Below, piece by piece: positions 1 to 37,255 of a stretch of 37,255 nt of DNA. The translations under genes were made by a program, and so were the position numbers. The notes beneath the pieces are model-generated. The model did not search any database and was not told the origin of the DNA. It saw only the letters and a program-made list of their open reading frames with translations. Source of the stretch: a virus. Location of the stretch: the IMG/VR virus record IMGVR_UViG_3300045135_000166, positions 1 through 37,255 of that record; one strand, 5' to 3'. Position 1 is the first letter of the stretch, and the number at the start of each line of letters is the position of its first letter.

Positions 1-76
1 CTGTGTTAGTCGCAGGAGACTCAATAGTAAAAGTGCCAGTGCCTGTGGTAGCACCTTTAATAGCTATGTTCGACAC
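1..76 (-). CDS. 5' fragment of C1q-like fibre gene (duplicate of right end)
   Basis: This is the first 25 codons (GTG start at 74-76, peptide beginning MSNIAIKG) of the fibre gene that is complete at the right end of the window. It is a second copy created by the terminal overlap, not a separate gene. Confidence 0.9.
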   Translation of the reverse strand, partial: MSNIAIKGATTGTGTFTIESPATNT

Positions 77-127
77 GGCTTTCTCCTATTAAGGCTTTGT
101 AGGCCAAGTAACATCGTCGAGTGATGT
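1..127. repeat. 127-bp terminal direct repeat, left copy (assembly overlap)
   Basis: These bases are identical to the last 127 bases of the window. The repeat covers the 5' end of the C1q-like fibre gene and the 3' end of the tail-fibre chaperone gene, so it lies in coding sequence. The length equals a k-mer size commonly used by de Bruijn assemblers, which fits a circular contig better than a true phage terminal repeat. Confidence 0.95.
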
Positions 128-472
128 CGCTGACTCAGTAATGTCACGCAGTGCTTGACGATATGCAGTCTGTTCAGCAGTCATTGTGAGGTCTGATGAT
201 GCCCACCAGTCTGTCTCAGCAATACGGCGGTTACGCTCTTCACGCAATGCCTTCATAGGCTCTGCCGCTGTGAGTTCCGTCTGCTTTGCAGAGACCTGTG
301 ACCACGTTACGCCCCAGTCTGCTGTGTTCGCTGACTCAATAGCACTGCCATTATCGTCTGCTCCAGTGACCTTGCGGAACATCTGGTTGAACTCTGCTTC
401 TGTTGTAGGCTCTCCACGGAGAACCCATTCTGTGATGTTAAGCTCTGAGAGAGCCTGTGATACGCTTGCCAT
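89..472 (-). CDS. Tail fibre assembly chaperone-like protein (Phage_tail_APC type)
   Basis: This 127-aa protein has a C-terminal half of the form LREERNRRIAETDWWASSD ... AYRQALRDI ... VTWPTKP. That pattern is typical of the phage tail assembly chaperone family, which helps tail fibres fold or trimerise and is usually encoded next to them. The start is the ATG at 470-472, preceded by AGGAG with good spacing; the longer upstream reading frame overlaps the previous fibre gene and was not used. It follows three short fibre paralogues and, across the circular junction, precedes the C1q-like fibre gene. Family assignment rests on the C-terminal motif; its client fibre is inferred from position. Confidence 0.75.
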   Translation of the reverse strand: MASVSQALSELNITEWVLRGEPTTEAEFNQMFRKVTGADDNGSAIESANTADWGVTWSQVSAKQTELTAAEPMKALREERNRRIAETDWWASSDLTMTAEQTAYRQALRDITESATSLDDVTWPTKP

Positions 473-485
473 GTGTGTTTCTCCT

Positions 486-1052
486 TTAGCCTGCGATTTC
501 CATTGCTGTAATTGTTGATACACCTCTAGGATAATAAACCCCGTCAGCATCTGACCGTGTTCTATTTATGTACCAAGTAATAGGTGCGCCTCCGTTTGCG
601 GCGGCTTGTATTTTATAAGTAATAGCGTTAGTTGTATTAGGGCTATGAACACACTCAAACGGCTGTCCTAGCATTGCATTAACATTTGGGCAGTTTGCAT
701 TAGATATAACGGCAGGACGATTGCCACTAGCTGTACCTACTAAAACTTCATTACCATTACCATCAACTAAGCGTAGAGAAATACGTTCATGATCGAGACT
801 ACTAGCTACATTGATATGCCCAGAAATATGTACACTACTAGAAGCACTACTTGGAGTAATCGTCACCGACAATCCTGTATCAGTCCAATTTCCTAAACCT
901 GCCTCTAAGTTTGCTGTACTGCTAACAGTTGTTTTAAGTTGTGAGTGAACAACCTGCAACACAGACCCTGTGGTATTCAACCCCAAGTCAGCCGCTGTTG
1001 GAGTACCGCCTGCGGCAGTTTGAATGGTGTCTACTTTGATTATACTAGCCAT
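486..1052 (-). CDS. Short tail-fibre / receptor-binding protein, paralogue 3
   Basis: This 188-aa protein begins with a short docking-like strand (MASIIKVDTIQTAAGG) and continues as a predicted beta-sandwich head with the signatures LSVTITPSSASS, SPNTTNAITYKIQ and a C-terminal ITAMEIAG. The two preceding genes share this layout, so it is one of three tandem paralogues. Its ATG overlaps the TAA of the previous gene by one base (TAATG), and the codons for the neighbour's MEIAG provide GGAG and AGGA as its ribosome-binding site. The role in host recognition is inferred from family resemblance and position among fibre genes. Confidence 0.7.
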   Translation of the reverse strand: MASIIKVDTIQTAAGGTPTAADLGLNTTGSVLQVVHSQLKTTVSSTANLEAGLGNWTDTGLSVTITPSSASSSVHISGHINVASSLDHERISLRLVDGNGNEVLVGTASGNRPAVISNANCPNVNAMLGQPFECVHSPNTTNAITYKIQAAANGGAPITWYINRTRSDADGVYYPRGVSTITAMEIAG

Positions 1053-1522
1053 TATCCTGCGATCTCCATTGCTGTTAACGTACTCATGCCCGCATTTACA
1101 GAATAGTAAAACGTTCCTCCACCAACCTGTCTAAAATACATAGTGTAAGTTACTGCGCTAGTTGTGTTTGGAGAGTCAAGTTTGCAAGCTATTGCAGAAC
1201 AACCTTCATCGCCTCCTGCTGTATATAGATAACCCATACCATGAGTAGCGGCATTTATATTAGTGCTTCCCCTATAAATTGTTGTTTGGCCTCCGGCTCC
1301 ACTACTACCGTTATAAACCGGCCCTGCTCCTACGATATAAATTTTAGAATTAGTTGAGGAAGGAGTAATGGTAAGGCTATGCCCAGTAGTTACAAATGTG
1401 CTTGATGTAGTAGTAACCTGCGTTGTGGTATCAACTTGAACAACCTGAATCACATGACCCGGAATCGCAACAGTGTCCGCAGAGGCAATACCGGCAATTT
1501 CATCTACATAGATTTTGCTCAT
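1052..1522 (-). CDS. Short tail-fibre / receptor-binding protein, paralogue 2
   Basis: The protein has 156 aa when started at the ATG at 1520-1522, which overlaps the TGA of the previous gene as ATGA. The N terminus MSKIYVDEIAG matches the short docking strand of its neighbours. The body carries HSLTITPSSTNSKIYIVG, LDSPNTTSAVTYTMYFRQ and ends STLTAMEIAG, the same beta-sandwich signatures as the flanking genes. It has the shortest linker of the three paralogues. It probably forms part of the adhesin bank on the tail; no ligand can be predicted. Confidence 0.7.
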   Translation of the reverse strand: MSKIYVDEIAGIASADTVAIPGHVIQVVQVDTTTQVTTTSSTFVTTGHSLTITPSSTNSKIYIVGAGPVYNGSSGAGGQTTIYRGSTNINAATHGMGYLYTAGGDEGCSAIACKLDSPNTTSAVTYTMYFRQVGGGTFYYSVNAGMSTLTAMEIAG

Positions 1523-2046
1523 CCTGCGATCTCCATTACAATAAATGTCTCTACCATCTGCCAAGGAGGTAACTCAACAGTTCCTCCATTCCTTGATCGA
1601 TAGTAAACAGCATAAGTTATCTGGTTAGTTGTGTTTGGGGAGTCCATATATTGCATCCCCGTTTGTCCACGATAAGGTGCTTCCATCCCACCAAAACCGT
1701 TATTCACATGACCTAAATTTGTAGAGTCTCTGTAAAACGTAATTAAAACACCTTGGGCTGACCCCATATCTCCAGTAGTGTTTAAAAACATAACAAACTT
1801 ACTACTAGCTGAAACAGGGGTAAGCGTTACAGATAAACCGTGTGCGACAAAGGAAGTACTTGATGTATTCTTTGTAGACTCTGATGTGTCTTGGTATACA
1901 TTTAAAACCTTACCGCCTGCACCCGCAGGTAATACCACTGAACCCGCACTCGCATCCAAGGTCTGCCCAGACGGTATAATCACCTTGTTGGCATTTGCGC
2001 CACTTGTTAGACCCTTCAGGGTTTCTACATAAAGTTCACTAGCCAT
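1519..2046 (-). CDS. Short tail-fibre / receptor-binding protein, paralogue 1
   Basis: This 175-aa protein has the N-terminal docking strand MASELYVETLKG, a linker rich in Gly, Ala and Val, then the shared head signatures HGLSVTLTPVSASSKF, MDSPNTTNQITYAVYYRSRNGG and C-terminal VMEIAG. It begins immediately after the stop of the 62-aa upstream gene, with a weak ribosome-binding site, so coupled translation is likely. Its last codons contain the Shine-Dalgarno sequence of the next paralogue. The N-terminal strand also resembles those of the two fibre genes across the circular junction, suggesting a common attachment point. Confidence 0.7.
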   Translation of the reverse strand: MASELYVETLKGLTSGANANKVIIPSGQTLDASAGSVVLPAGAGGKVLNVYQDTSESTKNTSSTSFVAHGLSVTLTPVSASSKFVMFLNTTGDMGSAQGVLITFYRDSTNLGHVNNGFGGMEAPYRGQTGMQYMDSPNTTNQITYAVYYRSRNGGTVELPPWQMVETFIVMEIAG

Positions 2047-2235
2047 CTATATCACCGTCATTGTGCCGTTTACTGTGATGGTCTCATTCACCGTCACAGG
2101 GCCAACAATGGCCGCATTATCACCAACAGGAATTGTGATGGCTGTGTCAACGCTATCGTCATTGGAGAAGTATCCAAGTTCCATTTTGTTTTCAGGAGCC
2201 ACAATGCCTGTATTTCCGTTAATTGTAACTGTCAT
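2047..2235 (-). CDS. Small beta-strand-rich fibre-associated protein
   Basis: The product is 62 aa from the ATG at 2233-2235, which overlaps the TGA of the long fibre gene (ATGA) and follows AAGGTGG. The sequence alternates Thr, Val and Ile (MTVTINGNTGIV ... GPVTVNETITVNGTMTVI), as expected for a short fibrous beta-structure. Its N terminus resembles the tail of the preceding fibre gene. It is probably a fibre tip or connector subunit, but I recognise no named family. Confidence 0.55.
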   Translation of the reverse strand: MTVTINGNTGIVAPENKMELGYFSNDDSVDTAITIPVGDNAAIVGPVTVNETITVNGTMTVI

Positions 2236-3347
2236 AGGACTAACCACCTTGAGCCAGTTGGGATTGTAACCGTAACGCCAGAAGCGATATCAACCGGGCC
2301 TGCCGTCATAGCGTTCTTGCTTGCTGTAATTGTATAGCTTGTAGTAACAGTCTGGTCGTTTTCCCAGAAGATCTGGTCAGTGTTACCGCCTGTCGCACCA
2401 CCGCCACCACCGATAGCACCCCACGCAGAACCGTCATAGCCTTCAAAGCTGTTGTCGGTTGTATTGAATCGTAGGTAACCTGCTGATGGACTAACGTCCT
2501 GTTCTGCTGATGTACCTGTAGGAATGATTGCAGAACCAGTGTCCGATGTTTTCTGTACAGCGTTAACACTTGGGTCAACATCCTGCCATGCAGAGCCTGT
2601 CCAGACAAACATGTTGTTAGAGGTACTGTTGAAGTACAGAGCACCAGTAATAAGTGCATCACCGTCGTTGTCTAGTGTAGGTGCAGATGACTTAGCACCT
2701 AAGTAACGGTCGTCAAAGCTGTCATAAGCCGCTTCTGCGTTTGTAGCCGATGTAGAGGCCGCTGAAGCACTGTTAGCCGCATTGGTTGCTGACGTAGCCG
2801 CTGTAGTGGCTGATGAAGCCGCCGCTGTAGCCGATGCTGATGCGTTTGATTCAGATGATGCGGCGGCACTTGCTGATGCAGAAGCCGCTGAGGCTGATGT
2901 CGATGCCGCAGAGGCTGAAGTACTTGCAGAGGTTGCTGAGTTGCCTGCATTGGTCTCTGATGTAGCGGCATTGGTTGCCGATGTAGCCGCATTAGTTGCT
3001 GATGTAGCCGCTGATGTTGCGCTAGTGCTTGCCGATGTTGCTGATGTTGATGCTGAGGTTGCGCTAGAAGCCGCTGACGTTGCTGAAGTGCCTGCATTTG
3101 TCTCTGCTGTCTCTGCACCTGCTTGAGCCGTTTCTGCGGCAGTCTGAGCAGTCTGAGCGGCGTTCTTGTAAGACTCTACGAGTGATTCGGAGCCTGCGGC
3201 GGCTGTAGCTGAGGTAGCGGCGGAAGTAGCTGAAGAGGCGGCGGCGTCTTTATAGCCTTCAGCTTCTTGAGTGAGTTCGGTAATGAGGTTAATTGTGATA
3301 TCAGAGTTCGCATCACCTGCACCACCGGGGCCACGATAGATTGCCAT
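2232..3347 (-). CDS. Long tail fibre with Ala/Ser/Thr repeat shaft
   Basis: This 371-aa fibre starts MAIYRGPGGAGDANSDITIN, an N terminus typical of marine podovirus tail fibres and probably the tail-docking part. Residues 35-205 are almost entirely Ala, Ser, Thr and Asn in short repeats such as SATSAS, which should form a trimeric coiled shaft. After DDRYLGAKSSAP come two related modules (GALYFNSTSNNMFVWTGSAW and AGYLRFNTTDNSFEGYDGSAW), a Gly-rich hinge and a beta-rich end. It follows the capsid gene after a hairpin terminator and opens the fibre cassette. Fibre identity is strong; the receptor is unknown. Confidence 0.85.
   Translation of the reverse strand: MAIYRGPGGAGDANSDITINLITELTQEAEGYKDAAASSATSAATSATAAAGSESLVESYKNAAQTAQTAAETAQAGAETAETNAGTSATSAASSATSASTSATSASTSATSAATSATNAATSATNAATSETNAGNSATSASTSASAASTSASAASASASAAASSESNASASATAAASSATTAATSATNAANSASAASTSATNAEAAYDSFDDRYLGAKSSAPTLDNDGDALITGALYFNSTSNNMFVWTGSAWQDVDPSVNAVQKTSDTGSAIIPTGTSAEQDVSPSAGYLRFNTTDNSFEGYDGSAWGAIGGGGGATGGNTDQIFWENDQTVTTSYTITASKNAMTAGPVDIASGVTVTIPTGSRWLVL
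2733..3245 (-). repeat. Degenerate tandem repeats encoding the fibre shaft
   Basis: The DNA reads as runs of near-identical short units (on the + strand, gatgtagccg and gctgatg variants) encoding the Ala/Ser/Thr/Asn shaft. Open frames on the opposite strand and in the shifted frame, rich in Ala-Asp-Val and Gln-His respectively, are by-products of this repeat. Confidence 0.85.
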
Positions 3348-3376
3348 TGATCTCTCCAGTTATAGAATAGGGAAGA

Positions 3377-3392
3377 GAGCCCCGAAGGGCTC
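3377..3392 (-). terminator. UUCG-loop hairpin after the capsid gene
   Basis: On the - strand this reads GAGCCC-TTCG-GGGCTC, a perfect 6-bp stem with a UUCG tetraloop, followed by the pyrimidine-rich TCTTCCCTATTCT. It lies between the capsid and long fibre genes. The weak U-tract suggests partial termination that would give capsid more mRNA than the fibres. Confidence 0.7.
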
Positions 3393-3403
3393 CCTAGGCG
3401 TCC

Positions 3404-4321
3404 TTATGCAGGCAGTGCTACCACTACACCTGATTCTGGACGAATTACTTCAACACCGTAGAGAGTGTCAGAAGTGAACAGAGTAGCAAGATATTCTTGC
3501 TTGTACTGAGTTTGTGAACGTACACCAACCTGCTCAGCAAGAACCATAGCGTCCTTGTGGATCAGGATACCACCCTTGACACCTGTTTCAAGTGTTGGGC
3601 AGTTAGAAGTAACGTACACGTCGATGCCGTACAACTGGCCGATTTGACCGTTGTTAACACCACGACCATTTACGAAGTCAGAAGACATGTAGCGGTCGAT
3701 ACCCATGATAGTGTTACGAGCAGAAGGAGGAACGATCAATGCACGGTTGTCCATAGGAACGTCCGCATCGTCCAACTGCTGTACGAGGCCACGGAAAGCC
3801 GCATCAGTGAAAGCACCAACATCAAGAGTACCGTCTGCGTCATACGCTTCGATCACACCAGTAGAAGTGTTGATCTGGAACGCATTGTTGTGTACCCAAG
3901 ATGAACCAGTACCGTTACCCAGTGACTTACCAAGTGCGAACAAGTCGTCATCGACCTGCTTAGCAAGAGCGTAACCTGCGTCGTCTGTGTAGAAACGACG
4001 AAGTGAAGCTAATGCTTGCGCTTCAGTGATGTCTTCGATCAAGCGTGAGTACTCGTAGTGCTTGTCGATAGTAACAGTTACTTCAGACTCAGTTGAAGCC
4101 TGCAGTGTAACTTGAGTTTCAGCCGCTTTCGCAGAAGCAGTTCCACGAGAAGGCTTAGGAATGTGAAGAGTATCACCCTTCTTGCCTGTCATAGGCATTT
4201 TGTTTACGAGGTTAGCAACAACAAGATTCTTCTTGTACGCCGCAACGATTTCGTCAGACCACAACTCAGGGATAAAAGTAGCCGCTGTAGTGTTGGTCAC
4301 ATGGTTTGATCCGAGTGCCAT
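3404..4321 (-). CDS. Major capsid protein
   Basis: This 305-aa protein begins MALGSNHVTNTTAATFIPELW and contains WSDEIVAAYKKNLVVANLV and GDTLHIPKPSRG near the N terminus, a pattern of HK97-fold phage coat proteins. The C terminus (TLYGVEVIRPESGVVVAL) is also typical. It has an ideal AAGGAG ribosome-binding site and sits directly after the scaffold gene, the usual order. A hairpin terminator follows it, consistent with strong expression. T7-like phages with other tail and replication genes of this kind have coats of similar size. Confidence 0.9.
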   Translation of the reverse strand: MALGSNHVTNTTAATFIPELWSDEIVAAYKKNLVVANLVNKMPMTGKKGDTLHIPKPSRGTASAKAAETQVTLQASTESEVTVTIDKHYEYSRLIEDITEAQALASLRRFYTDDAGYALAKQVDDDLFALGKSLGNGTGSSWVHNNAFQINTSTGVIEAYDADGTLDVGAFTDAAFRGLVQQLDDADVPMDNRALIVPPSARNTIMGIDRYMSSDFVNGRGVNNGQIGQLYGIDVYVTSNCPTLETGVKGGILIHKDAMVLAEQVGVRSQTQYKQEYLATLFTSDTLYGVEVIRPESGVVVALPA

Positions 4322-4345
4322 TTTAAAGCTCCTTACAGAATGGGA

Positions 4346-5167
4346 TTATCGTACCCGTTTCTCTGCATAAGCTGTTTGGATTTCATCCGCCATGCTCATG
4401 TAGCGATCAGGGTCAGTTTGCATAAGTTTGATTAAATCAGCACGACGATAGATTTTCTTGCTTGGCGCTTCACCGGAACCACTAGCATTGCCTGTAGATG
4501 CACTCTTGACTTGACGCTTTCGCTCAGCCTGTTCGTTCGCTACTGCCTGTGAAGTGAACTGCTTACGTTCTTTCCATGTGGAGAGAAGTTCATCAGCCGC
4601 TTCAGCATCGTATTGAGCGTCAGCCTGTTTGAATAGCTGTAGTCTGATCTTGGATTTAGAAACCCATTCTCCAAAAGCCTTGTCTTGCAAGATCTGTTGG
4701 AAGTCTGGATGCTTCTCGTGCAACTGTGATAATGCTGTCTGTTGACGCATTGCAACACTCAGTTGCTCAGCCTCCTTGATCTTAGGATGCTTCTCGATGG
4801 CGTTCTGCATAGCCTTTTCAGGATCAGAGTACCAATCAATCTCTTCTTCTTCTTCGTACTGAGGGGCAGTCTTTGTGTCAAGTTGTGCTTTGACAAAGTC
4901 ATCAACAATTCGTCTCAGTTCGCCCACTTCAGAAGACTGTCTACCAAGTAGCTTCTCAGCTTCCATATGCATCTTGGCAATCTCTTCAGGAGATTTACCT
5001 GCATACTTATCAGGTAGTGAGCTTTCTGTTTGCTCTTGAGGGGTTGCCTCTTCAGGTTCCTCAATTACGTCTTGTGGGTCTACATCTTCAACATCAGGGT
5101 CTAAGGATGTGAACTCTTCTTCTTCGTTTTGTTCTTCGTCTTCACGCTTGTCAATAAAAGTAGCCAT
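4346..5167 (-). CDS. Capsid assembly scaffolding protein
   Basis: The product is 273 aa from the ATG at 5165-5167, which follows GGAG; a start 15 bases further upstream lacks a good site. The N-terminal 70 residues are extremely acidic and Pro/Glu-rich, the middle is helical (PEEIAKMHMEAEKLLGRQSS ... ELRRIVDDFVKAQL), and the C terminus is basic and helical. This acidic-helical-basic design, the position between portal and capsid genes, and the length all match podovirus scaffolding proteins, which direct procapsid assembly and then leave the shell. Confidence 0.85.
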   Translation of the reverse strand: MATFIDKREDEEQNEEEEFTSLDPDVEDVDPQDVIEEPEEATPQEQTESSLPDKYAGKSPEEIAKMHMEAEKLLGRQSSEVGELRRIVDDFVKAQLDTKTAPQYEEEEEIDWYSDPEKAMQNAIEKHPKIKEAEQLSVAMRQQTALSQLHEKHPDFQQILQDKAFGEWVSKSKIRLQLFKQADAQYDAEAADELLSTWKERKQFTSQAVANEQAERKRQVKSASTGNASGSGEAPSKKIYRRADLIKLMQTDPDRYMSMADEIQTAYAEKRVR

Positions 5168-5218
5168 TAAAACTCCGTGCATAATCGCATTGTGGAAGTA
5201 AGCCTTGTGTAAGGTCTG

Positions 5219-5446
5219 CTATGAGTTTGCCTTACGCTCTTTCTGTACCTTCTTTGCACGATCCTTAGCCCATTTCATAGTTGCCCCGGGAAATGAACCG
5301 CTAATTGGATCAAGAGATACAGTCGGTGCCGATAACAGTTTAGTCATCGGTGAATCACACTCTGGACAGGTTGGCTGTTGATCAGCGTCCACCCAGAGCT
5401 CAGTGATGTGGTTGTTGTCACAACGAAAGTCAAATCTCTTCAGCAT
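5219..5446 (-). CDS. Small zinc-ribbon protein (FmdB-like)
   Basis: This 75-aa protein starts MLKRFDFRCDNNHITELW and has a Cys-x4-His then CPEC pair, the layout of a short zinc ribbon as in FmdB-type regulatory proteins. The C terminus is basic (MKWAKDRAKKVQKERKANS). The ATG at 5444-5446 overlaps the end of the upstream gene by 17 bases. Similar small zinc ribbons occur between portal and scaffold genes of marine podoviruses. The function is unknown; roles in DNA binding or capsid assembly would be guesses. Confidence 0.65.
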   Translation of the reverse strand: MLKRFDFRCDNNHITELWVDADQQPTCPECDSPMTKLLSAPTVSLDPISGSFPGATMKWAKDRAKKVQKERKANS

Positions 5447-5675
5447 CTTTGAACTCTCGATATGCGGCTTCGATACCATTCTCGAAACCTTCAATTCTAC
5501 GGAGGATTGCTAATTGACCTTTACGATAAAGAAAATCATCATAGTCTTTAACGTAGTCAAGAGAATCAACTCCTGAAATAATTTCTTTAATGTCGCTCAT
5601 GAAGAGTTTCCACCCTTCACGGCTAAACATATCAAAGTAATCTTCGTATTGTCTTTCGACGGTAGAATTATCCAA
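5430..5675 (-). CDS. Conserved phage protein of unknown function (head region)
   Basis: This 81-aa acidic protein (EDYFDMFSREGWKLFMSDIKEII ... LYRKGQLAILRRIEGFENGIE) resembles a small protein family found beside portal and scaffold genes of podoviruses. It starts with TTG at 5673-5675, preceded by GGAG at seven-base spacing. It is the first gene after a consensus sigma70 promoter, so it heads the capsid transcript. It is predicted to be helical; no catalytic motif is visible. Confidence 0.65.
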   Translation of the reverse strand: MDNSTVERQYEDYFDMFSREGWKLFMSDIKEIISGVDSLDYVKDYDDFLYRKGQLAILRRIEGFENGIEAAYREFKDAEEI

Positions 5676-5702
5676 TTGGTTTCTCCGTACTATATATTAA
5701 CT

Positions 5703-5731
5703 ATTATATCACAAGTTATACAAATTGTCAA
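5703..5731 (-). promoter_or_regulatory. Consensus sigma70 promoter for capsid genes
   Basis: On the - strand, TTGACA (5726-5731), 17 bases, then TATAAT (5703-5708), with a TGA extended -10. Both hexamers are perfect. It lies in the 92-bp gap after the portal gene and would boost the scaffold and capsid genes over the upstream terminase-portal genes. Confidence 0.9.
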
Positions 5732-5767
5732 GTAGTTTGTTGACTTTTTGTTTTAACTGTGGTAGCC

Positions 5768-7789
5768 CTAGGCTTGTTGCTCTGGGACTCCAGTGCCTCC
5801 AACCGCTTGAAGAGCTCGTTGAACTTGTGGTTGATCTGATCGAGGACTGCTTGTAGTTCTGGTTTCGTTATCACGAGGTGTCTCCTTGGACATTAGCTCA
5901 CGTTCTTTCAATACGAGCTCCGCAGTCTTAACGCGACGTTGGAACTCTGCGTTGTCCGGATCACCCTTAAGGAGAGTGTCCAGACGATCTGTTTCAGCTT
6001 CAAAGGCCGCAATCTGAGCCTCAGCCATGTTACGACTTGCACGGGCACGGTAGTCTTCTGCCTGAGCGGCGAAAGCATCTGCCTGAGACTGCGTAAGAGC
6101 CATCTGTAGCTGTTGTGTCTGCATTGCCAACTTCTGCTGTTCTGGGTTAGGCTGTGCGGCCTGACGAAGAGTAGCAATGAGTTCTTCACGATTAGACAAG
6201 TTCATGTTGTCTACGATAGATTCAATCAGAGCAGGATACAGTGGTGAATCTGGTGACATTGTCTGTAGTAACTGCACAAGCTGTGTTACTTCGTATTCAC
6301 GGGCAATGATGCCTAATGAGCTAGAAGCACAGAACTTAAAGTCTTTTGCAGGGTAACGCTCTGGGTCAAACTGCATGTAACGATATGCCGCCTTACGAAC
6401 AAACGGCAGTAAGAATGATTCTTGGAAGTTAATTAACGTACGCTTATGGCGCTTGATAATTGCACCCAACGACATACTAATGCCTGCCGCTGTAGCGTCA
6501 CCGTTGATTGATCCCGGGATACCTGCCGCATCAATTGCACCAGTAGCCATCTGAACCATCTGCTGTAGTGATGCCGCTTGGTTAAACGTATTCGGATCAA
6601 GGTTACCAAAGCGGAATGGCTGTAGGATCTCAGCGGGGTTACCGTTGGTCAAGATGGTCTTGCCCGGGCGGACTTCCATCTTAGTACCACGAGGGAGCCT
6701 AGAGGCGTCCACAGCAAGCATAGGGTGTACTGTCAGTGCCAATGCGTCAATACGGGCACGAAGTTCTGTGTCAAGGGCTTTCTGTGAGTTGTAGCCCTTC
6801 TCGCAGATACCACGTCCCCAGAAGCGGTTCGGAACTGTATCCCAAGCAAAACCAACAACAGGACGATCTTGCATCATGTAGGGGTTCTGTTCAACCTTCA
6901 GAAGCGTACCGCCATTGGCAATCACAACAATAGCCTCAATGTACTTAGAGTCTTCTTTACTTTCCTCAAGGATGACGAGTTCTTCATCTTCTGATGTTGT
7001 TGCGTCGTCAAACAACCAACGAGGAACAAGACCGTAGTACTTTGTTAAGCGTACTTTGTTGTCGTCATATGTTGTGAGGTTCTGATCAGGCTCAAGGTCG
7101 TTATCAGGCACATCAGTAACGATAGCCTCATCACGATAGACACCTGACTCTTGTAGTTGCTCTACTTGGTGCAGTGGCACAAACTCATCAATAGCAACAC
7201 CTAGGGCTTCGTCAATTGCTGTTGCGACAGGATCAATCAAGAAGTTCTGTGGCATGACTGGACGTAGTTTAACAACAGTACGGCTAGACTCAGTCACACC
7301 GACAGCTAAGGCCGCTCCGTCCATAATAGGTTGTGTTGCAGGACGAATATCTTTTACTTCGTCAAGCACAATCTCACCAATACCTGTTCCGAAGATTGCT
7401 GAGTTCAGGATACACTCTGCAACCGACTTACGGGCCTTGGTAAAATCAAAATCTTCGTACATGTGCTCACGAAGGTGCATAACGTCAGCACTCTGCTGAT
7501 CCATCATGTCGTCTTTAATGTCGAACCACTTCCCTCTTCCGAAAGTAGCCTCTTCTACCTCTGCTACGGCAGATTCTACAGCCTGCTGAAGGGCAGGGGA
7601 GATGATACGAGAGCGTTCTGAGGCCCGCATAGAGTCTTCAGAGGCCCATTGACCACGCCAAAGACGATAATACTCGTCAAACTGCTCTTTGTAGTTGGCT
7701 TCGTAGTGATCTCTCCACGAGTTCACCTTATCCATTACCCAACCTTCAAGAGAAGTCTCGTTTAGGTAGAAATCATTGTCTTCAAGCAT
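5768..7789 (-). CDS. Portal protein (head-tail connector)
   Basis: This 673-aa protein has podovirus portal features. The N-terminal region holds YRLWRGQWASEDSMRASERSR, then comes GICEKGYNSQKALDTELRARIDAL and MQMATGAIDAAGIPGS..., followed by a C-terminal helical, Gln- and Ala-rich barrel (QQLQMALTQSQADAFAAQAE). Portal dodecamers form the DNA entry channel and contact the terminase. The gene lies directly after large terminase and before scaffold and capsid, the standard order, and its length is within the usual 500-750 aa of T7- and P22-like portals. Confidence 0.88.
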   Translation of the reverse strand: MLEDNDFYLNETSLEGWVMDKVNSWRDHYEANYKEQFDEYYRLWRGQWASEDSMRASERSRIISPALQQAVESAVAEVEEATFGRGKWFDIKDDMMDQQSADVMHLREHMYEDFDFTKARKSVAECILNSAIFGTGIGEIVLDEVKDIRPATQPIMDGAALAVGVTESSRTVVKLRPVMPQNFLIDPVATAIDEALGVAIDEFVPLHQVEQLQESGVYRDEAIVTDVPDNDLEPDQNLTTYDDNKVRLTKYYGLVPRWLFDDATTSEDEELVILEESKEDSKYIEAIVVIANGGTLLKVEQNPYMMQDRPVVGFAWDTVPNRFWGRGICEKGYNSQKALDTELRARIDALALTVHPMLAVDASRLPRGTKMEVRPGKTILTNGNPAEILQPFRFGNLDPNTFNQAASLQQMVQMATGAIDAAGIPGSINGDATAAGISMSLGAIIKRHKRTLINFQESFLLPFVRKAAYRYMQFDPERYPAKDFKFCASSSLGIIAREYEVTQLVQLLQTMSPDSPLYPALIESIVDNMNLSNREELIATLRQAAQPNPEQQKLAMQTQQLQMALTQSQADAFAAQAEDYRARASRNMAEAQIAAFEAETDRLDTLLKGDPDNAEFQRRVKTAELVLKERELMSKETPRDNETRTTSSPRSDQPQVQRALQAVGGTGVPEQQA

Positions 7790-7790
7790 G

Positions 7791-9044
7791 TTAGTATCCT
7801 GTAATAACGTCTAAGACTTCGTACTCGTCCTCTTCAAAGTCAACATAGTAGCTAACTTTAGCGAGTTGGTCGATGTATGCCAGTGAGTCAATCAAGTCAT
7901 CATGCACTAGCGGGTTTGGGAACTGAAATAACTGATCACAAAACTCAGTATTCCAATCTCCTTCATTCAGCGTCACCTGACCGTTCTCAAATCGGCCCTG
8001 TAACGCCCATACAATCCTGTCAATCTTCTTCTGGTTGCCGTGTGTGAGCTCTTCAACACGAAAATAGCGTTGATTAGCCTTCATCATGTCTGTTAGGTAC
8101 GGTAAGACAGCGTTCTTAAGCGCACCTTTCTCAATACCGACAGACACTGGCTTGTACTTAGCAACCGCATCAAAGATTTTCTTTGCTGTTTTCTTAATAT
8201 CCCACCGGCCATAGATAATGTCTTGTACGAACCAACCTTCGGTGTTGGCTTTAACGACAGAAATAGCCGTGGTATCTAATCTTTTGCTCTTTGCATTAGA
8301 CGCTTTAGCAACGTCTGCGAAGCCTGCAAGGTCGACTGCAATGTAGTAATCACCTTCTTCAGGCTCATCACCAAACTTAATCCACTCTTCTTTAAAGATC
8401 TCGCTACCGAGTGCCTCAAACGACGCCATGAACTCTTGACGGAATGCATAAGAGGACATACTCTTCTTAGCAATGTCGATCTCCTCAGGATCGAGAAGTG
8501 GATTGTCATAAGACGTAAAGTGCCAACCTCGATAAGTCGGATCATTTTCGAGCTCAGCGTACTTATAAAGCTCATAGAAGTGATTACGTCCTTTAGGTGT
8601 CCCGATGAAGATGGCAGATCCCTTCTGGTCAGCAAGGGCAGGCCTTAAGACCTCCTCCCATACAGAGGGCTTCATATCCGCATACTCGTCCATTACGAGG
8701 AACTTAAGGGAGACACCACGCATTGTGTCTGGTCGGTCAGCGCCCTTTAAGCTAATCGTTGCTCCGTTGACGAGCTTGATTTGCATGTTGTTGACGTGAG
8801 AGCCAGTAATGATTGGGTGTGCTAAATCAAGCAAGACACCCCACATAATGTCCCGAGCCTGTCCTTGAGTAGGGGCTACATAGAACACATGTCCTTTAGA
8901 AGCCTCTAAGGCATTCAGGATTAACATCCATGCGGCAAGCCTAGACTTACCACATCGACGTCCTGCCGCTACTACCTTGAAACGCTCAGGTGCATTGTAC
9001 ACCTCTTGTTGCCAAGGCAGTAGTTCTACCTTAAGGTCGCTCAA
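7791..9044 (-). CDS. terL: Terminase large subunit (packaging ATPase-nuclease)
   Basis: This 417-aa protein has an N-terminal ATPase with Walker A AAGRRCGKS (residues 26-34) and Walker B FLVMDE (115-120, catalytic Glu120). An RNase H-like nuclease domain follows, with VDLAG (Asp237), a second acidic segment near GIEKG and a C-terminal HDDLIDSLAY. It powers DNA translocation into the prohead and cuts concatemers. Its ATG overlaps the endolysin stop (ATGA), and the portal gene follows within two bases. At 417 aa it is compact compared with the roughly 590 aa of T7 gp19. Confidence 0.93.
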   Translation of the reverse strand: MSDLKVELLPWQQEVYNAPERFKVVAAGRRCGKSRLAAWMLILNALEASKGHVFYVAPTQGQARDIMWGVLLDLAHPIITGSHVNNMQIKLVNGATISLKGADRPDTMRGVSLKFLVMDEYADMKPSVWEEVLRPALADQKGSAIFIGTPKGRNHFYELYKYAELENDPTYRGWHFTSYDNPLLDPEEIDIAKKSMSSYAFRQEFMASFEALGSEIFKEEWIKFGDEPEEGDYYIAVDLAGFADVAKASNAKSKRLDTTAISVVKANTEGWFVQDIIYGRWDIKKTAKKIFDAVAKYKPVSVGIEKGALKNAVLPYLTDMMKANQRYFRVEELTHGNQKKIDRIVWALQGRFENGQVTLNEGDWNTEFCDQLFQFPNPLVHDDLIDSLAYIDQLAKVSYYVDFEEDEYEVLDVITGY

Positions 9045-9499
9045 GCCTCTTTAGCTTCCTTCATGATGTTGACAAGTTCAACACCACGGGTCTTAACTTG
9101 ACGATACCACTTACTGTCAATCATCTCGTTAGCCGCCATAACGTAGTTACCTTCGTTGACGTAACGGATCATATTCTTGAACTTGCTAAGGCGATTACGT
9201 CCTAAGTTAAAAGCCATGTTGACACAGACACGCTGTACGTCTAGCGGAAGGCTCTCAAAGTTTAAGAAGATTGAGCACGCATCAACATAGGCATCTTCAC
9301 AGTCTTCTTTAAAGACATCCAGAATACGCTCATCGGTGACTGGGGTGCCGACAGGCCAAGTATGCTCCATATCGTCTTCAGTAACGAGGTGACCGATACC
9401 AAACGTAGGGAGGTTTTCACTGTCGAGATAAATCTCACCGATATACCCTTCGTGGCGGATTAGGTCTTCTCTGACAATATCCATTAACTCGTTATTCAT
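9041..9499 (-). CDS. Endolysin, T4-type lysozyme (GH24)
   Basis: This 152-aa muramidase has the complete E-9-D-6-T triad of T4 lysozyme: Glu17 in RHEGY, Asp26 in IYLDSE and Thr32 in PTFGIGH. It hydrolyses the peptidoglycan glycan chain at lysis. There is no signal peptide, so it should need a holin to reach the wall. The start is the ATG at 9497-9499 preceded by GGGGAG; the longer frame runs back into the small terminase gene. It overlaps small terminase by eight bases and large terminase by four, an unusual site for a lysis gene whose holin candidates lie elsewhere on the map. Confidence 0.92.
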   Translation of the reverse strand: MNNELMDIVREDLIRHEGYIGEIYLDSENLPTFGIGHLVTEDDMEHTWPVGTPVTDERILDVFKEDCEDAYVDACSIFLNFESLPLDVQRVCVNMAFNLGRNRLSKFKNMIRYVNEGNYVMAANEMIDSKWYRQVKTRGVELVNIMKEAKEA

Positions 9500-9917
9500 C
9501 GACAATCTCCCCGTAACCATCGCCTTCAGCAATGTCAATTATATCTGCATCATCTTGATCACCGACAATGGAAGTCTCTCCTCCGATGCCAGTAATGGTA
9601 ATATTCACTGAAGGGCGACCACCCCCTTCCTTTTCTTTCTCAAAGTAAGAGACTGGTAACATTCTGTCCATAAGTAACTTCCAAGCCGCCGCTTGGTTCT
9701 TATGGTCATCATTAAGTGCCGCATCAAGGATACTGTCAAGGACCTTGCGTGACTTAGGTGAAGCCAACATCCTAGCTTTATATTCGTTGATGATAGCGGC
9801 GTCGCCTTTGGGGCGACCAACCTTGCCGGGTTTGGCTTTAGTGGCGACGTCTTGTTTTCTTGGACGACCAATCTTTTTACCAGACTCAGACAAAGTGTCT
9901 TTAGGTTTGTATGCCAA
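9492..9917 (-). CDS. terS: Terminase small subunit with AT-hook motifs
   Basis: This 141-aa protein starts with TTG at 9915-9917 behind AAGGA. The N terminus has two AT-hook-like cores, GRPRK (residues 17-21) and GRPKG (34-38), in a basic context. A helical section (YKARMLASPKSRKVLDSILDAALNDDHKNQAAAWKLLMDR) resembles small terminase oligomerisation helices, and the C terminus is very acidic. It would recognise phage DNA for packaging and load the large subunit. It is the first gene of the late unit, immediately upstream of endolysin and large terminase, which supports the call. Confidence 0.75.
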   Translation of the reverse strand: MAYKPKDTLSESGKKIGRPRKQDVATKAKPGKVGRPKGDAAIINEYKARMLASPKSRKVLDSILDAALNDDHKNQAAAWKLLMDRMLPVSYFEKEKEGGGRPSVNITITGIGGETSIVGDQDDADIIDIAEGDGYGEIVDE

Positions 9918-9931
9918 AGTATTATCCTTTC

Positions 9932-9951
9932 GTTGTCATCTTTATGACGAC
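9932..9951. promoter_or_regulatory. Operator-like inverted repeat 1 in the late leader
   Basis: GTTGTCAT-CTTT-ATGACGAC, an imperfect palindrome with 8-bp arms. It lies 15 bases upstream of the small terminase start codon, within the 5' leader of the late transcript, and is close in sequence to the palindrome at 10000-10019. Confidence 0.55.
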
Positions 9952-9960
9952 ATCTTGGTA

Positions 9961-9977
9961 CTTAAGTGACACTTAAG
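9961..9977. promoter_or_regulatory. CTTAAG palindrome pair
   Basis: CTTAAGTGACACTTAAG is a near-perfect palindrome made of two CTTAAG hexamers around a central TGACA. Two more CTTAAG sites flank the late promoter (10044-10049 and 10091-10096), and a fifth lies within the DnaA-box array (10416-10421). A shared binding protein is possible but none is identified. Confidence 0.45.
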
Positions 9978-9999
9978 CTGTTATGAGTTTTTTCTTTTA

Positions 10000-10019
10000 G
10001 TTGTTATCATAATGACAAC
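10000..10019. promoter_or_regulatory. Operator-like inverted repeat 2 in the late leader
   Basis: GTTGTTATCATAATGACAAC is a 20-bp imperfect palindrome sharing the GTTGT(C/T)AT arm with the site at 9932-9951. It sits about 30 bases downstream of the expected late transcription start, a position where a bound repressor could block elongation. Confidence 0.55.
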
Positions 10020-10057
10020 CACTTAACGAACAACTCATGATTACTTAAGATATGTAT

Positions 10058-10086
10058 ATTATAGCATAGAAATTACTAAATGTCAA
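10058..10086 (-). promoter_or_regulatory. Main late promoter (sigma70, extended -10)
   Basis: On the - strand, TTGACA (10081-10086), 17 bases, TATAAT (10058-10063), preceded by TATGC to give a TGn extended -10. The TTGACATTT and TATGCTATAAT blocks are repeated in the promoter at 32609-32637. Transcription should start near 10051 and enter small terminase after a leader of about 134 bases that contains the two operator-like palindromes. Confidence 0.9.
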
Positions 10087-10290
10087 TACCCTTAAGTAAT
10101 ATTTCTTTAGTTCTTCTTGTCTTTTTCTATTGTACCCGCCCTTGAACCTTTTGTCAACCCCCTAAGTGGTACTTTTTATCACTTTTTTATAAATATAAAG
10201 ATATACTTATATGCTTATGTGTACTTATGTTACATTATAACATTTCTTTAGTTTTTCACTTGTTTTTCATATTTTTTTCTCTTGCATGCC
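10087..10290. other. AT-rich stretch beside the DnaA-box array (possible unwinding element)
   Basis: This 200-bp stretch has no gene. It is strongly AT-rich with runs of T and repeats of ACTTAT(A/G)TG, and contains a perfect inverted repeat ATGTTA-CATTA-TAACAT at 10227-10243. Its place directly beside the DnaA boxes is like the duplex unwinding element of bacterial origins. The role is inferred. Confidence 0.5.
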
Positions 10291-10324
10291 TGAGTGGCAC
10301 CAGTACTATTATCGGCAACCGCTA

Positions 10325-10483
10325 GGGGCCCCCGGGGGGTGCACGAGTTACCCACAGGTTATCCACAGGTTTACCCACAGGGTGATCGAGTTATCCACAG
10401 GCAATCCACAGGATGCTTAAGTTATCCACAGGTTACACACAGGTGGACCGAGAGTTATCCACAGAGTTACCCACAGGGGCCCC
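10325..10483. repeat. GGGGCCCC palindromes bracketing the DnaA boxes
   Basis: The 8-bp palindrome GGGGCCCC occurs at 10325-10332 (followed by a second GC palindrome) and again at 10476-10483. The pair frames all nine same-strand DnaA-like boxes. They may mark domain borders or form hairpins. Confidence 0.5.
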
Positions 10484-10535
10484 ACAAGGGTGTCTAATTT
10501 CCGCATGGGTGTTGACTTTGGGGGATTGTGGATAA
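10348..10535. other. Putative replication origin: array of ten DnaA-like boxes
   Basis: Nine boxes face the + direction, starting at 10348, 10359, 10371, 10391, 10402, 10422, 10433, 10455 and 10467; a tenth at 10527-10535 is inverted. Five match TTATCCACA exactly (10359, 10391, 10422, 10455 and the inverted copy). The others are TTACCCACA (10348, 10371, 10467), CAATCCACA (10402) and TTACACACA (10433). Start-to-start distances are 11, 12, 20, 11, 20, 11, 22 and 12 bases, so boxes fall on about the same helix face. DnaA recognises TTATNCACA in bacteria. A role in replication, transcription control or DnaA titration is inferred. Confidence 0.75.
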
Positions 10536-10585
10536 CTTATGGGGTCTGTAGCAAGCAAGTGTGGGTGCTTGTGTTGGACCCTATA

Positions 10586-10636
10586 GCGACACTTGAGCGA
10601 CACTTGAGCGACACTTGAGCGACACTTGAGCGACAC
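10586..10636 (+). repeat. 11-bp iterons (GCGACACTTGA)n
   Basis: Four exact tandem copies of GCGACACTTGA start at 10586, 10597, 10608 and 10619, with a partial fifth ending at 10636. They end 15 bases before the -35 of the early promoter. Their 11-bp period is close to a helical turn and to the DnaA-box spacing, so they could be an initiator or regulator binding array. Confidence 0.9.
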
Positions 10637-10651
10637 AATTGCATTTAATAG

Positions 10652-10679
10652 TTGACATCCAGAATACAGGCCTTATTAT
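10652..10679 (+). promoter_or_regulatory. Early promoter (sigma70)
   Basis: TTGACA (10652-10657), 16-base spacer, TATTAT (10674-10679). It would start transcription near 10686 and read the entire rightward early unit. The first real gene begins at 10740; an ATG at 10686 is too close to the -10 to be used. Confidence 0.8.
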
Positions 10680-10739
10680 CGACACATGCCCAAACACAAG
10701 GGCCTAACGAAACGTGACAAAGTCACAAAGGAGTTAAAC

Positions 10740-10970
10740 ATGAAAACGATTGAACAGACAGCACAAGGATTCGTAAGAGGCTTTGAGAAGTTTACAGGCA
10801 ACGCCGAAGGCGACGCCACAATCCGAATCGACGGTATGGATTTTGTCGATCAAATGAGAGCGGTGCTTCAGGATTCTAAATGGAGCCGTTCAGAGCAACG
10901 CCAAATCATCGACCTAGCGTTTCAAACAATGCTTGAGCGTGACTATTTCATCATCGGGGGCGAGGCGTAA
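10740..10970 (+). CDS. Early protein of unknown function, 76 aa
   Basis: This is the first gene of the early unit. It starts at the ATG at 10740, preceded by AAAGGAG. The sequence (MKTIEQTAQGFVRGFEKFTG ... RSEQRQIIDLAFQTMLERDYF) is compact, helical and mildly acidic, with no recognisable domain. Its position behind the strongest early promoter suggests a host-takeover or regulatory role, as for first genes of many lytic phages, but nothing in the sequence proves this. Confidence 0.7.
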   Translation: MKTIEQTAQGFVRGFEKFTGNAEGDATIRIDGMDFVDQMRAVLQDSKWSRSEQRQIIDLAFQTMLERDYFIIGGEA

Positions 10971-10998
10971 GCCTCCCTCAACTACAGGAGCACATACT

Positions 10999-11286
10999 AT
11001 GAAAATTAAACTGAAGCGCAATGCACTACAGAATGCACTAACCGAAGCGGCTTACTATCGTGGCCGCCAGTTACTGGCAGAATCAGAGTGGGCTACTGAT
11101 GGCCTACAGTCTGCTGAGTGGTACAAGGACCAGTGGAAACAGAACACGCGCCTAGTGGCCGCTGTTAGTACGTCGTCATACTCTGATATCCTCGACTATG
11201 TTTTCGAGGAGGGCCGCAAGCAATTCAACGAGCACGTCGAGCGGGCAGAGTTTCTTAAGTCATTCGCAGAAGAAGTGGCCGCATAA
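10999..11286 (+). CDS. Early protein of unknown function, 95 aa
   Basis: The start is the ATG at 10999, inside the 19-base leader acaggagcacatactatga that recurs at two other early genes. The product (MKIKLKRNALQNALTEAAYYRG ... LDYVFEEGRKQFNEHVERAEFL) is predicted to be all helical, with a basic N terminus and acidic C-terminal half. The reading frame is open further upstream, but that part overlaps the previous gene. No family is recognised. Confidence 0.7.
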   Translation: MKIKLKRNALQNALTEAAYYRGRQLLAESEWATDGLQSAEWYKDQWKQNTRLVAAVSTSSYSDILDYVFEEGRKQFNEHVERAEFLKSFAEEVAA

Positions 11287-11316
11287 GCGGCCCTTAGGGA
11301 TACAGGAGCACATACT

Positions 11317-11568
11317 ATGAGCACCATGACACAAGCACAAATCGCCAAGGCCACCAAGGACCATTTGGATTCACAAGGCCATTGCAAGGACCTAAGCGCT
11401 AAGCAGGTTTGGCGTATCGGTTATATGTATGCGGACGTGGTATCAAAATATCACGGGCCATGCACTAGGGCACAATTCGAGGGCCTACACTTTGATTGTC
11501 TGTCCGAGGCCGTCGAAGAGTTTGAGAACGAGCGGGAGCGCTATTGGGCGTCACGTCAAAATTGGTAA
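11317..11568 (+). CDS. Early protein of unknown function, 83 aa
   Basis: This 83-aa helical protein (MSTMTQAQIAKATKDHLDSQG ... VWRIGYMYADVVSKYHG ... EAVEEFENERERYW) begins within the second copy of the 19-base leader. It contains three cysteines without a clear metal motif. Its TAA stop (11566-11568) lies in the 5' strand of stem I of the hammerhead ribozyme, so ribosomes finishing this gene would cover or disturb the ribozyme. The function is unknown. Confidence 0.7.
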   Translation: MSTMTQAQIAKATKDHLDSQGHCKDLSAKQVWRIGYMYADVVSKYHGPCTRAQFEGLHFDCLSEAVEEFENERERYWASRQNW

Positions 11569-11633
11569 CCCCACTGATGAGGCCCTTGCACGAGGCCGAA
11601 ACGTCGGTATACAATCCGGCGTCTGGGATGCAA
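11562..11633 (+). ncRNA. Type I hammerhead ribozyme
   Basis: The core is complete: CUGAUGA at 11574-11580, GAAA at 11598-11601 and the GUC cleavage triplet at 11621-11623. Stem II pairs GGCC (11581-11584) with GGCC (11594-11597) around a 9-base loop. Stem III pairs 11601-11607 with 11616-11622 (seven pairs, one G-U) around an 8-base loop. Stem I is the open stem: CCCA (11570-11573) with UGGG (11624-11627), then an internal loop, then UUG (11562-11564) with CAA (11631-11633). Open stem I makes it type I. Cleavage is expected between 11623 and 11624, 28 bases before the next start codon. It lies in an intergenic gap of 83 bases. Confidence 0.93.
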
Positions 11634-11651
11634 CACAAAAAGGAGTCACCC

Positions 11652-12428
11652 ATGAGAACACTAGGCACAATCCGAGTAGCAAAACCACGCGCACCAAAGG
11701 CGCCGAAAGGTTTTGTCTTTTATAACGGTCCGTCGGTCCTCGACGGCCAACCGATTGTCGTCATCGGTACACTTGAGACGAGCAACGCTAAAACCGGCGA
11801 TATGGTACAGGTTTGGATACTACGCGAGGACGTGAATCCAGTACAGGCGACAAAGACCGGCGCCGATGCTTCGGTGTGTGGTTCGTGCCCGCATCGTTGG
11901 CACACTGGCGGCGCTTGCTACGTTAACGTCGGCCACGCGCCTAGGGCCGTGCATGAGTCATATACTAAGGGCCTGTATCCGGTTTACGATTGCGGCGAGC
12001 ATGAGCGCTTCTTGCGTCATCGTAAAATACGCCTAGGCGCCTATGGCGACCCTGCGGCGGCACCATACGAGCTCATGAGTTATTTAGCAGGCGTCGGTAT
12101 CGGTCATACAGGTTACACGCACCAAGCACGCCACAAAAACTTTGACGAGCGGTTTTTAAGTATCTGTATGGTATCGGCGGATTCACCTAAGCAGGCCGAA
12201 CACTGGCACGCCAAAGGCGCACGCACGTTTCGAGTAGCAATGGCAGGCGACGGGCTCTTCGATAATGAAATCGAGTGCCTATCGGATTCTATGGGCATGA
12301 CGTGCCTTGAGTGCGGCTTGTGCGACGGTAACTCACGCGACGATAAAAATATCGTTATAGCCGTGCACGGGGCTCGACACAAGCGATTTAAAACCGCTAC
12401 AATCATCCCTACAGTCTCAATTGCTTAA
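11652..12428 (+). CDS. Conserved cysteine-rich phage protein, 258 aa
   Basis: The product starts at the ATG at 11652 behind AAGGAG; a longer upstream frame crosses the ribozyme and is rejected. It has two cysteine groups: C76-x2-C79 ... C89 in ASVCGSCPHR..GACYVN, and C218-x2-C221-x2-C224 in MTCLECGLCDGN, plus C114, C172 and C209. A central RLGAYGDPAAAP and TGYTHQ segment is typical of a family I recognise from phages and plasmids without known function. The cysteines suggest a bound metal or Fe-S cluster. Its mRNA is probably released by the upstream hammerhead ribozyme. GC-rich codon use differs from the replication genes. Confidence 0.8.
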   Translation: MRTLGTIRVAKPRAPKAPKGFVFYNGPSVLDGQPIVVIGTLETSNAKTGDMVQVWILREDVNPVQATKTGADASVCGSCPHRWHTGGACYVNVGHAPRAVHESYTKGLYPVYDCGEHERFLRHRKIRLGAYGDPAAAPYELMSYLAGVGIGHTGYTHQARHKNFDERFLSICMVSADSPKQAEHWHAKGARTFRVAMAGDGLFDNEIECLSDSMGMTCLECGLCDGNSRDDKNIVIAVHGARHKRFKTATIIPTVSIA

Positions 12429-12442
12429 CAGGAGCACATACT

Positions 12443-12550
12443 ATGACGATTATCGGTTGGTTTGAACTATACGACGAGGGCTCGCCTGTTGGCGTGTTCT
12501 CACCATACTATGATATGCGCGAATGGATTCAACAGGAGGGTGCGCTATGA
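12443..12550 (+). CDS. Early micro-protein, 35 aa
   Basis: The gene encodes a 35-aa peptide starting MTIIGWFELYDEGSPVGVFS and ending EWIQQEGAL. The ATG at 12443 sits in the third copy of the 19-base leader, and the TGA overlaps the next ATG as ATGA. Both signals support translation. The aromatic, acidic sequence has no recognised family. Confidence 0.6.
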   Translation: MTIIGWFELYDEGSPVGVFSPYYDMREWIQQEGAL

Positions 12551-12747
12551 TACGCGATGGCTTAACACGAGAGGACGTCCGCCGCACTATCGGTATGGCG
12601 TTACCTAGTATGCGTAACGATATGTCGGGTTTTGAAAAATGGTGCACGGTCTTTAGGCTCGCCGAACCCTATGTGGGCGAGGACGACGCCGCACAAATAG
12701 CGAACGAGTTTCAACAGGATAATTGGGTTTATAAAATACAGGTTTGA
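12547..12747 (+). CDS. Early protein of unknown function, 66 aa
   Basis: The 66-aa product (MIRDGLTREDVRRTIGMALPS ... VFRLAEPYVGEDDAAQIANEF) starts at the ATG at 12547 after a perfect AGGAGG and overlaps the upstream stop by four bases. Helical prediction with a central MRNDMSGFEKW. No family is recognised. It belongs to a run of small overlapping genes that are probably translated as a coupled series. Confidence 0.65.
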   Translation: MIRDGLTREDVRRTIGMALPSMRNDMSGFEKWCTVFRLAEPYVGEDDAAQIANEFQQDNWVYKIQV

Positions 12748-12749
12748 CT

Positions 12750-12887
12750 ATGAGCGATTTTCTCGGATACATTATGTACCTATTCACGCGGGTCTTTGGT
12801 TCCAATGAACCTAGGCCCGACGATATGACGACGTGGCCGGAAGAGGCCTTTAACGAAACAAAGAGGACCGATTATGACAAACCATAG
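12750..12887 (+). CDS. Early micro-protein with hydrophobic N terminus, 45 aa
   Basis: The 45-aa product begins MSDFLGYIMYLFTRVFGSNE, a short amphipathic or membrane-associated segment, and ends in a charged tail. The start follows the previous stop by two bases, and the gene overlaps the next one by 14 bases. No Shine-Dalgarno stands out, so translation may depend on coupling. The call rests on the tight fit between its neighbours. Confidence 0.5.
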   Translation: MSDFLGYIMYLFTRVFGSNEPRPDDMTTWPEEAFNETKRTDYDKP

Positions 12888-13095
12888 CGAGCAATACGAC
12901 CCACAATTGCAATGGGTCATTGACGAAGTCATTCACGCAATCACCAACCGCCGCTGTACTGAAACGGTATGGTACGACGTGTACGAGCTCATTTATGACA
13001 CTACGGCGGATTATGCGTGGGACGAATATCAGGCCCAACAATTGGCGGAGGACGAAGGCGAGGCGCTGTACAATGCAGAAAATCCCGACGGTTGA
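12874..13095 (+). CDS. Early acidic protein of unknown function, 73 aa
   Basis: This 73-aa, very acidic protein (WVIDEVIHAITNRRCTETVWYDVYELIYDTTADYAWDEYQAQQLAEDEGEAL without gaps in the original) starts behind AGAGG. Its charge resembles DNA-mimic inhibitors, but so do many unrelated small phage proteins, and no fold is recognised. It overlaps the following gene by 23 bases in another frame. Confidence 0.6.
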   Translation: MTNHSEQYDPQLQWVIDEVIHAITNRRCTETVWYDVYELIYDTTADYAWDEYQAQQLAEDEGEALYNAENPDG

Positions 13096-13294
13096 GCGTG
13101 ATGCGCTATTCGGTGGCATTACGCCACCATGCGCGGCGCTATGGTATGCTTTTCTCTCTGAGGAGGCCTTTTGGTCTGACAATAGGGAGCTAGCAGAAAA
13201 TTATAAACGTCGCTCTGAGAGCTTCTCTGGCGGTCTCATGGGGTCAATTCATGACCGTTCACTAGAAAAGGAAATAGAAAAGTGGAAACGATAA
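13073..13294 (+). CDS. Early protein of unknown function, 73 aa
   Basis: The start is the ATG at 13073 behind GAGG, inside the end of the previous gene; a longer upstream frame is mostly a shadow of that gene. The product (MQKIPTVERDALFGGITPPCAALWYAF ... ELAENYKRRSESFSGG ... KEIEKWKR) is helical with a charged C terminus. An RNA hairpin GGTGGC-ATTAC-GCCACC lies at 13112-13128 within the gene. It overlaps the next small gene by 13 bases. Confidence 0.6.
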   Translation: MQKIPTVERDALFGGITPPCAALWYAFLSEEAFWSDNRELAENYKRRSESFSGGLMGSIHDRSLEKEIEKWKR

Positions 13295-13395
13295 CTTTTA
13301 ACGATTTTGCGCTGATGATGATCATAGCGACGGCCACGGCGGCCATGTTCGGTGGTTTCATTGCGTGGGTTATGCAAGAGGACGACGACGAATGA
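13282..13395 (+). CDS. Small membrane protein, 37 aa
   Basis: A GTG start at 13282 follows AAAAGGAAAT. The 37-aa peptide METITFNDFALMMIIATATA... has one transmembrane segment (about residues 9-29, ending FGGFIAWVM) and a C-terminal QEDDDE. The TGA overlaps the next ATG (ATGA). The topology, one helix plus an acidic cytoplasmic tail, is like small phage membrane effectors; its role is unknown. Confidence 0.55.
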   Translation: METITFNDFALMMIIATATAAMFGGFIAWVMQEDDDE

Positions 13396-13448
13396 TTGTT
13401 GGGGTTGTCATTTTATTTGCTTTATTTTTAGTATCACTTGAGGATTAA
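13392..13448 (+). CDS. Possible hydrophobic micro-peptide, 18 aa
   Basis: The frame MIVGVVILFALFLVSLED begins at the ATG that overlaps the upstream TGA. Nearly all of it is a single hydrophobic helix. It is very short, so it could be a real membrane peptide or a leader that couples translation to the zinc-finger gene starting three bases later. Confidence 0.35.
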   Translation: MIVGVVILFALFLVSLED

Positions 13449-13451
13449 ATT

Positions 13452-13631
13452 ATGCGCTGTTTAGCATGCAACGAAGAGTTAACGGACATTGAAGCAACAC
13501 GCAAAGACCCAACGACGGGTGAGTTTGCGGACCTATGTGGGGGTTGTCTTTCGGCCATGAGAGTGGCACAATTTGAAGACGATATTGAAATTAGTGAGTA
13601 CGTCACTGTTGTGACTGACTCTGATTCGTGA
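13452..13631 (+). CDS. Small zinc-finger protein, 59 aa
   Basis: This 59-aa protein begins MRCLACNEELTDIEATRKDP and continues GEFADLCGGCLS. Cys3, Cys6, Cys29 and Cys32 form a clear CxxC...CxxC zinc ribbon. Short proteins with this opening are widespread in T7-like and marine phages, usually beside replication genes. The ATG at 13452 follows GAGG. It is probably a nucleic-acid or protein adaptor; the partner is unknown. Confidence 0.7.
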   Translation: MRCLACNEELTDIEATRKDPTTGEFADLCGGCLSAMRVAQFEDDIEISEYVTVVTDSDS

Positions 13632-13643
13632 TAGGATATACTT

Positions 13644-13775
13644 ATGTTATACTTAAGAAGCACCAAAGAGCTTAGGAAGAACCTAAGAACAAACATAAAG
13701 AAAACCAATATGAAAAAACTTAAGTTATCTAAGGTTGTCGAACAAGAATACATGCAGGAGTTAAAATTATGTTGA
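13644..13775 (+). CDS. Basic micro-protein, 43 aa
   Basis: A 43-aa, strongly basic peptide (MLYLRSTKELRKNLRTNIKK ... KKLKLSKVVEQEY) begins 12 bases after the zinc-finger gene, behind AGGA. Lysine and arginine dominate, so nucleic-acid binding is possible. Its stop overlaps the next start by seven bases. No family is recognised. Confidence 0.55.
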   Translation: MLYLRSTKELRKNLRTNIKKTNMKKLKLSKVVEQEYMQELKLC

Positions 13776-13948
13776 ATAATATTTCAACTGCGATTATACT
13801 GTTAGAATTACGGAACAGGATCAATGATTATCTCAAAGACCCTGAGCCGCAATACGATGGGGTGTTGTCTGAGCTCAAGCGCAACGATCTGTTGTTGCTT
13901 GAACTAGCGCTCCCTACTATCACAACACCAGAACCTGAGGAGGTCTGA
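13769..13948 (+). CDS. Early protein of unknown function, 59 aa
   Basis: The 59-aa product (MLNNISTAIILLELRNRINDYL ... SELKRNDLLLLELALP) is Leu-rich and helical. Its ATG follows CAGGAG, and its final codons (PEPEEV) contain the GAGGAGG used by the ssDNA-binding protein gene two bases on. It is probably translated together with that gene. Function unknown. Confidence 0.6.
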   Translation: MLNNISTAIILLELRNRINDYLKDPEPQYDGVLSELKRNDLLLLELALPTITTPEPEEV

Positions 13949-13950
13949 TA

Positions 13951-14328
13951 ATGTCTGTAGTAAATGGAACTGTCGCGTTTGCGAACCTTAACGAGCACGA
14001 AGTGTTCAACGGCCAGTCAACTGGTAAATACTCTATCGTCATTACACTTGACGAGCAGGAAGCTGAGAAGCTCCAAGCTGAGGGCGTCAAAATCAAGACG
14101 TACAAAGACCAACTGCAACGCAAGTTTGCAACGCAGTATGAGGATTTTGCCGTCATCGACAACGAAGGCGAGCCAGTGAGCAAGTCGTCTGTACGTTGGG
14201 GCGATAAGGTCCGCATCAAATACCAAGTAGGCAACCCGCACCCTGTACATGGGTCAGCGCCTTACCTGCAAGCCGTCCGTGTCATTGAGAAAGGAGAAAA
14301 TACCCTTGCAGATGATGGGGAGTTCTGA
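13951..14328 (+). CDS. ssDNA-binding protein (T7 gp2.5-like)
   Basis: This 125-aa protein opens the replication module. It has an OB-fold-like pattern (NGTVAFANLNEHEVFNGQ ... YSIVITLDEQEAEKL ... VRWGDKVRIKYQVG) and ends in an acidic tail finishing ...LADDGEF. In T7 gp2.5 the acidic tail with a terminal Phe contacts the polymerase and helicase. It precedes primase-helicase and polymerase, as a replisome partner should. At 125 aa it is roughly half the size of gp2.5, so the call rests on layout, tail and context rather than close similarity. Confidence 0.72.
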   Translation: MSVVNGTVAFANLNEHEVFNGQSTGKYSIVITLDEQEAEKLQAEGVKIKTYKDQLQRKFATQYEDFAVIDNEGEPVSKSSVRWGDKVRIKYQVGNPHPVHGSAPYLQAVRVIEKGENTLADDGEF

Positions 14329-15913
14329 TTCAGAGTTCGTCGGCCATCAAGGTTGCGAGAAGTGCGGGAGCAGTGATGCTCTCGCCACTTACTCAGACGG
14401 GCATGGCTTTTGTTTTAACTGTCAGACTTATTTTAAGGAGGTAAACGGCGTGGAAGCTACTAACGTCGTCTCTTACAACAAGCCTGTCGAAATCTACGGG
14501 ACGCCTATGGCGATCACTGACCGTCGGATCTCACTGGACACTGCGAAGCGGTACGGTGTGACGTCTGACGATACCAAACAGTACTACCCGTATTACGACA
14601 ACGACGGCAAACTGATCGGGTCAAAGGTCCGGACGGTTGCGACAAAAGAGTTCAGCACCCGTGGCGATATGCGTCATAATGTTCTGTTCGGTCAGCAACT
14701 ATTCAAGACTGGTGGTCGCTACATTACTGTCGTCGAAGGCGAGCTCGATGCGCTTGCCGCATACGAGATGCTCGGGTCACGCTATCCTGTGGTCTCTGTG
14801 TCTAAGGGTGCCGCCGGAGCAGTCAAAGACTTCAAGCAGAATCTTGAGTATCTTGAGGGCTTTGAGAATGTCGTCATTTGTTTCGACAATGACCCTGCAG
14901 GCAAGGAAGCGGCTGAGAAGTGTGCACAAGTATTGAGCCCCAACAAGGCCAAGATTGTCTCACTGAACGGCTTCAAGGACGCCTCGGACTATCTCAAGAA
15001 TAACAAGGTCCGTGACTTCACTGCTGAATGGTGGGAAGCTAAGCAATATCGTATGACAGGCGTCATCACACTCGACGATGCATGGTCAGACTTTATCAAG
15101 CGTGGTACTGAGGAGATTATCCCGTTCCCTGAGAGCTTCGGTATGCTGAACTCAATGCTCAACGGAGGTATTGCCGCAGGAGAGATTACCGTCATCGGTG
15201 CACTTACGTCTGTCGGTAAGACCACGATGGTCAACGAGATTGCGTACCACTTCTGGAAGAACACTACCAAGACGATTGGCTGTGCTTTCTTAGAGGCGTC
15301 CAACGGTGAGGCGGTCGAGAACCTATTGACGATTCACACAGGCCACAACCTGTCGCTTGAGGATCGCAAGAACATCGACTTCAGCAACCTACGTTCTGAC
15401 ATTATTACTGACGGTCGTATTTTACTTCTGGACCATAACGGTGCTGTCGATACCGACGAACTGTTCTTGAAGCTCCGTGCGATGGTCAAAGGCAATGGTT
15501 GTGATGTTCTCATCATCGACCCACTGCAGGCCGCTGTAACGAGCAACAGCAACGAGACCATTGACGAGTTCATGGATCGACTACTGAAGCTCGCTAAAGA
15601 GACCGATGTGTCAGTGATTGTTGTCAGTCACATGCGTAAGCCTAGCCTGACGAATCCTCACAACGTCAACGAATACGATCTGAAGGGCTCAGGCTCTATT
15701 AACCAGATTGCGTTCAACACGATTCTATTAAGTCGTGACAAGATGGCAGAGGATGAGTATGCAAGGAACTCAACGCAAGTGCAGGTTGTCAAGTGTCGTC
15801 GCACAGGCATCACAGGTTCAGCAGGTTGGTTGTATTATAACGGCTTAACTGGTAGACTAGAACGTGGTGAGAAGCCAGACGTGCACGAAGCAAACAACAT
15901 CGAGGAGTTCTAA
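14312..15913 (+). CDS. DNA primase-helicase (T7 gp4-like)
   Basis: This 533-aa bifunctional enzyme has a Cys4 zinc-binding domain (C15, C18, C34, C37), a TOPRIM primase with VVEGELDALAAYE (Glu142) and FDNDPAG (Asp192, Asp194), and a RecA-like helicase with Walker A GALTSVGKTT (296-305) and Walker B VLIIDPLQ. It unwinds DNA and lays down RNA primers for the polymerase. The start is set at the ATG at 14312; a TTG at 14306 has better spacing from AGGAG and is an alternative. The acidic C terminus ends NIEEF, as T7 gp4 ends in Phe. It overlaps the previous gene by 17 bases. Confidence 0.95.
   Translation: MMGSSDSEFVGHQGCEKCGSSDALATYSDGHGFCFNCQTYFKEVNGVEATNVVSYNKPVEIYGTPMAITDRRISLDTAKRYGVTSDDTKQYYPYYDNDGKLIGSKVRTVATKEFSTRGDMRHNVLFGQQLFKTGGRYITVVEGELDALAAYEMLGSRYPVVSVSKGAAGAVKDFKQNLEYLEGFENVVICFDNDPAGKEAAEKCAQVLSPNKAKIVSLNGFKDASDYLKNNKVRDFTAEWWEAKQYRMTGVITLDDAWSDFIKRGTEEIIPFPESFGMLNSMLNGGIAAGEITVIGALTSVGKTTMVNEIAYHFWKNTTKTIGCAFLEASNGEAVENLLTIHTGHNLSLEDRKNIDFSNLRSDIITDGRILLLDHNGAVDTDELFLKLRAMVKGNGCDVLIIDPLQAAVTSNSNETIDEFMDRLLKLAKETDVSVIVVSHMRKPSLTNPHNVNEYDLKGSGSINQIAFNTILLSRDKMAEDEYARNSTQVQVVKCRRTGITGSAGWLYYNGLTGRLERGEKPDVHEANNIEEF
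14434..14452 (+). promoter_or_regulatory. Internal ribosome-binding site and GTG start in primase-helicase
   Basis: TAAGGAGG (14434-14441), eight bases, then in-frame GTG (14450-14452, codon 47). It lies nine residues after the last zinc-domain cysteine. Initiation here would give a protein without the zinc domain, parallel to T7 gp4B, which lacks it too. Confidence 0.75.
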
Positions 15914-17625
15914 TGCGCTGTATTTGGGATATTGAAACAGACGGCCTGAAGCCTACAGTCATCTGGTGCTTGTGCGCTATTAAAGGTGATCAAATGTACA
16001 CGCTTGAGATGCCGACTAAAGCAATGGTTGAGGAGTTATTCGCTGACGTCACAGAGCACGTCGGACATAACTTGATTAACTATGATATCCCTGCTGTTGA
16101 GCGTCTACTAGGTGTCAAGGTCTCAGGTAAGATTTCAGACACTCTGGTCATGTCACGCTTGTACAACCCACAGCTAGACGGAGGTCACTCTCTGGACGCT
16201 TGGGGACAACGCTTGAAGTTCCCTAAAGGAGAATATTATGATTGGTCTGCGCTTACGCCAGAAATGGTGGTATATTGTCAGCAAGACGTGCGCGTCACTG
16301 AACGCCTGTACGAAACACTCAATAAAGAGCTTGCTCCGTTTGGAACTGATAGCATTGATCTTGAGCACGACGTACAGTGTGCAATTAGTCAGCAAATCCA
16401 CAACGGATGGTTGCTCGACGAAAGAAAAGCAACAGACTTAGTTGCAGAACTACAGGAGAAACAGAATGATCTTGAAGAAGCCGTACATGAAAAATTTCGT
16501 CCGTTACCTACGTTCATTAAAGAGATCGTACCTAAGTACAAGAAAGATGGTTCGCTTTCTTCGGTGGGACTCAAATTCTTGGGTGGCCGATGGACAGAAG
16601 TCGATGGACCGTTCTCGCGGATAGACTGGCCTGAGTTCAACCTAGGCTCACGTCAGCAGATCGGGAGGTATCTTCGGCTCTTCGGGTGGAAGCCTGAGAA
16701 GTTTACGGAGACTGGCCAAGCTATTGTTGACGAGAAGACACTGGAAACTGTTACTGATATTCCTGAAGCTCAGCTTATTGCGGAGTACCTCATGGTTCAG
16801 AAGCGGATCGCACAAGTCCAATCGTGGCTTGACGCAATCGAGGATGACGGTCGAGTGCATGGACAGGTCAATGCCTGCGGAGCAGTCACAGGACGTATGA
16901 CACACAGCAAACCGAACATGGCCCAAGTGCCTGCGGTAGGAGCCCCTTACGGCTATGAGTGTCGTGCCTGTTGGGTTGTCCCAGAAGGTTACAAACTTGT
17001 CGGTATCGACGCCAGTGGCTTAGAGCTCAGGATGCTTGCCGCAATGATGAAAGACCCTGAGTACACGGACGAGGTTGTCAATGGTGATATCCACACCAAG
17101 AACCAACAAGCGGCAGGTCTCAAGGAACGACCACAGGCCAAGACGTTCATCTATGCGTTCCTCTACGGCGCAGGCGACGCTAAGATTGGCTCTATTGTCG
17201 GAGGCTCTGCAAGAGACGGACAGAAGCTCAAGCAGAAGTTCCTAGACAACACCCCTGCTCTCGCAGAGTTGCGTGAGAAGGTCACTATCGCATCACAACG
17301 AGGCTACCTCAAGGGACTCGACGGTCGTCGTCTCTGGGTTCGTTCAGAACACGCAAGCCTCAATACACTGCTTCAGGGTGCAGGAGCAGTCGTTATGAAG
17401 AAAGCACTGCAAATATTTACAGTATATGCTCCTCAATGGAATCTTGACTACAAACTACTGGGGTCAATCCATGATGAATATCAGATCGAAGCACGAGCAG
17501 ATCACGCCGAGAAAGTCGGCTACCTGATGGTTGAGTCCATCAAGGCCGCAGGAATCCAGTTAGGACTAGAATGTCCACTGGACGGAGAATATAAAGTTGG
17601 AAATAACTGGGCAGAGACCCATTAA
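15913..17625 (+). CDS. DNA polymerase I family A (T7 gp5-like)
   Basis: This 570-aa replicative polymerase has a 3'-5' exonuclease with DIETDG (Asp6, Glu8), HNLINYD (Asp58) and YCQQD (Asp125). Polymerase motifs are IDASGLELR (Asp366), RPQAKTFIYAFLYG (Arg406, Lys410, Tyr414) and SIHDEY (Asp521). Tyr414 aligns with E. coli Pol I residue 762. It is about 130 aa shorter than T7 gp5, with a reduced thumb/thioredoxin-binding region, so thioredoxin dependence is doubtful. Its ATG overlaps the primase-helicase stop (TAATG). The enzyme should replicate the genome together with the two genes before it. Confidence 0.97.
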   Translation: MRCIWDIETDGLKPTVIWCLCAIKGDQMYTLEMPTKAMVEELFADVTEHVGHNLINYDIPAVERLLGVKVSGKISDTLVMSRLYNPQLDGGHSLDAWGQRLKFPKGEYYDWSALTPEMVVYCQQDVRVTERLYETLNKELAPFGTDSIDLEHDVQCAISQQIHNGWLLDERKATDLVAELQEKQNDLEEAVHEKFRPLPTFIKEIVPKYKKDGSLSSVGLKFLGGRWTEVDGPFSRIDWPEFNLGSRQQIGRYLRLFGWKPEKFTETGQAIVDEKTLETVTDIPEAQLIAEYLMVQKRIAQVQSWLDAIEDDGRVHGQVNACGAVTGRMTHSKPNMAQVPAVGAPYGYECRACWVVPEGYKLVGIDASGLELRMLAAMMKDPEYTDEVVNGDIHTKNQQAAGLKERPQAKTFIYAFLYGAGDAKIGSIVGGSARDGQKLKQKFLDNTPALAELREKVTIASQRGYLKGLDGRRLWVRSEHASLNTLLQGAGAVVMKKALQIFTVYAPQWNLDYKLLGSIHDEYQIEARADHAEKVGYLMVESIKAAGIQLGLECPLDGEYKVGNNWAETH

Positions 17626-17636
17626 CCTGATATAAT
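17608..17636 (+). promoter_or_regulatory. Internal early/middle promoter after polymerase
   Basis: TGGGCA (17608-17613), 17 bases, TATAAT (17631-17636) with a TGA extended -10. The -35 matches only 4 of 6 bases, but the -10 is perfect and extended. It would drive the nuclease cluster. Confidence 0.55.
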
Positions 17637-17660
17637 ATTATGACTATTGAGGAGAAACAT

Positions 17661-17867
17661 ATGTTACCAAACATTTATACAATTGAAGATTTTGAAGAGT
17701 TCCTGTCAGAGTGCGCTATCGGCACTGACGAAGCAAAGCACTTGACTGAATACGTTCGTCGCTTAGAGCAACGCAATCGTTACCAGTCTCGTCGTCTTGA
17801 CACAGCCGCTAATCTAATCGGCCACCAGACGATCACAGAATGTATGATGGATGAAGAGCATGCCTAA
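17661..17867 (+). CDS. Small helical protein of unknown function, 68 aa
   Basis: The start is the ATG at 17661, preceded by GAGGAG; a start 21 bases upstream would be only four bases after the promoter -10. The product (MLPNIYTIEDFEEFLSECAIG ... YVRRLEQRNRYQSRRLDTAANL) looks like a short coiled coil. It overlaps the RecB-like nuclease gene by eight bases. Small helical partners commonly precede phage nucleases, but I recognise no family. Confidence 0.6.
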   Translation: MLPNIYTIEDFEEFLSECAIGTDEAKHLTEYVRRLEQRNRYQSRRLDTAANLIGHQTITECMMDEEHA

Positions 17868-18735
17868 GCAAATCTACACGCTCGTAGACGATATCTACGA
17901 CCTGATGACGTCCAGAGAGATTCCGGAAGGGGTCGATGTGGACGCAGAGATTGACCGCTTCGGTGAGGCTATGAAAGACCTCATGCGTAAAGAGTTCAAG
18001 CCTGCGGCAGTCAAAGACACTCGTCGTCTACGTTTGTCTGCGATTGGTAAAGATGACCGTCAGTTGTGGTACTCTTACAACCAATACGAACGAGAAGAGC
18101 TTCAGCCGCATACCTACATTAAGTTTATGTATGGTCATATGACTGAAGAGCTCATCCTGTTCTTGACTCGCATGGCAGGACATACTGTTGAAGATCAGCA
18201 GAAGCTCTGTATGGTCGAAGGAGTCAAGGGCTCTATGGATGCCCGTGTTGATGGTCGCTTAGTTGACGTCAAGTCAACCTCGACGTTTGGCTTCAAGAAG
18301 TTCAAGGACGCCACGCTTGCATATGACGACCCCTTTGGTTACGTCGCTCAGTTAAAAGCCTATGCACACTCTGAGGGCGACACCAAATATGGTTGGATTG
18401 CGATTGACAAGCAGAATGGTCACTTGTGCTATCTTGAGTATGACGAAGAGGATACACAAGCTCCTGTACACTCAGTGATTAGCTATGACATTGCAGAGCG
18501 TGTACGTCATGTAAAAAAGCTAGTCGAGCTACCGGAGCCGCCAGACTTCTGCAACTCGCCAGTGCCGGATGGCAAGTCGGGAAACGAAAAGCTCGCTACG
18601 GGATGCTCATACTGCGACTTCAAACACCACTGCTACCCGTCCTTAAGAGGATTTGCCTATTCTGGTGGTGTAAGATTTTTAACAAAAGTCGTTAACGAAC
18701 CTAACGTACCTGAAATCACATTGGAGAAGCCATGA
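17860..18735 (+). CDS. RecB/Cas4-like PD-(D/E)XK exonuclease with four cysteines
   Basis: This 291-aa protein carries a full RecB-family nuclease core: GSMDARVDG (Asp127), LVDVKS (Asp136, Lys138) and the QxxxY motif in YVAQLKAYA (Gln164, Tyr168). Four cysteines follow (C231, C249, C252, C258), a layout seen in Fe-S-bearing RecB, AddB and Cas4 nucleases. It probably replaces T7 gp6 exonuclease in host DNA breakdown, primer removal or recombination. The start is uncertain: the ATG at 17860 gives the shorter overlap, the ATG at 17851 is possible. The stop overlaps the next start (ATGA). Confidence 0.85.
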   Translation: MPKQIYTLVDDIYDLMTSREIPEGVDVDAEIDRFGEAMKDLMRKEFKPAAVKDTRRLRLSAIGKDDRQLWYSYNQYEREELQPHTYIKFMYGHMTEELILFLTRMAGHTVEDQQKLCMVEGVKGSMDARVDGRLVDVKSTSTFGFKKFKDATLAYDDPFGYVAQLKAYAHSEGDTKYGWIAIDKQNGHLCYLEYDEEDTQAPVHSVISYDIAERVRHVKKLVELPEPPDFCNSPVPDGKSGNEKLATGCSYCDFKHHCYPSLRGFAYSGGVRFLTKVVNEPNVPEITLEKP

Positions 18736-19235
18736 TTGAGATTAAAGTATCGGACGAAGTCCTACTGAAAGCCAGAGACATGGCCGAAGAGATGGGCAAG
18801 ATTCGCAATAGTATCACTGCAGGTCAGGGAAACATTGCGGGATTCATTGGTGAGCTCGTCGTTAAAGAGCTACTAGGGGCTGAGCATAAGAGCACAAAGG
18901 ATTACGACCTTGTGTTGCCAAACGGTGAGACTGTAGATGTTAAGACTAAACGTACATCTGTAGCACCACTGGAGCATTACGACTGCTCTGTCGCTAAACT
19001 GAGCCTTCATCAGCAGTGCGATAACTATGCGTTCTGTCGTGTTAAGAACGACTACACAGTGTGTTGGTTCTTTGGCCTAATACCGCATGATCGTTATTTT
19101 GAGATTGCCCGCTTCCTAAAGAAAGGTGAGGTCGATCCTGCGAATAACTTTACTGTTAAATCTGATTGCTACAACGTGGCTATCTCTGAAATCTCTAAGG
19201 AGGACGTTAGTGGCAAAGAAAGGCAAGCCTCCTAA
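18732..19235 (+). CDS. Probable PD-(D/E)XK endonuclease
   Basis: This 167-aa protein has the spacing of a PD-(D/E)XK nuclease: Glu41 in GFIGELVVKELL, Asp59 in KDYDLVLPNG, and Asp69-Val-Lys71 in TVDVKTKR. The C-terminal half (CWFFGLIPHDRYFEIARFLKKGE) is a mixed sheet-helix. It lies between two other nucleases and overlaps both, so it probably acts on DNA in the same degradation or processing step. Its exact substrate is unknown. The catalytic call is by motif only. Confidence 0.65.
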   Translation: MIEIKVSDEVLLKARDMAEEMGKIRNSITAGQGNIAGFIGELVVKELLGAEHKSTKDYDLVLPNGETVDVKTKRTSVAPLEHYDCSVAKLSLHQQCDNYAFCRVKNDYTVCWFFGLIPHDRYFEIARFLKKGEVDPANNFTVKSDCYNVAISEISKEDVSGKERQAS

Positions 19236-19608
19236 GGGCTATGATAGTTGGTTTGAGTATGAGTTACACACAGGCGTACTAAAGCATTGTAACTACCACT
19301 CAGACATGGTATCATATACTCAAGAAAAGATGTATGAGCCAGACTTCCAAATAGGTAACTTTCTGATCGAGGCTAAAGGCCGCTTCAGAGACTCCGAGGA
19401 AGCACGAAAGTACAACGACATTAGAAAGAGTTTAACAACTGAAGAGTTAGTCTTTGTGTTCTATGATCCAAAGACACCAATGCCAAGAGCAAGGAGACGT
19501 AAAGATGGGACTAAGTTCACAATGGCTGAATGGGCTGACAAGAATGGTTTTCGGTACTACACTGTCGAAACCGTTGCTGAACTACTTACGGAAGCGGAAG
19601 TATGCTAA
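19210..19608 (+). CDS. Endonuclease I, Holliday junction resolvase (T7 gp3-like)
   Basis: This 132-aa enzyme aligns with T7 endonuclease I: WFEYE (Glu16), EPDF (Asp45) and LIEAKG (Glu54, Lys56) are the catalytic set. T7 endonuclease I cuts branched DNA, resolving recombination and replication intermediates before packaging and helping degrade host DNA. The start is GTG at 19210 after a perfect AAGGAGG; the longer frame is a shadow of the previous gene. It overlaps the preceding nuclease by 26 bases and the following gene by seven. Confidence 0.93.
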   Translation: MAKKGKPPKGYDSWFEYELHTGVLKHCNYHSDMVSYTQEKMYEPDFQIGNFLIEAKGRFRDSEEARKYNDIRKSLTTEELVFVFYDPKTPMPRARRRKDGTKFTMAEWADKNGFRYYTVETVAELLTEAEVC

Positions 19609-19763
19609 CATTTACCGACGTGTGTGACCGTTTGAAACAGCAAGATGAGATCAGTGTCATGGAAGTGCTAGAGATTACCGCTGAGGAGCTCGTAGATCGC
19701 TTCCAAGACAAGATAGAGGCCAAGTTAGATTACTTTATAGAGGATTTAGAAGATGAGTCGTAG
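19602..19763 (+). CDS. Conserved small acidic protein, 53 aa
   Basis: The product MLTFTDVCDRLKQQDEISVM... is 53 aa, acidic and helical, ending DYFIEDLEDES. Short proteins with this opening recur beside endonuclease I in marine podoviruses. It overlaps the preceding and following genes (by 7 and 11 bases), which supports translation by coupling. The function is unknown. Confidence 0.65.
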   Translation: MLTFTDVCDRLKQQDEISVMEVLEITAEELVDRFQDKIEAKLDYFIEDLEDES

Positions 19764-19983
19764 ATTTGAGGATCTGTTTGAAGACAAAGATAAAGCGTAC
19801 ATCACCTTTAACTACCGCAACCACGGGAAGTCTGTAACATTAGACAACGAGTATCCTTATGACGTCACATGGGACGAGATTGTGAACGACCTGATTAGTT
19901 GTCTTGAAGGTGAGTTTGGTTATTCATTCCGTTTAACTGAAGAGCATGGTATCTACTATCCGGGGAAGGGCAATGATGATTGA
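19753..19983 (+). CDS. Small protein of unknown function, 76 aa
   Basis: This 76-aa acidic protein (MSRRFEDLFEDKDKAYITFNYRNHG ... YDVTWDEIVNDLISCLEGEFGYSF) overlaps genes on both sides by about 11 bases. It has the mixed strand-helix pattern of a compact domain. It looks like proteins encoded near DUF3310 genes in other phages, but I cannot name a family. Confidence 0.65.
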   Translation: MSRRFEDLFEDKDKAYITFNYRNHGKSVTLDNEYPYDVTWDEIVNDLISCLEGEFGYSFRLTEEHGIYYPGKGNDD

Positions 19984-20200
19984 CACTGATCGTGCAGATA
20001 GCCACCAAGTAGGTGGTCAGCATTACCAGAAATCAATCCAACCGTGGGACTATATGGAGGTAGTCCTTACGGAAGAGCAATTCAAAGGATATTTAATCGG
20101 TAATGTAATCAAATACATATCACGTTTTCAGGACAAAGGTGGTAGCATTGATCTGCAAAAGTGCAGACACTATCTGGACAAGCTGATCGAAACGTGGTAA
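19973..20200 (+). CDS. DUF3310 protein (T7 gp1.7-like, nucleotide kinase)
   Basis: This 75-aa protein has the DUF3310 pattern GGQHYQKSIQPWDYM ... FKGYLIGNVIKYISRFQDKGG ... DLQKCRHYLDKLIE. T7 gp1.7, which carries this domain, is a nucleotide kinase that phosphorylates dTMP and dGMP, and this copy is close to the domain alone. It lies just before the ribonucleotide reductase genes, so a dNTP-supply role fits. The start is the ATG at 19973 (a second ATG follows at once), behind GGGAAGGG. Confidence 0.82.
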   Translation: MMIDTDRADSHQVGGQHYQKSIQPWDYMEVVLTEEQFKGYLIGNVIKYISRFQDKGGSIDLQKCRHYLDKLIETW

Positions 20201-20203
20201 AAT
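20175..20203 (+). promoter_or_regulatory. Candidate promoter for ribonucleotide reductase
   Basis: TGGACA (20175-20180), 17 bases, TAAAAT (20198-20203); each hexamer matches 5 of 6 consensus bases. It is placed 39 bases before the alpha-subunit start. It overlaps the end of the DUF3310 gene. Confidence 0.5.
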
Positions 20204-20241
20204 TATAGGTTCCGCCCAACTTAACGAGGTACTAAAAACAA

Positions 20242-21996
20242 ATGACAAATTACCTAGGGATAACGATAGACTATGAAAGAGACAATCGACTATCTGAGCA
20301 AGCAACTACGCTCATGCGTGACTACTATATGCTTGAAGACGAACAATCCCCTCAAGAGGCTTTTGCTCGTGCTTCTGTTGCCTATTGCGGTGATGATCTC
20401 GATTTTGGACAGCGTATTTACGACTACGCTTCAAAAGGTTGGTTCATGTTTGCTTCGCCAGTTCTCAGCAATGCCCCGAAACCAGACGGAAAAGCTAGTG
20501 GGCTTCCTATTAGTTGTTTCCTTACTTATGTGGGGGACAATCTTGATAGCCTTATTGAACATAATGGTGAAGTAGCATGGCTTTCCGTAAAGGGCGGTGG
20601 TGTGGGTGGGCACTGGGGGGACGTAAGAGGGATCTCAGACAAAGCCCCCGGCCCGATCCCATTCATGAAAGTAGTAGACAGTCAGATGACAGCCTACAAA
20701 CAAGGGAAGACACGAAAGGGGAGCTATGCGGCGTACCTAGACGTAAGTCATCCTGATATTGAGGAGTTCATTAACTTCAAAGTACCGACTGGTGGCGACA
20801 TCAATCGTAAATGTTTTAATTTGTTTAACGCAGTAAACATCACTGACGCTTTTATGGAGGCGGTAATCAATGATACAGAATGGAACCTTACAGACCCAAA
20901 CACAGGAATTGTTAGAGATACAGTCAAGGCTCGTGGATTGTGGCAACGAATCCTTGAAGCTCGCTTCAGAACTGGCAGTCCTTACCTTAACTTTATCGAC
21001 ACGGCCAGACGAGCTCTCCCAGAAGCTCAAAGAAAACTTGGATTGTCAATTAATGGCAGTAACCTCTGCAATGAAATCCATCTCGCAACAAGTGAAGAAC
21101 GCACAGCCGTCTGCTGTCTCTCCTCAGTCAACCTCGAAAAGTACGACGAGTGGAAAGCAAGCGGAATGGTTGGAGACCTTATCCGACTCTTGGACAACGT
21201 CATTCAATACTTTATTGACAACGCACCAGAAGAACTATCAAAAGCTGTCTACTCAGCTTACAGAGAGCGTTCAGTCGGCCTTGGAGCAATGGGCTTCCAC
21301 GGCTACCTCCAGTCCAAAGGAATAGCTTGGGAGTCGTGGCAGGCGGCCTCAGAGAACTATCAAATCTTTAAAGACATTAAGGAGCAAGCATTAAATGCAA
21401 CCTACCAACTCGCAACAGAGCGTGGGGAGTGTCCTGATGGACTTGGCACTGGGGTGCGTAATATGCACCTGCTTGCCATTGCTCCTAATGCTAACAGTAG
21501 TATTCTCTGCGGTTGCTCTGCCTCTATTGAGCCTCGTATTTCTAACTGCTATGTGCATCGTACTCGTGCGGGAAGTCATACTGTTCGTAATCCTTATCTG
21601 GAAGAGGTACTAGAGAACTATGGGCAGAATACCAAGAAGGTTTGGCAAACTATTATTGAGAACGAAGGCTCTGTACAGCACTTGGAGTTCTTATCCGACG
21701 ATGAGAAAGCAACATTTAAGACAGCGTTTGAGTTGGATCAGGGGTGGGTCGTTGAACACTCCGCTAAGAGACAGGATTTCATATGTCAAGGGCAGAGTGT
21801 TAACGTCTTCTTCCCGTCCGGTACTGACAAGGCTATTGTTAATCAAGTGCATCTCAAGGCGTGGAAGGAAGGCCTTAAAGGACTATACTACCTACGCACG
21901 ACTGCGGGTGTTACTGCTGAGAAGGTTGGAACATCGGTGGACAGAAATGCGCTGAAGGACTTTGAAGGTGAGGAGTGTGTATCGTGTCAGGGGTGA
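20242..21996 (+). CDS. nrdA: Class I ribonucleotide reductase alpha subunit
   Basis: This 584-aa enzyme makes deoxyribonucleotides for phage replication. The active site is complete: Cys92 (SCFLTY), Asn274/Cys276/Glu278 (NLCNE), Cys291 (VCCLSS), the radical-transfer pair Tyr549-Tyr550 (GLYYLRT) and a C-terminal shuttle pair CVSC (579, 582). It is about 180 aa shorter than E. coli NrdA and starts directly at the core, with no ATP-cone, so dATP should not shut it off through that domain. It needs the beta subunit encoded 0.86 kb downstream. Three small genes separate them. Confidence 0.95.
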   Translation: MTNYLGITIDYERDNRLSEQATTLMRDYYMLEDEQSPQEAFARASVAYCGDDLDFGQRIYDYASKGWFMFASPVLSNAPKPDGKASGLPISCFLTYVGDNLDSLIEHNGEVAWLSVKGGGVGGHWGDVRGISDKAPGPIPFMKVVDSQMTAYKQGKTRKGSYAAYLDVSHPDIEEFINFKVPTGGDINRKCFNLFNAVNITDAFMEAVINDTEWNLTDPNTGIVRDTVKARGLWQRILEARFRTGSPYLNFIDTARRALPEAQRKLGLSINGSNLCNEIHLATSEERTAVCCLSSVNLEKYDEWKASGMVGDLIRLLDNVIQYFIDNAPEELSKAVYSAYRERSVGLGAMGFHGYLQSKGIAWESWQAASENYQIFKDIKEQALNATYQLATERGECPDGLGTGVRNMHLLAIAPNANSSILCGCSASIEPRISNCYVHRTRAGSHTVRNPYLEEVLENYGQNTKKVWQTIIENEGSVQHLEFLSDDEKATFKTAFELDQGWVVEHSAKRQDFICQGQSVNVFFPSGTDKAIVNQVHLKAWKEGLKGLYYLRTTAGVTAEKVGTSVDRNALKDFEGEECVSCQG

Positions 21997-22403
21997 AGAA
22001 GAGCAGTCAAATTGAACTAATGAGACAAGCCTTAGTTGATTTACACGAAACTGGTGTCTTGTATGAAGAGGAAGAACCCATGAGCGATAACTGTCCAGAA
22101 TGTTACATGAGAGATGGCGATCATAAGTTGGATTGTAGTGTAGGGAGAACACACATGAGTGGCGATCACAACAAGTACTACAAGCGTAATTTAAAAGATG
22201 AGATTGAAGAAGGCTTGGATGCACTGCCGCTAATCACGGTGACAGAGATCAAGGAGAACGAAGACGGTAGTGCTACTGCCGTCATCGACACCTCTGTTGA
22301 AGGCACTCGTATGCTTGTAGAGCTTGGTCTTATCTCGTTGCTTGAGAAGGCTATTGACGCAGAGAACACAGAGTATACGATTAAGGATGGTCTACAGGAA
22401 TGA
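21984..22403 (+). CDS. Protein of unknown function between the reductase genes, 139 aa
   Basis: The product is rich in Glu and Asp and contains CPECYMRDGDHKLDCS, a possible zinc site. Then comes HNKYYKRNLKDEIEEGLDALPLITVTEI and a C-terminal domain ending DAENTEYTIKDGLQE. The start chosen is the GTG at 21984, eight bases after GAGGAG and overlapping the alpha-subunit gene. In-frame ATGs at 22080 and 22155 also have GAGG or GGGAG at good spacing and could make shorter forms. No family is recognised. Confidence 0.55.
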   Translation: MSGVKKSSQIELMRQALVDLHETGVLYEEEEPMSDNCPECYMRDGDHKLDCSVGRTHMSGDHNKYYKRNLKDEIEEGLDALPLITVTEIKENEDGSATAVIDTSVEGTRMLVELGLISLLEKAIDAENTEYTIKDGLQE

Positions 22404-22592
22404 CTCATATACGGTGCATAAGACCGTCATATGGTCTACACAAGTGCCACATAAAAGTGTTGTTCGTGTAGACTTAGGAATATATTCCCACTTTTAAGCG
22501 CATATAAGGATTATATTCCCACACTTATCAGCGCATAAAAGTGTATAACATATTGTCTGTAACGTGTTAAAATAATGGTAAATGGATAACAT
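22404..22592 (+). promoter_or_regulatory. Structured intergenic region before the beta-subunit operon
   Basis: No gene of useful size fits this 189-bp gap. It contains a perfect 8-bp inverted repeat GTCTACAC/GTGTAGAC (22434-22441 with 22466-22473) enclosing 24 bases. Two imperfect direct repeats follow (22477-22504 and 22508-22537), each reading GGA-TATATTCCCAC...AGCGCATA; the first begins with the palindrome GGAATATATTCC. The motif CATAAAAGTG also occurs twice. These lie just upstream of a candidate promoter, as operators or a structured leader would. Confidence 0.6.
22545..22573 (+). promoter_or_regulatory. Candidate promoter for the beta-subunit operon
   Basis: ATAACA (22545-22550), 17 bases, TAAAAT (22568-22573) with a TGT extended -10. 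The -35 is weak (4 of 6), so a protein bound to the upstream repeats may be needed. The next gene starts 20 bases downstream. Confidence 0.45.
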
Positions 22593-22745
22593 ATGAACCC
22601 AACAAACGGTAAGGGCTCCGGTCCACGCAAAGGGAGAGATCAAAAGAAGTATGAGTCAAATTTCGACAGAATATTCGGACAACCTCGTAAAGAGACTGGA
22701 ACTGATCAAGGACAGCGATCCGTTCAACAAGCGGATACTAAATGA
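22593..22745 (+). CDS. Conserved NGKGS-type phage micro-protein, 50 aa
   Basis: The peptide begins MNPTNGKGSGPRKGRDQKKY and continues ESNFDRIFG. The NGKGS...PR...Y..N(F/W)DRIFG pattern is a recurrent small phage protein whose function is unknown. The match is the main support for translation. Its C-terminal third runs in another frame over the start of the next gene for 95 bases, longer than usual, so the tail may have grown after loss of an earlier stop. Confidence 0.7.
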   Translation: MNPTNGKGSGPRKGRDQKKYESNFDRIFGQPRKETGTDQGQRSVQQADTK

Positions 22746-22857
22746 CTGCCATGATCACATCAAGGCTTTACAAGAAGAACTAAAAAGATTACAATATCAT
22801 AATAACAACTTAATGAATGTGATTTATCAAAATCAAGGAGAACTAGAACAACTATGA
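22651..22857 (+). CDS. Coiled-coil protein of unknown function, 68 aa
   Basis: This 68-aa product is mostly one helix (DHIKALQEELKRLQYHNNNL). Its stop overlaps the beta-subunit start as ATGA, which supports its end. The start at 22651 has only a weak purine-rich site (AAAAGAAG) and lies inside the previous gene; no other in-frame ATG is available until near the end. Function unknown. Confidence 0.55.
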   Translation: MSQISTEYSDNLVKRLELIKDSDPFNKRILNDCHDHIKALQEELKRLQYHNNNLMNVIYQNQGELEQL

Positions 22858-23807
22858 GCTTACTAGAGAGCAACGCCACTTACAAACCATTTACATACCC
22901 TTGGGCCGTTAAGTACGCTACAGAGCATGAGCGTATTCACTGGATCGAAGATGAACTGGAGCTACAAACAGATGTCAATCATTGGAAATCCGGTGCACTA
23001 TCGGACAAGGAAAAGAACCATATCACCCAAATCCTGCGGCTATTTACACAAACAGACGTTGCAGTGGGGACAAACTACTTGGAGTATTATATACCCAAGT
23101 TCAAGAACAATGAAATTAGAGCCATGCTCACGGCCTTTGCTTCACGAGAGTTCATCCACCAACGAGCCTATGCCTTGCTCAACGATACTCTGGGACTTCC
23201 TGAAGAAGAGTTCGGAACATTCCTAGAGTACACACAGATGGCTGACAAGATCGACTTCATGGGCGATATTGATCTACACAGCCACCAAGGCACTGCCTTA
23301 GCAATCGCTCGGTCTGTGCTTAACGAGGGCATGTCGTTGTTCAGTGCTTTTGCAATGCTTTTGAACTACCAGAGATACGGTAAGATGCCGGGGATGTGTA
23401 CAGTCGTGGAGTGGTCTGTACGAGATGAAAGCCAACACGCCGAAGGGATGGCGAAGTTATTTAGAGAGTTCTGTGATGAACACCCACGAATTGTTAATGA
23501 TGATTTCAAGAAAGATATCTACGAGATGTTCCGTACTGCAGTCAAATTGGAAGACAAGGTTATTGACCTTGCGTATGAGATGGGTGACTTGGAAGGTCTC
23601 TCGGCGTCCGAAGTTAAGCAGTACATTAGATATCTGGCAGACCGCAGATTACTCCAACTTGGCCTCAAGACGAACTGGAAGGTTAAAGAGAACCCTCTCC
23701 CGTGGATGGAGGAGTTGCTCGGAGGTAGTTCTATTTCTAATTTCTTTGAGAAACGGGTAACAGACTACAACGCACACGGTTTAGCAGGAGAAGACTGGGG
23801 ATGGTAA
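22854..23807 (+). CDS. nrdB: Class I ribonucleotide reductase beta subunit
   Basis: This 317-aa ferritin-like subunit carries the metal centre and radical that start catalysis in the alpha subunit. All six ligands are seen: Asp68, Glu99 and His102 (REFIHQRAY), Glu158 (LNEGM), Glu192 and His195 (RDESQH). The radical tyrosine is present as Tyr106. The spacings 68-99 and 158-192 equal those of E. coli NrdB (84-115 and 204-238), while the segment between them is 30 aa shorter. It pairs with the alpha subunit encoded upstream. Its start overlaps the coiled-coil gene. Confidence 0.95.
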   Translation: MSLLESNATYKPFTYPWAVKYATEHERIHWIEDELELQTDVNHWKSGALSDKEKNHITQILRLFTQTDVAVGTNYLEYYIPKFKNNEIRAMLTAFASREFIHQRAYALLNDTLGLPEEEFGTFLEYTQMADKIDFMGDIDLHSHQGTALAIARSVLNEGMSLFSAFAMLLNYQRYGKMPGMCTVVEWSVRDESQHAEGMAKLFREFCDEHPRIVNDDFKKDIYEMFRTAVKLEDKVIDLAYEMGDLEGLSASEVKQYIRYLADRRLLQLGLKTNWKVKENPLPWMEELLGGSSISNFFEKRVTDYNAHGLAGEDWGW

Positions 23808-23959
23808 AGATATTTGAAGTGTACTGTGGTGATCGTTATGTTGGTAAGTACAGGGACTTTACCGAGAAGGGTGCAATAGAACAAGCGTACAGGAAGACAG
23901 GAAGTGCTTCAGCGTACACAGGCAATGCAAGACATATGTATAGGGCGGTAGCAGTATGA
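23801..23959 (+). CDS. Small protein of unknown function, 52 aa
   Basis: The 52-aa product (MVKIFEVYCGDRYVGKYRDF ... AIEQAYRKTGSASAYTGNAR) is basic with a strand-helix pattern. Its ATG overlaps the end of the beta-subunit gene and its stop overlaps the next start (ATGA). Similar short proteins follow the reductase genes in some marine phages. No function is known to me. Confidence 0.6.
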   Translation: MVKIFEVYCGDRYVGKYRDFTEKGAIEQAYRKTGSASAYTGNARHMYRAVAV

Positions 23960-24141
23960 TAGTAGCACGATTTCACAATGTATTTGGGTTGTCTGCAGAG
24001 ACAGTGCAAAGTCAGCCAGTGCTAGGTTGGAAGGACGGAGAAGACATTGATGATGCACAAGTGTACTTCTTTGATGGATTCGTAATCAACATCCCCTTTA
24101 TTAAGATTATGATCGGGGATATCTTTGAGGTTTTTGAGTAG
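23956..24141 (+). CDS. Small protein of unknown function, 61 aa
   Basis: This 61-aa acidic protein (MIVARFHNVFGLSAETVQSQPVLG ... FFDGFVINIPFIKIMIGDIFEVFE) is the last gene of the early unit. It is beta-rich with a hydrophobic C-terminal half, but no clear transmembrane helix. It starts within the previous stop (ATGA) and ends 22 bases before the terminator hairpin. Confidence 0.6.
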   Translation: MIVARFHNVFGLSAETVQSQPVLGWKDGEDIDDAQVYFFDGFVINIPFIKIMIGDIFEVFE

Positions 24142-24163
24142 GGTTGGGCGTGACTCTCCATTT

Positions 24164-24187
24164 GGGGCCTTCGGGCCCCTTCTTTTT
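24164..24187 (+). terminator. Strong UUCG-loop intrinsic terminator ending the early unit
   Basis: GGGGCC-TTCG-GGCCCC is a perfect 6-bp GC stem with a UUCG tetraloop, followed by TTCTTTTT. It stands between convergent early and late units, with its U-tract touching the stop codon of the last late gene. For leftward transcripts there is no U-tract after the hairpin, so it is mainly a rightward terminator. Confidence 0.93.
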
Positions 24188-25958
24188 ATTGCTCGATCTC
24201 TCTCGGGCCACCAAACATCCCTTGAGCAAACGCAAGGTTCTGCGCTACAGGGATTGACTGTCGTGCAATCTCAGCCTTAGATGGCTTCAGTGCCGCAGTC
24301 CTGTTAATACGGTCCACAGCGGCGGCCTTACGAGCGGCCATTGGTACAGGCATTGATGTAGCCTGATCAATACGCATCTTCTCATCAGCCTCACTGAACT
24401 TACCCTTCTTCTTAACAGACCCATCTTTGTTGTACTTCCATCCACGAGAGACAGACACAACATTAGACTGCATAGGTGGGGTAATAGCAAACACCGTAGT
24501 AGGCAATGCGGCCTCCATAGGGCGGTTACGGATAGTGATGTTTGTCTTAGGTATACGAGCCTTCTCATAGAAGTCATGCACATCAGACATTACGCCAATC
24601 AAGTTGCCATTCTTGTCAACCTTAACGAGCATATTAACACCACCTTCGACCTTGGCTGTCCCTGCCTTACCCATAGTGATCCAAACGCCTGTGTCGTCAG
24701 CCGCCTTGATCCCAAAGTTCGGACTAAGAGCCTTCCCTGTCTTTGCATTGGTCTTCTTGTCACCCTTAGCGTGTACAAGGACCTTATTACCGTTCTTATC
24801 GGTCTTGTATTGGTTATAAGTGTATCTGTGTGATTTAGTCTGTAAATCATCCAGAGCCTTATGTAGGTCGTCTACAGTGTCGAACGCCTTAAACTTTCCT
24901 TTGTCAAGGAATAACTCAGCAACACCTGTGATAGCAGGGTTACGAGCAAGAACATCATTAAAGTGGTTGCCTGTGATATCCGACCGTGGTGTCTTAACCA
25001 AGATACGAGTCTTCTCAGGCTTAAACTTCCATGCTTTCTCAACATGGTCTTGAATAAAGTCAGAGTCCTGCTTACGGAAAGACACATCAGTCTTACCCTC
25101 AGGTGTCATAGCACCCCGAGCGGCTGTCTTATGGAACCATGAGCCTTCATAGTCGTTAGGCTTGAAGTACATCTGTGGTACATTAGGATCAGCAGACGCT
25201 AGAGCAAAGTCTTCAGTTGCATCATACTTACGAGGCTTCTGTCCTGACTGACGCTTAATGTGAGCCATCTGTTGCATCTGTGAATGAGCAATCTCGATAG
25301 CACTGTCAATGTCAGCCTTGTTGCCTGACTTAAGTGCCGCTTCGTACCTGTCAAAGGCTTCCTTGTAGACAGGAGAAATACCATACTCAGTATACAAAGC
25401 ACGAGCCTTAGGATTGAAGATCAAGTTGCCAACACGACCTAGGCCCTTAGCAATAAACTCAGTTGTGCCTCGGCCCTTCTTGTAGACGTTAGCGACGTTG
25501 TTGAGTGTCTTACCGGCAATACCTAAGTCAGTGGCAATTGCATCACCAATGGCTTTCTCGACACCAGACACTTGAACTTCTTCAGGGTTGTAGTGGCCTT
25601 TCTTATAGACGTCACCACTAGAAGTAAACATACCCTTATTCTCAGGCGCTCTACGGAGCCCTAAGGCACGCCCTACTGGTAGTACACCGGCAAGACCTGT
25701 AGCTTCCGCTATGCCCCTTCTGACGTCCTCTGAGACATTCTCATTGATGTAGTCAGGGATGCCGGTTTTGTCCAAAGCCTCCCCAATAGCCTCACCAACG
25801 CCTAAATCAGGGATAACTGCACTGGTAATCTCTTCAATAGGCTTTGCGACCCCATAGTAGCCCGTACCTAGGATATACTCCAGTAAATTACGGTCACCTT
25901 CGTCGAATTGCTGTTGGACTTTATTTAGATCACTTTTGTAATCTTCAAACAGTGCCAT
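24186..25958 (-). CDS. Large internal/ejection-type virion protein, 590 aa
   Basis: This 590-aa protein is the last gene of the late unit. It starts MALFEDYKSDLNKVQQQFDEGDR and has a Gly/Ala-rich helical N-terminal third (TGLAGVLPVGRALGLRRAPE), a long charged middle with TGVWITMGKAG and VNMLVKVDKNGNLIGVMSD, and a basic C terminus. Position after two other large structural genes and mixed hydrophobic-charged character fit podovirus internal virion proteins that enter the host with DNA. No enzyme motif is visible. The function is inferred from position and size. Confidence 0.6.
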   Translation of the reverse strand: MALFEDYKSDLNKVQQQFDEGDRNLLEYILGTGYYGVAKPIEEITSAVIPDLGVGEAIGEALDKTGIPDYINENVSEDVRRGIAEATGLAGVLPVGRALGLRRAPENKGMFTSSGDVYKKGHYNPEEVQVSGVEKAIGDAIATDLGIAGKTLNNVANVYKKGRGTTEFIAKGLGRVGNLIFNPKARALYTEYGISPVYKEAFDRYEAALKSGNKADIDSAIEIAHSQMQQMAHIKRQSGQKPRKYDATEDFALASADPNVPQMYFKPNDYEGSWFHKTAARGAMTPEGKTDVSFRKQDSDFIQDHVEKAWKFKPEKTRILVKTPRSDITGNHFNDVLARNPAITGVAELFLDKGKFKAFDTVDDLHKALDDLQTKSHRYTYNQYKTDKNGNKVLVHAKGDKKTNAKTGKALSPNFGIKAADDTGVWITMGKAGTAKVEGGVNMLVKVDKNGNLIGVMSDVHDFYEKARIPKTNITIRNRPMEAALPTTVFAITPPMQSNVVSVSRGWKYNKDGSVKKKGKFSEADEKMRIDQATSMPVPMAARKAAAVDRINRTAALKPSKAEIARQSIPVAQNLAFAQGMFGGPREIEQ

Positions 25959-25959
25959 A

Positions 25960-27852
25960 CTATCGTCCCATCATTCTCTGACGCATTGCTTCAAGTTCTG
26001 CCTGTTGTCTTTGACGAACAACTTGACGATCTGCATCGGCACCTTGCTGATACATCTCACGTCCAGTCTCGCCAAGCAATAGACCAATACCACGAATAAC
26101 CTGAGGAGACAGTGGCTTGTTTGTCTTGTTAGCGTACTGGATCTGCTTCATGAGGCCAAGCATCTGTTGTGCTCGCTTAGGATCAGAAGCGGCCTCTGCA
26201 AGTTTAGCAGGGGTGATTGCCTTGATCGTGTTAGCGATGATGCTCTGACCTTTAGCGGCACCAGTAGCACCTGCAACCTGAGCAGAACGGACTGACAGTG
26301 CAAGTTCACCACCGACACCACGGTTGAGGATCTCAAGCTCTTCGATTAACTGATAGTGACGCTGACGTTCAGCCGGAGAGAATAGCTCTTCGTATGTACG
26401 AACAAAGTCTTCATCAGCAAGTTTCTTACGGAACTGCTCAAGTTTAACGACACCTTCACCTTTAGCGGCGCCTAGGTGTCGATTCAGGAAGCCTTTCTTA
26501 ACGCCCTTGATAATCTTACCGCCCATCTCAACATCTTTCTTCTTAGCGAGTTGGATGATCTTACGGAGCTCTTGAACAGGTGTAACTGTACCTGCTTGTG
26601 TTAGGTACTTACCTAGGAGCTCTGGGTTGCCTTGATCAAGGATAGACTTAGCAACGTCAGAGTACAGGAGCTCTTGTGTCTCGTTATACTCTTTCATGAG
26701 GTTTTCGTAAGTCTTGCCGATATCTGGATCAGTCTTCTTAGCGGCAGTCAATAGGCGCTTCTCAAAGCCTTTAACCAAAGCAGTTAACTCACGCACTGCA
26801 GGGTCACCACGAGTAGCAGGATCACCTTTCATAGCTGTCAGTTTAGACTTGAGTGCTTTGAGCTTCTCAAAGGATGTAGCAAAGTCAGACTTAGGTGACA
26901 GCGTTAAGATATCATCAACTGTAGCCTGTACTGAGCTTGCAGTGAAAGGAATACGCTTACCCTTCTTGATTTGCTCTTGTACGCGCTTAGTGAATCCTTT
27001 AGCCTTGTCTTTCTTCCAAGACTGAGCCATGTTACGAATATCCGTAATGTCTGTCTTAATAGACAAACCACGTTGCTCAAGCTCTTCAAACATTCCACGG
27101 AAGGTCTGATCAGAAGCGGTACGAGTATTGTCAATCAAGTTCTGGATCATGTGGCCCAGAGACTGCCCTTGTAGCTTAGGGCTAACCTTAGTGATTTCTT
27201 CAATCTGATTGTCGATGTAACGAATCTGCCCTTCACGGATTGCCTTAAATCCTTGACGCCCGCCAATGGCAACTTCACCGGCGGCTTCAATACCGTCAAT
27301 GATAGCACTGTTAGGGTTGATCTGTGAAGCACGAAGAGTTGTACCTTCACGAGCGAGTTTAGCCTGCAGGTTCTGAAGCACTTCCTTGGCAGGAACATCT
27401 ACTTCACCGTAGCCAAACTTACTCAGTGCATACTTACCTGCACCTGCTAGGATATCAAATGCTTTTGATCCTGTTACGTCAAGCATACCTTCACGGGACG
27501 CTACAGCAATAGCCTGTAGACCATCAGCACTCTCACCTTCAACTAACTGACGAAGAGACTCACCTGCACCTGCACCAGAGAACGCACCAATAGCAGAGCC
27601 CATGATGCCGCCTGCAATAGTACCGATGCCGGGAACGACAGAACCTAACTGAGCACCAAGAATAGCACCACCTGCGGCACCGCCCATGCCACCAATATCC
27701 GGAAGAATACCAGTGAATGACTTCATCATGCTAGTAGGGGCCTTGATAGACCCCGTTGGTTGATAATTTTGTTTTAACGCTTCAAGTTCTTCAGCAGTAA
27801 CAGTATCGGGAACGCCTGTAACAAGCGTCCCGTCTGGCATACGAATATCCAT
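25960..27852 (-). CDS. Large internal/ejection-type protein with Gly-rich membrane segment, 630 aa
   Basis: Residues 52-97 form a long Gly/Ala/Ile stretch (GAILGAQLGSVVPGIGTIAG) with GxxxG-like spacing, typical of segments that insert into membranes. The rest is helical with many Lys, Glu and Gln residues and a C-terminal RQRQQAELEAMRQRMMGR. Podovirus ejection proteins often combine such a segment with long coiled coils to build a channel through the cell envelope. The start overlaps the previous stop (TAATG), and its GGAGGAG lies in the previous gene's last codons. Function is inferred. Confidence 0.62.
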   Translation of the reverse strand: MDIRMPDGTLVTGVPDTVTAEELEALKQNYQPTGSIKAPTSMMKSFTGILPDIGGMGGAAGGAILGAQLGSVVPGIGTIAGGIMGSAIGAFSGAGAGESLRQLVEGESADGLQAIAVASREGMLDVTGSKAFDILAGAGKYALSKFGYGEVDVPAKEVLQNLQAKLAREGTTLRASQINPNSAIIDGIEAAGEVAIGGRQGFKAIREGQIRYIDNQIEEITKVSPKLQGQSLGHMIQNLIDNTRTASDQTFRGMFEELEQRGLSIKTDITDIRNMAQSWKKDKAKGFTKRVQEQIKKGKRIPFTASSVQATVDDILTLSPKSDFATSFEKLKALKSKLTAMKGDPATRGDPAVRELTALVKGFEKRLLTAAKKTDPDIGKTYENLMKEYNETQELLYSDVAKSILDQGNPELLGKYLTQAGTVTPVQELRKIIQLAKKKDVEMGGKIIKGVKKGFLNRHLGAAKGEGVVKLEQFRKKLADEDFVRTYEELFSPAERQRHYQLIEELEILNRGVGGELALSVRSAQVAGATGAAKGQSIIANTIKAITPAKLAEAASDPKRAQQMLGLMKQIQYANKTNKPLSPQVIRGIGLLLGETGREMYQQGADADRQVVRQRQQAELEAMRQRMMGR

Positions 27853-29141
27853 TAAGCTCCTCCGTCAACAGTTACGGTAGGTTGAGCGTTAGCACGGGCT
27901 CTATTGATAGCCTCTTCGTATGAAATTGTTTGTCCACCGCCACCTGTGGCTCCACCGGCGCCTTGTTCGTAGTTACGAATGAACTCGTCACTTGTGCGGA
28001 TCTTCTCCCATTCGTCAGCCCACTTAGAGTCATCACCTCCGTGATCTGACATCCACTTAGCACGACCTTGGTGATACTTAGCTTCAACAGCTTTAGCACG
28101 AGAGTAGGCCATCAACCATTCAGTAACCTGAGTAGCGTTCCAGTTAGCGTCTGGGAAACCTTCTGACAGGATTTTAATATCTTTATCAGAAGCAGGGCCC
28201 GGTGGGAGTGATTGAATAATACCTGCGTTACGCATATTGGTAAAGTCAGTCTTAAGCATAGAGACTGCATCTTGTCCACCAACAACGTCCTTGAACGTAC
28301 TGTAGACAGAACCAAGAGCACCGCCTGTGGGATCAAGAGCAACAAACTTCTCTGCAAGACCTAGTGCCTTACGAGAGGCGGCATCTGCAGTGTAGCCTTC
28401 AGCACCAACCTCACGGATAGCCTGACGGTCTCCTGCGAGTAGCTTAGAAGATGTTGGATAAATCTTTTCGTATGCATCTGCAAGTTTCATTGCACCAGAC
28501 TCAACAAGATCAGCCATACGGCGATGCTCTGGCTTGTCAGACATACGAAGTTCGTCAGCAAAGTTGATGCGAGCAAACTCTAGTGTCTCACGGTCTTCTT
28601 GCTTAAGGTCCGCATCACGTTGATCTTGATCTTGTAGGAATGTTAGACGATCACGCTGAATGTCAAGGTTACGCATTTGAGCTTCATTCTCTTGCTCACG
28701 CAAGCCTAGCTCAGTTTCTTTTGTTGATTTCTCAAAGTCAAACTTCTCCTGACGGAACTTAATGTCGTCTTCACGAGTCTTCTGTTCGTTGGCTTGAGTG
28801 AGTAACTGGAAAGCAGACTTAGTCAGTCCTTGCTGTTGTAGCGCCTTAGCGGCCGCAAACATAGACTTTGAGTCGTTAGGATCAAGGTTCTTAAGGATAC
28901 CACTAGCGGCTTCTGCCTGACGCTCTTGAGCAGTCTTCAAGCCTGTCGCACCGGCAATACCTTCTGCAAGCATCGAGCCCATGATGCCGCCTGAGCCTGC
29001 CACTTGCCCGAGCAGGCCAGACATAGAACCGCCAAGCTGTGATAGGCCTTGCTGTTGTTTCATGATCTCGTCAATACGAGACCTTCTTAAGTCTGCAGGA
29101 TTAGTAAATAACCCCGACATTTGATTAATATCTAATGCCAT
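27852..29141 (-). CDS. Internal virion protein with long coiled coil, 429 aa
   Basis: The N terminus is Gly/Met/Ser-rich (LGGSMSGLLGQVAGSGGIMG), followed by a highly charged coiled coil (FRQEKFDFEKSTKETELGLR onward), then a globular C-terminal half with IIQSLPPGPASDKDIKILSEGFP and MAYSRAKAVEAKYHQGRAKW. Proteins with the latter signatures occur in the ejection cluster of marine podoviruses. It has an AAGGAAG ribosome-binding site. It is probably a component of the internal core. No lytic motif is seen. Confidence 0.6.
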   Translation of the reverse strand: MALDINQMSGLFTNPADLRRSRIDEIMKQQQGLSQLGGSMSGLLGQVAGSGGIMGSMLAEGIAGATGLKTAQERQAEAASGILKNLDPNDSKSMFAAAKALQQQGLTKSAFQLLTQANEQKTREDDIKFRQEKFDFEKSTKETELGLREQENEAQMRNLDIQRDRLTFLQDQDQRDADLKQEDRETLEFARINFADELRMSDKPEHRRMADLVESGAMKLADAYEKIYPTSSKLLAGDRQAIREVGAEGYTADAASRKALGLAEKFVALDPTGGALGSVYSTFKDVVGGQDAVSMLKTDFTNMRNAGIIQSLPPGPASDKDIKILSEGFPDANWNATQVTEWLMAYSRAKAVEAKYHQGRAKWMSDHGGDDSKWADEWEKIRTSDEFIRNYEQGAGGATGGGGQTISYEEAINRARANAQPTVTVDGGA

Positions 29142-29150
29142 GATACTTCC

Positions 29151-29933
29151 TTAAGTTGTAGGCTGATTGAATTTCATCAATCCAAGGCCAAGATTCTGAT
29201 AAAGGTTTGCTTGATTAAGTCCTGCCGCAAGGTTTGCCTGAGCCGCACCTAAGCCGCCTGTGAGTAGACCTTGAGCCGCCTGAGCGCCTGCTGTAGATGC
29301 ACGACCACCAAACTCAGCACCCATTGTCAATGGAGACATACCAAGTTGTTCAACACCAAATGCCTGTTGCATGAGGCCAGTACCACGAGCAATCTGTGCA
29401 TCAAGCTCATTCTGTGCCTGCTGACGTGCCTGCATAGCCAACGCTTGATCTGCCATTGCACGAGCACGTTGTTGTCCTAAGACGTCTGGCTGATACATGC
29501 CGCCAGTGCCTGCCCCTGAGGCCTCACCGGCCAGACGCATACCTAGGCGGCCTGAACCAAAGAGATTCTGACGTAGTGCAACATCTTCCTGTGTGCGTGT
29601 AGGCGCCATGACGTCTTGCATTTGCTGATAGTAGTCAGCAGAACGAGCACCAACGTCCATAGTCGTCGGCAATCCTTGAGCACCTAAGCCCATCAATTCA
29701 TCACGGTACGCTTGAAGAACAGGATCAAGCTGATATCCCGCAGTTTGTCCAGTCTCATCAAAGTAGCCAGTGCCAAAGCCAGTTGTGACAGTGTATGGCT
29801 TGAACTGTGACATTTCTGCCGCTTGTTCGGCAATTGTCTGCTGTGTCTCTGCCGCTTGTTGTGCCGCACTCTTAGCCGCTTGACTTCCTAAGTAACCTGC
29901 ACCTAAGGTGGCGGCGGCTGTCAACCAATCCAT
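29151..29933 (-). CDS. Ala/Gln-rich internal virion protein, 260 aa
   Basis: The start is the ATG at 29931-29933, which overlaps the previous stop (TAATG) and follows GAGG; a frame extending 18 bases upstream is not needed. The N terminus (MDWLTAAATLGAGYLGSQAAKSAAQQAAE) is a hydrophobic then Ala/Gln-rich helix. The remainder is rich in Gln, Ala, Gly and Met. This layout matches the smallest of the podovirus internal or core proteins. Function is inferred from composition and position. Confidence 0.6.
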   Translation of the reverse strand: MDWLTAAATLGAGYLGSQAAKSAAQQAAETQQTIAEQAAEMSQFKPYTVTTGFGTGYFDETGQTAGYQLDPVLQAYRDELMGLGAQGLPTTMDVGARSADYYQQMQDVMAPTRTQEDVALRQNLFGSGRLGMRLAGEASGAGTGGMYQPDVLGQQRARAMADQALAMQARQQAQNELDAQIARGTGLMQQAFGVEQLGMSPLTMGAEFGGRASTAGAQAAQGLLTGGLGAAQANLAAGLNQANLYQNLGLGLMKFNQPTT

Positions 29934-30418
29934 TATGCTGTCCTCTTCCACATATATACTGTAATGAATGGCATCAGGTTAGTTGTACCTGTTGTCGTTG
30001 TTGCTACACCTTTCTCACCACCGGTTTCTTCAGCAGTGTCAAATTCAGTGTCAGTTGAGTCTAAACCTACAAGCACCTTACCGGCACCAAATGCTTCCCA
30101 AGTTCCAAAGCCAAAAGAAGTGGCAGGGTTAGTAGAGCCAACAGAAATGTAAATAGAACCGACAGGGTGTAATGTCTTAATGACGTTCTTGACAAACGCA
30201 CAGTTAGCAACCTGAGTTGTCTCAGCGCTTGTGGCCGCTGTAGGAGCCGTAGGCGTCCCTGTCAATACTGCATTGTTCTCATCTGCCTTGGTTGCAATAG
30301 CAACAGCAATGGCGTTGAACTCGTCATCAATCTCAGTACCTTTGACAATCTTTCCTGCGTTACCTGATGGCAATGAGTCCTTACTGGCAAAGTCTGTCGC
30401 TTTAGTATAGTCAGACAT
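29933..30418 (-). CDS. Tail collar/fibre-type structural protein, 161 aa
   Basis: The protein has a PTAPTAATSAETTQVANCAFVK segment followed by HPVGSIYISVGSTNPATSFG and FGTWEAFGAGKVLVGLD. These signatures are widely found in phage tail fibre and collar proteins. The C terminus (TTGTTNLMPFITVYMWKRTA) matches the closing strand of such domains. It sits between the tail-tube and ejection genes, and its start touches the tail-tube stop. It is probably a minor tail or baseplate-type adhesin. Confidence 0.75.
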   Translation of the reverse strand: MSDYTKATDFASKDSLPSGNAGKIVKGTEIDDEFNAIAVAIATKADENNAVLTGTPTAPTAATSAETTQVANCAFVKNVIKTLHPVGSIYISVGSTNPATSFGFGTWEAFGAGKVLVGLDSTDTEFDTAEETGGEKGVATTTTGTTNLMPFITVYMWKRTA

Positions 30419-31944
30419 TAGTAAATCCTACCTTGTTTAACAAATATATCCATCTTCTGAATGGACAACTCAGAACCATTCACGTTTGCTTCAAAACCTA
30501 CCTGAAGCACTTCTCCAGAACCACCGGCAGATGCACGGGTAGTGTCTGCAAGTGTACCTGATTGATACTCAGCGATATTGTACTCTCCTACGTTGTACTC
30601 GTACACTGTACGGGTTGCTAGGACAGCAGGATAAGACTGATATGAGTCAGTATAGTCAAAGCCTGCTTTAAGTACAAAGTCCTGACCAGAGCCTCCGATG
30701 ACTGTTACAGAGATTCGCTTAAGAATCTTAACCTGTGTTGAGTCACCAAAGTCAAAATAGTTAGTGTAATACTTCAAACGGTAGATATCACCGTTGTCAG
30801 TGTAGCCGTTATATTGTGCAATACCATCTGCCTGAGCAAAGTACAGACTATTCGGTAACGACAGCATTGCTGTTTGTGTTTGGTTATCCCAAAGGGTTAC
30901 ACGAGCAGAACCATCCTGCAGTGGCTGTCTCATGTCGAAACAGTAGATACGTTGGTAGCCCGGAAGTAATAACAAATAGAAAGCATCGTCAGACGAGTAG
31001 ACAGAACGAATAGTATCTGCAGAGACACCGTGGATATCCCGTACAAGATCATCACGGACGTTCTTAGAAATGTCCCGCATTGGGAGTGACTTCTCTTGAA
31101 TGACTCGACCTAATGTACGAAGACCATCGTCAGACAGGAAGATAATGTCAGTACCAGTGTTCTGGATGCTATCACGAGCATGACAACCAACGCCTTGGAT
31201 AACTTCAACAAGACGTAAAGTTGCAGGGTCTAATGTCTCTTGAGAATCTGTATCACCGAAGACAACAACCGACTGCTCACAGAAAATGATTAACTGACCA
31301 TTCTGAGCACCTAGGCCAACAATACGGTCAGCACCTTGCGTAAAGATAGCTGTAAGGTCAATAGAGCCTGCTGAGCCTGTTCCCCAAGCCGCACCGTCGA
31401 GAAGGTCAGACCAATACAATGTTACCTTGTCTGCTGTCGTATCAGCGGCCCATAAGCGACCATAAGCAGACAACACAACATTAGCTAGCGGGACAGTACC
31501 TGAGTATGTTGCTTCGTCTTCAACGTCGGTAATTGTTCCTGCAACAGCATCATAGACCATTGGCTTATATGCACGTTGGAAGAAGTAGGCTTTATCGTTG
31601 AGGGTTGCTACAGACCAGTTAGAGTCCGTAATCGTGTTGTCGGTTGTTGGGGTGATTGTAGTAAGTGTTGAAGTGCCTGAGTAGAACGCAGTGTCAGACC
31701 ATGAGAGAATAGTCTCTGATCCTGCAATGTCAATAAACCGATGCAAGCCTTTCAGGTTAACACCGGTAGATCCACTGGTTAAATAAGACCAACCTTTACG
31801 AGCACCTAAACGACCATACTTGTCAATCACACAATTATCAGCCTGCAGAGCAAAACCTGCGGCAAGAGTGATCGAAGACTCCTGAGTGTTGAGCCCGTAG
31901 AATCCCGGAGCGGCAACACTAGAGCTAGCCAGTTTAGCTGTCAT
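30418..31944 (-). CDS. Tail tubular protein B-like (nozzle), 508 aa
   Basis: This 508-aa beta-rich protein begins with AAPGFYGLNTQESSITLAAG and DNCVIDKYGRLGARKGW, the typical opening of podovirus tail tube/nozzle proteins (T7 gp12-type, also similar to P22 DNA-stabilising proteins). It contains repeating beta-propeller-like segments (IVGLGAQNGQLIIFCEQSVV and SDDGLRTLGRVIQEKSLP). It overlaps the upstream adaptor gene (ATGA), which is its structural partner. It forms the lower part of the short tail through which DNA passes. Confidence 0.82.
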   Translation of the reverse strand: MTAKLASSSVAAPGFYGLNTQESSITLAAGFALQADNCVIDKYGRLGARKGWSYLTSGSTGVNLKGLHRFIDIAGSETILSWSDTAFYSGTSTLTTITPTTDNTITDSNWSVATLNDKAYFFQRAYKPMVYDAVAGTITDVEDEATYSGTVPLANVVLSAYGRLWAADTTADKVTLYWSDLLDGAAWGTGSAGSIDLTAIFTQGADRIVGLGAQNGQLIIFCEQSVVVFGDTDSQETLDPATLRLVEVIQGVGCHARDSIQNTGTDIIFLSDDGLRTLGRVIQEKSLPMRDISKNVRDDLVRDIHGVSADTIRSVYSSDDAFYLLLLPGYQRIYCFDMRQPLQDGSARVTLWDNQTQTAMLSLPNSLYFAQADGIAQYNGYTDNGDIYRLKYYTNYFDFGDSTQVKILKRISVTVIGGSGQDFVLKAGFDYTDSYQSYPAVLATRTVYEYNVGEYNIAEYQSGTLADTTRASAGGSGEVLQVGFEANVNGSELSIQKMDIFVKQGRIY

Positions 31945-32588
31945 ACTGTTTTCCAGACTTCTTCAGAATGCTTAGCGGCATCTAAAGCAATTGAATCATT
32001 CCACGCACGAACTGCATTAGCATATGCTGATACTGCACTTGCACCGCCATCTTCTCCACGCTCTTCAACAGCCTTAGCATACGCTAGTAACTGCACAGGC
32101 GGAGCAGGGACATACAGTGAGTCAGTATCGTCGACCATGTCAGCAGTCCTTAACACACAGTTGACACGGAGAGTATATGCTTTATCAGGAATAGGATACA
32201 CGTCAATCTGACTGTCATCATCCAAAGACAAACCATTGAAGGCATAATACATAGGCGAGCCTGTTACTTGATCCGTCAATAAGAACTTTTCATTCATCCA
32301 TTGAGATGACTTAGGTTGCATAAAGACGTTATCAGTATCGTTAATTACGTCAAGGATGGTAATACGATTACCAGACCCATTCAGTTCATAACTAAAGACA
32401 TCTGCAGTTGTGTTTGTACTTAAGGTAACACGCAAGCCAGACCAGTTGTGTGAGTCTTCTACTTCTCTTTTAGCGTCATTAACTAAGACACCAATTAAAG
32501 ATGAATAAGGAGTCTCATCAACGGTAGCTACTGTGCGCTCTCGTAGCCGCTTGAGTACATTGTTTACTGTTTCTAAATATGTTGCCAT
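31941..32588 (-). CDS. Tail tubular protein A-like (adaptor), 215 aa
   Basis: This 215-aa protein has the T7 gp11-type layout: an N-terminal helix (MATYLETVNNVLKRLRERTVA) then LVNDAKREVEDSHNWSGLR, followed by sheet-rich middle and helices near the end (YAKAVEERGEDGG ... AVRAWNDSIALDAAKH). Adaptors form the ring between portal and nozzle. It is the first gene behind a consensus promoter and overlaps the nozzle gene by four bases, so both would be made in similar amounts. Confidence 0.85.
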   Translation of the reverse strand: MATYLETVNNVLKRLRERTVATVDETPYSSLIGVLVNDAKREVEDSHNWSGLRVTLSTNTTADVFSYELNGSGNRITILDVINDTDNVFMQPKSSQWMNEKFLLTDQVTGSPMYYAFNGLSLDDDSQIDVYPIPDKAYTLRVNCVLRTADMVDDTDSLYVPAPPVQLLAYAKAVEERGEDGGASAVSAYANAVRAWNDSIALDAAKHSEEVWKTV

Positions 32589-32608
32589 TACAAACTCTCT
32601 TTAGATCA

Positions 32609-32637
32609 ATTATAGCATACTTTTGAACAAATGTCAA
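32609..32637 (-). promoter_or_regulatory. Consensus sigma70 promoter for tail genes
   Basis: On the - strand, TTGACA (32632-32637), 17 bases, TATAAT (32609-32614) with TATGC extending the -10. Both hexamers are perfect. TTGACATTT and TATGCTATAAT are shared with the main late promoter at 10058-10086. It lies in the 52-bp gap before the adaptor gene. Confidence 0.9.
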
Positions 32638-32640
32638 GCA

Positions 32641-32913
32641 CTACCATTTAACACGATTGGCCCAATAGGCCGCCGATAGTTTACCTTTAGAGATGTTCTT
32701 AGCGTGTCTAGCTTTAAAACTACGTCTACGGGCTTTCTCAGCCGCTGTACGAGGATTTTTACCTGCTCCTGATACTCCTTGCTGTCCAAAGCGAATGAGT
32801 TTGATAGTGGAGCCCTCCTTGGCTAAGACAGCATGTGACTTGGTAGGATGGTTAGGAGTACGCTTAGGTTTGTTGTAACCAGAGAATGTTTCACCACGAT
32901 ATGTAATAGCCAT
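32641..32913 (-). CDS. Conserved basic phage protein, 90 aa
   Basis: This 90-aa, very basic protein has IRFGQQGVSGAGKNPRTAAEKARRRSFKARH and ends NISKGKLSAAYWANRVKW, a signature found in many phages without known function. It is probably a DNA-binding or virion-associated protein. Its start meets the stop of the 306-aa gene, and it is followed directly by the tail promoter. Confidence 0.75.
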   Translation of the reverse strand: MAITYRGETFSGYNKPKRTPNHPTKSHAVLAKEGSTIKLIRFGQQGVSGAGKNPRTAAEKARRRSFKARHAKNISKGKLSAAYWANRVKW

Positions 32914-33833
32914 TAGAATGGGGTCCCGTAACCAACGTCCCCACCTGTGGGACTTTCACCATAGCCGCCACCTGCTGAGTAGCCGCCACCATCATCTCCA
33001 CCGCCTGTATAAGCATCCATCTCATAGTCGGTAACAACTGGAGTAGGGGCAACAACCACAGGTGCTTCATAGCCCGGAGCCAATACAGTTCCCACACCTG
33101 CCGGTAACAGCGTAGGATTGGTTGCAAGATTAGACGTAAACAAACCTTGTGTTGCAGGTGCTCGTAATCCATAGTTAAAAGAACTTGCAGGCATATTTGC
33201 TACACTTGTAATTAACGGAACACTGGTTGCCCCGGGAGCACGACCAACAGCGGGTCCGTCACTACCACCTCCTAAGAACCCGCTTAATAGACCAAGAACA
33301 GAAGGTCCTTTGTCAATAAACGCTGGCTGATAACCGGTAGAACTAAACCCAAGATTACCTTGTCTTAATTGAGATTCTAACACTTGTGGGTTTTCGACTA
33401 ATTGCTCGATAGCCGCTTTAGAGAAGCCTTGCTGTTCAAGTGCGCTTTCTAGCTTAGATTGCTCCATCGCATCGATACCTGCACCGACCATCATACCTGC
33501 AGGTCCTAGTATACCGCCAAGCTCTGCCACTGGACGAGCGGTGCCTGTAAGGACACCAACAGCCCGTTCAAGACTTGCTTGACGTCTAGCTTCTTGTTGA
33601 GCAGGTGTCAGCCTCTCATTGTTGTCATCCCCGGCATCTTGAGTTCTAACAACTTCTTGACCTAACGGAGTACTTGCAATAGTTTCTGCAAGTGCTTCAT
33701 CAACAGGATCAGTTGTTGTTTGATCATACTGACCTAACAGCATACCACGGATATTTTTGATGCGCTGAAGATACTGGTAGAAGGACTCATTAGGTAAACG
33801 AGCAAATGGATCAGTTGTATCTGTAGTAGCCAT
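32913..33833 (-). CDS. Structural-region protein with Gly-rich C terminus, 306 aa
   Basis: Residues 1-190 are helical and acidic with a hydrophobic segment (PVAELGGILGPAGMMVGAGID), and the C-terminal 60 residues are Gly/Tyr/Ser-rich (TGGGDDGGGYSAGGGYGESP). The start meets the previous stop. It has no recognised domain. Its position among head-tail proteins suggests a virion component, and the hydrophobic stretch could be a membrane segment. Confidence 0.5.
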   Translation of the reverse strand: MATTDTTDPFARLPNESFYQYLQRIKNIRGMLLGQYDQTTTDPVDEALAETIASTPLGQEVVRTQDAGDDNNERLTPAQQEARRQASLERAVGVLTGTARPVAELGGILGPAGMMVGAGIDAMEQSKLESALEQQGFSKAAIEQLVENPQVLESQLRQGNLGFSSTGYQPAFIDKGPSVLGLLSGFLGGGSDGPAVGRAPGATSVPLITSVANMPASSFNYGLRAPATQGLFTSNLATNPTLLPAGVGTVLAPGYEAPVVVAPTPVVTDYEMDAYTGGGDDGGGYSAGGGYGESPTGGDVGYGTPF

Positions 33834-34171
33834 TATCCACCCTGAATAATATCGTTGTGTTCAATTAACGAGACAAGTAATGTCATTGGTGCGCTTGAGC
33901 TTGCCTTGATCTTGTCACCTGCCTGCATATAGATAAACTCGTTGTAGTCACCACCAATCTGAAAGAAGTTCTTAGCAGATAATGAGTAACCATCAAAGAT
34001 AGGAAACGAAGTACTTTCTGAGGCATCATAATATTCTACATCAAAAGTCGCCGTAGAGCCAGAAGTATTTGTCACATACAGCATAACCCACTCAGCTTTC
34101 TTGCTTGAGGGAACTGTGTACACATCTGTTAGGGTTGTCGTTAAGACTGCACCTACGCTTTTCTTGAGCAT
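33833..34171 (-). CDS. Small beta-sandwich virion-type protein, 112 aa
   Basis: This 112-aa protein is beta-rich (TTLTDVYTVPSSKKAEWVMLYVTN ... SLSAKNFFQIGGDYNEFIYMQAGDKIKASS), matching small phage structural proteins that decorate heads or tails. The start overlaps the holin stop. The pattern TLTDVYTVP ... YLQAGDxI is seen in proteins of many marine phages. The exact location in the virion is not known. Confidence 0.65.
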   Translation of the reverse strand: MLKKSVGAVLTTTLTDVYTVPSSKKAEWVMLYVTNTSGSTATFDVEYYDASESTSFPIFDGYSLSAKNFFQIGGDYNEFIYMQAGDKIKASSSAPMTLLVSLIEHNDIIQGG

Positions 34172-34548
34172 TACTTACCCTTCTTTAGGTTCATTAGTTT
34201 GTCTGCACCTTTGACACCAAAGGAAGCTGAGACAGCAATGAATAATAAATATTGATACCATTCTGGTAGATTATTCAATACTTCAAATCCCGCTTTAACA
34301 CGCTCAATGATTGATACATCGTCAATTGCAATAGAGTATGCTACTGCCGCAATAGGTAGCGCAAGTATGATAGACCAGAACTCATCCTTCCAAGAGTTGC
34401 TTGTAGCGTCAGCCATCTTAGCTTCCCAGTCAGCGTCGTTCTGAATTGCTTGAATCTTACGCTCTTGGATAGCTTTCTTCTCATCAGCCTTGCCCTTGAT
34501 AAAGTCTTTAGCAAGATCGACAGCAGGGCCGATGAGTAGGTTAAGCAT
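34171..34548 (-). CDS. Holin, GTA 3TM-like
   Basis: This 125-aa protein has a charged cytoplasmic N terminus, then transmembrane helices at about residues 58-75 (WSIILALPIAAVAYSIAI) and 98-112. The segment DEFWSI..LP ... GFEVLNNLPEWYQYLLFIAVSASFGVKG matches the holin family found in gene-transfer agents and many marine phages. It would let the endolysin cross the membrane. It overlaps the EF-hand gene by eight bases, placing both in one lysis cassette far from the endolysin gene. Confidence 0.8.
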   Translation of the reverse strand: MLNLLIGPAVDLAKDFIKGKADEKKAIQERKIQAIQNDADWEAKMADATSNSWKDEFWSIILALPIAAVAYSIAIDDVSIIERVKAGFEVLNNLPEWYQYLLFIAVSASFGVKGADKLMNLKKGK

Positions 34549-34855
34549 CTTTCTTGCCCTTCAAAGCGGAAGCACCAAAGAACGCTGATACAAGTACAGC
34601 AATGGAGGCAAAGTATGTTGGAGCGATGTCAGCAATTAACTGAGCGGCTGTACCCATAGCGAAGGCATCAGCAAGAAAGATACCAAATGGATACAATAGA
34701 AGACCAATAAGAGCAAACCAAGCCATCTTACGAATTGAGTCACGTTGTGCATCCTCATCTTCCATACGTCTACGCATATCTTCTAACATGATCTTACGCT
34801 CTTGCTCGTCAAGAACACCGTCACCGTTGAGATCGTATTTCTCTAGATCTGTCAT
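34541..34855 (-). CDS. EF-hand membrane protein in the lysis cluster, 104 aa
   Basis: The N terminus holds a perfect EF-hand loop, DLNGDGVLDEQE (residues 8-19), with Asp8, Asn10, Asp12, Asp16 and Glu19 as calcium ligands. Two transmembrane segments follow (about 42-65, WFALIGLLLYPFGIFLADAF, and 70-98). It overlaps the holin gene. Calcium-responsive control of holin timing is possible but unproven; it could also be a second holin or antiholin. The ligand pattern is directly visible. Confidence 0.65.
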   Translation of the reverse strand: MTDLEKYDLNGDGVLDEQERKIMLEDMRRRMEDEDAQRDSIRKMAWFALIGLLLYPFGIFLADAFAMGTAAQLIADIAPTYFASIAVLVSAFFGASALKGKKDA

Positions 34856-35031
34856 TAGTTACCTTCTTTCTTGATTGGTAGGCAGAGCATTCCACGAGGG
34901 TCTTCAGGATCATTCATAACAATCAAGGCTTCTCTAAAGCAATCTTCAGGATTGTTAAATTCTTTAGTCTCTACAATCTGAAAAATCCCTTGCTGTAGAG
35001 CTAAAGCGTATACGCCTAATGTAATCCACAT
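34855..35031 (-). CDS. Small protein of unknown function, 58 aa
   Basis: The peptide starts MWITLGVYALALQQGIFQIV and ends RGMLCLPIKKEGN. It starts at the ATG at 35029-35031, behind AGAGGA, and its TAA overlaps the next start (TAATG). The N terminus is hydrophobic but lacks a lipobox or clear signal cleavage. It lies among lysis genes and may be membrane-associated. No family is recognised. Confidence 0.65.
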   Translation of the reverse strand: MWITLGVYALALQQGIFQIVETKEFNNPEDCFREALIVMNDPEDPRGMLCLPIKKEGN

Positions 35032-35032
35032 C

Positions 35033-35482
35033 TTAGCGTCCTCTTACCTTGACAAGCCAATAAACTGCGTAAACAGCAAACCCAACAACACCAAGGATGC
35101 CAATGGTAGCAACAATACCAATAGCCCAGTCTTTAATAAGTTTCTTTCTACGGGCTTTCTTAGCGGCTTCTCGTTTGGCTTGGTTTTCACGGAGTGTCTT
35201 TCTGTTGTGGATAAAGTTGCAGTAGTCATCCCATAGTCCGGGTCTACCTGCATATATAAACTGTTGTTTAATTTCGGCTTCATGGCGTTTAATGTCTTCT
35301 AAAGCCCAGAAGGCTTCCATATCACCATCTGCGGCAGACTTCTCAATATCTGCTTTAGCATCTGCAAGTTTAGTAAGGTCTTTTCCCATTTGTCCAACAG
35401 ACTGGACATTACCTGCAAACTCTTTGATAGCTCCAATAGCTTCATTGGCTATCTTGATGGCGGCAATGGCTTCAAATATCAT
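35033..35482 (-). CDS. Membrane-anchored protein of the lysis region, 149 aa
   Basis: The 149-aa product has a helical N-terminal half (MIFEAIAAIKIANEAIGAIK ... DLTKLADAKADIEKS), a basic stretch (REAAKKARRKKLIKD) and a C-terminal transmembrane helix (about residues 119-146). The topology of a soluble coiled coil on a C-terminal anchor is seen in some spanin-like and holin-associated proteins of marine podoviruses, but orientation and function are inferred. It overlaps the next gene by 11 bases. Confidence 0.6.
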   Translation of the reverse strand: MIFEAIAAIKIANEAIGAIKEFAGNVQSVGQMGKDLTKLADAKADIEKSAADGDMEAFWALEDIKRHEAEIKQQFIYAGRPGLWDDYCNFIHNRKTLRENQAKREAAKKARRKKLIKDWAIGIVATIGILGVVGFAVYAVYWLVKVRGR

Positions 35483-35666
35483 AGTCGGACTTCCTTCCTA
35501 AAGCCCGTTGTACAGTCTCTGTCTCATATATGCGGATGCCAGTCCAGACCAGTGTGAATAACGCCGCCAATGGAGGCAACAGTTCACCAATAGTTCCTAC
35601 TACTGTTAAAACACTAACTGCATCGACTACTTGTTTAGTGCCTTCTGTTGCCATATGCGATGCCAT
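35472..35666 (-). CDS. Probable second holin, one or two membrane segments, 64 aa
   Basis: This 64-aa protein has a hydrophobic stretch at about residues 17-46 (VSVLTVVGTIGELLPPLAAL then FTLVWTGIRIYETE), wide enough for one long or two short helices broken at the Pro pair. The tail is RALGRKSDYDI. Proteins with IRIYETETVQRALGR near the end occur as holin candidates in marine podoviruses. The ATG at 35664-35666 follows AAGGAAACAGG. It is the first gene of the lysis block. Confidence 0.65.
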   Translation of the reverse strand: MASHMATEGTKQVVDAVSVLTVVGTIGELLPPLAALFTLVWTGIRIYETETVQRALGRKSDYDI

Positions 35667-35675
35667 CCTGTTTCC

Positions 35676-35750
35676 TTAGATTGTATCAGCTTCTTGAATC
35701 GTTAGCTCACCCGCCTCAACCTGACGCATGATTTCTGCGTAGTGGGCCAT
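35676..35750 (-). CDS. Possible micro-peptide, 24 aa
   Basis: The frame encodes MAHYAEIMRQVEAGELTIQE followed by ADTI. It starts at the ATG at 35748-35750, behind GAGG (eight-base spacing) embedded in the last codons of the previous gene, and ends nine bases before the holin-like gene. Short helical peptides of this kind recur next to tail fibres in marine phages. The size makes it uncertain. Confidence 0.4.
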   Translation of the reverse strand: MAHYAEIMRQVEAGELTIQEADTI

Positions 35751-35753
35751 CTG

Positions 35754-36005
35754 TTAAACCTCTTGTGAATCAAGGTGCGCCTGATAAGCCGCCTTCACTG
35801 CATCTGTATGCACTGCCGCACAGATCGCCTGTACCTGTGCATCTTCACCTGATGCATCATCGGTAGGTGCAACTACGTGACGGTGATAACTGCGGGACAA
35901 CTCGACGCCATCCTCTTTGACTACCGTAGCTGTACGCACCTGAACGTGCTTGTAGTCACCTACGATTTCAATCTTGTCTACTTTAGTTTCTTTGGTTAGT
36001 GCCAT
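35754..36005 (-). CDS. Conserved phage protein of unknown function, 83 aa
   Basis: This 83-aa protein (MALTKETKVDKIEIVGDYKHVQVRT ... DGVELSRSYHRHVVAP) matches a conserved small phage family of unknown function that usually sits beside tail fibre genes. The C-terminal part (AQVQAICAAVHTDAVKAAYQAHLD) is helical. An AGGAG ribosome-binding site precedes the ATG. The position between fibres and lysis genes is typical. Confidence 0.7.
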   Translation of the reverse strand: MALTKETKVDKIEIVGDYKHVQVRTATVVKEDGVELSRSYHRHVVAPTDDASGEDAQVQAICAAVHTDAVKAAYQAHLDSQEV

Positions 36006-36033
36006 TGTTTTCTCCTTTGGCTTGGACTGTCAG

Positions 36034-36053
36034 TCACCAGAGTCCACTGGTGA
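36034..36053. other. Hairpin between fibre and 83-aa protein genes
   Basis: TCACCAG-AGTCCA-CTGGTGA is a perfect 7-bp inverted repeat lying just after the fibre gene. There is no T-tract, so it is not a standard terminator. It may protect or space the transcript. Confidence 0.5.
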
Positions 36054-36057
36054 TAAA

Positions 36058-36597
36058 TTAAGGAGTGTCGTAAGTCATTCCTATATAAAAAGAAGACGCA
36101 GTGCTATTCAAGTCATTGTACTGAACATAATGAAATGCGCCTGAATCATTTCTAACGATTCGTATGGAAACTCCAGAACCTATCATATATATGCTTTGTG
36201 CATCATTATCACAATATTGCCCAAATACACCCCCATGAGCTACACCCCCCGCTCCAGTAAAGGGTAGTCCTGAAATAGTGATTTGATCTGATGAGGTTCT
36301 ATTACTAAATTGATTGATAGAAAACCATAAAGTAACTAATTTACCCACTTTAATGTATCTAGCGTTACCTGCACTAACAGTCCCTTGAGAAACAGTTGGT
36401 GTAAACGTCCCTTCCTCATAGTCATCCAGATAATTCTCACTACCTGTACCGCCTAGATAGATGCCACCCGCAGTGATGTTATTGAGAGTGACATCGTTAG
36501 AGGCATCCTTGGTGACAACAGTACCAGTGTCCGCAGGAACTGTGATGGAGCCTGTGCCGTCAGCTTTCTTGATTGTGTTGACTAAGAGTTCGCTCAT
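36058..36597 (-). CDS. Short tail fibre with LDDYEEGTFTP-type module, 179 aa
   Basis: The N terminus MSELLVNTIKKADGTGSITVPADTG resembles the docking strand of the paralogues at 0.5-2.0 kb. Residues 57-67 carry LDDYEEGTFTP, a signature of phage receptor-binding fibres, followed by a beta-sandwich head (YIKVGKLVTLWFSINQ ... ITISGLPFTGAGG). It begins one base after the stop of the C1q-like gene. The host ligand cannot be predicted. Confidence 0.72.
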   Translation of the reverse strand: MSELLVNTIKKADGTGSITVPADTGTVVTKDASNDVTLNNITAGGIYLGGTGSENYLDDYEEGTFTPTVSQGTVSAGNARYIKVGKLVTLWFSINQFSNRTSSDQITISGLPFTGAGGVAHGGVFGQYCDNDAQSIYMIGSGVSIRIVRNDSGAFHYVQYNDLNSTASSFYIGMTYDTP

Positions 36598-36598
36598 G

Positions 36599-37204
36599 TT
36601 ACACCGCCGCTACCAAGTGACCACTAAAATATGAATGTCCAATGTATATGTCTGTGTTATTTACAGAACATACAATGTCCACATAATCATTTGCAGTTAA
36701 ATTAAAAGTTACCGTTTGGGCTATTGTCGTATCTCCTGCCGCATTTTCTTCAGCATATCCATGTAGATTAAGGTTGTTATACCCTTTTAACGGAGTCCCA
36801 TTGATACGGTACACAAAACCACCGCCGGTGTTTCCTTGAAGGCTGTAAACAGAATAAGAAAAACAATAAATGCCAGACACTGGAGCAACATACCTGTTAT
36901 TTGAGGTGTCAAAGTCAGTACCCGTATCATATCCATTGCCGGTAGATACACTATTAAATGGGACAACAGTATTAGCAGAGTTAGAGGCATCCCATGTGTT
37001 ATCTGATGCTGTTGTAGCTAGAAATGCGGGCCAATAGCTAAGGCCAGATGGCTTAACTTTTGCTGAATCAACACTACTCGCACTCGTCAACACCGTCCCC
37101 GCCTCATCAGGCAAGGTCAGTGTGCGGTCTGTGTTAGTCGCAGGAGACTCAATAGTAAAAGTGCCAGTGCCTGTGGTAGCACCTTTAATAGCTATGTTCG
37201 ACAC
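36599..37204 (-). CDS. Fibre protein with C1q-like head, 201 aa
   Basis: The start is GTG at 37202-37204, seven bases after GGAGAAA. Residues 1-57 contain the docking strand (MSNIAIKGATTG) and a linker (TLTLPDEAGTVLTS). Residues 58-201 have the C1q/TNF-like pattern: VVPFNSVSTGNGYDTGTDFD, YVAPVSGIYCFSYSVYS, RINGTPLKGYN, FNLTANDYVDIVCSV and the closing YFSGHLVAAV. C1q heads are trimeric ligand-binding jelly rolls. It follows the tail-fibre chaperone gene across the circular junction. Confidence 0.72.
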   Translation of the reverse strand: MSNIAIKGATTGTGTFTIESPATNTDRTLTLPDEAGTVLTSASSVDSAKVKPSGLSYWPAFLATTASDNTWDASNSANTVVPFNSVSTGNGYDTGTDFDTSNNRYVAPVSGIYCFSYSVYSLQGNTGGGFVYRINGTPLKGYNNLNLHGYAEENAAGDTTIAQTVTFNLTANDYVDIVCSVNNTDIYIGHSYFSGHLVAAV

Positions 37205-37255
37205 GGCTTTCTCCTATTAAGGCTTTGTAGGCCAAGTAACATCGTCGAGTGATGT
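37129..37255. repeat. 127-bp terminal direct repeat, right copy (assembly overlap)
   Basis: Identical to bases 1-127. Removing one copy closes the circle and leaves all genes intact. Confidence 0.95.
37217..37255 (-). CDS. 3' fragment of tail-fibre chaperone gene (duplicate of left end)
   Basis: This is the last 13 codons, including the stop, of the chaperone gene that is complete at 89-472. It is present twice only because of the terminal overlap. Confidence 0.9.
   Translation of the reverse strand, partial: TSLDDVTWPTKP

Follow-up and report, generated by a model that had tools for sequence, protein, structure and literature searches.

The window analysed here, 37,255 nucleotides from IMG/VR virus record IMGVR_UViG_3300045135_000166, contains a series of neighbouring rightward genes that includes those for a single-stranded DNA-binding protein, a primase-helicase and a DNA polymerase. 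On the + strand of this region, an open reading frame (ORF) of 83 amino acids (11317-11568), for which no relatives were found by search, is followed by a gene of 258 amino acids (11652-12428) that matches PHROG 2554, a family with no function assigned in PHROG. The product of this downstream gene had no convincing match among solved structures. Its start codon (ATG, 11652-11654) is preceded by a ribosome-binding-like sequence, the two together reading AAAAGGAG (11638-11654). A candidate sigma-70-like promoter for the rightward early operon, identified by its consensus match (11 of 12 positions), lies at 10652-10679, and no terminator-like sites were found on the + strand between 9900 and 14400. 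Given this promoter-like sequence and the lack of terminator-like sites over that interval, the description of the region as an early operon is reasonable. Further upstream, a cluster of TTATCCACA boxes resembling DnaA boxes (10348-10535) is followed by tandem gcgacacttga repeats (approximately 10586-10635), and the two together, located between divergent promoters, form a likely replication origin.

At the junction of the 83-amino-acid ORF and the PHROG 2554 gene, the + strand holds a complete type I hammerhead ribozyme (11562-11633), with its core and three stems. The core comprises CUGAUGA (11574-11580), GAA (11598-11600) followed by an A (11601) that pairs with U 11622, and the cleavage triplet GUC (11621-11623), in agreement with the type I pattern of CUGANGA, GAAA and NUH. 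The ends of the RNA enter through the open stem I, and stems II and III are closed by loops. The inner part of stem I is formed by four base pairs between CCCA (11570-11573) and UGGG (11624-11627). Stem-loop II, GGCC-CUUGCACGA-GGCC (11581-11597), pairs 11581-11584 with 11594-11597 over four base pairs and has a loop of nine nucleotides (11585-11593). In stem-loop III (11601-11622), seven base pairs between ACGUCGG (11601-11607) and CCGGCGU (11616-11622) enclose the eight-nucleotide loop UAUACAAU. The first-pass annotation had described this core together with the 4-bp stem II and the 7-bp stem III, and all of them are present at the positions it gave. It had also placed the cut after 11623, 28 nucleotides ahead of the downstream gene, and the positions agree: based on the GUC of the core, cleavage is predicted to follow C17 (11623), between 11623 and 11624, which would leave 11624-11651 ahead of the ATG. 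The ribosome-binding-like sequence and the ATG of the downstream gene both lie beyond the ribozyme. The element thus has the placement of an mRNA-processing phage hammerhead, being intergenic and on the sense strand, with the UAA stop codon of the upstream ORF ending 5 nt before the core and the predicted cut 28 nt before the start codon at 11652.

The earlier reading of stem I holds only in part. Stem I is indeed open and contains an internal loop, but its outer pairs, UUG (11562-11564) with CAA (11631-11633), compete with a likely pseudoknot that the first-pass annotation overlooked. The sequence UUGCA in loop II (11586-11590) is complementary to UGCAA within the internal loop of stem I (11629-11633), which would allow five base pairs, and, judged by this complementarity, the window element has the tertiary contact between loop II and stem I. 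Similar complementarity is seen across the class. In a set of 42 larger-looped phage hammerheads, a mean of 3.50 complementary pairs can form between loop II and the internal loop of stem I, compared to 2.63 when the partners are re-dealt and a maximum of 3.14 in 1000 shuffles. The putative pseudoknot of the window element is likely of the type that Perreault et al. call common (PMC3088659).

When second-order Markov sequences with the composition of the window were scanned for the structure on both strands, one relaxed match and no strict match were found in 10,789 window-equivalents. In addition, an independent covariance model, trained on 50 hammerheads that share one fixed geometry and come from other viral contigs, with the window and its relatives left out, matches 11558-11641 at 35.5 bits (E = 2.7e-7), and the runner-up position in the window reaches 10.7 bits. 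No further hammerheads were found in the window by the strict scan, by this covariance model or by Rfam at a loose E-value. At its gathering thresholds, Rfam did not match the window element, and RF00163 had no match across the whole record. A local Rfam alignment of the element gave 21.0 bits for RAGATH-1 and 20.4 bits for Hammerhead_3, below every gathering score, and the alignment to Hammerhead_3 (RF00008, type III) was rejected, as its strand order is rotated and does not represent the real fold. At the gathering threshold, Rfam likewise matched no hammerhead in a further 33 loci, of which 16 contain clear phage hammerheads. Since comparable phage hammerheads are missed as well, the failure of Rfam to match was not counted against the window element. 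For the covariance test proposed in the first-pass annotation, taking the lack of a hit as grounds for discarding the element would be misleading if the search were confined to Rfam. As the phage hammerheads tried here fall short of the Rfam gathering thresholds, standard annotation overlooks elements of this kind. Elsewhere in the window, a sub-threshold Rfam match to isrG (2720-2947; 35 bits against a threshold of 100) lies opposite an alanine/serine-rich repetitive coding region and is probably a low-complexity artefact.

A search of viral contigs with the downstream protein returned 22 loci. In two of these (L006, with 67% protein identity, and L007, with 65%), a hammerhead is found directly before the same gene, and the gene upstream of it seems to be unrelated to that of the window, as far as comparison of the sequences by eye allows. 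In a third locus, L003, a hammerhead is located elsewhere in the same region. All 15 base pairs compared among the window, L003, L006 and L007 are standard in all four, and 10 of the 15 have changed on both sides. Compensatory changes, which the first-pass annotation had proposed to look for in stems II and III of related phages, are thus present in all three stems, including pairs 3 and 4 of stem I and pairs 3-7 of stem III. Among 50 phage elements, 100% of the cells are paired, although this set was chosen for pairing and only the variety of its pairs is informative. The ribozyme before the PHROG 2554 gene is absent in L001 (the closest relative, at 88%) and in L002, L003, L004 and L005, and is therefore dispensable at this site; as L001, L002, L004 and L005 lack it before the gene, its presence is patchy. 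In L008 (3960-4000), the sequence before the PHROG 2554 gene runs from tataaccca directly into gaagctaacactggagg, as would be left by a clean excision of the core of a hammerhead from between its flanks.

Similar elements are widespread among viruses. At least 120 stretches of viral contigs match a core-based pattern that left most of stems I and III unconstrained, the sites being picked mainly for their core, and among the matches listed, stems I and III are present as well at 126 of 132 sites. Pooled with the other loci, these amount to at least 185 distinct elements. In 134 of 180 elements among the matches listed, an ATG follows the predicted cut at a distance of 15-45 nt, as opposed to 7.8% of random positions. 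The distances peak at 20-30 nt, and single values may be off because the ORF calls are simple and ATG-based. A second, narrower scan found the same spacing in 37 of 50. Again among the matches listed, the upstream stop codon is most often positioned at or within the core or ends 4-6 nt ahead of it. On both measures, the window element belongs to the modal class. When 84,980 bacterial and archaeal genomes were scanned, only 12 places were found, in comparison to at least 120 in viral contigs, and the class is therefore mainly viral. Furthermore, one 44-kb phage contig (IMGVR_UViG_3300031999_000054; L158 and L176; first 7.4 kb) carries 14 hammerheads on one strand, many of them 24-38 nt before an ATG and near one per gene boundary.

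Elements of this kind also occur in cultured phages, namely Caulobacter phage S2B, Pelagibacter phage Jormungand, Flavobacterium phage elemoB and Salisaeta icosahedral phage 1. Phage S2B, cultured on C. vibrioides CB15, encodes a PHROG 2554 homologue (41% identity), and its hammerhead closely resembles that of the window in core and stem-loop II, with a predicted cut 29 nt before gp061c. Its score under the covariance model is weak (16.7 bits) because stem III is irregular. The same operon of S2B also holds a type III hammerhead (L199, 643-700; 46.6 bits, E 1.5e-7) that ends at the start codon of gp065c and has a ribosome-binding-like AAGGAGG within stem-loop II. In another hammerhead-like element of S2B (L199, approximately 3140-3195), CUGACGA is separated from stem II by one additional base. 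In phage elemoB, a sub-threshold type III hammerhead (L202, 687-743; 36.3 bits) and a type I element share a strand and are approximately 1.8 kb apart. Salisaeta icosahedral phage 1, whose record shows no tailed-phage taxonomy, has a fully paired type I hammerhead in the gap between ORF 17 and ORF 18 (L201, 2501-2548). In phage Jormungand (L200, 322-4213), the hammerhead at 2509 is preceded by ardA genes and followed by a marR-like gene and an integrase, and genes of these kinds are likewise mentioned as neighbours of the prophage hammerheads of A. tumefaciens (PMC3088659).

The claim that a type I hammerhead separates two genes of the early operon is upheld by the null model, the covariance model, the conservation before the same gene and the scan for promoters and terminators. 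As the same element type occupies the same position in more than 100 other viral contigs, its probable effect is to divide a long phage transcript into separate gene messages. Processing of the early polycistronic RNA is the most likely role of the window element; specifically, an active type I hammerhead with a pseudoknot probably splits the rightward early transcript at 11623/11624 into separate mRNAs. The ribozyme would be made as part of this transcript and would fold after the upstream stop codon. Self-cleavage would then leave the upstream message with a structured 3' end bearing a 2',3'-cyclic phosphate, and the PHROG 2554 message would begin at a 5'-OH, with the ribosome binding site retained in its 28-nt leader, such that the resulting mRNAs could differ in decay and translation. 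RNase E prefers a 5' monophosphate, which a 5'-OH end is not, and in a proteobacterial host the downstream message may therefore gain stability; the reverse may apply where the host has RNase J. The possibility that cutting unmasks the ribosome binding site was considered and rejected, as a simple model gives about equal accessibility before and after the cut (0.57 vs 0.58). With the fixed spacing of these elements and their presence in cultured phages, the processing hypothesis is directly testable.

Other explanations differ in how well they account for these observations. Chance resemblance, for which the failure to reach the Rfam gathering threshold could be cited, is contradicted by the null model, the covariance model and the conserved position, and is exceedingly improbable. 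The element could instead be a decayed or inactive hammerhead that cuts too slowly to matter, an explanation that draws on its folding energetics. Thermodynamically, its fold is unremarkable (z = -0.72), and the hammerhead fold without the outer stem I pairs is predicted at -20.4 kcal/mol against a minimum of -22.0 kcal/mol. When long flanks are included in the prediction, stems I and II are not favoured in the ensemble; failure of this test is also frequent among other phage hammerheads, with the window at the weak end. Folding energy neither favours nor rules out activity, and the minimum free energy was uninformative as a test. Decay would also fit the patchy presence and the apparent excised remnant in L008, but all core bases of the window element are intact, all stems are paired and the 5-bp pseudoknot complementarity is present, and this explanation is very unlikely.

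Two further proposals connect cutting to translation. In one, the hammerhead is mainly a control element, in which cutting awaits the end of upstream translation and then sets the stability of both messages. The terminating ribosome would cover stem I and the core, making cutting translation-dependent, consistent with a stop codon 4-6 nt before the core, or in it, at most loci (5 nt in the window). However, compact phage genomes alone would put such an element right after a stop codon, and part of the pattern is forced because CUGAUGA itself contains UGA, leaving a principal role in control unlikely. The other proposal is that hammerheads serve as general punctuation of phage genes, with the order stop codon, ribozyme, leader of 20-30 nt and start codon and no more than about one element per boundary. 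Here too, cutting would be coupled to completed upstream translation, since the terminating ribosome has a footprint that overlaps with stem I. This generalisation is tentative and can be considered possible but doubtful.

The role of hammerheads in phages has been a standing question since their discovery there. In the early region of phage T7, RNase III sites between early genes turn polycistronic RNA into smaller mRNAs, a purpose comparable to that proposed here, with catalysis by a protein in T7 and, as predicted, by RNA in the window. The core and three-way junction of the window element are shared with RAGATH-1 (RF03152), Hammerhead_1 (RF00163) and Hammerhead_3 (RF00008), and its alignment to RF03152 is weak and partial. 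Perreault et al. (2011) described hammerhead clusters flanking prophage genes, of which three tandem sets cleave in vitro and the A. tumefaciens set also in E. coli, and it was proposed that prophage hammerheads split long transcripts into operon-length or gene-length mRNAs (PMC3088659). The window element resembles these type I hammerheads in core, layout, pseudoknot, intergenic place and proposed role, and comes from another phage lineage. Its kind and proposed role have thus been known since 2011, going by the open-access literature, in which later surveys may be missed. A spacing of 20-30 nt to the start codon and abutment to the stop codon, measured here, were not found stated in the parts of PMC3088659 consulted; of the features described, it is this strict spacing and the overlap with the stop codon upstream that have been explored less. 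The hammerheads of haloviruses HF1 and HF2 (HHphage) provide a close parallel, as they too lie a short distance before a phage gene start. In the haloviruses, the element is 13 nt before the start codon of an early gene and a transcript end matches it, and in HF2 the transcript 5' end maps within 3 nt of the hammerhead site (PMC3088659). These archaeal virus hammerheads carry a core variant, whereas the core of the window element is canonical.
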